This document shows, one piece after another, positions 1 through 38,855 of a stretch of DNA of 38,855 bases; position 1 is the stretch's first letter; every line of letters starts with the position of its first letter. A program made the translations under genes and the position numbers. The stretch is taken from positions 1 to 38,855 of the IMG/VR virus record IMGVR_UViG_3300048839_000368; one strand, written 5' to 3'. The notes under the pieces were generated by a model. The model made no database searches and was not told the origin of the DNA. It saw only the letters and a list, made by a program, of their open reading frames with translations. Source of the DNA: a virus.

Positions 1-156
1 TGTAGGTTATATAAATATACCTGCTTTAATTGTGGAAAAGAAAGACATAAAAGACACTTTGTAATACAAGGCGAAATATGTCCGACGTGTAAAAAGATAT
101 TGCCTCCAGAAAATCAAGCAAGTTTATTTGAGGAAAAAAAGTTATCCACAGTCTAG
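1..156 (+). CDS. 3' end of the MmcB-like nuclease gene (zinc-finger tail), continuing from the right edge
   Basis: Frame 1 is open from the first base to a TAG at 154-156 and encodes 51 residues. It contains a zinc-ribbon pattern, CFNC then CPTC about 20 residues later, and ends in SLFEEKKLSTV. There is no start codon. The gene at 38310 runs off the right edge at an exact codon boundary, so on a circular molecule the two pieces form one 233-residue protein: a PD-(D/E)XK-like domain followed by this zinc ribbon. The DnaA box at 142-150 lies inside its last codons. The reading frame is certain; the join is an inference. Confidence 0.7.
   Translation, partial: CRLYKYTCFNCGKERHKRHFVIQGEICPTCKKILPPENQASLFEEKKLSTV
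142..150 (+). promoter_or_regulatory. DnaA box (perfect TTATCCACA)
   Basis: TTATCCACA matches the bacterial DnaA-box consensus TTATNCACA exactly. It lies 33 bases upstream of the -10 box of the promoter at 161-189. Three more perfect copies occur at 7391, 30211 and 32628, all outside genes and all upstream of gene starts. Binding by host DnaA is inferred. Confidence 0.65.
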
Positions 157-160
157 ACTA

Positions 161-189
161 TTGCATACGGCTAGCAGTAGAGCTATAAT
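161..189 (+). promoter_or_regulatory. Sigma70-like promoter for the small early genes (leaderless start)
   Basis: TTGCAT at 161-166 and TATAAT at 184-189 are separated by exactly 17 bases. The ATG of the next gene is at 196, only 6 bases after the -10 box, so transcription would begin at or next to the start codon. The spacer holds the motif TACGGCTAGCAGTA (166-179), which recurs beside the promoter at 32685-32713. Confidence 0.65.
166..186 (+). repeat. Operator-like repeat, copy 1
   Basis: TACGGCTAGCAGTA, two variable bases, then GCTAT. The same 21-base unit, 19 of 21 identical, is at 32671-32691. Both copies contain the palindrome GCTAGC and overlap or abut a TTGNNN/TATAAT promoter with a nearby DnaA box. 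A shared repressor or activator site is inferred; no regulator gene was identified. Confidence 0.5.
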
Positions 190-195
190 GTAATT

Positions 196-381
196 ATGAA
201 AAAGTTATTACAAAAATTGTTAGGGTTAGTCGGTTGGATCATTATAATTTATACAGTTTTATTTCTCCTTACTTTCTCGTTATATAACGGGTGTATAGAG
301 AACGGATACGCGGTAGCTAGTTGCAAAGACAATATAGCTACCAAAGTCGTAACGTATCCATTTATTAGTTTATTTAAGTAA
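196..381 (+). CDS. Small single-span membrane protein
   Basis: A 61-residue protein with one strongly hydrophobic segment (about residues 10-30, GWIIIIYTVLFLLTFSLY) preceded by lysines. This is a typical N-in signal anchor or single membrane helix. It is first in a run of small genes and its ATG is 6 bases after the -10 box, so it is probably read from a leaderless transcript. A short loop with two cysteines follows the helix. I recognise no family. Position after a strong promoter suggests an early, host-directed function, but that is a guess. Confidence 0.6.
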   Translation: MKKLLQKLLGLVGWIIIIYTVLFLLTFSLYNGCIENGYAVASCKDNIATKVVTYPFISLFK

Positions 382-382
382 T

Positions 383-580
383 ATGACTAAGGATAAAGAA
401 ATTGAATATTTAATAGACGACAAAGAGGAGGAGGAAGTTTGCGAAACTTGCGGAGGAACTGGGGAAATTACAACAATGGAGAGAGTTTACGCCAACGAAC
501 CTATAGAGGCTCCTATCGGATCAGCTCCTTGTCCGGACTGCTCCCGCCGTGAGGACGACGATTACGATAATCAAGAATAA
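383..580 (+). CDS. Small acidic zinc-finger protein (DnaJ-type CxxCxGxG)
   Basis: A 65-residue protein with CETCGGTG (residues 20-27) and a second pair CPDC near residue 50. This is the CxxCxGxG pattern of DnaJ-type zinc fingers, reduced to a single zinc site. Both ends are very acidic (EEEE and EDDDYD). It starts one base after the preceding stop, so translation is probably coupled. Short proteins of this kind are common in phage early regions and their function is unknown. Confidence 0.6.
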   Translation: MTKDKEIEYLIDDKEEEEVCETCGGTGEITTMERVYANEPIEAPIGSAPCPDCSRREDDDYDNQE

Positions 581-583
581 TTT

Positions 584-772
584 ATGAAAGGCTGTTTAAA
601 CCAATGGCATAGCGAAAAGTGTAAAGAGGATAAGAGGTGTGAGACTTGCGGTATACATACCTGCTCCGCTAACTTTCCTTATCACGTTTGCATTGCCTCG
701 CTTAAAGAAAGAAACTTAAAAATAACGTGGAAACAGTATTTAGGTCGCTCCACAAATAAAACTATAAAATAA
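584..772 (+). CDS. Small cysteine-rich protein
   Basis: A 62-residue protein with seven cysteines, including CETCGIHTC and a histidine-cysteine pair further on, so it probably binds zinc. The spacing does not match a family I know. It starts three bases after the stop of the previous zinc-finger gene and belongs to the same run. Hypothetical. Confidence 0.5.
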   Translation: MKGCLNQWHSEKCKEDKRCETCGIHTCSANFPYHVCIASLKERNLKITWKQYLGRSTNKTIK

Positions 773-773
773 A

Positions 774-905
774 ATGAATGACGATTTAGAAAGAAAAATA
801 TTAAAGGATATGGAGACTGAGGGAACAGTCTTACTTATTCTACTGGGGATAGCGGTAATAGTCGGAATTACCGTATTACTAACTTATAATCAATGTTTAT
901 GTTAA
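774..905 (+). CDS. 43-residue single-span membrane protein
   Basis: A short frame from ATG at 774 to TAA at 903-905. The N-terminal half is charged (MNDDLERKILKDMETEG) and the second half is one hydrophobic helix (TVLLILLGIAVIVGITVLL) ending at a cysteine. It starts one base after the previous stop and its end overlaps the next small frame, the tight packing seen across this region. The clean topology supports a real gene, but it is short. Confidence 0.5.
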   Translation: MNDDLERKILKDMETEGTVLLILLGIAVIVGITVLLTYNQCLC

Positions 906-1024
906 TCACTAATTTAAACGGGACATATACCGGAATAATGAAAAGAAACGGTTGTAGCTTTGTTTTCTCTGGTAAGACAGTTTGTGAGGTTATTACAAAG
1001 GTTCTTAATGTTTTTGGAAAATAA
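899..1024 (+). CDS. 41-residue hypothetical protein
   Basis: ATG at 899 to TAA at 1022-1024, overlapping the end of the membrane-protein gene by 7 bases. An in-frame ATG at 893 would add two residues. The product (MLITNLNGTYTGIMKRNG...) looks like a small beta-rich protein and has two cysteines. It fills an otherwise empty 124-base gap, which is the main support. Confidence 0.35.
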   Translation: MLITNLNGTYTGIMKRNGCSFVFSGKTVCEVITKVLNVFGK

Positions 1025-1029
1025 TTTTT

Positions 1030-1212
1030 ATGGATAAAAATATACCAATAAAAATAAAGAGTGAGAAAATATCAAATCTGCCTATATGGGGGATATATCA
1101 AAAAGACAAGAGAGTAGATTTTTATAACAGAGAGACTGAGGAATATAACGGTCTGACAAAGCAAGGGGTAATAGATTTATTACTAGATAGAGGATATAAA
1201 ATAAGTCGGTAA
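1030..1212 (+). CDS. Small hypothetical protein
   Basis: A 60-residue, lysine-rich protein with no membrane segment or cysteine motif. Residues 15-45 alternate charged and aromatic positions, and the end (GVIDLLLDRGYKISR) is probably helical. It starts 5 bases after the previous stop. I recognise no family. Confidence 0.5.
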   Translation: MDKNIPIKIKSEKISNLPIWGIYQKDKRVDFYNRETEEYNGLTKQGVIDLLLDRGYKISR

Positions 1213-1237
1213 TTATAAAGTTAATTTATTTAAAAAT

Positions 1238-1558
1238 ATGAGTAAAATTGAAAGAATAAAGCAGTTGGAGGGAGAAGTTTCAGAATTGAGACGTGATCTT
1301 AATCTCCTATTAGATTTTATCGGTGTATATGTTACTTTTGAAAAGAAAATCAAAGAGCCTACAATGGACGAACGTGTTGAGGCACAAGTATACGGTTATA
1401 AAGCAGAGGATAAAATTGTAAGAGAATACAAAATAGAGTTTAAAAAAGATACAATTACTAAGCTCTCTGAGGGAGTTAGCCAAATGATTAAAGATTTTGA
1501 GGCATACGAATACTGTCCTAAAAAAGTAAAAACAGGTATTCCTGCAAAAAAGAAATAA
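1238..1558 (+). CDS. Coiled-coil hypothetical protein
   Basis: A 106-residue protein. The N-terminus (MSKIERIKQLEGEVSELRRD) is a heptad-patterned coiled coil, the middle is mixed, and the end is lysine-rich (KKVKTGIPAKKK). The start is preceded by an A/T-only leader. It is the last gene before the RNA-bearing block at 1559-1925. No enzyme motif is visible; oligomeric binding or an adaptor role is possible. Confidence 0.55.
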   Translation: MSKIERIKQLEGEVSELRRDLNLLLDFIGVYVTFEKKIKEPTMDERVEAQVYGYKAEDKIVREYKIEFKKDTITKLSEGVSQMIKDFEAYEYCPKKVKTGIPAKKK

Positions 1559-1564
1559 TAAAGA

Positions 1565-1668
1565 TTGTGTGCCTACTAGGGGAGAGAGATAGCAGGAGTC
1601 TAGGTTATGAGCTTAGACAGCGAAAGAGGGTTTGAGTCTCTTTTCTTTCTCTCCTCGCAGGCACACAA
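1565..1668 (+). ncRNA. Structured RNA candidate: closing stem around two hairpins
   Basis: TTGTGTGCCT (1565-1574) pairs perfectly with AGGCACACAA (1659-1668). Inside, GGAGAGA (1581-1587) pairs with TCTCTCC (1648-1654), and two hairpins follow: GTCTAGG/CTTAGAC (1598-1618, 7-base loop) and AAAGAG/CTCTTT (1623-1643). The result is a three-way junction of 104 bases with no open frame. No clear promoter is visible, so it may be cut from the upstream mRNA or act as its 3' end. I match it to no known RNA family. Confidence 0.5.
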
Positions 1669-1669
1669 G

Positions 1670-1689
1670 TATAACAATTTTGTTATAAT
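1670..1689 (+). promoter_or_regulatory. Extended -10 promoter inside a perfect inverted repeat
   Basis: TATAACAA (1670-1677) and TTGTTATA (1680-1687) are perfect inverted arms with a 2-base spacer, an operator-like palindrome. They overlap TGTTATAAT (1681-1689), an extended -10 of the TGnTATAAT type. The predicted start, about 7 bases downstream, falls at 1696-1697, exactly where the closing stem of the next RNA begins. Confidence 0.55.
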
Positions 1690-1696
1690 CGCCGGT

Positions 1697-1865
1697 GTGC
1701 TATAGACGCGTGAGCCGTGGGGCAAGAGGTCAATGTGATAGAGCATTGATACAAGCCTGCCGAAAGGCGTAAACCCGACGCGTTAGCATAAGGGACAATA
1801 AACTACCAAAACCCTAGCCGAGAAATAGCCTACTGAGAACTACAATGTCTCTCTAGGCTATTTTT
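1697..1865 (+). ncRNA. Stand-alone structured non-coding RNA with own promoter and terminator
   Basis: GTGCTA (1697-1702) and ACGCGT (1706-1711) pair with ACGCGT (1778-1783) and TAGCAT (1784-1789), leaving a 3-base bulge. Inside are a GGG/CCC helix (1719/1774), a hairpin TCAATG/CATTGA (1730-1749) and GCC-GAAA-GGC (1759-1768) with a GNRA tetraloop. A single-stranded A-rich stretch and an intrinsic terminator (1824-1865) follow. An extended -10 promoter ends 7 bases before it. I compared the visible motifs from memory with tmRNA, 6S, SRP RNA, RNase P and hammerhead and twister ribozymes and saw no match. It lies directly upstream of the terminase small-subunit promoter. Confidence 0.6.
1824..1865 (+). 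terminator. Intrinsic terminator of the 1697 RNA
   Basis: AATAGCCTA (1824-1832) pairs with TAGGCTATT (1854-1862), a 9-bp stem running into TTTTT (1861-1865). A secondary GAGA/TCTC pairing lies in the loop. Confidence 0.75.
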
Positions 1866-1867
1866 AG

Positions 1868-1876
1868 TTATCAACA
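1868..1876 (+). promoter_or_regulatory. Degenerate DnaA-like box
   Basis: TTATCAACA differs from TTATCCACA at one base and is followed by CTAGAC, as at 142-157. It lies 34 bases upstream of the -10 of the next promoter, almost the same spacing as the perfect boxes at 142 (33) and 7391 (36). Confidence 0.35.
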
Positions 1877-1907
1877 CCTAGACGATATAAACTTCTATTG
1901 TGTTATA

Positions 1908-1916
1908 TGATATACT
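1908..1916 (+). promoter_or_regulatory. Extended -10 promoter for the terminase small-subunit gene
   Basis: TGATATACT (TGn plus TATACT). The ATG at 1926 is 9 bases after the -10 box, so the transcript would be leaderless or nearly so. TTGTGT at 1898 is too close to act as a -35. Confidence 0.5.
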
Positions 1917-1925
1917 GTTAGAAGT

Positions 1926-2606
1926 ATGAAAGCTATAAAACAAAATAAAAAAGATAAAAACAAAATAGATATAGTAGAAGTCTCAAACAAGAGTCTCTTA
2001 ACTAAGTATGCACGTAAGAGTGATAAGGCAGACGCGGATCAAGAGGACGGAGAACCTATTAAGAAAAAGAAAAGCAATAAGAAGTATGGAGCTGTGGCTT
2101 TAAAGCATAATATGGTTTTAAATAACATTAAAAAAAATGTTGGTAAAAGTGGGAAATTGAATATTAAAAAAGCTATGGAGGATACAGGATACTCTCCTAA
2201 CTATTCTAAGAGTGGGAATATCTTAAAGACTAAGAGTTGGCAGGATAAAATGGAATACTTTTTAGACGACTCTTTACTCCTAGAAACTCATAACGATTTA
2301 GTCGTTGCTAAGAAGTTGGACTATATGCTTTTTAATCCAGATATTAAAGACGAGGATATTTACGAATTGATAGAGAGTGTCGGCTGTGTTCCTAAAAAGA
2401 TAATACACGGGATAGCAGGGACTCACGCTTACTATTTTGCTCCCGATAATGTCAGTAGAAACAAAGCTCTAGAACTTGCATATAAGATTAGAGGTAAAAT
2501 GTCCCCAGAAGTCTTAGAGATAAGAAAAGGACTAAGTGCAATGACTGACGAGGAACTAGCTGAGATTATAAAAAAGCAGACGCGTAAGTTTACTAAACAA
2601 GATTAA
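1926..2606 (+). CDS. terS: Terminase small subunit-like protein
   Basis: A 226-residue, lysine-rich protein. Residues 1-55 are basic and probably disordered. A helix-turn-helix-like segment follows (about 75-100, KAMEDTGYSPNYSKS then LKTKSWQ), then helices including LDDSLLLETHNDLV and a C-terminal helical region (NKALELAYKIRGKMSPE). This order of HTH, SWQ-type linker, helical oligomer domain and PD..RNKALELAYK is that of phage small terminases, which recognise the packaging site. It starts the gene block leading to the large subunit at 4734. The family call is from sequence pattern, not a search. Confidence 0.65.
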   Translation: MKAIKQNKKDKNKIDIVEVSNKSLLTKYARKSDKADADQEDGEPIKKKKSNKKYGAVALKHNMVLNNIKKNVGKSGKLNIKKAMEDTGYSPNYSKSGNILKTKSWQDKMEYFLDDSLLLETHNDLVVAKKLDYMLFNPDIKDEDIYELIESVGCVPKKIIHGIAGTHAYYFAPDNVSRNKALELAYKIRGKMSPEVLEIRKGLSAMTDEELAEIIKKQTRKFTKQD

Positions 2607-2612
2607 AAGTGA

Positions 2613-2618
2613 TATAAT
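2613..2618 (+). promoter_or_regulatory. -10 box 6 bases before a start codon
   Basis: TATAAT at 2613-2618, followed after 6 bases by the ATG at 2625. TTACTA is at about -35, a weak match. This fits the leaderless arrangement seen at 196, 1926, 7449, 30260 and 32475. Confidence 0.45.
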
Positions 2619-2624
2619 ATATTT

Positions 2625-2819
2625 ATGGAAAAATCGCCAATTAAACTAAAAATACTCTACTTCATTATGTATCGCTTAATGGATTTAGAAAGTATTATGT
2701 GGGATATAGCAGACTTTATTATTAAACCTGTGGCTCTCCTACGTCGTGGAGTAGCAAACATTATAAACAATAACCTAAAATCAAATGGCAAAGGAAACGA
2801 GGAAAGTAACACAATATAA
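2625..2819 (+). CDS. Small hypothetical, possibly membrane-associated protein
   Basis: A 64-residue protein with an amphipathic or hydrophobic N-terminal half (LKILYFIMYRLMDLESIMWDIADFI is split by charged residues) and a basic, Asn-rich end. It could be a peripheral membrane protein. Its 3' end overlaps the next gene by 35 bases in another frame. It follows a -10 box. Unknown function. Confidence 0.5.
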   Translation: MEKSPIKLKILYFIMYRLMDLESIMWDIADFIIKPVALLRRGVANIINNNLKSNGKGNEESNTI

Positions 2820-3117
2820 AGTTTTTACTATTATAAAAAACTACTCTAAGAAAAAGGGAGGTAGAGACGTTAACTATCGCTCAGAGATAGTTCTATTTGA
2901 CGATACAGAGCTTGCAGGAGAGTATTTAACTAAGCTAAATGGAGAGGAAGTAGGCAAAGACGAGGTTATAACCTACGAAATAGTATCTAAATGGGTAGAG
3001 ATAGAGCCTAAAGCTGAGAACTTTAGCATACTCTTTAACCCTAAGTATCAAGAATTAGAAAAGAAAGTTAAAAAAGGTTCTAAGGTCGCAGGATTAGAAA
3101 AATTAAATAATAAATAA
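2785..3117 (+). CDS. Small hypothetical protein
   Basis: A 110-residue, lysine-rich alpha/beta protein (TQYKVFTIIKNYSKKKGG, then SEIVLFDDTELAGEYL). It starts inside the end of the preceding gene and stops two bases before the deformylase gene, so it is probably co-translated with both. No catalytic motif or known family is seen. Confidence 0.55.
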   Translation: MAKETRKVTQYKVFTIIKNYSKKKGGRDVNYRSEIVLFDDTELAGEYLTKLNGEEVGKDEVITYEIVSKWVEIEPKAENFSILFNPKYQELEKKVKKGSKVAGLEKLNNK

Positions 3118-3119
3118 TT

Positions 3120-3758
3120 ATGTTTACTATCGCCAAATGGGATCATACAAAGGAGGAGGGAATATATAAAGTCTCTGCTCCTGTTCGTCGTTTTAGTGAG
3201 ATAAAAGATACTGTCTTTGATATGGTTAAGTGGCTCAATGATAACAACGGTAAGTTTGAGGAGCCTTATACGACAGCATACGCAGTCTCTCATTGCCAAG
3301 TAGAGGCAAACCCTTATCATTTCTTTATTGTTAGTAAAGATTTAGTCGGAGATAAGAAAAAGAAAGAGGGACGTAATACTTCTAAAAACTATTTCTTTCC
3401 GTCTCAGATTATCGTAAATGCTGAGGTTATAGATACACCCGAAAAGATTACAGTTAATAAGCCTATGCGTAGGATAGTGAGAGGTAAAGACGGCAAGGTA
3501 ACTCCTAAGATAGAGATTAAAGAGACTGTGGAGAGGAACGGTATATTTGTCCCAGAGGCTTGTATGAGCTTTAGGAATAGAACTAAAAAGAATATGGAGC
3601 GATTTTATCGCGTTACTGTGCGTTATCAGATACCTAAAAAGATATTGGGTGTTTGGTATTTATCAACTAAGACAGAAGTCGTAGAGGGATTAAAGTCTCA
3701 TATCTTTCAACACGAGACAGATCACGCTAAGGCTAAGAATATGTATTATGGGAAATAA
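3120..3758 (+). CDS. def: Peptide deformylase homologue
   Basis: A 212-residue metalloenzyme that would remove formyl groups from nascent N-termini. All three deformylase motifs are recognisable in divergent form: motif 1 around SHCQVEANP (Gln60), motif 2 VPEACMSF (metal-ligand Cys148, normally EGCLS), and motif 3 QHETDH (His198, Glu199, His202, normally HExxDH). An extra lysine-rich loop (about 78-90) and a longer middle account for its length over phage deformylases of about 130-190 residues. It ends 11 bases inside the 2H phosphoesterase gene. A deformylase between the two terminase subunits is an unusual location. Known phage deformylases act on host or photosystem proteins; the target here is unknown. 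Confidence 0.8.
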   Translation: MFTIAKWDHTKEEGIYKVSAPVRRFSEIKDTVFDMVKWLNDNNGKFEEPYTTAYAVSHCQVEANPYHFFIVSKDLVGDKKKKEGRNTSKNYFFPSQIIVNAEVIDTPEKITVNKPMRRIVRGKDGKVTPKIEIKETVERNGIFVPEACMSFRNRTKKNMERFYRVTVRYQIPKKILGVWYLSTKTEVVEGLKSHIFQHETDHAKAKNMYYGK

Positions 3759-4350
3759 AAAAGAAGTAAAAGCTCACGACTATAAAGAGATATACGAAAT
3801 GTTAGGATATAACCTATCTAATTTAGGTTGTTTAATGTTAGATACTGAGCCTATAAATATATCTTATGCTTTAGGAATGGACGACGGCACAGGTATTATC
3901 TCTCCAAGTTTCCCCGCTTACTATGCTAAAAATAAAGAGAGATTTTGGATAGACGGATATGTGGCTGATAAGACACCACACTTAACTTTATTCTATGGCT
4001 TTCTACAAGAGGCAGGCTGTTTTAAAACTCATATTGAGAAATTATTAAAAGATACAAATATCTCTACAGTTAAAATAAGCGAGGTAAGTTTCTTTGATAG
4101 TCCATATGAGGACGAGCCTTATTATTGCATTGTGGCTAAGATAGAAAAGACAGACGATTTAATTGAGGCTCATAATAAAATGACTCTCTTGCCTAACATA
4201 CAAACATTTCCAGATTATAAACCTCATATCACTATCGCTTATATCGTTAAAGACGAAACGATAAGAGATAACTTTATTGAATATCTTAAAAAAGAGTTAC
4301 TAGGCAAAGAGCTAAAAGTTATAGGCTTAAATTACGGAGGTAATAAATAA
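3748..4350 (+). CDS. 2H phosphoesterase (LigT / 2'-5' ligase-like fold)
   Basis: A 200-residue protein with two HxT motifs, PHLTLFYG (His78, Thr80) and PHITIAYI (His160, Thr162). The spacing and hydrophobic context are those of the 2H phosphoesterase superfamily, which opens 2',3'-cyclic phosphates or cleaves 2'-5' and 3'-5' bonds. An N-terminal extension of about 65 residues is unusual. Phage members include anti-CBASS protein Acb1, which degrades cyclic oligonucleotide signals, and RNA-repair enzymes. Overlap with the deformylase gene suggests one operon. Anti-defence is a plausible but untested role. Confidence 0.75.
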   Translation: MGNKKEVKAHDYKEIYEMLGYNLSNLGCLMLDTEPINISYALGMDDGTGIISPSFPAYYAKNKERFWIDGYVADKTPHLTLFYGFLQEAGCFKTHIEKLLKDTNISTVKISEVSFFDSPYEDEPYYCIVAKIEKTDDLIEAHNKMTLLPNIQTFPDYKPHITIAYIVKDETIRDNFIEYLKKELLGKELKVIGLNYGGNK

Positions 4351-4354
4351 ACAT

Positions 4355-4762
4355 ATGAAAATAGAAACCAGAGTATTTAACAAAAGAACAAAAACAATGC
4401 ACTACTTTAAGCCATTACAGGCTAGAGGAGACGCTGTCTTTGGTTTACCTGTAGACGATAGAGCATACCCAGAATTAGACGCTACGGATCCGGTAATGTT
4501 AAAAACCTCAATGCAGGATATAAATAAGGAATGGTTATACGAGGGAGACTTCGTAGAGTGTGGAATACAGACGTCATACGGCTTAATTAAGGATAGCGGA
4601 GTCGTTGTATGGCGTGCTGATATAGGAAGTTTTACAATAAACATTAAGACACCATACGAAAATCAAACACAGTTTCAAGTAGTAGACGTTATTAAAAAGG
4701 GGAATATCTACGAGAACCCCGAATTATTAAAAAATGACAAAGAAACCGATACAAAAGAATAA
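4355..4762 (+). CDS. YopX-like protein
   Basis: A 135-residue protein with the layout of the phage YopX family: an N-terminal strand (ETRVFNKRTKTMHYF), a central KEWLYEGDFVE turn (the family's EIYEGDIV), a beta-rich middle, and a C-terminal GNIYENPELL nearly identical to the family's ending. YopX proteins are common in Firmicutes phages and have no known activity. The end overlaps the terminase gene by 29 bases. Confidence 0.8.
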   Translation: MKIETRVFNKRTKTMHYFKPLQARGDAVFGLPVDDRAYPELDATDPVMLKTSMQDINKEWLYEGDFVECGIQTSYGLIKDSGVVVWRADIGSFTINIKTPYENQTQFQVVDVIKKGNIYENPELLKNDKETDTKE

Positions 4763-6245
4763 AGACATAGAGGGATATACACCCCGAGAAATACTCCTAG
4801 AACAAGCTAGGAGGCTCTCAGAGGAGCAATATCGCTATTATGAGCCGTCTGGTAAGGGCGAGGACTTTATAGACGCTTTCGCGAGCGGAGAGAACTTTAT
4901 CGTCTTATACTCGGCTGCTAACGGAGTCGGAAAGACTGCGACTTGCTCTAACATACTAGCTCACTTATTCTGGAATACCGGAGAGAATGAATACTTTAAC
5001 GGAGAACTATTTAAAAACTTTCCATTTAAGAAACGCGGGCGTATTGTTTCTACTCCTACAAACGTAGAAAAGAACATTATCCCAGAAATGAAAACGTGGT
5101 TCCCTCGTGGTAGATATAAAACAAATAAAGGAAATAAGAAGTTTGAGAGTATCTGGACTACTGATACAGGGTGGGAGTTTGACATAATGACATACGAGCA
5201 GGACGCTATGGAGTTTGAGGGAGTAACGCTCGGTTGGGCTTGGTTTGACGAACCACCTCCACAAGCTATCTTAAAGGCTACTATTTCACGTATGAGAACA
5301 GGTGGAATAATTATTATAGGTGCTACTCCTCTCGGAGGTAGTGCTTATCTTTACGACGCTTTTGCTAAAGGAACTGTAGAGATAGAGCTTACCAGTCAAG
5401 AAAACGGAGCTACAATGAAATATGAGCGTAAGGTGGGATATGTAGAGGCTGATATTGAGTCCGCCTGTAAAGAACACGGAGTTAGAGGACACTTAAAACA
5501 CGATCATATTATGCAAATGGTAGCGGAGTATTCTGAGGACGAAAAACAAGCTCGTATTTATGGTAAGTTCCAACACTTAGCCGGCTTAGTCTTTAAACAG
5601 TTTACACCGAGAATACACGTCATAGAGCCGTTTGATATAAACCCTAAAGACTTTTGTGTATATGAGTTCTTGGATCCACACCCTAGAAACCCAGACGCTA
5701 TAATGTGGGTAGCTGTAGACAAGAATAATACTAAATATGTTGTAGACGAATTATTTATCAAAGTAAATAGTGAGTCAGACTTGGCTAGTAGGATTAAGAA
5801 TAAAGCTAGTCAGTATAGAATAATAAGGCGTATGGCTGACCCGTCATTGTGGGTTAATAATCAGCACAATGAGGACGGTAAGTGTCTAGGAGATAAGCTA
5901 GCAGAGTTAGGATTAACATATTTACCGGCTACAAAAGCTCGTGCAATGGCTGATAGACGTATTGAAAGTGCTTTGAAATATGTAGAGATAAACGGATATA
6001 TGCAGAAAGCCCCAGAGCTTTATATCTTTTCAAACTGTAAGAGGACTATCTTTGAAATGGAGCATTATCGTTGGCAGGAATACACCGGAAAGAGTGCAGA
6101 CTTACACGACCCTAATCCTAAACCCGTGGATAAGGACGACCACCAAATAGAAAATCTAGGTAGATGTCTATACAACGAACCGCGTTTCGTCCCTGTAACA
6201 AAGTTTACTCCGTCGTCAGCTCCTAATTTAGACCCCTATGCCTAA
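4734..6245 (+). CDS. terL: Terminase large subunit (ATPase and nuclease)
   Basis: A 503-residue packaging motor. The ATPase domain has Walker A AANGVGKT (61-68), Walker B WAWFDEPP with Asp172 and Glu173, and a coupling motif IIIIGATPLGG. The C-terminal RNase H-like nuclease shows acidic residues in FLDPHPRNP (Asp314), MADPSLW (Asp369) and KDDHQIENLGR (Asp468/Asp469). Length and motif order are complete. It translocates DNA into the prohead through the portal (8428) and cuts the concatemer. The stop overlaps the start of the next HNH gene by 8 bases, a usual place for a free-standing homing endonuclease. Confidence 0.95.
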   Translation: MTKKPIQKNKDIEGYTPREILLEQARRLSEEQYRYYEPSGKGEDFIDAFASGENFIVLYSAANGVGKTATCSNILAHLFWNTGENEYFNGELFKNFPFKKRGRIVSTPTNVEKNIIPEMKTWFPRGRYKTNKGNKKFESIWTTDTGWEFDIMTYEQDAMEFEGVTLGWAWFDEPPPQAILKATISRMRTGGIIIIGATPLGGSAYLYDAFAKGTVEIELTSQENGATMKYERKVGYVEADIESACKEHGVRGHLKHDHIMQMVAEYSEDEKQARIYGKFQHLAGLVFKQFTPRIHVIEPFDINPKDFCVYEFLDPHPRNPDAIMWVAVDKNNTKYVVDELFIKVNSESDLASRIKNKASQYRIIRRMADPSLWVNNQHNEDGKCLGDKLAELGLTYLPATKARAMADRRIESALKYVEINGYMQKAPELYIFSNCKRTIFEMEHYRWQEYTGKSADLHDPNPKPVDKDDHQIENLGRCLYNEPRFVPVTKFTPSSAPNLDPYA

Positions 6246-6756
6246 AGGAATATATAAACATAATAGTCCTAGTTTGGAAACTAGACTTAAAAAGAGTTTA
6301 AAATTGAAAGGTAAGAAAAGACCTGCTTTTTCTAAAGAATGGATAGAAAAAATAGCTATTAAAAATAAAGAAAGGAAAACTAAATACTGGTTAGGTAAAA
6401 AATTATCTGACGAACATAGAAAGAAATTAAGTGAGTCTCATAAAGGCAAAGGTAGTTTAAATGGCTTATCTCGTAGTAAAGAATATAAAGCTATCCATAG
6501 ACAAATTAGGAGAGCAAGAATAGAGCAAGTAGGAGGTTCTTTTACTGTGAGAGACTGGGAAAATCTTAAAGCTCAATATAACTGGACTTGTCCTTGTTGT
6601 CATAGAAAAGAACCGGAAATTAAGCTAACAATAGACCATATTATCCCAGTTATAAAGGGAGGAAGTAATAACATAGAAAATATACAGCCTTTATGTGGTT
6701 CGTGTAATAGTATTAAGGGGACAAAGATTTTGATTTTTAAAAGTGAAGTAGTATAA
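6238..6756 (+). CDS. HNH homing endonuclease with NUMOD-type repeats
   Basis: A 172-residue protein. The N-terminal half is basic with NUMOD3-like DNA-binding segments (LSDEHRKKLSESHKGKG). The C-terminal half is an HNH/zinc nuclease: CPCC, LTIDHIIPVIKGG, then IENIQPLCGSCNSIKG. Residues from DWENLKAQYNWTCPCCHR onward are closely similar to the gene at 17835, so the two are paralogues. It starts 8 bases inside the terminase gene. It is probably a selfish free-standing endonuclease. Confidence 0.9.
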   Translation: MPKGIYKHNSPSLETRLKKSLKLKGKKRPAFSKEWIEKIAIKNKERKTKYWLGKKLSDEHRKKLSESHKGKGSLNGLSRSKEYKAIHRQIRRARIEQVGGSFTVRDWENLKAQYNWTCPCCHRKEPEIKLTIDHIIPVIKGGSNNIENIQPLCGSCNSIKGTKILIFKSEVV

Positions 6757-6757
6757 T
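6730..6757 (+). promoter_or_regulatory. Promoter for the RNA cluster
   Basis: TTGATT (6730-6735), 16 bases, TATAAT (6752-6757), overlapping the stop of the HNH gene. It faces the run of structured RNAs and the tRNA at 6783-6995, which ends in the terminator at 7089. Confidence 0.5.
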
Positions 6758-6782
6758 TAAATTACGTTGTTAAAACGAATTA

Positions 6783-6831
6783 CCCCCGCGAGTCTCAATG
6801 ACTCAGTTTTGTTTCAAAACTAAGTCGGGGG
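6783..6831 (+). ncRNA. Compact three-way-junction RNA element
   Basis: CCCCCG (6783-6788) pairs with CGGGGG (6826-6831). It encloses two adjacent perfect hairpins, GAGTC-TCAAT-GACTC (6790-6804) and AGTTTT-GTTTC-AAAACT (6805-6821). No U-tract follows, so it is not a terminator. It ends five bases before the tRNA acceptor stem. Confidence 0.55.
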
Positions 6832-6835
6832 AAAT

Positions 6836-6921
6836 GATACTGTGGCGAAACGGTAACCGCGTGGGATATGGCTTAGTCCACCCATAACTTCGGTTTTGCA
6901 GGTTCAAATCCTGCCAGTATC
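6836..6921 (+). tRNA. Class II tRNA-like gene with abnormal anticodon arm
   Basis: An 86-base element. The acceptor GATACTG (6836-6842) pairs fully with CAGTATC (6915-6921). The D arm GCG/CGC (6845-6860) has a GG in its loop. The T arm GCAGG-TTCAAAT-CCTGC (6898-6914) is perfect. A long variable arm with a TTCG-capped AAC/GTT stem (6886-6895) marks a Leu- or Ser-type tRNA. The anticodon arm is odd: the best pairing, TGGGA (6862-6866) with GTCCA (6876-6880), has an A-G mismatch and leaves a 9-base loop, TATGGCTTA, instead of seven. The isotype cannot be assigned; a decayed or noncanonical tRNA is possible. CCA is not encoded. Confidence 0.65.
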
Positions 6922-6934
6922 AAAAGTGTAAGGC

Positions 6935-6995
6935 TTGGCTAGCTCACTTACTCCTAATGGTGGAGTGGAGATACAGTAATGCCTCCAGTAGCCAA
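6935..6995 (+). ncRNA. Second three-way-junction RNA element
   Basis: TTGGCTA (6935-6941) pairs with TAGCCAA (6989-6995) around two adjacent hairpins: ACTCC-TAATGGT-GGAGT (6950-6966) and GGAG...CTCC (6967-6986). The 7-bp closing stem and the 5-bp/7-base arm recall a tRNA, but there is no T arm and no T33, so I do not call it a tRNA. Confidence 0.45.
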
Positions 6996-7103
6996 ATGGC
7001 TAATTACAAAAGAAAAAATATAAGAGGACACGTTAGGCGAAAGACCGTAAATGGTTATTGGTTGCCTAAGTGGGCGAGAGAAAGAAAAAGCCCTAAAAGA
7101 TAG
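6996..7103 (+). CDS. 35-residue highly basic protein
   Basis: ATG at 6996 to TAG at 7101-7103, giving MANYKRKNIRGHVRRKTVNG and ending in RERKSPKR. About 40% of residues are Lys or Arg, so a nucleic-acid-binding peptide is likely if it is expressed. The start lies immediately after the closing stem of the RNA at 6935-6995, and the stop lies inside the terminator hairpin. Support is limited to composition and position. Confidence 0.4.
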   Translation: MANYKRKNIRGHVRRKTVNGYWLPKWARERKSPKR

Positions 7104-7117
7104 GGCTATTCTAGTTT
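7089..7117. terminator. Bidirectional intrinsic terminator
   Basis: AGCCCT (7089-7094) and AGGGCT (7102-7107) form a stem with a 7-base loop. On the minus strand it is followed by a run of T (TTTTTCTTT) and ends the minus-strand HNH gene. On the plus strand it is followed by ATTCTAGTTTTT and ends the RNA cluster. Confidence 0.7.
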
Positions 7118-7348
7118 TTAATTAAGGAACTTATATAAGCTCTTAATTCTGCGATTAACGAGTTCAAAGTGTTTCATTTTAGAAAGTCTGAGGATAAACA
7201 AGATAATTTCGTAGAAGTCTCTATCTCCAAAAATCTCGTGTATCATTCTCTCTTTTCTCTCGTCAATAAGGAGCAAGTTCTCGGGCGTTGATCTCCCGCC
7301 GTTACAACGATTTTTAATGTGATGTCTCACTCTCTTTTTTGTTTTCAT
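7118..7348 (-). CDS. Small HNH-like protein
   Basis: A 76-residue minus-strand protein. RHHIKNRCNGGRSTPENLLLI is the core of an HNH nuclease (paired histidines, Asn of the ENL turn), but it lacks the usual zinc cysteines and N-terminal strand, so it is a minimal HNH or a domain remnant. A basic helical tail follows. It is one of only two minus-strand genes and carries one of the few GATG/CATC words in the window, both signs of later acquisition. Confidence 0.65.
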   Translation of the reverse strand: MKTKKRVRHHIKNRCNGGRSTPENLLLIDERKERMIHEIFGDRDFYEIILFILRLSKMKHFELVNRRIKSLYKFLN

Positions 7349-7390
7349 AAGAGTATCGTTTTAGTCGTTCAGTTTTATTATACAACTTTG

Positions 7391-7399
7391 TTATCCACA
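7391..7399 (+). promoter_or_regulatory. DnaA box (perfect TTATCCACA)
   Basis: TTATCCACA, 36 bases upstream of the -10 at 7436 and in the intergenic gap between the divergent genes ending at 7348 and starting at 7449. Spacing to the -10 matches that of the box at 142. Confidence 0.6.
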
Positions 7400-7432
7400 G
7401 GAATAGCTATTGTGTATTTCTTTTTTAGTATA

Positions 7433-7441
7433 TGGTATAAT
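7433..7441 (+). promoter_or_regulatory. Extended -10 promoter of the head module
   Basis: TGGTATAAT is a perfect TGnTATAAT extended -10. The ATG at 7449 is 7 bases downstream, so the transcript is predicted to be leaderless. Confidence 0.6.
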
Positions 7442-7448
7442 ATGCGTA

Positions 7449-7700
7449 ATGAAAAATAGCGTATTAAAAAAACAAATTGAGTATAACGGTTGCAAGATTT
7501 ACGTTAGAAATAACGGGGAAGTTTGGGAATACTTCGCTATCATTAACGGAGAACTTTATACAGCTTTTATTATAGCAAGAAAGAAACCGCTACAAAGAAT
7601 ACTAGGAAAACCATATACATCAAAGCAGGTAAGCGACATAACTCAGTATATGCTAGCAATGGCTCAAACAACAATAGAAACAGTTTTAAATGCAAAATAG
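7449..7700 (+). CDS. Small hypothetical protein at the start of the head module
   Basis: An 83-residue protein starting MKNSVLKKQIEYNGCKIYVR. The ATG at 7449 is chosen over an in-frame ATG at 7410 because the -10 box at 7436 lies between them. The fold looks alpha/beta (strands GCKIYVRNNG and WEYFAIINGE, then a long helix). Ends with TAG. No family recognised. Confidence 0.55.
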   Translation: MKNSVLKKQIEYNGCKIYVRNNGEVWEYFAIINGELYTAFIIARKKPLQRILGKPYTSKQVSDITQYMLAMAQTTIETVLNAK

Positions 7701-7759
7701 TATTATAAATTAACGTTTAAATTAAATATCGCCAACTTTACAAATTAACATAAAAAGTT

Positions 7760-8092
7760 ATGGCGATAAAAAATATAATTAAAAAGGTTAAGAATAAGGT
7801 AATAGACGTAGCAAGCGACGCTATGAGCTATCCTGCTAGGAGTAAAGCTAAAAAAGAAATTGCCAAAAGCAATGCTATTACAAATGATATTAAATTAGTT
7901 AATCAAGCTAAAGGCACAGAGGACGGGGGAGATTACCGCGATCCTCTTTTTCGTGCTAGGGCTAACGTTGCTGTTTATAAAGTAGAACAAGAGCAAAAAA
8001 ACAAAAGAATACAAATTGCAAAAAAGGTCAAGAATAATCCTAAGAGCTATGAGGCTGACTATGCGACTATGCGTAGTAGTGCAAATAGATAA
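7760..8092 (+). CDS. Small basic hypothetical protein of the head module
   Basis: A 110-residue, helical, lysine-rich protein. GGDYRDPLFRARANVAVYKVEQEQ in two parts, then a coiled stretch, recalls small virion-associated or head-assembly proteins encoded next to portals. It is followed 5 bases later by the next gene. Function unknown. Confidence 0.5.
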   Translation: MAIKNIIKKVKNKVIDVASDAMSYPARSKAKKEIAKSNAITNDIKLVNQAKGTEDGGDYRDPLFRARANVAVYKVEQEQKNKRIQIAKKVKNNPKSYEADYATMRSSANR

Positions 8093-8097
8093 ACTAT

Positions 8098-8418
8098 ATG
8101 GCAGAAAAATTAAACAAAGTTATACCAGAGACACAAAAGAGTTTTAAGGAAATGAGTAAGGAAAAGATATACCCTACTTTCCAATTAGACGACGAGGATT
8201 TACCAGATTTAAAAGACTGGAAAGTCGGAGAGAAATACACCCTTATTATGGAAGTAGAGCAAACCTCAATGAGACAAGGTAGTGAGTGGCAAGGAGATAA
8301 CTCTAAGGACAAGAATAAGATAAGAGCTACATTTAAAATATTAAAGGTAGGAGTAGAGGAACCAGAGGAGGAGGACTACGAAACCGAATATGCTAATAAG
8401 CGTTCTAATAGTAAATAA
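8098..8418 (+). CDS. Small acidic capsid-module protein
   Basis: A 106-residue protein. The segment PTFQLDDEDLPDLKDW, then VGEKYTLIMEVEQTSMRQG, then RATFKILKV is a beta-barrel-like pattern found in short proteins beside phage capsid genes (recalled similarity, not searched). The C-terminus is acidic (EEPEEEDYE). It probably helps head assembly or decoration. Confidence 0.5.
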   Translation: MAEKLNKVIPETQKSFKEMSKEKIYPTFQLDDEDLPDLKDWKVGEKYTLIMEVEQTSMRQGSEWQGDNSKDKNKIRATFKILKVGVEEPEEEDYETEYANKRSNSK

Positions 8419-8427
8419 TTAAATATT

Positions 8428-10362
8428 ATGCCTAAATTATCAAAAACTAAAAAAGGAGTAAAAGTTATAAAGGCGGAACCTGCAAAGGCTCCTACTTCTG
8501 AGACTGAGGCTGTAAAGGACTACTCTGAGGCTATTAAACAAGTAGAGGACGAGTATAAGCTGTCCTATATGTTTATGAAACCTAAGTGGGACGAGTGGGC
8601 TTTACGTTTGAAACTCTATAATAACCAGAAAAGAGATAAGTCCGCAGTTGGAGACCCATTGCTATTTACTATACACCAAACAATACTAGCGTCTTTATAC
8701 GACGATAGATTAAGCGTTTCCTTTGATCCTAGAGAGGAGGGAGACGTAGAAGTAGCTGAGAACCTAGATAGTCTAGCTGAATACGACTACGACGAAATGG
8801 AGAAAGACGTAATTGACTATGAGTGGGACTGGGATACTACATTTTTCGGTAGAGGGCTTTGTATGCTTATGGAGTTTAACCGAGAAATGAAATGTCCTAT
8901 TCCGGAAGTATGGGATCCAATGACTACATTGAGAGACCCTAACGCGTCGTCAGTAAACGGAGACAGAAAAGGTAGAGGTTCGTCTCGTTTTATAGGACGT
9001 GAAATAAGACTCAGTAAGTCAGATATGAGAGAGGCAGGAGTCTATTTTGACTATGAGGATTTAAAGCCGGATAGTTCTAGTATCACTTCTCTAGTAGACC
9101 GCAATAGAGAATTAAGACAGCAAGCACAAGGCTTTTCTGATATAAGAAATATAAATACTTCTCTTACAGGAGACAACGAAACTTATTTATTACTTGAATG
9201 GATAACAAAAATAAACGGAAAGTTTGTTTTGTTAACTCTAGCAAGTAATAGAAAAAAGGTTGTTAGATATACAGAGATTAAAGGTAAAAATATTCCTATT
9301 ATTGATAGAGCTTTGTATCCTATATCTCACGACTGGGACGGCGTATCTATCCCAGACCTAACAGAGGATAAGCAGAGAGCTAGAGCAAAACTAACTAACT
9401 TAGGATTAAAGGTAGCAGAGGCAGGGCTATATCCTAGTTATTTGTTTGATACAAATAAAATCAAAAATAAGGCTGAGTTAAACTTTGAAATGAATAAGTT
9501 TATAGGCGTGGACGGAAACCCTACAGGAACGATAGCAGAAGTCCCACGATCCAATATTAAGCAAGACGTATCATTTATCCTAAATACACTTGATACTGCC
9601 GCTCAAAAGGCTACAGCGACACCAGACATACAGCAAGGAGCTAACTCACAAGAAAAGAGAACAGCTACAGAGCTTAACTTAATTGATAAGAAAGTAGATA
9701 CTCGTTACTCTCTATCAGCTAAGATATTTGGTTGGAGTGAAAAGAGATTTTGGCAACAATGGTATTTCTTGTATAAGACATACTTTGTTAAAGATATAGA
9801 CGAGAAAATGATACGTATTAAAGGTGCTTTGGGAACAAAGTTTAGACCTTTGAGACAAGAGAATATCGTCGCTACGGTAGACCCAGATATTAAGATAGAA
9901 AGTAAGGTTATAAGTGAGGCAAAGAGATATAACGAGCTACAGATAGCTAATGCTTTCGTTCAAAAGATAGCTCTTGATCCAAATGCAAACTTACGCTTTG
10001 CTCTTAAATATCTTGGTAGACTATCCGGAATTAAGAAAGACGTTATAAACCAAATGCTACCTCCTACAATAGACGAGCTAGACGCAGAGGACGAGAACGA
10101 GCAATTAGAGGCTAATAAGATAGTAGAAGTATTACCTACGGACGACCACGTTATCCATATGGAAATACACAATAAGCTATCAGATACACCGGCTAAATAC
10201 GCTCATATCAACGCTCACAAGAAAGCAATGTTATTAAAGAAAATGAGACCCGAGTTATTCCCTAAGACTCCTAGCGTAGCAAATCCTACACAGGGGGCAG
10301 GTATGGGAGAAAGAGGCTTACCTCAAATGCAAGTTAATAATAATTCTATAGGCAATATATGA
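8428..10362 (+). CDS. Portal protein (P22-like)
   Basis: A 644-residue protein of P22-type portal length. It starts with a basic, disordered N-terminus, then helical wing segments (WDEWALRLKLYNNQKRD), an acidic crown patch (DYDEMEKDVIDYEWDWDTTFFGRG) and a long stem or clip region around PDIQQGANSQEKRTATELN. Portals form the dodecameric ring at one head vertex through which TerL pumps DNA. The position between terminase and scaffold or capsid supports the call. It ends with the only TGA stop in the window (10360-10362), overlapping the ATG of the next gene as ATGA. If TGA were read through, a TAA follows after seven more codons. Confidence 0.85.
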   Translation: MPKLSKTKKGVKVIKAEPAKAPTSETEAVKDYSEAIKQVEDEYKLSYMFMKPKWDEWALRLKLYNNQKRDKSAVGDPLLFTIHQTILASLYDDRLSVSFDPREEGDVEVAENLDSLAEYDYDEMEKDVIDYEWDWDTTFFGRGLCMLMEFNREMKCPIPEVWDPMTTLRDPNASSVNGDRKGRGSSRFIGREIRLSKSDMREAGVYFDYEDLKPDSSSITSLVDRNRELRQQAQGFSDIRNINTSLTGDNETYLLLEWITKINGKFVLLTLASNRKKVVRYTEIKGKNIPIIDRALYPISHDWDGVSIPDLTEDKQRARAKLTNLGLKVAEAGLYPSYLFDTNKIKNKAELNFEMNKFIGVDGNPTGTIAEVPRSNIKQDVSFILNTLDTAAQKATATPDIQQGANSQEKRTATELNLIDKKVDTRYSLSAKIFGWSEKRFWQQWYFLYKTYFVKDIDEKMIRIKGALGTKFRPLRQENIVATVDPDIKIESKVISEAKRYNELQIANAFVQKIALDPNANLRFALKYLGRLSGIKKDVINQMLPPTIDELDAEDENEQLEANKIVEVLPTDDHVIHMEIHNKLSDTPAKYAHINAHKKAMLLKKMRPELFPKTPSVANPTQGAGMGERGLPQMQVNNNSIGNI

Positions 10363-10721
10363 GTAAAAAACCCACAAAAACAATAATAGTTAAACTACCT
10401 AAGACACCTAAGTTTGATTTATCTTTTTCAAATGATAAAGAGAACGCAAGAATATTGACCGCTTTAGATAGTTTGAGACAAAATGCCGGTTGGCAATTTA
10501 TGTGTCAGATACTAGAGGCTAACAAAAAAGTTTTAGCTCAGCAAATAATTGAGAAAACTGCCGACGGTAAAGTATTGTCTGAAGTAGAAGTAGATAGTTT
10601 GAGAGATAAGCACGGATATTTAAAAGAGTTATTGGAAAAACCAGAATACTACATTAAGCAATTACGAAAGGAGAATGTAGAACACGAGGATTTAGACCCA
10701 TACGATAACGGAGAAAAGTAA
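10359..10721 (+). CDS. Small head-module protein
   Basis: A 120-residue helical protein overlapping the portal stop by 4 bases (ATGA), so it is translationally coupled. It has a basic start (KKPTKTIIVKLPKTPK) and central helices with WQFMCQILEANKKVLAQQII. Small helical proteins at this place are common between portal and scaffold genes in phages with N4-gp56 capsids. The exact role is unknown. Confidence 0.55.
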   Translation: MSKKPTKTIIVKLPKTPKFDLSFSNDKENARILTALDSLRQNAGWQFMCQILEANKKVLAQQIIEKTADGKVLSEVEVDSLRDKHGYLKELLEKPEYYIKQLRKENVEHEDLDPYDNGEK

Positions 10722-10744
10722 AGTTCATTAAAAATTAAATAAGT

Positions 10745-10835
10745 TTATTAGGTTCTGAGGGGTTGGTTTTGTATGCAAAGGGCTTTGGCGATACCTTTGG
10801 CAAACATATAAAGCCACTCCGTCAGAGCCTAATAA
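10745..10835 (+). ncRNA. Long irregular hairpin, possible structured RNA or processing site
   Basis: TTATTAGGTTCTGA (10745-10758) pairs over 14 positions with TCAGAGCCTAATAA (10822-10835), one of them G-U. TGGTTTTGTATG (10764-10775) pairs with CATATAAAGCCA (10805-10816). CAAAGG (10776-10781) pairs with CCTTTG (10794-10799). This is about 32 base pairs in a 91-base element and cannot be coding. It splits the portal cluster from the scaffold gene. An RNase III-type processing signal, a stable RNA or a 5' mRNA stabiliser are all possible. Confidence 0.55.
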
Positions 10836-10840
10836 GCTCT

Positions 10841-10858
10841 AGGTAGCACGAACTACCT
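10841..10858 (+). other. Hairpin downstream of the long stem
   Basis: AGGTAG-CACGAA-CTACCT, a perfect 6-bp stem. No U-tract follows, so it is not a standard intrinsic terminator. The remaining bases to 10923 hold a possible -10 (TATATAT near 10900) and the leader GCGAGGGCTT, which is shared with the leader at 13787. Confidence 0.4.
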
Positions 10859-10923
10859 TAATCTAAGCTGTCCGTAGATATAGTTTTACCCATTTTCTAT
10901 ATATGCGAGGGCTTTAAAAAATT

Positions 10924-11661
10924 ATGGAGGATAATACAAACAATTCCGGTGCTGACGTCAACAATGACATAGACACCGAGCAAGAGGGTGCTGACTCTCA
11001 AAACAGCAACGTAGATAACGACGGCGAGGGTGCCGACGGAGCCGACGATAAAGGCGAAAAAGACGACGGATCCGGAGACGGAGACGGCGATAAGGATAAG
11101 TCTGACGATAAGAAAGACAAAACCAACCCCGACGAGGACGAGGAGCCAAAGACTCGTAAGCGTAACATAGACTTTATACTAGAACGCAAGAATAATAAAA
11201 TTGCGAAACTAGCCGATAAAGCTAATAAAGGCAATAACGATAAGGACGACGACGGGGACGAAATAGACCCCGAGGACGAAAACCTTATTGCTAAAGTCGT
11301 AGATAGAAAGTTAAAACCTTTAATTGATAAGCAGATAGCTGAGGAGGACGAGAACGAAATTAACTCTTTCCTTAAAGTTAATCCGGAGTTTGAAAAGTAT
11401 GCCGGTAAGGTTCGTAAGTTCGCACAACACGAACTACGTAAGAATATACCTATAGAGAGTCTATTCTACGAAGTCGCGGGTAAGGACTTAATGAAAATCG
11501 GAGCCGAAAAGGAGCGTAAAGCTACTAAGGAGGCTAAAGATACCACAGCAGGAGGCGGTAATAATCGCAATAATGCCGGTGGTTCTAAGGACATATGGAG
11601 TATGACACCAGAGGAGTTTACGGCAGAGCAAGCTCGTATTCGTTCCACACCAAGAGACTAA
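10924..11661 (+). CDS. Scaffolding protein
   Basis: A 245-residue, extremely acidic, low-complexity protein. Residues 1-80 are almost all Asp, Glu, Gly, Asn and Lys. A helical segment (RKRNIDFILERKNNKIAKLADKA in two turns) and a C-terminal helix-rich region with ELRKNIPIESLFYEVAGKDLM follow. The position directly before the major capsid gene and the composition are typical of podovirus scaffolds, which guide head assembly and leave the head. The last 30 residues (WSMTPEEFTAEQARIR) are probably the capsid-binding helix. Confidence 0.8.
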   Translation: MEDNTNNSGADVNNDIDTEQEGADSQNSNVDNDGEGADGADDKGEKDDGSGDGDGDKDKSDDKKDKTNPDEDEEPKTRKRNIDFILERKNNKIAKLADKANKGNNDKDDDGDEIDPEDENLIAKVVDRKLKPLIDKQIAEEDENEINSFLKVNPEFEKYAGKVRKFAQHELRKNIPIESLFYEVAGKDLMKIGAEKERKATKEAKDTTAGGGNNRNNAGGSKDIWSMTPEEFTAEQARIRSTPRD

Positions 11662-11695
11662 TGTTTATTATTGAAAAATTATTAGTAAGTTAATC

Positions 11696-11707
11696 GGGCG
11701 AAAGCCC
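11696..11707 (+). other. GNRA-capped hairpin before the major capsid gene
   Basis: GGGC-GAAA-GCCC, 11 bases upstream of the capsid ATG at 11719. It is too weak to terminate and has no U-tract. One of four hairpin leaders placed before head and tail genes in this region. Confidence 0.4.
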
Positions 11708-11718
11708 CTTATAAAAAA

Positions 11719-12690
11719 ATGACTGACACAAGTATTATTCCCGCAGAAGTGAATAATTTTTATGACAGAACTTTACTCTTTAGAGCAGTTCCGTTATTTG
11801 TTCACAATCGCTGGGCACAAGTTAGAGACATTCCACGTAAAGCAGGAACAATGGTAATTAAGTTCCGCCGTTATGGTAACTTAACAGCCGCCACAACACC
11901 ATTATCAGAGGGAATTACCCCAGTAGGTTCAAACCTATCTATTACAGATATTACAGCTACTGTAGCTCAATATGGAGCTTACATTACTGTAACTGACGTA
12001 TTAGACTTCTCCTCACAAGACGCAGTTCTTATGGAGGCAGCCGAAATCTTGGGAGACCAAGCAGGCGACACTCTAGATCAACTCACTCGTGATATTATCG
12101 CAGCCGGAACTAACGTATATTACGCAGGAACAGGACACACCGATACCGTTCAAGTAGCGGTAGGAGAATTGATAACAGCAACACTTATCAAGAAATCAGT
12201 CCGCCTATTGAAAAACAATAAGGCACGTAGAATTACTGCAATGGTAAACGCTACAACTGGTTACAGCACAACACCTCTTAATGCCTCATACGTTGGCTTG
12301 GTTCACCCAAATACAACTTATGACTTAAAGGCTCTTATCTCTGACGGTTGGACTCCTATTGAAAAATACAGTTCAACAAGTGGAGTTATGGAGGGAGAAG
12401 TCGGTAAGTTAGACGAAGTTCGTTTTGTAGAGTCTACAAACGCTAAAGTTAAAGCAGGAGCAGGAGCAAATGGAATAGACGTTTACTGCACCCTTATCTT
12501 TGGTTCAGACGCTTACGGAACAACTAGAATTAGTGGAGAGGCATTAAAGAACATTGTTAAGCCTTTAGGCTCAGCAGGTTCCGCCGACCCTCTAGACCAA
12601 AGAGCAACTTCTGGTTGGAAAGCTACTTTCGTAGCTAAAATCCTTAACGACGCTTTCTTGGTTCGCCTAGAACACGCTGTTAGTGCTTAA
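11719..12690 (+). CDS. Major capsid protein, N4-gp56 family
   Basis: A 323-residue HK97-fold capsid subunit. The N-terminus (FYDRTLLFRAVPLFVHNRWAQ), a TPLSEGITP loop, the stretch YGAYITVTDVLDFSSQD and the C-terminal KATFVAKILNDAFLVRLE are hallmarks of the N4-gp56 family. Length matches the family. No cleaved prodomain is evident. Codon use is relatively rich in C-ending codons compared with early genes, consistent with high expression. It directly follows the scaffold gene. Confidence 0.9.
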   Translation: MTDTSIIPAEVNNFYDRTLLFRAVPLFVHNRWAQVRDIPRKAGTMVIKFRRYGNLTAATTPLSEGITPVGSNLSITDITATVAQYGAYITVTDVLDFSSQDAVLMEAAEILGDQAGDTLDQLTRDIIAAGTNVYYAGTGHTDTVQVAVGELITATLIKKSVRLLKNNKARRITAMVNATTGYSTTPLNASYVGLVHPNTTYDLKALISDGWTPIEKYSSTSGVMEGEVGKLDEVRFVESTNAKVKAGAGANGIDVYCTLIFGSDAYGTTRISGEALKNIVKPLGSAGSADPLDQRATSGWKATFVAKILNDAFLVRLEHAVSA

Positions 12691-12705
12691 TTAGAAATCC
12701 AAACG

Positions 12706-12727
12706 TTTATAGCTAGTCGGCTATAAA
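12706..12727 (+). other. Hairpin leader between capsid and accessory gene
   Basis: TTTATAGC-TAGTCG-GCTATAAA, a perfect 8-bp stem after the capsid stop and 23 bases before the next ATG. There is no U-tract, so partial termination or processing is more likely than full termination. Confidence 0.4.
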
Positions 12728-12750
12728 TATAAAAGCCAATATAAAAATAT

Positions 12751-13215
12751 ATGCCAAAGGTAGAAAAAAAAGACAAAAAAGCTAACCCTCTCCTAGCCGG
12801 AGAGGGAGTAGCTACCAAAGCCAAAGCCCCAGAGAAATTAGTTAATACCGAAATCTCTGAGGACAAGGTAGCGGAAAAGGAAGTTATAGAAACTCCTAAG
12901 AAAGAGGAAAAGACAGCTCCTAGAGTAAGCACAAACGCCGAAATGGGATTAAAGTCTGATATAGAAATGACTCGTATAGCTCTCTCAAAAGAGACACAAG
13001 TTAATTTTATGATCCCTCTAGCAGACGGAGAAAAAGCAGGAGCAACGCACGACTGTTTCATTAACGGATACAAAGTAACCGTTCCTAAGGGCAGAATGTG
13101 TATTATTCCTCAGTCTATAGCCAAATTGTTAGCTGAGACTTATCGCGTTCAAGCTGAGGCAGGTTCTGAGTTCAGACTTGACTTTAACGACGACGCACAC
13201 GATAGACTTAGTTAA
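12751..13215 (+). CDS. Capsid-module accessory protein
   Basis: A 154-residue protein. The first 70 residues are Lys/Glu/Ala-rich and probably disordered; the second half is a compact beta domain (VNFMIPLADGEKAGATHD, then FINGYKVTVPKG, then a helix QSIAKLLAETYRVQAEAG). Such proteins with ING.KV.VPKG patterns accompany N4-gp56 capsids and are probably head-associated. Function not established. Confidence 0.55.
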   Translation: MPKVEKKDKKANPLLAGEGVATKAKAPEKLVNTEISEDKVAEKEVIETPKKEEKTAPRVSTNAEMGLKSDIEMTRIALSKETQVNFMIPLADGEKAGATHDCFINGYKVTVPKGRMCIIPQSIAKLLAETYRVQAEAGSEFRLDFNDDAHDRLS

Positions 13216-13249
13216 AATTACAAACGTTTCTTAATCACTTAATAAAGAT

Positions 13250-13747
13250 ATGGCTAAAACAATATCAAAATCAAACGGGGGACTAACTGACGCAGCAATG
13301 CGAACAGCTCTCGGAAAATTGCAAGACGCTGTCGTAGACCAACTCTTAAATAGTGGTGGTTTAGCTATTGGCTCCTCCTCAAAAAAGGCAGTTAAAATAG
13401 CAAACACTATTTATGCGTTGCTAAGCGGAGTTATTGTAAAAAAGACAACGGCAGAAATTGCCATTGCCGGAACAGTTACTAACGCTAAGTTTAACGTTTT
13501 CGTTTTGTCTATCAAGGCAGACGGAACAGTTACAGCAAAAATGGGAACAGAGGGAGCTACAATAGGAGCCGTCGTATTCCCTGCTGTGCCTGCTAACGAG
13601 GCAGTAGTAGGATTTGTTATCGTTAATCCTACAGGAACAGGTAACTTCGTAGGTGCTACTACAGACCTAGACGACGCTACAGTTGCTCCTAACGCTGTTT
13701 ACGTAAACACAGTTGGAACATTTAATGTTAACTGTTTAGCTCTTTAA
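13250..13747 (+). CDS. Head decoration or structural protein
   Basis: A 165-residue, Ala/Val/Thr-rich beta protein with very few charged residues after residue 60 (AEIAIAGTVTNAKFNVFVLS, then VVFPAVPANEAVVGFVIVNP). It resembles small secreted-like decoration or fibre domains found beside capsid genes. It lies between the capsid accessory gene and the connector gene. Structural role inferred from composition and place. Confidence 0.55.
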   Translation: MAKTISKSNGGLTDAAMRTALGKLQDAVVDQLLNSGGLAIGSSSKKAVKIANTIYALLSGVIVKKTTAEIAIAGTVTNAKFNVFVLSIKADGTVTAKMGTEGATIGAVVFPAVPANEAVVGFVIVNPTGTGNFVGATTDLDDATVAPNAVYVNTVGTFNVNCLAL

Positions 13748-13765
13748 TAGTTAATCGCTTTCTAT

Positions 13766-13783
13766 CTACCCCGCAAGGGGTAG
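13766..13783 (+). other. GNRA-capped hairpin leader before the connector gene
   Basis: CTACCCC-GCAA-GGGGTAG, a perfect 7-bp stem with a GCAA tetraloop. It is followed by CGAGGGCTT and A-rich sequence to the ATG at 13803, not by a U-tract. It resembles the leader at 11696. Confidence 0.45.
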
Positions 13784-13802
13784 AACGAGGGCTTACAAAA
13801 CA

Positions 13803-14516
13803 ATGACACCCGCACAATTTGCTAGTTATATAAGAGATCAAACCAAAACAAATACAACCACGTTTCCAGACGCAAAGATTTTACTATATGCGAATATCAT
13901 TAAAGACGATATAGCTAAGGAAATCACTAAGGCTAACGAGGATTATTTCGGTATGAAGTTTTATCGTAATCTAGAGGCTGGCAAGCGTAGTTATTCTTTC
14001 CCGTCTGACATACTTAATACAATGAAGTATTTACAGGCTAAATTAGACGGTTCTACTTGGAAAATGCTTACTCAATTTGACGTAAACACTTACAAGAAAC
14101 CTACTAACGAAACGGAAATATTAGCTAACTGGCAGGGTAGAGAACCACAGTTTGATATTTACGGAAGTTCTATAGAGATATACTCCGATAACGCCATTAT
14201 AGACGTTACTGACGGTATGGAACTATGGGCTATGGCTTATCCGGCTGACCTCGCGTCTTTAGCGGGGACAACTGATATGTCAGTTCCAATAAGTAATATA
14301 GCAACTGCATTACCTCGCCAAGTCCATTTATGTTGGGCTACGAAAGTTATTGTTAAATATAAAAACTCAAAAGAGAAACCTATACCTCTGACAGAACAAG
14401 AGGCAAGAGTAGACCAAGACCTACAATTAGCAATTAACGCTCTAAAGGGGCAAGACCTCAATAGGAGCATAACAGCAAGTATGCCCGACTGTTATAACAA
14501 CGGGCAAGACCTGTAA
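13803..14516 (+). CDS. Head-tail connector, P22 gp4-like adaptor
   Basis: A 237-residue protein. It starts with MTPAQFASYIRDQTKT and helices with DAKILLYANIIKDDIAKEI, then a beta region, then a helical end with EARVDQDLQLAINALKGQD. Order, length and gene position (after capsid, before tail genes) are those of podovirus adaptor proteins, which form a ring under the portal. The assignment rests on position and pattern. Confidence 0.6.
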   Translation: MTPAQFASYIRDQTKTNTTTFPDAKILLYANIIKDDIAKEITKANEDYFGMKFYRNLEAGKRSYSFPSDILNTMKYLQAKLDGSTWKMLTQFDVNTYKKPTNETEILANWQGREPQFDIYGSSIEIYSDNAIIDVTDGMELWAMAYPADLASLAGTTDMSVPISNIATALPRQVHLCWATKVIVKYKNSKEKPIPLTEQEARVDQDLQLAINALKGQDLNRSITASMPDCYNNGQDL

Positions 14517-14523
14517 AAAATAT

Positions 14524-14829
14524 ATGTTCACAGCAAAAATCAAGGAGGTAAAGAGAGACGTATATCAGTCTACGCAGGAACCCTTTTTAGACGTTGAAGT
14601 AGAGATACTAAACGAGAAAGGCAAGGTTGTAGATACCCGCAAATATGCCTATAAGGCGGATACGTCTGAGGACGAAATTGTAGCTGACATTGAAAAAATG
14701 TTAGAGACCTACAAGAGCGACCTAGAGATAGGCGAAAAATCTAAAGCTATTATGGAATTAAATGCGAAAGCTGACGCCACAGCCGAGAGTTTAAAAGGGA
14801 TAGAAATATCCGCTCCAGAAGTAGAATAG
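14524..14829 (+). CDS. Small acidic structural-module protein
   Basis: A 101-residue protein with an N-terminal beta segment (FTAKIKEVKRDVYQSTQEPF) and an acidic helical half. Small proteins of this design occur between connector and tail genes and may be assembly chaperones. It starts 7 bases after the connector stop and ends with TAG. Unknown. Confidence 0.5.
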   Translation: MFTAKIKEVKRDVYQSTQEPFLDVEVEILNEKGKVVDTRKYAYKADTSEDEIVADIEKMLETYKSDLEIGEKSKAIMELNAKADATAESLKGIEISAPEVE

Positions 14830-14857
14830 ATATTATTAGTTTAATCATTGTAATAAA

Positions 14858-15454
14858 ATGCCTACATTAGAAAAAACAAAAAAAGCTCAGTATTCTCTTA
14901 TAGAAAACGTTGAGTATTCCATTGTAGATAAGTTCGGGAAAGCAAAAAAACTCTTTCAGCAAAATGCGTTATACACGCTTGCTATGAAAAGAGGTATTTT
15001 GTCTCCTTATGCTTATCAAAAATTAGGAGTATTTAGCTCTCTATTAGGGCATTGGAGCGACAAGGCTGTAGTTGCAAACCTTATGACAAACGCGGGATTT
15101 GCTCTAGTTGCCGGACGAATTAACGGCTCTGGTTCCCCTGCGGCTGCGACTTATATCGCGGTAGGAACAGGAACAACCGCCGCTAACGTGGCTAACACAG
15201 CCCTTGAAACAGAGATAACAGATAGTGGACTTGAAAGAGCCTCTGCCTCTGTATCTCTAGTTACTACAACTGTAACAAATGATACCGCTCAAATGGTAGT
15301 TACATTTACAGTAACCGGAACAAAAGCAGTTACCGAGTCTGGAGTCTTAAACGCCTCTAGTTCTGGATCATTGCTTTGCCGACAGGTTTTCTCAGCGATT
15401 AACGTCGTAAGTGGCGATAGTCTACAGATAACTTGGAAAATAAAAGCAGCCTAA
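14858..15454 (+). CDS. Tail or virion structural protein
   Basis: A 198-residue protein. After a charged N-terminus comes an Ala/Thr-rich beta domain with TYIAVGTGTTAANVANTALE, followed by strands and ending in SLQITWKIKAA. This AVGTGTTAA..TAL motif is shared by many phage tail or baseplate-like proteins. It lies between connector and fibre-like genes. Exact function unknown. Confidence 0.6.
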   Translation: MPTLEKTKKAQYSLIENVEYSIVDKFGKAKKLFQQNALYTLAMKRGILSPYAYQKLGVFSSLLGHWSDKAVVANLMTNAGFALVAGRINGSGSPAAATYIAVGTGTTAANVANTALETEITDSGLERASASVSLVTTTVTNDTAQMVVTFTVTGTKAVTESGVLNASSSGSLLCRQVFSAINVVSGDSLQITWKIKAA

Positions 15455-15467
15455 TTGATCGTTTACT

Positions 15468-15494
15468 CAGTTATTAGGTAAATCCTAATAACTG
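15468..15494 (+). other. Strong hairpin in a tail-gene leader
   Basis: CAGTTATTAGG-TAAAT-CCTAATAACTG, a perfect 11-bp stem between two tail genes. No U-tract follows directly. Partial termination, processing or mRNA stabilisation is possible. Confidence 0.5.
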
Positions 15495-15541
15495 GAATAA
15501 GGGATTTAATTAAACATTATTAGTAAATAAATTAAAACACT

Positions 15542-16450
15542 ATGATACATTTAAATACACAAACGGGTAATGTAACGTCAGGAACTTCGGTTACTGTAAA
15601 AAAACCGGCAGGAACTCAATATAAAGATATTATATGGGCTTATGTTTTTAATACTAATGCTAATGGAGCATACATATCCTCAGCTCCTAGTGGTTGGACT
15701 AGACACGCATATAATACTAGAAATGGAGACCCCGGCTCTGTAGAACTATTTTATAAAATTGCTACTAACGCAGAGCCAGACACTTATACTTGGACTATGG
15801 CGGGAGCCGATACTTTTATGGTTACTCTATCCTCATTTAGAGGTGGTTTTAATCCTGCAAACCCTGTTAATGTTACTTCTAACACCTTATACTATACAGA
15901 TAATGGAACAATTAGAGCAGCCTCAATGACAACCACAGCAGCAAATCTTAATTTACTTTTATTTGTCTTATGGAGCGAGTCTACCTATACAAGTTATTCT
16001 TTTACTGACCCTACAGCTCCTACTACTTGGACTCTTGATTACTCTCATATAAATAGAGAAATGGGTTATTTCTGGCCGCGTATTTATCACACTTTCTGGA
16101 CTGGTTCTGGGGCAACAGGAGATATGGATACGGTAACAAATAGATCAGACGAAACCAAACACGCTTTTGCAGTAGCCCTTAATGCTCCAGTTGTAGCCAC
16201 AATAGCCGGTAATGTTAAAAAAGGAGGAGCAAACTTAGCCGGTGCAACTGTTAGATTATTCCATAAAGATATGGGCTGTCTAGCCTCTAAAACTACAGAC
16301 GCAAACGGTAACTATAGTTTTTCCGGAGATTATGGATCCGGAGACTATGTTATTGCTGGAGAAACCTATCACGTTGTAATAGAATATACCGACGGAAGTT
16401 CTAACAAGTTCAATGCAAAATCATTGTGGGGAGTCGTCCCAACAACATAA
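15542..16450 (+). CDS. Virion surface or tail protein with carboxypeptidase-regulatory-like domain
   Basis: A 302-residue beta-rich protein. Residues 1-220 form a lectin- or jelly-roll-like domain (ELFYKIATNAEPDTYTW, then FMVTLSSFRG). Residues about 225-295 match the CarboxypepD_reg-like pattern: IAGNVKKGGANLAGATVRLF, then TTDANGNYSFSGDYGSG. Such Ig-like modules commonly decorate phage tails and heads and bind surface sugars weakly. Probably an adhesion accessory protein. Confidence 0.65.
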   Translation: MIHLNTQTGNVTSGTSVTVKKPAGTQYKDIIWAYVFNTNANGAYISSAPSGWTRHAYNTRNGDPGSVELFYKIATNAEPDTYTWTMAGADTFMVTLSSFRGGFNPANPVNVTSNTLYYTDNGTIRAASMTTTAANLNLLLFVLWSESTYTSYSFTDPTAPTTWTLDYSHINREMGYFWPRIYHTFWTGSGATGDMDTVTNRSDETKHAFAVALNAPVVATIAGNVKKGGANLAGATVRLFHKDMGCLASKTTDANGNYSFSGDYGSGDYVIAGETYHVVIEYTDGSSNKFNAKSLWGVVPTT

Positions 16451-16476
16451 TTATTATTAGTTAACTAAAAATCACT

Positions 16477-17571
16477 ATGGCTTACACACCTCCAGCAGGG
16501 AACGCAGTAAACTTTGAGGATATGTCAGCGTATACGGTTCCAACTGGAAACGTAGCGGATTTTTCTTTTTCTAATGATTACACACAAACACAAACAGAGA
16601 CTTTAACTCTCACTGATAATTTTACAAAAGCTCTTACTAAAGTTTTAGTTTATATGGAGACAGTGGCTTTAACTGATACACTAATAAAATTAGGGAATAA
16701 AATACTATCGGAAATTGTTACTTTAACCAGTTCACTATTTAAGAATATAAATAGGTTGTTTTCTCAAACAATAACTTTAACAGCAACACTTATAAAAATA
16801 CCTAATAGAATATTGTTAGAAATGATAACTTTAACAAGTTTAATGATCCGTATTGCGAATAGGATATTTAGTGAAATTAGTAGTATTACTGACGATATAG
16901 ATACAAGATTAGTTACAAGCAAAATAATATCCGAAATAGTAACTCTAACAGATACAGTCATTAAAATACCTCAAAGGGTATTGTCTGAGGTTGTATCTTT
17001 AACAGCTACATTTATAAAAAATGCTACTAGGATATTCTCCGAAGTAATTACTTTTACTGACTCAATAATAAAATTACGTTCAAAAGACTTGCTAGAAATA
17101 GTTAATTTTACAGATACAATTACTAGAATAGAACAGAGACTATTTACCGAAAACGTAATACTTACAGATACAATTACAAAAATAAAATCAAGTTATAAAA
17201 CTCTTACAGAAATAGTAACGCATACAGACTCACTTCTTAAAATCTCAAATAAAGTTTTGAGCGAGGTTATTACCTTTTCCGATTTAATTTTTAAGGTTAT
17301 AATCAGAGTATTAACTCTAGAAACTCTTACACTCACAGACTTCTTAATAAAAATATCCGGAAAGATTTTGACTGAAATAATTACGATCACAGACTTTATC
17401 ATTAGAGTAATTGGAAAAATGTTTAATGAAGTAGTTAGTTTGTTTGTGAATATTATTATTAGTCTTAATGGAGTTGTAACAAATATGTGGAGTAAGGTCG
17501 CCAGAACTTTAGATACTTGGAATACAAAGCCAAAATCAAGTGATACTTGGAATAAAAAACCAAAAAATTAA
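16477..17571 (+). CDS. 18-residue tandem-repeat protein, probably a fibre or solenoid
   Basis: A 364-residue protein. After about 40 residues comes an array of 15-16 degenerate units of 18 residues (some 19-20) on the pattern E-I-V-T-L-T-D-x-x-I-K-I-x-x-R-x-L-S, for instance EIVTLTDTVIKIPQRVLS. The strict alternation fits a beta-solenoid or stacked fibre. The end carries two copies of DTWNxKPK. The array is highly hydrophobic without membrane-like blocks. It sits in the tail cluster, so a tail shaft, tape-like or surface role is likely. Codons are A/T-ending and the DNA repeats have diverged. Confidence 0.7.
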   Translation: MAYTPPAGNAVNFEDMSAYTVPTGNVADFSFSNDYTQTQTETLTLTDNFTKALTKVLVYMETVALTDTLIKLGNKILSEIVTLTSSLFKNINRLFSQTITLTATLIKIPNRILLEMITLTSLMIRIANRIFSEISSITDDIDTRLVTSKIISEIVTLTDTVIKIPQRVLSEVVSLTATFIKNATRIFSEVITFTDSIIKLRSKDLLEIVNFTDTITRIEQRLFTENVILTDTITKIKSSYKTLTEIVTHTDSLLKISNKVLSEVITFSDLIFKVIIRVLTLETLTLTDFLIKISGKILTEIITITDFIIRVIGKMFNEVVSLFVNIIISLNGVVTNMWSKVARTLDTWNTKPKSSDTWNKKPKN

Positions 17572-17574
17572 ATT

Positions 17575-17832
17575 ATGGAAAACGACATAAAAAATACAAA
17601 TATTATAAAGCAAGTATTAACCTCAGAGGTTAAGTTCATTATCGCTATAATTACTATAGTTTTAGGCGTCGTTGCACCATACTACCAGATAAAGCAGGAC
17701 GTTGCTCTTATTAAAGAGAACCACTTTACCCATATAGAAAATATGCAGAGGGAGATATTAGAATTAAAAGAGGAGGATACAAGACTACAAGAGCAGTATG
17801 TAGATTTATTAAAAGTAATGAATGATAAATAA
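17575..17832 (+). CDS. Small membrane protein with coiled coil (holin- or spanin-like)
   Basis: An 85-residue protein. One membrane helix (about 17-36, VKFIIAIITIVLGVVAPYY) is followed by a charged coiled coil (IENMQREILELKEEDTRLQE). The topology resembles XhlA-like or hemolysin-type phage proteins. The start is 3 bases after the previous stop. A second, more holin-like gene is at 30746, so this may instead be an envelope-penetration or spanin-like component. Confidence 0.5.
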   Translation: MENDIKNTNIIKQVLTSEVKFIIAIITIVLGVVAPYYQIKQDVALIKENHFTHIENMQREILELKEEDTRLQEQYVDLLKVMNDK

Positions 17833-17834
17833 AT

Positions 17835-18383
17835 ATGGCTTTAAAAGATATAAAAGTTAATAGAAATAGTAAAGGACAGTTTATAAAAGGAGATCCGGCT
17901 CTTTCTATTTTATCTACAACCAGAGGTCATATGTTTAAGGGTAGAAAAAATACTTGGGGAGATAAAATATCAAAAGCTAAAAAAGGTAAAAAAACAGGAC
18001 ATATACCTTGGAATAAAGGATTAAAGGAAAAAACAAATACAGGTAGAACCCATTTTAAAAAAGGGAATATTCCTCATAATTTTAAAGGAGGAATTACAAA
18101 ACAAAAATCTTACCTTAATTTTTATAAAAGAAAATATAAAATTATAAAAAAACAAGCGGTAGGTTCACACTCATATTTTGACTGGGAAAATCTAAAAGCT
18201 CAGTATAACTGGACTTGCCCTTGCTGTCATAGAAATGAGCCAGATATAAAACTTACACAGGATCATATCATACCATTATCTAAAGGAGGTTCTGATAACA
18301 TAGAGAATATACAACCTTTATGCAAATTATGTAATAGTCGTAAACACGCAAAACTAATTCCTAAATATAAAATATATGGCTAG
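17835..18383 (+). CDS. HNH homing endonuclease with NUMOD-type repeats (paralogue)
   Basis: A 182-residue protein. The basic N-terminal half has NUMOD3-like segments (GHIPWNKGLKEKTNTG, then THFKKGNIPHNFKGG). The C-terminal HNH domain has CPCC, LTQDHIIPLSKGG and IENIQPLCKLCNS. The nuclease half is nearly the same as that of the gene at 6238 in protein and still clearly alike in DNA, so one arose from the other. Its stop overlaps the start of the hub gene by 8 bases (ATGGCTAG). A mobile element between tail genes. Confidence 0.9.
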   Translation: MALKDIKVNRNSKGQFIKGDPALSILSTTRGHMFKGRKNTWGDKISKAKKGKKTGHIPWNKGLKEKTNTGRTHFKKGNIPHNFKGGITKQKSYLNFYKRKYKIIKKQAVGSHSYFDWENLKAQYNWTCPCCHRNEPDIKLTQDHIIPLSKGGSDNIENIQPLCKLCNSRKHAKLIPKYKIYG

Positions 18384-19791
18384 AATTATAATAAATAATC
18401 TTAATCAAGGTGGAATTGCAGATAGCTCATATGTCGGTAATGCTAATTCTGTGGCTGAGGCTGTAGGACTTGATATACATAGTGAGTCCGGACTTATTAA
18501 GGTTAACCAAAAATTAACTAAAGAAAGCGGGACAACTGTAGACGACTTCGTAAAAGCCTCAGTTCCTTGCTCTGACGGTAATACCTACTTATTTGGCTCT
18601 ACAAACGGCAAGGTATGGAAAAGAACGTCAGCCGGAGTATATTCCCTAGAGGCGACTGTAGTCCCTGCTGTGGGTGCTGTAGGCGTTCTAGGAGCCAAAG
18701 AATATAAGGGGTATATATACTATGCTACTCAGAATAGACTCGGACGTTGGCAACTCGGCACGGCTTGGTCTACTAGAGACGATAACTGGGCTACTTTCTT
18801 AAATGGAAATGCTAGTTACCACCCTATGAGAATTATAAGTCTCGTCCTTTATATCGGGGACGGAAACGTTGTCGCACAAGTAGACGCCGGAACTTTCTCA
18901 AATAATGCTTTGGACTTAGAGGCTCGCTTAACGGTTAAATGTTTAGGGCAAATGAATACAGACTTACTCGTTGGAACTATTGTCTCGGCAAACGTTCCAG
19001 AGGCTCAGATAGCTCGTTGGAATACTTGGAGCGTATCTTTTTCTTATTCTGATCCTGTCCCAGAGGCGGGAGTTAATTGTTTTCTAGAAACAGATAATAA
19101 TATAATCGTAAGTGTTGGAACGAAAGGAAACTTATATCTTTATAATGGCTCTCAGTTAGAGGAATATAAAAGAGTTAAAGGAGTATATACTGGCACAAAT
19201 AAGGCTACCGTTCACGAAAACGCGAGCTTTAATTTCAATGGTATGCCTCTCTTTGGTTTTTCAAATGTAAGCGGAAACCCTGCTTATCAAGGAGTTTATT
19301 CTCTAAATAGAACAAATAGAAATTATCCTTATGTTTTAAACCTAGAAAACTATATCAGCTCTGGTAATTTATCTAACGTAGAAATTGGCTCAATAACTCC
19401 TATCTCCTCGGATCAGTTTCTTGTTTCTTGGAAAGATACAACTGTCGGCACAGTATACGGAGTGGACGTTTTAGACTTAACTGCTAAAACTCCTCTTGCT
19501 TGGTTTGCTACAAGGACAATGATAGTAAATAGGACTCAGATAAATAACTACAAAGAAATGAATGTGCCTTATAGAAGTTTACCTACTGGCTCAGATATTA
19601 AAATATATAAAAAAATAAACTCAGATACTTCTTTTAGTGAGATAACAGAGGCGGAAAATGACGCAGAAAGACTTATGTTTTCAAGTGAGGTTAATATTTC
19701 TGACGCTGTAAGATTTCAAGGGAAAGTAGAGTTAATACCAAACGGGAACAATGCCCCAGAGGTAGAATTATTAGAAACAATAGTAGATTAA
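18376..19791 (+). CDS. Tail hub or stabilisation protein, propeller-like
   Basis: A 471-residue, beta-rich protein starting MARIIINNLNQGGIADSSYVG, with repeated blade-like segments (DGNTYLFGSTNGKVWKRT, then GNLYLYNGSQLEEY, then QFLVSWKD). This N-terminus and the blades are those of P22 gp10-like packaged-DNA stabilisation or tail hub proteins, which form the six-fold ring under the connector. The end is a separate beta domain (FQGKVELIPNG). Position after the connector gene agrees. Confidence 0.65.
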   Translation: MARIIINNLNQGGIADSSYVGNANSVAEAVGLDIHSESGLIKVNQKLTKESGTTVDDFVKASVPCSDGNTYLFGSTNGKVWKRTSAGVYSLEATVVPAVGAVGVLGAKEYKGYIYYATQNRLGRWQLGTAWSTRDDNWATFLNGNASYHPMRIISLVLYIGDGNVVAQVDAGTFSNNALDLEARLTVKCLGQMNTDLLVGTIVSANVPEAQIARWNTWSVSFSYSDPVPEAGVNCFLETDNNIIVSVGTKGNLYLYNGSQLEEYKRVKGVYTGTNKATVHENASFNFNGMPLFGFSNVSGNPAYQGVYSLNRTNRNYPYVLNLENYISSGNLSNVEIGSITPISSDQFLVSWKDTTVGTVYGVDVLDLTAKTPLAWFATRTMIVNRTQINNYKEMNVPYRSLPTGSDIKIYKKINSDTSFSEITEAENDAERLMFSSEVNISDAVRFQGKVELIPNGNNAPEVELLETIVD

Positions 19792-19793
19792 AT

Positions 19794-20030
19794 ATGGCTA
19801 AAAATAATCAGCAAACTAAATACTTACTTACAGCCGACGAGCAAAAGGACGTCGCTGACTTACAGACTTTGAATAAGGCTGATATTAAACGTGCAAAAGT
19901 CATAGAAAAAGACTCAGTTAAAGCAGACGGAAACCTTAAAAAATTAAGAGAGGGATTAAATACAAATAAAAAGAAACCAGATACAAAATTATTAGAGATA
20001 ATAAAGGCTAAGGAAATAGCTAAAAAATAA
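19794..20030 (+). CDS. Small lysine-rich helical protein
   Basis: A 78-residue protein, one third Lys, Asp or Glu (DEQKDVADLQTLNKADIKRA, then KKLREGLNTNKKKPDTK). It is probably all helical. It lies 2 bases after the hub stop and 1 base before the fibre gene. It could be a chaperone or a short internal virion protein; no family recognised. Confidence 0.5.
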   Translation: MAKNNQQTKYLLTADEQKDVADLQTLNKADIKRAKVIEKDSVKADGNLKKLREGLNTNKKKPDTKLLEIIKAKEIAKK

Positions 20031-20031
20031 A

Positions 20032-21162
20032 ATGAGTAATATAGATTTAAGTCCAGACAAAATAATAAACCCATATGACGATATTGCTGTTGCTCTTTTA
20101 AATGAGGGTAGTGATAATCTTTATGGTTCTCAATATCTTAATGACGTTCGTTCTTTACAGGTTGGCTATGGAGGAAAAGTTTTGAGAGCTGACTCACAGG
20201 GTATATGGCTTGGTGCTGAGGAGTTTGCAGACGCTCCTTTCTCTGTAGATATGGAGGGAAATGTTACCGCCGTTACTCTTACTTTAGGCTCACTTGCCGG
20301 AGATTTGGACGACATAGACGACGGTTCAACTTATGCAAAAACTACTCTTAACGAAGTCTTGGGTGCTAGTTATGCTTACAATGGATTAAATACTTCTGGA
20401 GAAATAATTAAGGGTTTTCTTAATTCTCAGCTATCAGCTAAAGCATTGCCTACAAATGGAGTCAGAGTAGACGCTAGCGGTATTTATGGACGAAATGCGG
20501 GTGTAACTACCTTTTATCTAGATAGTGCGGGTAATGCTTATTTTATTGGAGATATATATTCCTCTAGTATGTCAGCTAGCACGATTACAGGTTCTACTAT
20601 TACAGGAACGACTTTAACGACAGCCTCTAGCGGACAGAGGGTTGTTTTAACTTCTACTCTAGCAAGATTTTATAATTCTAGCGGAACTTTAATGGCGTCT
20701 ACTTATGCCGGTTCTAGTTCATATTGGATTAAAGGGGAGCAAAGCACGTCTGGAATATACCTAGACTGTGGTTATAACGGCTCAGTATCTTTCTTGTCTG
20801 ACGGAGATATTAAAATAGTATATGATCCGGTAAATGAGGTATTTGTCCCATATAATAACTATGGTGTTGGACTTGGTGCCGCCGGTGCATACTGGGGAGA
20901 TTTTTATTGTAGTGATATAGACTGTAGCGATATAAATGCTTATGCAATTACTGGCTCGTCTTTTACTCTAGGAGGAGATACGATAACCTCTTGGGCTGAT
21001 ATTGGAGATTATATAAGTTTTAGTTCTAACTCAATATCTCCGTCAGCTATAAATGCCTCAAACTTTACTTTAAATGTAAGACGTGTATCTGGTGGGGTAG
21101 ACTCTGGTTGGTATGCTCTTTCTTTTACTCACGGCGTATTAACTAGTGCAAGCGTAAATTAA
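20032..21162 (+). CDS. Tail fibre protein
   Basis: A 376-residue protein. The N-terminal half has GKVLRADSQGIWLGAEEFAD and APFSVDMEGNVTA, the standard phage fibre adapter pattern. A middle part holds Ser/Thr-rich repeats (SASTITGSTITGTTLTTASS) and the C-terminal part holds glycine-aromatic stretches (NNYGVGLGAAGAYWGDFYCS) usual in trimeric receptor-binding fibres. No intramolecular chaperone domain is visible. It probably recognises the host surface. Confidence 0.8.
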   Translation: MSNIDLSPDKIINPYDDIAVALLNEGSDNLYGSQYLNDVRSLQVGYGGKVLRADSQGIWLGAEEFADAPFSVDMEGNVTAVTLTLGSLAGDLDDIDDGSTYAKTTLNEVLGASYAYNGLNTSGEIIKGFLNSQLSAKALPTNGVRVDASGIYGRNAGVTTFYLDSAGNAYFIGDIYSSSMSASTITGSTITGTTLTTASSGQRVVLTSTLARFYNSSGTLMASTYAGSSSYWIKGEQSTSGIYLDCGYNGSVSFLSDGDIKIVYDPVNEVFVPYNNYGVGLGAAGAYWGDFYCSDIDCSDINAYAITGSSFTLGGDTITSWADIGDYISFSSNSISPSAINASNFTLNVRRVSGGVDSGWYALSFTHGVLTSASVN

Positions 21163-21165
21163 AAA

Positions 21166-21174
21166 TGGTATAAT
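21166..21174 (+). promoter_or_regulatory. Extended -10 promoter upstream of the virion-protein block
   Basis: TGGTATAAT at 21166-21174, a perfect TGnTATAAT. The next ATG is 25 bases downstream, so this one would produce a short leader that includes TTATTATTAGTTAAT. No clear -35. Confidence 0.4.
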
Positions 21175-21199
21175 TATTATTAGTTAATGTTCTAAATAT

Positions 21200-21451
21200 A
21201 TGAAAAAAAATATAAAAGAAAAAACAAAAAAGATAAATGCAACTCCAGATTTAAGAGATAAATTAGAGGAGTATTTTGAGACTGAAAAAAAGCTATTAGA
21301 GAAACTTCAATTAAAAAAGAGAATGGTTATAACTTTTAAAAATCGTAAAAAAGTTCCTTTTCTTTCAAGTATCGCCATTAAAATTATGCGTAAACAAGGT
21401 GGTATTTTAGATACTGAGTTTTCGGATAATATTATTAGTAATAAAAAATAA
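21200..21451 (+). CDS. Small basic helical protein
   Basis: An 83-residue protein with a Lys-rich start and a coiled middle (LRDKLEEYFETEKKLLEKLQ). It ends at the TAA before the next virion gene. No family recognised. The position behind an extended -10 box supports expression. Confidence 0.5.
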   Translation: MKKNIKEKTKKINATPDLRDKLEEYFETEKKLLEKLQLKKRMVITFKNRKKVPFLSSIAIKIMRKQGGILDTEFSDNIISNKK

Positions 21452-21456
21452 TATAT

Positions 21457-22833
21457 ATGGCAACACTCAACACAAAAACCTCAGTAGTAGACTATTTAAA
21501 ATCCACAGGGAAAGACTCGTCTTATTCCTCACGTTCTACTTTAGCTAAAGAATACGGTATTGTAGATTATAAGGGGACTGGAGAACAAAACACAGCATTA
21601 TTAAAAGCCTTGCAAGGTGCGGGGACTCCGGCAACTTCTAGCGACGCAAATAAAAGTAGCGTGGTAAAAGACGTTTCAAATATCACAAGTAAAAATGACG
21701 CTTATAGTTTTATCAACGGAACACAAGACTCCGATTTTGCTAGTGCCTCAGAGTCAGACGAACCAAAGGCTAAAAGTTCTGTAAGTGATTACAAGGATTT
21801 AATGTCTGATTTTAAAGAGACTATTACTGGGGATACAGAAAAACCAGAGGCTATAAACTTCTTAGATACATTTAATAAATATCGTGAGTCTTACGGAATA
21901 TCAGAGTTAGAGGATAGTCTCAATACTCTCAAAGAAAAGAAACAGCAAATACAAGACGCTGTAGATACTTTAAATTATGACGAGGAGGGCAAGCCTGTAG
22001 CCCTTAATGTTATTACTGGTAGACAAACAGAGGAACAGAGACAAGCAAGTAAAGAACTTACAGCTATTGAAAGGCAAATAGAAAGTGCCTCAAACCAATT
22101 AAATACAAAATACAATGTCATAAATACCCTTATGACATATACAAAAATGGACTACGATACAGCCGTAGAGGATTATAACTCAAAGTTTAGCCAAAACTTA
22201 CAGCTATTTAATTCTGTTAAGGGTATGGTAGACGAGGAAAAATCAGACGCCGAAAAAGCTGAGGACTCAGCACGTTCTAACCTACAAATAATTTACAACG
22301 GAATTACAAGCGGAGGAGTAGATACTTCTACTATTTCCTCAGATATGAAAGCTACAATTACAAAACTTGAATTGCAGTCTGGCTTACCTGTAGGATTTTA
22401 TGATAGTTTGAAAAACAAAAATCCCGACTCCGATATTCTTTCTACGACTACAAGAGAGTCAAACGGGACTAAATATGCTGACGTCATTATGAAAAATGCT
22501 GACGGTTCACTTTCTACAAAGTCTATAACCTTAGGATCAGCAAGCGGTGGCGGAGGTAGTGAGTCTACAGCCGATACAAAAGCTAACGCATATGCAACGA
22601 TAAATAGTATACTAGATACAGACGGAACTACTACAGCAAACGGAGACCCTGTCTTAGATAGTAACGGATTTATAACTCCTGCGGGATTAAAGCAAGTTAT
22701 TAAATACGGGGCAACTCAAAGCATAAGTAAAGCTGATATTCTATCCCAATACTCAGATTACTTATATGCTGACGATAACTATTCCGGATACGGTTTAACC
22801 GCAGCCGAAATTAAAAAATTAAGAGGATATTAA
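21457..22833 (+). CDS. Internal virion or cell-wall-contacting structural protein
   Basis: A 458-residue protein. Residues 8-55 (SVVDYLKSTGKDSSYSSRS, then LAKEYGIVDYKGTGEQN) form a small module that I recall from phage and cell-wall-binding proteins. The middle is coiled coil (LEDSLNTLKEKKQQIQDAVD) and the end repeats a helix-turn pattern around LTAAEIKKLRGY. It precedes the giant virion protein, so it may be an ejection protein. Assignment is by composition and place. Confidence 0.5.
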   Translation: MATLNTKTSVVDYLKSTGKDSSYSSRSTLAKEYGIVDYKGTGEQNTALLKALQGAGTPATSSDANKSSVVKDVSNITSKNDAYSFINGTQDSDFASASESDEPKAKSSVSDYKDLMSDFKETITGDTEKPEAINFLDTFNKYRESYGISELEDSLNTLKEKKQQIQDAVDTLNYDEEGKPVALNVITGRQTEEQRQASKELTAIERQIESASNQLNTKYNVINTLMTYTKMDYDTAVEDYNSKFSQNLQLFNSVKGMVDEEKSDAEKAEDSARSNLQIIYNGITSGGVDTSTISSDMKATITKLELQSGLPVGFYDSLKNKNPDSDILSTTTRESNGTKYADVIMKNADGSLSTKSITLGSASGGGGSESTADTKANAYATINSILDTDGTTTANGDPVLDSNGFITPAGLKQVIKYGATQSISKADILSQYSDYLYADDNYSGYGLTAAEIKKLRGY

Positions 22834-22836
22834 AAT

Positions 22837-25800
22837 ATGTCAATAAATAATTACTTCAATATACCAAATACAGAGGACGAAAAGAAAAAAAAGTCTGGTG
22901 CTGTTTCTAGTGGTAATGTAAGCAACTATTTTAAGGTTCCAGAAAAAGTAAAAGAGGAACCTATCGTTACTCAAAAACAAGAAAAAACTGTGCCGGTAAA
23001 TACAGAAGTAATAAACATAGACAATACACAGAAAAAGACTGAGGCAAAGATACCTAAACAAGAGGTTATCTCACAAGGTAAAGAGGATACACGAAAAGAG
23101 GACACAATATGGAGCCGTCTCGGACGTGTTGTTTTACCTAACTTTTTAGAGAAAGAACTAGGTATAGACGAAACTCAGAGACAAACAACTCTTACTAAGG
23201 CTGAGACTGTTAAAATGCAAGGTATGGAGACTACAAAATACTTAGCTGAGAAAAATCCAGAGAGTATAGCTCCTACCGAGTATTTGAGACGTGGGCTTTC
23301 TTTTGGTAATGAATTGGATCCAACTGACTACTTACGAGGATACAAGTCTGACGTTAGCGTAGAGGACTTACCAGAGCCTACAACTCCACAGCAAAAGATA
23401 GCTGAGGCAGTAGGTAGTTTAATTACTATGTCTATAGCACAGCCTCTTATTGAGGGTGCTTTCGTTAAGGCAGTAAGTTACTTTCCAAAAGGTGCAAAGG
23501 TATTAGAGACACTATCCACAGCAAGCAAAGCTAATCCGTGGACTGTAGGATATGGATTAAATGTAGCCAAAGCCGGAGCAGAGGGCGGGTTATTTGGACT
23601 TATTACAGAGAACAGAAAGAGTGTTGCTGAGAATGTTTTAGAGACAGCCGGAACTTTCGCCGCTTTTACGGCGTTAGCTTTTCCAATACAGCAATTTTTT
23701 AAGCCGATTATCCAGTCAGTCGGTAAAATGAAAATAGAAAATCCAAGAATAAAAAATATATTAAATGATCCTGCTATAACAAAACCTACAGTCTCAAAAA
23801 CAGTCTGGTTTAAAAATCCAAATGACGAAACTCAGTTATTGAAAGTTACCGGTAATGGTATGGAGTTCGTAACAAAGAGCGGAGAAATGGTAGAGAAAGG
23901 AGTATATGTAAAAGATATACCTACTCTTACGAGTGTGGATATTGAGGCGTTTAAAGTTAAACCAAGTGTATATGAAAATCTTAAAAAATGGGTAGGCGGT
24001 AAGATAAAAAACACTAAAGTAGATTTTAAAGTTAAAGATACAGTTCCAGAAAGTAAGTTAAAAACTGACTCTATAGACACAAACAAGGCTATACAAGAAA
24101 TATCTAACCTAAAGCCCGCAGAAGTTAGAGACGCTATGGTTAAGACTGAAAAAGAGTTAGATTTATTAAGGAGTGGATTATCTACGGGGGTTAAAGAGAG
24201 CGATATTATTTATAAGGCAAATACCCTTAGAGACTCTTTTAATGACTACAACGAACAAAATAAAGAAATTATATTGAATGTTAAGGGAGACAATAGCGTT
24301 CCTTTGGCTAGTATAGAAGTCGTAGAATATAACGACGGTAAGTTTATGGTAAGGACTGACGTTAATATATCTACTTCTGGTTTTGGAACTCCTTTTACTG
24401 GTAGTTATAAGTCTCGCGAGGAGGCTATAAATGCCGGTAAAAAATCTATAGAAACTTGGATAAATAAAGAAAGCAACCTATCAGCTACAGACAAAAAAGA
24501 AATTGAAAAAATAAAGAAAGAAATAAATAGTCTTTCTCCAAAGGAAGTTACAGAGGAAATACAGCCTATAGAAAAAGAAGTATCTATAGAGGATAAAAAA
24601 TATGATAATGTTGAGGATTTTATAAAATCTCAGACACCTATATATCATTACACAAATGCTAAGTTTAATAAGTTTGATTTATCAAAAACAGAGGCTCAGT
24701 CAGTTTGGTTTACAGATAATGCTAACATAGATTTAAAAACAGGAGACGGATTAGGCTCGTCCCAAGTTGGTAGTGGTGGAGCAAAATATAAAGTAGATAG
24801 ATACATAAACCCAAATGCTAAAATAATTGATATTGAGAAATCAGATTTAACAGATAAATATACCTCCGGACAACTTATTGATATGGGTTATGCAGGTATT
24901 AAAGTCCCTCAACTAGACGGTAGTAATTGGTATGAGATATGGGAACCAAATAAAGACCTATTAACAAAATCACAATTAAAAAGTGAATGGGAAAAAATAA
25001 AGACCGAAAAATCAAAAAGGATAGGCGTTGCTGACTATAATCCTGCTTATACTGAAAATATGATAAAACTTATAAAAGAGGCACAGGACAATGGAGACCT
25101 ATTTCCTTTTTCAAAGTTTTCAAAAGAGGAACAGAATATTTTTGATAATGCTTGGAGGGATAGAATGAGTAAGGCTACAAAGACCCAAAAAGATATAGTT
25201 AAGGAGGCTGTTAAAGGAGAACCTAAAACAATAAAACAAATAGCAGAGGAAACTAAAATACTAGAGCCTAACGTAAGGCGTATTTTGGGAGTAGGAGCTA
25301 AGGACGGAACCTTTGAAAGACTAGACGCCGGAGTATATGTTTTAAAGAAAGACGGTAAAGAATTAGCTTATGTTGAGGCTAATGACGCTGTAGACGCTCT
25401 AGCTAGAATGGTAACAGAGAATAAGAAGTTTGACTCAGTTATTCTGGATCCGGCTTATTTCTCACGTGCTTTAATTGGAGGAAATAGAGGTATAAAAGAG
25501 TGGGGATTTATTATGCCTCCAGAGTTTGATAAGGTAATGACTTCTATTTCTAAACTCGTAACTAACGATAAAACACAAGTATATTTAATGTTATCCGGTG
25601 CAAGGACAGCTCAGCCAGATATGGAGAAGTATGTTAAGAGTGCTACAGACGCAGGATTTAAAGTAGTTGGAGAGGGAACATACAAAAAACTTACGAAAGA
25701 TTTAAAACCTGTTACAAACGTTAGAGGAGTTGAGGCGTCAGCCGAGAGACTTATTTTAATGAGTTTGTCTGGAGAAGTTAGAAAAGGAGAGATACCTGTA

Positions 25801-28800
25801 GAAATGGATTTTAGATTTATAAGACCAAGTATTGCAAAATCATATCAGACAGAGAAACCCGCAGAGCTTATGAAAGCCTTAATAGAACAGTCTACCTTAG
25901 AGGGCGAAAGCGTCCTTGATCCTTTTGCCGGTTCTGGAGTTACTGGAGCTGAGGCAATTAAGAGCGGACGCGTTCCTACTCTTGTGGAGAAAAAGCCGGA
26001 AGTTGTAGAGAAAGTAATTAAGCCTAGATTATTGGAGGCTACAAAACAGAAAAATGAAGTTAAGAGATATGAAAATATCCTAAAACAACAGATAGGAGAT
26101 ACTTTTGAAGTAGTTAAACCAATAGGCGATTTATGGAATAGTAAAAATAATACATTGTTTATATCTCCTAAAAAAGAAAGAATAGGATACTTAAACTGGC
26201 TCAGAGAAAGAAACTTTATAGAGAGTGCTGAGGAGGCAGGTAATAATATATTTAAAGTTAATGTAAAACCAAACTTACAAGAACAGACTCCTAGTAGTAA
26301 GACAGAAGTTATAACGAAAGCAAAAGAGGCACAAGATATTTATACAAAAGACCAAATAAGTGAATTAAATAATAACTCTTACTATGACGTTAATTGGAAT
26401 GAAGATTATAAAAATACCATTGCGTCTATAAAAAATAAGGTTAATTTAGATAAAATACCAGACGATTTTATAGAAACTTGGAATACATTTTTAGATAAAT
26501 ATACAGAACTTTACAAAAAAGATTTAAGGATAATAGCTGAAAATCCGTCTCCTAGTGTAACTGGTAGAGCAGGATATAACTTTGCTAAGAGAGATAAGTC
26601 TGTAGCTAGAAATAGAGCCTTAATGGATCAAAAAGAGGAGCTAGTAAATAAATTAGATAAAGACTTTAGGAGTTATAAGTTCCAAGCAGAAAGAAGTAGA
26701 AAGTCTGGAATGTCAGAAGTTGATTTATTAAAAGAAAAATTAGTAAAAGCTCAAAAAGACGCAGAGTGGGCTAAAGGCAGAGGAGAGGATTATTGGATAG
26801 AGTTCACTACTAAAAAGGTAAAGTCTCTTGAAAGAAAAATATCTAAATTAGAAAATGGAGAACAAGTATCAAATATAATAAAAAAAGAAACTAGGAATGA
26901 AAGATATGCTAGAGAAATGAGAGAGGAAAAAGGAGGAGCTTTAGGTTTTAACCCTAAAAATCTAGACGAAATATCCGGAGAAAAGGCAACCAAAGAAGTA
27001 GATAAAATAATAAAAAGAAGTGAGATAGCTAAACGTCTTAGTGATAAGTTTGCCGTGCCTATAAGGCAAGGTAAGTTTAGACACGCAGGAGCTATCGGAC
27101 TATTTAAACCAAATCAGAAAGTTATCAGAATTAAAAAAGGAGGAATGGGGACACTATTCCACGAACTCGGACACTTCTTAGACGGAGAGTTTGAGTTATC
27201 GGGCTTAATTCCAAGAAGTGAGAGAGTGCCTTTAATGAGTAATTACGGGTATTCTTACGCAGGGCAACCAGAGAAACAAAGGAAAGAGGCTTTTGCTGAG
27301 TTCTTGCGTTATAAAATGATAGGAGACAATAAGAGTATTGAAAAATATGCTCCTAAGTTTGCCGAGATTTTTGAAAAGAAAATGAGCGAACTCCCAGAAG
27401 TTAAAGACGTTCTAGACGTAGCATTTAGCGATTATCAGAAATGGCTAGAGCAACCCGCAGTCGCTAAAATATTAAGTCATATCTCACTAGACAATAAAAA
27501 TACTGCTAGCTTAAAAGATAGGTTCACAAATAACCTACATAATCTATACACTATGGGCGTAGACGAATTACACCCATTGTCTGAGTTCACAAAAATAGCC
27601 ACAGAAAATCTAGGAAAAATCCCAGAAAAAAATAATCCTTATATCCTTGCTAGAAACCTTAGAGGGTGGGTAGGTAAGGCTAATACTTTCTTAGAGAAAG
27701 GGACTTTTGGTAAAAACTATTGGACTGAAAAAGACGGAAAAATTGTTGCTAACTTTAAAGGTAAGAGCTTTAATGAAATATTAAAGCCTATTTCTGACGC
27801 CGGTAAGTTAGACGATTTTAGAGTATACCTTGTTTCAAAGAGAGCCAAAGAGCTAGCAGGTAGAAAAATAACTACCGGAATAAAAGAGGAGGACGCAGAT
27901 ATAGCCCTTGCAGAACTAGAAAAAAATAATCCTACATTTAAAGAAAAGGCAAAAGAAATATATAACTATCAAGACCAACTTCTAGAATATGCTAAAGAGA
28001 ATGGACTTATAGGAGAGGAGGGATTTAAAAAGATAAAAGAATTAAACGCTTTCCGCGTTCCATTTTATAGAGTTATGGAAACTGAGAGAAGTAATTTTAT
28101 GGGAGGCAAGAAAGTAGCCGGAAATATTAAGGCTCCTATCCGTAAAATTAAAGGTTCCGAAAGAGAAATTATAGACCCTATTGAGAGTATTATAAAAGAT
28201 ACTTACGCGATCATTAACTCCGCCGAGAGGAATAATGTCGGACTTGCTATAGCAAAATTAGCCGATAAGAACTTTGAGCTAGGGAGACTATTTGAGGAAG
28301 TGGCTAAGCCAATGAAACCCGTAACTGTAAACGTTAAGGAAGTTTTAGAGAGTGCTTTCCCAGACGTTGCAGATTTAATACCGGCTGACGCGGGAGAAAA
28401 AACTGTAACTCTATTTAGACCAATGCAAGATATGGGAGATAATATGCTAACTATTAACTTCGGAGATAGCTCAAAAGTATACCAAGTAGACCCAGATTTA
28501 TTTAAGGCTTTGCAAGGAATAAATGCCGAGGATATGTCTATGATTTTAAAGATAATTTCTTACCCTGCTAAACTCCTAAGAGCCGGTGCTACCTTGTCTC
28601 CGGACTTCGTTGTTCGTAACCCAATGAGAGACCAATTCTCAGCTTTCGTATTCTCAAAATACGGTTATAAGCCTTTCTGGGATATGGCTCGTGGAATGTT
28701 TGAAACATTTAAGAAAGGAGACGTTTACGATTTATGGAGAATGTCCGGAGGAGAAAGTTCAATGCTTGTATCCGGAGACCGTGATAGTTTGAAACAAACA

Positions 28801-30039
28801 CTCAAAGAATTGCTAGCCTCAAAAGGAGCTAAGGGATTAAACTACGTAAAACACCCTGTAGAATTATTGAGAGCTTTGTCTGAGTTTGGAGAAAAGGCTA
28901 CAAGACTAGGAGAAATGAGACGGGCTTTAAAGGCTCACGCTGACCCTGTAGCGGGTGCTTTCGCTAGTCGTGAGGTAACTCTAGACTTTGCTAGAATAGG
29001 AGCCAAGACAAAGGCTGTAAACTCAATAATAGCTTTCTGGAACGCTAACATACAAGATATGGATAAGATAAGGAGAGAGTTTAAAGAAAAACCTACAAAA
29101 ATGTTATTGCGTTTATTCCTATCTATTACCCTACCGTCTATCCTACTTTATCTAGCAAACAGAGACGATAAGAGGTGGAAAGAAATACCACAATGGCAAA
29201 AAAATACTTTCTGGATAGTCTTTACTGATAAACATATTTACAGAATACCTAAACCTTTCTTACTCGGGACTTTGTTCGGTTCTGTTCCAGAGAGAGCTTT
29301 AGAGTATATGGATACAAAGGATCCAGAACTATTTAAAGATATGGCTAATACTGTAGCTGACGGGGTTACACCGTCTTATATTCCTACAGGGCTATTACCA
29401 GTAATTGAAAACCAAGCTAACTATTCTTTCTTTAAAGATAGACCCATAGTTTCAAGAGGTAAAGAAAACCTACCTCCTAAATATCAGACAAGCACGTATA
29501 CAAGTGAAGTCGCTAAAATTGTAGGCGAGGCTCTTAATTATTCTCCGGACAAAGTAGATAACTTACTATACGGATATACAGGAGGACTAGGTAGATACGG
29601 GACAAATATAATAGACTTTGTTCTAAAAACTTCTGGAGTTAGAGACGCTACTATTATGCCTACAAAAACAATAGAGGAAATGCCGGTTATAAAATCATTT
29701 ATGATTAAAGAACCATACGGAAGTAGCTCAGAGAGTGTAAATAAAGTTTATAATTTCTACAGCAAATCTCAGTCAAAATATAATTATTTCCAAAAATTGA
29801 GTCAAGGAGAGGCAACCTCAGACAAGCTCACAGAATACTTAAAAGAAAATCCAGAAGTAGCAAAATATACCTTTATTAACGGCGTTGTTTCCGAGTTTAG
29901 TGCGATAAATAAAGCTAAAAATGTAATATACCAGTCAAACAATATGCTCTCTACAACCAAGAAAAAGAAAATATTAGAGTTGGAAAAATTACAAACCAAG
30001 ATAGCGAATGACGCTCTAAACATATTAAAAAATGACTAA
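22837..30039 (+). CDS. Giant polyvalent virion protein: ADP-ribosyltransferase-like, methyltransferase, zincin and LPD38-like regions
   Basis: A 2400-residue protein. Residues 1-90 are disordered, with two NYFxxP repeats. Residues about 600-730 (IYHYTNAKFNKFDLS, then SVWFTDN) resemble an ADP-ribosyltransferase fold. A winged-helix-like segment follows. Residues about 850-1060 are a DNA methyltransferase with motif IV DPAY (871-874) before motif I DPFAGSG (1028-1034), a circularly permuted N4/N6-type order. Residues about 1415-1500 are a zincin with HELGH (1442-1446) and Glu in EAFAEF (1484-1489). Residues about 1640-2400 look like the large polyvalent protein domain LPD38, with one hydrophobic helix near 2089 (LFLSITLPSILLYLA). 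Polyvalent proteins are packaged and injected to alter host targets and protect entering DNA. It follows the tail genes and ends overlapping the first lysis-side gene. Confidence 0.8.
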   Translation: MSINNYFNIPNTEDEKKKKSGAVSSGNVSNYFKVPEKVKEEPIVTQKQEKTVPVNTEVINIDNTQKKTEAKIPKQEVISQGKEDTRKEDTIWSRLGRVVLPNFLEKELGIDETQRQTTLTKAETVKMQGMETTKYLAEKNPESIAPTEYLRRGLSFGNELDPTDYLRGYKSDVSVEDLPEPTTPQQKIAEAVGSLITMSIAQPLIEGAFVKAVSYFPKGAKVLETLSTASKANPWTVGYGLNVAKAGAEGGLFGLITENRKSVAENVLETAGTFAAFTALAFPIQQFFKPIIQSVGKMKIENPRIKNILNDPAITKPTVSKTVWFKNPNDETQLLKVTGNGMEFVTKSGEMVEKGVYVKDIPTLTSVDIEAFKVKPSVYENLKKWVGGKIKNTKVDFKVKDTVPESKLKTDSIDTNKAIQEISNLKPAEVRDAMVKTEKELDLLRSGLSTGVKESDIIYKANTLRDSFNDYNEQNKEIILNVKGDNSVPLASIEVVEYNDGKFMVRTDVNISTSGFGTPFTGSYKSREEAINAGKKSIETWINKESNLSATDKKEIEKIKKEINSLSPKEVTEEIQPIEKEVSIEDKKYDNVEDFIKSQTPIYHYTNAKFNKFDLSKTEAQSVWFTDNANIDLKTGDGLGSSQVGSGGAKYKVDRYINPNAKIIDIEKSDLTDKYTSGQLIDMGYAGIKVPQLDGSNWYEIWEPNKDLLTKSQLKSEWEKIKTEKSKRIGVADYNPAYTENMIKLIKEAQDNGDLFPFSKFSKEEQNIFDNAWRDRMSKATKTQKDIVKEAVKGEPKTIKQIAEETKILEPNVRRILGVGAKDGTFERLDAGVYVLKKDGKELAYVEANDAVDALARMVTENKKFDSVILDPAYFSRALIGGNRGIKEWGFIMPPEFDKVMTSISKLVTNDKTQVYLMLSGARTAQPDMEKYVKSATDAGFKVVGEGTYKKLTKDLKPVTNVRGVEASAERLILMSLSGEVRKGEIPVEMDFRFIRPSIAKSYQTEKPAELMKALIEQSTLEGESVLDPFAGSGVTGAEAIKSGRVPTLVEKKPEVVEKVIKPRLLEATKQKNEVKRYENILKQQIGDTFEVVKPIGDLWNSKNNTLFISPKKERIGYLNWLRERNFIESAEEAGNNIFKVNVKPNLQEQTPSSKTEVITKAKEAQDIYTKDQISELNNNSYYDVNWNEDYKNTIASIKNKVNLDKIPDDFIETWNTFLDKYTELYKKDLRIIAENPSPSVTGRAGYNFAKRDKSVARNRALMDQKEELVNKLDKDFRSYKFQAERSRKSGMSEVDLLKEKLVKAQKDAEWAKGRGEDYWIEFTTKKVKSLERKISKLENGEQVSNIIKKETRNERYAREMREEKGGALGFNPKNLDEISGEKATKEVDKIIKRSEIAKRLSDKFAVPIRQGKFRHAGAIGLFKPNQKVIRIKKGGMGTLFHELGHFLDGEFELSGLIPRSERVPLMSNYGYSYAGQPEKQRKEAFAEFLRYKMIGDNKSIEKYAPKFAEIFEKKMSELPEVKDVLDVAFSDYQKWLEQPAVAKILSHISLDNKNTASLKDRFTNNLHNLYTMGVDELHPLSEFTKIATENLGKIPEKNNPYILARNLRGWVGKANTFLEKGTFGKNYWTEKDGKIVANFKGKSFNEILKPISDAGKLDDFRVYLVSKRAKELAGRKITTGIKEEDADIALAELEKNNPTFKEKAKEIYNYQDQLLEYAKENGLIGEEGFKKIKELNAFRVPFYRVMETERSNFMGGKKVAGNIKAPIRKIKGSEREIIDPIESIIKDTYAIINSAERNNVGLAIAKLADKNFELGRLFEEVAKPMKPVTVNVKEVLESAFPDVADLIPADAGEKTVTLFRPMQDMGDNMLTINFGDSSKVYQVDPDLFKALQGINAEDMSMILKIISYPAKLLRAGATLSPDFVVRNPMRDQFSAFVFSKYGYKPFWDMARGMFETFKKGDVYDLWRMSGGESSMLVSGDRDSLKQTLKELLASKGAKGLNYVKHPVELLRALSEFGEKATRLGEMRRALKAHADPVAGAFASREVTLDFARIGAKTKAVNSIIAFWNANIQDMDKIRREFKEKPTKMLLRLFLSITLPSILLYLANRDDKRWKEIPQWQKNTFWIVFTDKHIYRIPKPFLLGTLFGSVPERALEYMDTKDPELFKDMANTVADGVTPSYIPTGLLPVIENQANYSFFKDRPIVSRGKENLPPKYQTSTYTSEVAKIVGEALNYSPDKVDNLLYGYTGGLGRYGTNIIDFVLKTSGVRDATIMPTKTIEEMPVIKSFMIKEPYGSSSESVNKVYNFYSKSQSKYNYFQKLSQGEATSDKLTEYLKENPEVAKYTFINGVVSEFSAINKAKNVIYQSNNMLSTTKKKKILELEKLQTKIANDALNILKND

Positions 30040-30142
30040 CAAAAACACACTCGGCAATATCTTATCTATAGGAATGACTATAGTATTTATTGCCTTGTAT
30101 GTTTTTTCATTTTTGCGTCTTAGTCTAGGAGTTTTAAATTAA
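30032..30142 (+). CDS. 36-residue membrane protein
   Basis: ATG at 30032 (overlapping the giant gene stop by 8 bases) to TAA at 30140-30142. The product is MTNKNTLGNILSIGMTIVFI followed by ALYVFSFLRLSLGVLN: a single hydrophobic helix flanked by a basic end. The overlap and the clean topology suggest translational coupling. It may be a lysis accessory protein. Confidence 0.45.
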   Translation: MTNKNTLGNILSIGMTIVFIALYVFSFLRLSLGVLN

Positions 30143-30210
30143 AGTATATAATATGTATTATGTCAAATAATATTATAATATATGAGTTATTTTGCTAAAA
30201 AATATCTAGT

Positions 30211-30219
30211 TGTGGATAA
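30211..30219 (-). promoter_or_regulatory. DnaA box (perfect, minus orientation)
   Basis: TGTGGATAA is the reverse complement of TTATCCACA. It lies 26 bases before the -10 of the lysozyme gene. The surrounding bases 30143-30259 are A/T-rich, hold two TATAAT-like sequences and very short frames (13 codons or fewer) that I do not call. Confidence 0.55.
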
Positions 30220-30242
30220 ATAATACCATAAAACTACATAAT

Positions 30243-30251
30243 TGGTAAAAT
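30243..30251 (+). promoter_or_regulatory. Extended -10 promoter of the lysis module
   Basis: TGGTAAAAT (TGn plus TAAAAT); the ATG at 30260 is 8 bases after it, so the transcript would be leaderless. This also decides the start: an in-frame TTG at 30242 lies upstream of the -10 box. Confidence 0.5.
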
Positions 30252-30259
30252 ATATAGGT

Positions 30260-30733
30260 ATGAAAAAATATAAGTGGATAGCATTTACGGTAACGTTATT
30301 GCTATCAATAATAGTTTCTCTATTTTATTTTAATTTAAAAATCGCTGGAGAGACTGTAAAAGTTCAAGAAGTTCAAGCGGATCCGATAGAAGTAGTTGAG
30401 CCAATAATTCCACAAGTTTTATTAGATATTGCGTGGTGTGAGAGTAATATGTCGCAAGACAAGAAAGGTTATAATTACCGGTATAAAATAGTAGACGGAC
30501 AAAAAATAAAATATTTGTGGTCTACAGATATAGGATACTGGCAAATTAACGATTACTACCACCTAGAGGACTCTAAAAAACTAGGAATAGATATATACAC
30601 TTACGAGGGTAATAGAGATTATGCTCTTTTGTTGTATAATAAGAATGGAGTAAAAGACTGGGGGGCGTCGTCTGCCTGTTGGTCTGATATTGTAGCTTGG
30701 AAAGCCAAGCACAAACAACCATATTATCAGTAA
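30260..30733 (+). CDS. Membrane-anchored lysozyme or lytic transglycosylase
   Basis: A 157-residue protein that would cut cell-wall peptidoglycan. A short lysine start and a hydrophobic helix (about 6-25, AFTVTLLLSIIVSLFYF) act as a signal anchor of SAR type. The catalytic domain begins at about 50, with IAWCESN (Glu61), DIGYWQINDYYH, then DYALLLYNKNGVKDWGASSACW, the motif series of lysozyme-like transglycosylases. It is followed 12 bases later by the holin gene. Start chosen at ATG 30260 because of the -10 box. Confidence 0.75.
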   Translation: MKKYKWIAFTVTLLLSIIVSLFYFNLKIAGETVKVQEVQADPIEVVEPIIPQVLLDIAWCESNMSQDKKGYNYRYKIVDGQKIKYLWSTDIGYWQINDYYHLEDSKKLGIDIYTYEGNRDYALLLYNKNGVKDWGASSACWSDIVAWKAKHKQPYYQ

Positions 30734-30745
30734 TAATATAAATAT

Positions 30746-30991
30746 ATGAGTATAGATAATTTTCTAGCCATAGGTATTGTAGGGGTATTCTTATCTCTTG
30801 CAATACAAATTATTAAAAAGGTTTTTGGGACAAGTAACTCAAAAACAAAAGTGCTTACCATAATTTTAGCTGTCGCTGTAGGTAGTTTTTACTACTTCTT
30901 AAAAGACACTATTTACTGGCAAACTATCATAGGAGTATTGGCGTCAGCCTCTACTGTCTACGCTTTATTTTTTAATAACATTAAGAAATAA
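30746..30991 (+). CDS. Holin-like membrane protein
   Basis: An 81-residue protein with three hydrophobic helices (FLAIGIVGVFLSLAIQIIKK, then VLTIILAVAVGSFYYFL, then WQTIIGVLASASTVYALFF) and a basic end (NNIKK). Size, topology and place between lysozyme and the peptidase fusion are those of class I-like holins, which open the inner membrane at the time of lysis. Confidence 0.75.
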   Translation: MSIDNFLAIGIVGVFLSLAIQIIKKVFGTSNSKTKVLTIILAVAVGSFYYFLKDTIYWQTIIGVLASASTVYALFFNNIKK

Positions 30992-30994
30992 GGT

Positions 30995-32086
30995 ATGCGT
31001 AAAAAGTATGTAAAACAGACTGGTCTTTTGTTTTCGGAAAAACCTACAGGCTACATATTGGGGGTTAATTCCCCCATTATGGCTGAGGATATAAACGAAA
31101 AAGGAGACTGGGAGGATTTTCTACCAGAGGAGGAAGTTCAAAATAAACAGTTCGTTTTTGATACTATGAGCTGTGCTACTTTCTCTTGTTTAAATGTTGT
31201 AGAGACTTGGATTAACTTCTTTATCTCAAAGGATATGCTTACTGTCGCTCAATTAGAACGCCTAAACAAATTAGGCTTTTTTGTTAACGGTAAGTTTAAT
31301 GCCTCTGATAGGTTCTCGGCTATAATGTCCGGAACAACAAAGAACGGTAATTATTTAGAGAATGTCTGGGAGAGTATTCGCAAATATGGATTACTACCAG
31401 AGAAAGATTTACCGTTTGATCCAAACTTTAAAACTTGGGAGGAGTATCACGATAATACTAAAATTACTGAGGCAATGAAAACAAAAGCCAAAGAGGTTTT
31501 AGATATTTTTAGTTTCGCCTACGAGTTTGTTTCTTTGAAAAAAGAGGATATGGGGTTGATAGAGAACGCGTTAAAGCAGTCTCCTATCCACGCCGGTATA
31601 CCATATCCTGCTACTCACGCCGTAGAGATTTTTAAAGACAAATATTACTTTGATACATATAGTCCTTTTAAGAAAAAATATAAGAAAGTTCATTTTTCCG
31701 TAAGAGGTATTTTAACTATCAAAAAAGATATTGTTTTGGCTAAAACTTATAAATGGTTTAATCCAAAATCTGATCCTAAAATGGTAGGAGTTAGCGATAA
31801 GTTAATGGAAAAAATAGATTTACTTCGTGATAAATGCGGTTTTGCTATAGTCATTACTTCGGGAGTTAGGACAGCAAGTTATAACTCTACCTTAGAGGAC
31901 TCAGTATCAAACTCAGCACACTTAAAAGGATTAGCCGTAGACTTGCTTTGCACGGATAGCAAAAAGAGATATAGAATGTTACAGGTAGCTTTTGAGCTAG
32001 GGTTCACTAGAATAGGATTAGGTAAAAATTACCTCCACCTAGATATAGACGACTCAAAATCCCAAGACGTTGCTTGGAATTATTAA
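30995..32086 (+). CDS. Endolysin: papain-like cysteine peptidase fused to M15 D-Ala-D-Ala peptidase
   Basis: A 363-residue protein. Residues about 15-240 form a papain-like fold: Cys60 in DTMSCATFSC, His208 in PATHAVEIF and an aspartate or asparagine in YYFDTYSPF. Residues about 265-360 are a VanY/M15 zinc peptidase: ITSGVRTASYN, SAHLKGLAVDLL (His309, Asp316) and LHLDID (His348, Asp350). M15 enzymes cut the peptide stems of peptidoglycan. A cysteine peptidase fused upstream is unusual; it may cleave another cross-link or process virion proteins. It ends the lysis cassette and converges with the minus-strand gene. Confidence 0.75.
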   Translation: MRKKYVKQTGLLFSEKPTGYILGVNSPIMAEDINEKGDWEDFLPEEEVQNKQFVFDTMSCATFSCLNVVETWINFFISKDMLTVAQLERLNKLGFFVNGKFNASDRFSAIMSGTTKNGNYLENVWESIRKYGLLPEKDLPFDPNFKTWEEYHDNTKITEAMKTKAKEVLDIFSFAYEFVSLKKEDMGLIENALKQSPIHAGIPYPATHAVEIFKDKYYFDTYSPFKKKYKKVHFSVRGILTIKKDIVLAKTYKWFNPKSDPKMVGVSDKLMEKIDLLRDKCGFAIVITSGVRTASYNSTLEDSVSNSAHLKGLAVDLLCTDSKKRYRMLQVAFELGFTRIGLGKNYLHLDIDDSKSQDVAWNY

Positions 32087-32475
32087 GCCTCTTTTATAGT
32101 TACCCCGTAAATTGCCTCTACTAATTTCTTTTTTAGTTTGTATGTATCAGTAGATAAAAACTTACTTTTCTTTTTATCAAAGGCTTTAACGTCTATATAT
32201 TCTATCCTCCCGTCAGCATACTCTACTTTAAAATCTAGAATATATTTACAGATTTTTTGCCCGTTAACGACAATAGGGAAAGGAACTTGTTTATCATAAG
32301 AAAGCACGCGGTCTTTTGGATCGTGTGCTTTTTTGCAATTATCTAGGGACATAGCAAAATTAGCCTCCTTTTTACTCATATAGGTATATCCGTTATATTC
32401 TGTTCTCTGGTTATTCCATTTATTGCGGGCAGGTCTTTTATTTGTAGCTAAGTATTGAGCGATAGACATTTTCAT
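32083..32475 (-). CDS. DUF1064-like nuclease (PD-(D/E)XK resolvase type)
   Basis: A 130-residue minus-strand protein. RTEYNGYTYMSKKEANFA (the KKEA motif), YILDFKVEY, then EYIDVKAFD and a C-terminal YKLKKKLVEA match the DUF1064 pattern of phage small endonucleases, often considered Holliday-junction or branch nucleases. The D..V.Y and D-V-K residues are the PD-(D/E)XK core. The start is 8 bases after a minus-strand TATAAT. It overlaps the end of the endolysin gene by 4 bases in opposite sense. Confidence 0.75.
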   Translation of the reverse strand: MKMSIAQYLATNKRPARNKWNNQRTEYNGYTYMSKKEANFAMSLDNCKKAHDPKDRVLSYDKQVPFPIVVNGQKICKYILDFKVEYADGRIEYIDVKAFDKKKSKFLSTDTYKLKKKLVEAIYGVTIKEA

Positions 32476-32483
32476 ATATTAAA

Positions 32484-32492
32484 ATTATATCA
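32484..32492 (-). promoter_or_regulatory. Minus-strand extended -10 promoter
   Basis: On the minus strand TGATATAAT (TGnTATAAT), with the ATG of the DUF1064-like gene 8 bases downstream: another predicted leaderless transcript. Confidence 0.6.
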
Positions 32493-32495
32493 TAG

Positions 32496-32526
32496 TAAAA
32501 CCCCCTTAGGTAGGGGGTTTTATACT
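32496..32526. terminator. Bidirectional terminator-like hairpin
   Basis: TAAAACCCCC (32496-32505) pairs with GGGGGTTTTA (32513-32522), a 10-bp stem with a 7-base loop. T-runs exist on both strands. It could stop rightward lysis-module transcripts before the control region and leftward ones before the nuclease gene. Confidence 0.7.
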
Positions 32527-32541
32527 TGCACGTGCTGATAC

Positions 32542-32600
32542 AATATACGTTAGGAGTGGGTCGGACTCCTCGCGAGTCTGGGTAAACTCGTGTCTATATT
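32542..32600 (+). ncRNA. Tandem hairpins forming a possible three-way junction
   Basis: AGGAGT-GGGTCGG-ACTCCT (32552-32570) and CGAGT-CTGGGTAA-ACTCG (32573-32590) lie 2 bases apart and are enclosed by AATATA (32542-32547) pairing with TATATT (32595-32600). This is the same plan as the elements at 1565, 6783 and 6935. No frame crosses it. Confidence 0.4.
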
Positions 32601-32627
32601 ATATACCTATTATAAAAAATGTTTAAC

Positions 32628-32636
32628 TGTGGATAA
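32628..32636 (-). promoter_or_regulatory. DnaA box (perfect, minus orientation)
   Basis: TGTGGATAA, the reverse complement of TTATCCACA. With its flank it mirrors the box at 142: CTGTGGATAACTTTT here against AAAAGTTATCCACAG there. It lies 48 bases upstream of the promoter -35 at 32685. Confidence 0.6.
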
Positions 32637-32670
32637 CTTTTAAGAGTATTATTTTATAAAGCTATTTTAT

Positions 32671-32691
32671 TACGGCTAGCAGTATTGCTAT
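32671..32691 (+). repeat. Operator-like repeat, copy 2
   Basis: TACGGCTAGCAGTA, two variable bases, then GCTAT, the same unit as at 166-186 (19 of 21 identical). Here it overlaps the -35 box from upstream, whereas in copy 1 it occupies the spacer and the -10 edge. Confidence 0.5.
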
Positions 32692-32713
32692 TTATTTTAA
32701 TATAAAATATAAT
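32685..32713 (+). promoter_or_regulatory. Sigma70-like promoter of the recombination/replication block
   Basis: TTGCTA (32685-32690), exactly 17 bases, TATAAT (32708-32713). The ATG follows at 32754, with another TATAAT at 32737-32742 just 11 bases before it, which could serve as an alternative leader-poor start. Confidence 0.6.
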
Positions 32714-32753
32714 ATCTACATAGGTCGTAAAATTATTATAATTATAAAAATAT

Positions 32754-32963
32754 ATGACAACAAAAAATAAAATTGTATCTCATACGGAAGTAGTAAAGAA
32801 AGCCGGATATGCCACCTTTAAAAAATATGGCAAAAAACACTATCAAGAAATGGCTAAAAAGAAGTGGGCTAATGAAAAAGCTAGAAAGATTAAGACTGAG
32901 AAAGAGTTAAAGTCTCTAAGGAAAGAAGTAAGTAAATTAAAAGTCGCTAGGGGAAAAAAGTAA
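32754..32963 (+). CDS. Small basic helical protein
   Basis: A 69-residue, Lys/Arg-rich protein. The segment YATFKKYGKKHYQEMAKKKW resembles the KYGKxHFxxIxKK motif of small stress-type (KGG-like) and phage proteins, followed by a charged coiled coil. It is the first gene of the recombination block. DNA or RNA binding is likely from the charge; function unknown. Confidence 0.55.
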   Translation: MTTKNKIVSHTEVVKKAGYATFKKYGKKHYQEMAKKKWANEKARKIKTEKELKSLRKEVSKLKVARGKK

Positions 32964-32971
32964 ATAGAAAA

Positions 32972-32989
32972 TGCCCCTTAGTAGAGGCA
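32972..32989 (+). other. Hairpin in the recT leader
   Basis: TGCCCCT-TAGT-AGAGGCA, a 7-bp stem with one C-A mismatch, between the small basic gene and recT. No U-tract. Its role is unclear. Confidence 0.35.
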
Positions 32990-33033
32990 CTTCCTATCAC
33001 AACCTTACAAATTAACAATTTAATTATAACATA

Positions 33034-33918
33034 ATGAGTAATAAAGACAATACAATTACGAAGTTTGAGAATGACAAGTCTCTAGCAACTTATATAAATG
33101 ATAAATATATAACTCAGATTAAGAACTTTTTTAATGACGAAAGCAAAGCATTAAAGTTTTTAAGTTCTGTTAGAGCAGACGTTCAAAGAAACTCAAAATT
33201 GCTAGACTGCACTCCAGAGTCTTTAGTAAATGCCTATATAGAAATGGCTCAGTTTGGTTTTATGCCCTCAAATATCTCAGGCGAGACTTACGTTTTGCCT
33301 TACAATATAAAAGGGGTTATGCTAGCTCAGTTACAAATAGGCTATCAAGGTTTTATAACCTTACTATATCAAGCCGGAGTCCAAAAGATTACGTCTGAAA
33401 TAGTAAGAAAAAATGACAAGTTTTCTTATATCAATGGGGAAATGAGACACGAGATAGATTTAACTTTATCTAACAAAGAAAGAGGCGAGGCTGTCGGAGC
33501 CTACGTTAAAGTTTTATTTAGAAACGAGGAGAGTATTAGGTATATGAACGCAAAGGATATTTTGGCTCACGCTCAAAAGTTCTCAAAATCATATAACCCT
33601 ACTGGGGCATTTTCTCCGTGGAACCCTGCTAATGATCCAGAGTTAAATATGTGGAGAAAGACTGTGTTAAAACAAATGCAGAAGTTCCTACCTAAGAACG
33701 AGATTATCTACAAGGCTATAGAATTGGATAATAGAGATAGTATCATAGCTGACAGGTTAGAGGTCGCTAGCCAAGAAAGCCAAGGTTTAAAAATGGGTAA
33801 TTTATTAACTACAAATGAAAAAAACAACGCCAAAAAAGAGAGTGTCGGTAAAGAGGAAAATAAAGACGAAGTTCCTAGTTCCGAAAGTAATGAGGTCAAT
33901 CCTTTCGCAAAAGGATAA
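33034..33918 (+). CDS. recT: RecT-family single-strand annealing protein
   Basis: A 294-residue recombinase that anneals complementary single strands and invades replication forks. The RecT core is visible: SVRADVQRNSKLLDCTPESL, EMAQFGFMPS, MLAQLQIGYQGFITLLYQAG, then NAKDILAHAQKFSKSYNPTG, and NMWRKTVLKQMQKFLPKN. The last 40 residues are low-complexity and acidic, and they overlap the start of the nuclease-motor gene. Genes next to recT usually encode the partner exonuclease, as here. Confidence 0.92.
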   Translation: MSNKDNTITKFENDKSLATYINDKYITQIKNFFNDESKALKFLSSVRADVQRNSKLLDCTPESLVNAYIEMAQFGFMPSNISGETYVLPYNIKGVMLAQLQIGYQGFITLLYQAGVQKITSEIVRKNDKFSYINGEMRHEIDLTLSNKERGEAVGAYVKVLFRNEESIRYMNAKDILAHAQKFSKSYNPTGAFSPWNPANDPELNMWRKTVLKQMQKFLPKNEIIYKAIELDNRDSIIADRLEVASQESQGLKMGNLLTTNEKNNAKKESVGKEENKDEVPSSESNEVNPFAKG

Positions 33919-35890
33919 TAAAGACGAGTTTCCTGTCCCTCATATCTCTTACAGTTTTATGAGGTCGCTATCTACAAACCCTATTCTTTGTAAAATCAAA
34001 TACTTAAATAGAGATACGATAGATACAGCCTCAAACATATCCGGAGTATTGGGTAACGCGTTCCATAATGCTATGAATGTGTATTACGGAGGCTCAGACG
34101 TATTGGTTCCTATCAATGAGGCTGAGGCTATAGAATACGGTTTAAAAGCCGGTATGGAGTTCCTAGAGAATTATAACGACGGTCTGATTAACTTCTCTAA
34201 AACAATAGAGACTAAACAGAAAGCCCTAGAATTATTTAGTTTTTGTTATACGGAATATATTAAAAAAAATCCATATAATAAAGAAATGGTTATATCCACA
34301 GAGGATAAAATAGTAGAGAAAGTAAATGTAGAGTGGAGAGGTAAAACTCTCAATATGCCTATTAAATTAAAGGGATATATTGACTTAATAGAGAGAGACG
34401 AAAAAGGTAGACTCGTAATTACAGACTATAAAACTTGTTATAATTTCTCGGATCCAGACAAAATAGACGGAGCTAAAATACTCCAAGCAGTAGAAAACTT
34501 TTTATTAGTCTATGCGAAGTATGGAGAGGAACCTTACTCAATAAAATATAAAGAGGTTAAGTATACTAAAAATGCAGTTTGTAAGGATCCAGAATGTAAA
34601 AGGTGGCACGACTCAGAGCATAAACACTCACAAGTTGAACCTTACGAGCTTGTATTTAAAGATAACGATTTATACTTTGATTTTTACTTTAGATTTTATG
34701 AGGATACTATCAGAGCCTTAAACGGAGAAATGGTATACCTGCCAAACGTGGACGCGATATTTGATAACGAGGTTGCTATCGTGGCTTATATCCACAGACT
34801 AGATATGTCTGAGGAGACAGCTAAGTTAATGAAAAAGCACAAGGTAGAAAATATCACAGACTTATTAAAAAAAGAGATACAAAGTGCAAATAGTATGAAA
34901 AACCTCTTAAAGTCGGTAGAGGAAAAGTTTGTATCAGCTAAAAATATAAATTACGAAAAAATGTCTATGGAGGAAAAAATACAGACAAAAATGTTAGAGT
35001 TCGGAATAATGTTACAGTTTGACTCTAAAATAGAGGGAGCAACGGTAGACTTATACCGATATACCCCGTCTATTGGCGTTAAAATGAGTCGCTTGCGCAA
35101 TTTCGTAGACGATATAGAGCAAATTACCGGAGTGAGTGGTATACGCGTTCTAGCCCCTATTAGAGGCACAAAGCTAGTAGGTTTTGAGATACCTAAAGAA
35201 AATAGATTATTCCCTAGTTTACCTACCGAAAAGAATGATTTTAATTTTGCTGTTGGTATAACTATAGGAGGAGAAATAAGGAGGTATGATTTTAGAACAG
35301 CCCCTCATACTCTCGTAGCCGGTTCTAGTGGTTCTGGTAAGTCAGTTTTCTTGCACGCAGTTGTAAAACAAGCAATAAATTGTCCTAAAATTGATTTACA
35401 CTTGTTTGATCCTAAGCAAGTAGAGTTTCTACAATATGACGAAATGGTTAAAGAATACAAACATAGTCCAGACGGAATAAAAGACGGACTAGATAACCTA
35501 GTTATAGAAATGGAAAAACGCTACGATAAAATGAAAAAGTTAAAAGTTAGAGACGTATCTAAAACAGATTTTAATTATAAGTTTGTAGTCATAGACGAAT
35601 ACGCGGACTTAAAATTAAGGTCAGATATTGATAGAAATATCAAACTATTAGCTCAGAAAGGTAGAGCCTGTGGAATACACCTTATACTTGCTACTCAGAG
35701 AGCTAGCACGAAAGTTATTGACGGAGATATTAAAAATAACTTTACTACAAAGGTCGTATTTAGAATGTCTAAGGCTATTGATAGCCGAGTAATGATAGAC
35801 GAGGACGGAGCAGAAAGGTTACTCGGAAAAGGAGACTGTTTATTCTGCGGAGACTGGGGAATAGATAGACTTCAAACTTTCAATGTGTAA
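33890..35890 (+). CDS. RecB/Cas4-type nuclease fused to an FtsK-type DNA motor
   Basis: A 666-residue two-part protein. Residues 10-300 are a PD-(D/E)XK exonuclease of RecB type: ISYSFMRSL with a cysteine 11 residues later, GVLGNAFHNAMN (the His motif), KGYIDLI (Asp165) and ITDYKT (Asp179, Lys181). CKDPEC and nearby histidines may bind a metal or an Fe-S cluster. Residues about 380-440 match the FtsK beta domain (GVKMSRLRN, then IRVLAPIRGTKLVGFEIP). The motor has Walker A GSSGSGKS (478-485), Walker B FVVIDEYADL (Asp569), and RACGIHLILATQRAS. The gamma DNA-reading domain is absent. The start at 33890 overlaps recT by 29 bases; an upstream in-frame ATG at 33815 would add 25 basic residues. It is probably the end-resection engine that feeds RecT. 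Confidence 0.85.
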   Translation: MRSILSQKDNKDEFPVPHISYSFMRSLSTNPILCKIKYLNRDTIDTASNISGVLGNAFHNAMNVYYGGSDVLVPINEAEAIEYGLKAGMEFLENYNDGLINFSKTIETKQKALELFSFCYTEYIKKNPYNKEMVISTEDKIVEKVNVEWRGKTLNMPIKLKGYIDLIERDEKGRLVITDYKTCYNFSDPDKIDGAKILQAVENFLLVYAKYGEEPYSIKYKEVKYTKNAVCKDPECKRWHDSEHKHSQVEPYELVFKDNDLYFDFYFRFYEDTIRALNGEMVYLPNVDAIFDNEVAIVAYIHRLDMSEETAKLMKKHKVENITDLLKKEIQSANSMKNLLKSVEEKFVSAKNINYEKMSMEEKIQTKMLEFGIMLQFDSKIEGATVDLYRYTPSIGVKMSRLRNFVDDIEQITGVSGIRVLAPIRGTKLVGFEIPKENRLFPSLPTEKNDFNFAVGITIGGEIRRYDFRTAPHTLVAGSSGSGKSVFLHAVVKQAINCPKIDLHLFDPKQVEFLQYDEMVKEYKHSPDGIKDGLDNLVIEMEKRYDKMKKLKVRDVSKTDFNYKFVVIDEYADLKLRSDIDRNIKLLAQKGRACGIHLILATQRASTKVIDGDIKNNFTTKVVFRMSKAIDSRVMIDEDGAERLLGKGDCLFCGDWGIDRLQTFNV

Positions 35891-35893
35891 ATT

Positions 35894-36211
35894 ATGCTTT
35901 ATAAAAAGAAAAATATACCATTAAAAATCAAAAGTTATATTGCTGTGAGGGATAATGGTATTTGTCAGATATGCGGTAAAATTGGAGAATTAAAACCTAC
36001 ATATTTTGGTTATATGGCTTTTGAAAAGATACCGGCTTGGTATTGCCACGACAAAGGAGCAGTTAGTGGTATTTATCCAAACCTTATGTCTTTTGAGATA
36101 GATCATATACACCCAGAAAGTGCAGGAGGAACACTTGATTTAGAAAATCTACGCTTAGCCTGTAGAAGTTGTAATAGGTCTAAAGGTTGTAAAATAACAA
36201 ATAAAAAATAA
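35894..36211 (+). CDS. HNH endonuclease (McrA-like, zinc type)
   Basis: A 105-residue protein: CQICGK, then SFEIDHIHPESAGGTLD, then NLRLACRSCNRSKGCK. Both CxxC pairs, DH and the Asn-containing helix of an HNH nuclease are present. There is no extra DNA-binding domain. It lies 3 bases after the nuclease-motor gene. It may be a phage nuclease for recombination or packaging, or a selfish insertion. Confidence 0.85.
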   Translation: MLYKKKNIPLKIKSYIAVRDNGICQICGKIGELKPTYFGYMAFEKIPAWYCHDKGAVSGIYPNLMSFEIDHIHPESAGGTLDLENLRLACRSCNRSKGCKITNKK

Positions 36212-36215
36212 TTAT

Positions 36216-36965
36216 ATGGCTACACAAAGACGAATGATTTACGCCCAAATGGCAGAAAATAAAAGTTATGCCAGTATGAGCGATAAGGCACAAAAAACAT
36301 ATGTATTTCTTATAGTGTTAGCTGACGACGAGGGGAGACTAAAGGGAGATACAGACTGGTTAAGAATAAAAATATTTCCTTATAATCCAGAAATTACTAG
36401 AGACGATATGAGAGGATTTATAAAGGAAATTACGAAAGCTGGTTTGATAACTTGGTATAAGTCAGAGGACGGAAATTACTATATTTCACACCCTAATTGG
36501 GAGAAATATCAGAAACTTAGAGCTGATAGAATGAAAGAAAGTGATATACCGCAACCAAATGACAACCAAGTGTCAACCAAACGGGTGCGTAAGTTAAGTA
36601 AAGATAAGATAAGAGAAGTTAATCTAATAAACTCTATCTCCTATCTTAAAAAAATACCGGAAAAAGATTTAGAGGAGTTTTATAATCGGTTTGACTGTTC
36701 TAAGAAAGCGATCATATCAAAGGCTGAGGATTTAGTTCTCTGGTGCGATACAAACGGGAGAGAAAAGAAAAACTATAAAACATTTTTATTAAATGCTTTA
36801 AAAAAGGATTTTCAAGAAAGAAAGGAACCAGTAAGAAAGCCTATCGTAGTAAAACCCGATATAGTTCCAGTTCCATTATCTCCAGAGGAACGTAAACCTA
36901 TTCCAGAGGATATAAAAAACTCAATTAACGCAATTATTGGTAATAAAACTATAAAAAATGACTAA
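36216..36965 (+). CDS. Replication initiation-like protein (N-terminal winged helix)
   Basis: A 249-residue protein. Residues 10-100 (SDKAQKTYVFLIVLADDEGR, then DTDWLRIKIFPY, then EITKAGLITWYKSEDGNYYI) have the helix-turn-helix and wing pattern of phage replisome organiser and initiator proteins, ending in HPNWEKYQKLRADR. The C-terminal half is charged and helical, as in DnaD-like helicase loaders. No polymerase or helicase is present nearby, so it may recruit host proteins to the origin. Confidence 0.65.
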   Translation: MATQRRMIYAQMAENKSYASMSDKAQKTYVFLIVLADDEGRLKGDTDWLRIKIFPYNPEITRDDMRGFIKEITKAGLITWYKSEDGNYYISHPNWEKYQKLRADRMKESDIPQPNDNQVSTKRVRKLSKDKIREVNLINSISYLKKIPEKDLEEFYNRFDCSKKAIISKAEDLVLWCDTNGREKKNYKTFLLNALKKDFQERKEPVRKPIVVKPDIVPVPLSPEERKPIPEDIKNSINAIIGNKTIKND

Positions 36966-37602
36966 GAAAAAAGAAACAAATAAAACATACAGAAAACCGA
37001 GAATAGGAGTATTTGTAGGTTTTATGTGTAATCAATACGGTCTAGACGAGGGAAAAGTTATTGCTGATTTAAGGGTTAATTTTCCAGAATTATTTAAGAA
37101 AGAGACTTGTGCTAATTGTGGAGCCTCAATGTCAGAATATATTTACACGTTAGACTTACTAGACTCTTTGTTATTGTTTGGAATGGGTAAAATAGTTTAT
37201 GAGAGAGTAGCAAAAGGGATACCTTTTACTGAGGCAAATAAAATACACTTACAAAGCACGTTAAATACTTATTACTCAGTTCCGTCTCGTTCTACTCAAT
37301 GTTCTAAGTTAGGTTTAGTTGCAAAGGTTTTAAAAAAAGACGGTAAACACGACCAAAAAGCAGGTTGGTGTATTACCAAAAGAGGGTTTGAGTTTTTGGC
37401 AGGTAAGAAAGTCCCTAAAAGAGTTCAAGTTTTCCGTAATGAAATTACTGATCGTCCGGAGGAGTTAATTACGTGTTCTGAGATTATGAGTCAAGGAATA
37501 CACAAACAAGGAGGTAGTGAATATCAAAATTATCAAAAATATAACTTTTCTCAGTTGGAGACTTGGGCTGTAGCAGGGTTCGCACAGGGTAAATTATTAT
37601 AA
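36958..37602 (+). CDS. Hypothetical protein with CxxC pair and winged-helix-like end
   Basis: A 214-residue protein. ETCANCGASM carries one zinc pair, followed by helices around YTLDLLDSLLLFGMGKIVY and a winged-helix-like segment (SRSTQCSKLGLVAKVLKKD, then GWCITKRGFEFLAGKKVPKR). The start overlaps the previous stop by 8 bases. It looks like a conserved phage DNA-binding protein, but the activity is unknown. Confidence 0.6.
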   Translation: MTKKKETNKTYRKPRIGVFVGFMCNQYGLDEGKVIADLRVNFPELFKKETCANCGASMSEYIYTLDLLDSLLLFGMGKIVYERVAKGIPFTEANKIHLQSTLNTYYSVPSRSTQCSKLGLVAKVLKKDGKHDQKAGWCITKRGFEFLAGKKVPKRVQVFRNEITDRPEELITCSEIMSQGIHKQGGSEYQNYQKYNFSQLETWAVAGFAQGKLL

Positions 37603-37619
37603 TTTAATTTAAAAAATAT

Positions 37620-37871
37620 ATGGCAAAGAAATTAAAAAGTCAGTTTATATTAGAAACTAAAGTAACAAAAGCAGAGGTAAGCGTCCAGACTGTCATTTCA
37701 AAAGAGGCAGGTAAAGACGGCAGACTTATTGCTGAATTAGATTTAGTTAAAAAGTCTTTAAAAATAGATTTGTGTAGTTATGGTTGTATGACTATAGAAA
37801 ATACTAAATTGCTAGGCGAGGCTTTAGTAGCTTTATCAAAAGAGGCACAGGACGCCATAGAAAACTTATAA
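37620..37871 (+). CDS. Small conserved-looking hypothetical protein
   Basis: An 83-residue alpha/beta protein with strands (SVQTVISKEAGKDG, then RLIAELDLVKKSLKIDL) and a C-terminal helix (LLGEALVALSKEAQDAIEN). It stops 4 bases before the next gene. No catalytic motif seen. Confidence 0.55.
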   Translation: MAKKLKSQFILETKVTKAEVSVQTVISKEAGKDGRLIAELDLVKKSLKIDLCSYGCMTIENTKLLGEALVALSKEAQDAIENL

Positions 37872-37875
37872 TTTT

Positions 37876-38304
37876 ATGGCTATAAAAAATTACACAACTA
37901 AATTATCAGCTCTCCAATGTGTAGCAAAGATACAGGAGAGTTTAATTTCTCACGGTGCAGTCGGTATACAAATGATGTATGGGGACGATAAGAGAATATC
38001 CTCTTTAGCTTTTGCTCTCCCTCACAAAGATAAAACTCTATCTTTTCAGTTACCTTGCGAGTGGCGGAGATTTCAGCAGGTATTACTTAATCAAGGGATT
38101 AAGAGAGGAGACGAGGACGAATACGCTTATCGTGTTGCGTGGGCTAATTTAAAAGACTGGGTATTAGCTCAAATGGCTCTTTATGAAACAGAAATAGTCT
38201 CTATGCCTCAGATTTTCTTACCTTTTATGAATACCGGAAAAGGTGGAACTCTATACGAACAGTTAGAGCAAGGACAATTTTTACTAGGTAATGGAGAAAA
38301 ATAA
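37876..38304 (+). CDS. Conserved phage hypothetical protein
   Basis: A 142-residue alpha/beta protein. The C-terminal pattern WANLKDWVLAQMALYETE, then IFLPFMNTGKGGTLYEQLE matches a family of unknown function that I recall from many unrelated phages, often near recombination or replication genes. The N-terminal half has a beta-rich part (ISSLAFALPHKDKTLSFQLP). It could be a nuclease regulator; no evidence here. Confidence 0.6.
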   Translation: MAIKNYTTKLSALQCVAKIQESLISHGAVGIQMMYGDDKRISSLAFALPHKDKTLSFQLPCEWRRFQQVLLNQGIKRGDEDEYAYRVAWANLKDWVLAQMALYETEIVSMPQIFLPFMNTGKGGTLYEQLEQGQFLLGNGEK

Positions 38305-38309
38305 TCAGT

Positions 38310-38855
38310 ATGGAAAAAGTGAAATATACAGAGGAGGAAATGGTATCTTTTCTTAAAGATAGATACCAACAGCCGGAATGGGCTTTTTTCTCACAAGTTA
38401 GATCCTCTACGGGATATGCGTCTACTAGGGCTGACGGTATAGCTGTAAATATGTTTTCTAGTCGTCGCCACGAGGTTTTAGGTTTTGAAATAAAAGTATC
38501 TAGGTCTGATTTATTAAGTGAAATAAAACACTCAGATAAAGCAGAGGTTATATATCAATATTGTGATAAATGGTATTTAGTAATTCCAGATAAAGAACTT
38601 ATTAAAGACGGAGAATTACCTAAAGGTTGGGGTTTAATGATATTGCAAGGGAATAGACTCATTGAAAAAGTTAAACCAATACCAAATGATAATAGAACTA
38701 TAGATTTAAGTTTTGTAGCGTCTCTTTTAAGAAATGCCTCACAAGGATTAGAGGGAATGATACATAAGTCTACGATAGATTTAGAATTAAAGAAATCTTT
38801 TGATCGTGGTTATGCTGAGGGTAAAAAAGTTAATCCGTGGGACGAAAATAATTAT
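38310..38855 (+). CDS. MmcB-like PD-(D/E)XK nuclease, 5' part (continues at position 1)
   Basis: 182 codons to the right edge, ending exactly on a codon boundary with no stop. Residues 37-62 show RADGIAVNMF (Asp42) and GFEIKVSR (Glu60, Lys62), the PD-(D/E)XK core. KHSDKAEVIYQYCDKWYLVI, then ELPKGWGLMIL, then SFVASLLRNAS are the segments of the MmcB-like family of phage and bacterial DNA-repair-type nucleases. On a circular molecule it continues into the zinc-finger tail at 1-156, giving 233 residues in all. Confidence 0.8.
   Translation, partial: MEKVKYTEEEMVSFLKDRYQQPEWAFFSQVRSSTGYASTRADGIAVNMFSSRRHEVLGFEIKVSRSDLLSEIKHSDKAEVIYQYCDKWYLVIPDKELIKDGELPKGWGLMILQGNRLIEKVKPIPNDNRTIDLSFVASLLRNASQGLEGMIHKSTIDLELKKSFDRGYAEGKKVNPWDENNY

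Follow-up and report, generated by a model that had tools for sequence, protein, structure and literature searches.

Introduction

Phage exonuclease-annealase pairs underlie recombineering, and to our knowledge the exonucleases of these pairs all work without ATP. The partner of RecT in E. coli is RecE. The typical neighbours of recT in Firmicutes phages encode YqaJ or DUF3799 nucleases (PMC8093625), and contact between annealase and exonuclease has a precedent in Redbeta, whose C-terminal domain docks on lambda Exo (PMC7496540). For nucleases coupled to a ring motor, the closest biochemical precedent is HerA-NurA of Thermococcus kodakarensis, which degrades both DNA strands without producing an overhang (PMC12977600).

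We analyzed a 38,855-base virus record from IMG/VR (hereafter the window) in which one gene joins a RecB-family nuclease to an FtsK motor next to recT. A preliminary description of this DNA noted no described phage protein with such a fusion, and this was borne out within the databases and literature searched, where the fusion appeared undescribed; Iyer 2002 and Iyer 2004, classic surveys covering annealases and FtsK-HerA ATPases, may contain an early mention. The individual parts are already known; within the sources searched, what appears new is their fusion and its pairing with an annealase.

Results

The open frame at 33890-35890 (plus strand) runs without a stop through 666 codons and translates to 666 aa; residue numbers for the fusion protein follow this translation. 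A tblastn search of 50,697 GenBank phage records found no sequence covering both halves: the whole protein returned motor matches only and its first half returned seven weak nuclease matches. Motor matches in human-faecal "phages" were rejected as fusions and attributed to bacterial FtsK contamination; five GenBank faecal "Bacteriophage sp." entries (L002, L003, L004, L005 and L006) have a normal bacterial ftsK in the company of other bacterial genes and are apparently contaminated with host DNA. Single-protein scans of IMG/VR gave nothing, their patterns falling on unconserved stretches, and an alignment of FtsK motors was used as a guide, which yielded 26 relatives whose matches spanned most of the protein or, on truncated contigs, part of it. 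Further IMG/VR members came from scans with the nuclease half, as did five in metagenome-assembled genomes (one duplicating a viral record), and a RecT-alignment scan that returned 80 loci supplied about a dozen more. After removal of duplicates the family comprised 54 distinct fused sequences, nearly all from IMG/VR. They form two groups, one (the main clade) about 40-70% identical to the protein of the window and the other (clade B) about 30%. The preliminary description had proposed looking for the same fusion in other phages and had considered a stop or frameshift between the two halves. The 54 sequences, mostly from IMG/VR viruses, provide the former and rule out the latter, and they exclude chance, frameshift or misassembly as the source of the fusion. 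When the loci of the motor- and nuclease-half scans were examined by profile searches, every nuclease-half match was fused to a motor except in L108, whose fusion gene (L108:7956-9960) carries two in-frame TGA codons. Across this locus TGA aligns mostly with Trp in relatives (Trp in 113 aligned pairs), so this virus most likely reads TGA as Trp, and a broken or split fusion was rejected in favor of such recoding.

The frame was open as first described, but its start is probably not at 33890. We prefer the ATG at 33815, which would extend the gene to 33815-35890 (plus strand, 691 aa) and its overlap with recT to 104 nt, because the additional N-terminal extension (33815-33889) is conserved, including where there is no overlap with recT. 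This basic extension contains VPKV (family consensus LPKV), and its hydrophobic-Pro-x-hydrophobic (Pro-Lys) peptide is kept in main-clade fusion homologs; the same extension is present in L105 and L101, two loci where the fusion gene and recT do not overlap. It was not found in clade B.

The N-terminal half of the protein (residues 14-300; 33929-34789, plus strand) is a RecB-family PD-(D/E)XK nuclease domain. Pfam PDDEXK_1 (PF12705) matches residues 45-184 above cut-off (E 4.9e-8), and the PHROGs match for this half is the exonuclease family phrog_1218. His59, Glu138, Asp165, Asp179 and Lys181 are invariant in a 41-row nuclease alignment, as are Ser20, Ser22, Gly55, Pro285 and Asn286, while Gln199, Glu222 and Lys224 are nearly so; the RecB-family signature of His, Glu, Asp and Asp-x-Lys with a following Gln is present on a PD-(D/E)XK fold. 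Modeled alone with AlphaFold2 (pLDDT 88, pTM 0.84), the domain aligned by VIA-align with AdnA (Z 15.2, rmsd 3.9, 220 residues), a putative Eubacterium rectale exonuclease (Z 15.2, rmsd 6.0, 208 residues), E. coli RecE (Z 15.0, rmsd 5.0, 210 residues) and AddB (Z 14.3, rmsd 6.1, 270 residues), with Dna2 and MGME1 also among the matches. Foldseek ranked the Argonaute-associated Cas4-family protein ACE1, AdnA and AddB highest. No conserved Cys column corresponding to the 4Fe-4S cysteines of the Cas4/AddB subgroup was present in the family alignment: Cys34 is replaced by Phe in 24 of 25 members, and Cys231 and Cys236 occur only in the protein of the window. These last two lie in a zinc-finger-like insertion, CKDPECKRWHDSEHKH (34580-34627, residues 231-246), seen only in this member, and iron-sulphur or zinc binding by them was accordingly rejected as a family trait.

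The C-terminal half (residues 351-666; 34940-35887, plus strand) is an FtsK motor comprising the alpha domain and the RecA-like beta domain with Walker A and B that characterize FtsK/SpoIIIE. FtsK_alpha (PF17854) matches residues 351-435 (E 4.7e-13) and FtsK_SpoIIIE (PF01580) residues 446-559 (whole-protein E 2.4e-24), both above cut-off, and the PHROGs match is the FtsK/SpoIIIE-like phrog_1358. Lys484 of the Walker A sequence GSGKS and Asp569-Glu570 of Walker B are invariant in all 27 motors aligned. The motor superimposes on the DNA-bound FtsK motor (6t8o_F) with Z 36.5 and rmsd 1.8 over 309 residues at 36% identity. DndH and HerA structures were also among the matches, the HerA entries scoring Z about 21 or less, and the best PADLOC matches were SspH translocases. 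A sequence search of solved structures agreed. Neither the gamma (winged-helix) domain of FtsK nor its membrane anchor is present, as the nuclease occupies the N-terminus and the chain stops at the last strand of the beta domain. The two halves are joined by a helical linker of low confidence (34790-34939, plus strand; pLDDT <50 at residues 334-352), and because of this linker and the pTM of 0.49 the full-length AlphaFold2 model (pLDDT 83) does not predict how the domains are placed relative to each other.

These results largely uphold the initial domain assignment. The catalytic set first proposed (His59 of GNAFH, Asp165 and Asp179-x-Lys181) proved invariant in the nuclease alignments, to which Glu138 can be added, and the suggested structure prediction placed a PD-(D/E)XK fold at the N-terminus, with Z of about 14-15 to RecE, AdnA and AddB. 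The full FtsK alpha/beta motor with its Walker motifs was likewise confirmed by Pfam, by residue invariance and by a Z of about 36. The label "RecB/Cas4-type" holds for RecB, but Cas4 is too specific, as the absence of conserved iron-sulphur cysteines places the nuclease outside that subgroup.

The gene immediately upstream is recT (33034-33918, plus strand), which ends inside the fusion frame as had been noticed and encodes a RecT-family single-strand annealing protein of 294 aa (PF03837, E 1.1e-33; phrog_148, E 1e-46; TIGR00616 above cut-off). Searching by the fusion gave 41 distinct loci with upstream DNA, and each of them has an annealase gene upstream on the same strand, encoding RecT in 35 and a Bet-like protein in six. 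The two genes adjoin directly, apart from a few clade B loci in which one to several small predicted genes intervene. All ten annealases scanned match PF03837 above cut-off, and PHROGs tells RecT-like proteins (phrog_148) from Bet-like ones (phrog_252, phrog_2449 and phrog_2780). In a FastTree phylogeny of the fusion, rooted at its midpoint, the Bet-like partners are spread over about five branches (L054 with L031, L113, L112, L118 and L106), which suggests that RecT was replaced about five times. Recurrent exchange of one annealase for another next to a given enzyme would be expected of a working pair. Downstream of the fusion lie an HNH endonuclease gene (35894-36211, plus strand; PF01844, E 1.7e-15), directly adjoining but mostly not conserved in that position according to the neighbor clusters of the fusion loci, and a gene for a phage replication initiation protein (36216-36965, plus strand; phrog_1408, E 1.3e-13). 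A phage SSB (PF00436) was detected in none of 30 fusion and control records. Elsewhere, the window carries a predicted RNA ligase gene (phrog_755; 3748-4347) just upstream of the terminase region, preceded by a gene with a weak peptide deformylase match, and, after the structural genes, a single open frame of 2400 aa (22837-30039) that is apparently multidomain.

Among the RecT proteins most similar to that of the window, all but two are followed by the fusion. In these two loci (L140 and L144), whose RecT is about 50% identical, the next protein is a YqaJ exonuclease (PF09588, E 1.8e-17 and 3.6e-19). Searching entire records, which may themselves be fragments, we detected YqaJ in none of 28 with the fusion and in both of those without it; the control genomes of E. 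coli and B. subtilis gave matches. Since YqaJ fills the slot in relatives devoid of the fusion and is absent from fusion records, the fusion appears, from gene content, to stand in for the usual motor-less exonuclease. The pairing with RecT originally proposed is thus strengthened by the annealase present in 41 of 41 loci, by its Bet-like replacements and by the mutual exclusion with YqaJ.

The tail of RecT carries the peptide LKMGNL (33787-33804, plus strand), a candidate docking peptide for the fusion protein. Of 32 annealase tails in the main clade, 31 contain the corresponding pattern [LIM]x[ML]G, typically LKMGNL, among them those of all four Bet-like proteins of this clade; a further main-clade member found through its RecT (L136) has a degenerate LKMSSL. 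A slightly stricter pattern was found in none of 41 RecT loci lacking the fusion, and clade B annealases do not carry the motif. In L105, where recT does not overlap the fusion gene, 237 nt separate the motif from the start of the fusion, and across loci the Gly of the motif is encoded by each of the four Gly codons. These two observations indicate that selection probably acts on the peptide rather than on the DNA, and they disfavor a ribosome-binding or other DNA-level cause. The LKMGNL tail is therefore a possible docking peptide in the main clade. Its co-occurrence with the N-terminal extension of the fusion protein depends on one evolutionary split, the main clade having both and clade B neither, and docking through this motif would not be general because clade B lacks it. 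The frequent overlap of the recT tail with the fusion gene makes it plausible that the annealase swaps replaced only the core and kept the tail.

Three of the five matches in genome bins were in Patescibacteria bins, on contigs of 6-39 kb that are possibly binned viruses. In a sample of 380 Patescibacteria genomes, besides the genome on which the search was centered, the nuclease half was matched by three stand-alone nucleases of about 275-300 aa (E 1e-51 to 1e-63; the aligned part of one contains an internal TAG) and by one longer helicase-like protein (E 2e-17). These three nucleases (L207:1504-2331, L208:1456-2343 and L209:1492-2391) are the closest cellular relatives found of the nuclease half, and neither a motor nor RecT was seen beside them in the stretch examined. 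Within 296 genomes of the phylum to which a Bacteroidia bin belongs, the bin itself gave the only nuclease-half match. Patescibacteria are possible hosts of some fusion phages. The hosts are not uniform, since L108 implies one that reads TGA as Trp.

Discussion

We propose, with a probability of roughly two in three, that the fusion protein is the exonuclease partner in a phage two-component recombinase, in which a RecB-family nuclease is carried on its own FtsK duplex translocase. As in such recombinases, a gene for a RecT/Redbeta-type annealase is conserved nearby and its partner is a PD-(D/E)XK protein with an intact active site. Both folds and their active sites, the fusion, the gene pairing, the exchange with YqaJ and the tail motif, all seen in sequence, model or context, support this reading. 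By analogy with FtsK, the motor would form a hexameric ring at the end of broken or linear viral DNA, where it would pump the duplex by ATP-driven translocation; the nuclease domains, on the N-terminal side of the ring, would degrade DNA during its passage, with a polarity and a single-stranded output extrapolated from RecE and lambda Exo. The surviving strand would be passed to RecT or Bet and annealed to a homologous strand, so that ATP-driven resection would feed the annealase. In the main clade the annealase would probably dock through its LKMGNL tail peptide, a contact for which lambda Exo and Redbeta offer the precedent. Several considerations count against this proposal, the choice of strand being the main difficulty. 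FtsK moves duplex DNA without separating its strands and RecB-family nucleases mostly act on single strands; a strand-separating element would be needed, and none was recognised. The 3' single-stranded product of 5'-3' resection that is expected of a two-component recombinase cannot be assumed, because HerA-NurA, a motor-nuclease with a comparable layout, leaves no overhang. The full-length model does not predict the arrangement of the two domains, and in clade B the tail motif is missing and, in some viruses, small genes come between recT and the fusion.

This precedent also lends itself to an unlikely alternative, that the fusion serves degradation as HerA-NurA or DndFGH/SspH do: the motor would feed DNA into the nuclease and both strands of the host chromosome or of competing phage DNA would be destroyed, while the annealase repairs phage DNA independently of the fusion's product. 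The motor does belong to the FtsK-HerA superfamily, with SspH translocases as its best PADLOC matches and DndH and HerA among its structural matches, and HerA-NurA indeed degrades both strands. However, the motor resembles FtsK (Z about 36) more than it does HerA (Z about 21), and its constant pairing with two annealase subfamilies, together with the exclusion of YqaJ, points to a shared role in recombination. Slightly less probable still is a function after annealing, in which the FtsK part would push along recombination intermediates or strip proteins from them and the nuclease would trim flaps left by annealing, resection being left to host enzymes. Stripping and remodeling of DNA complexes are established activities of FtsK motors, and Dna2 and MGME1, which match the nuclease model, both cut single-stranded flaps; yet the gene fills the slot of YqaJ, a resecting exonuclease, and the fusion viruses tested encode no YqaJ-family exonuclease. 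A motor for genome packaging or genome-end processing is very improbable because, although FtsK-HerA ATPases package DNA in some membrane-containing viruses and PHROGs gave a weak terminase match on the motor (phrog_2666), the window encodes its own large terminase (4734-6245), portal and major head protein, and the fusion sits beside the annealase, away from the head genes.

If the fusion is indeed the exonuclease of a two-component recombinase, the supply of an annealase by a ring-shaped duplex pump would be a new way of engineering end resection. It would test whether single strands for annealing can come from a motor that does not unwind DNA, and it could provide a more processive tool for double-strand recombineering. 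The repeated change from RecT to Bet-like partners and the candidate docking peptide make the choice of partner directly testable. A broader picture, to which we give somewhat less than even odds, would be that of a widespread, hitherto undescribed single-gene resection engine driven by FtsK in uncultured tailed phages, some of which may infect Patescibacteria, with RecT or Bet recruited by a shared tail peptide.

Compared with known systems, the motor is 34-36% identical to the alpha/beta motors of FtsK/SpoIIIE and of FtsK-like phage translocases, such as those of Omega-like mycobacteriophages. FtsK and SpoIIIE have membrane and gamma domains, whereas the fusion protein lacks both and its nuclease precedes the motor; the mycobacteriophage FtsK-like protein has no nuclease and is encoded near a Ku gene. 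In mycobacteriophage Bobby (L007:2791-5296), this vicinity of a translocase gene to one for a Ku-like DNA-end-binding protein may represent another end-processing pair. RecBCD, AddAB and AdnAB resemble the fusion in combining a RecB-family nuclease with an ATP motor at DNA ends, an activity that the fusion would share, but they are multi-subunit enzymes in which SF1 helicases unwind DNA; the motor here is not an SF1 helicase but an FtsK duplex translocase. With HerA-NurA and HerA-DUF4297 the likeness resides in a ring motor of the FtsK-HerA superfamily coupled to a nuclease, provided that the fusion forms the expected hexamer. Those systems consist of two proteins, a HerA-type motor and a NurA or DUF4297 nuclease, whereas the fusion, having no separate NurA-fold subunit with a HerA-type motor, unites an FtsK-type motor and a RecB-type nuclease in one chain with an annealase as partner. 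Finally, lambda Exo-Redbeta, RecE-RecT and YqaJ-RecT share with the present locus an annealase gene adjoining that of a PD-(D/E)XK exonuclease; lambda Exo, RecE and YqaJ carry no motor, whereas the exonuclease described here is fused to an FtsK translocase.
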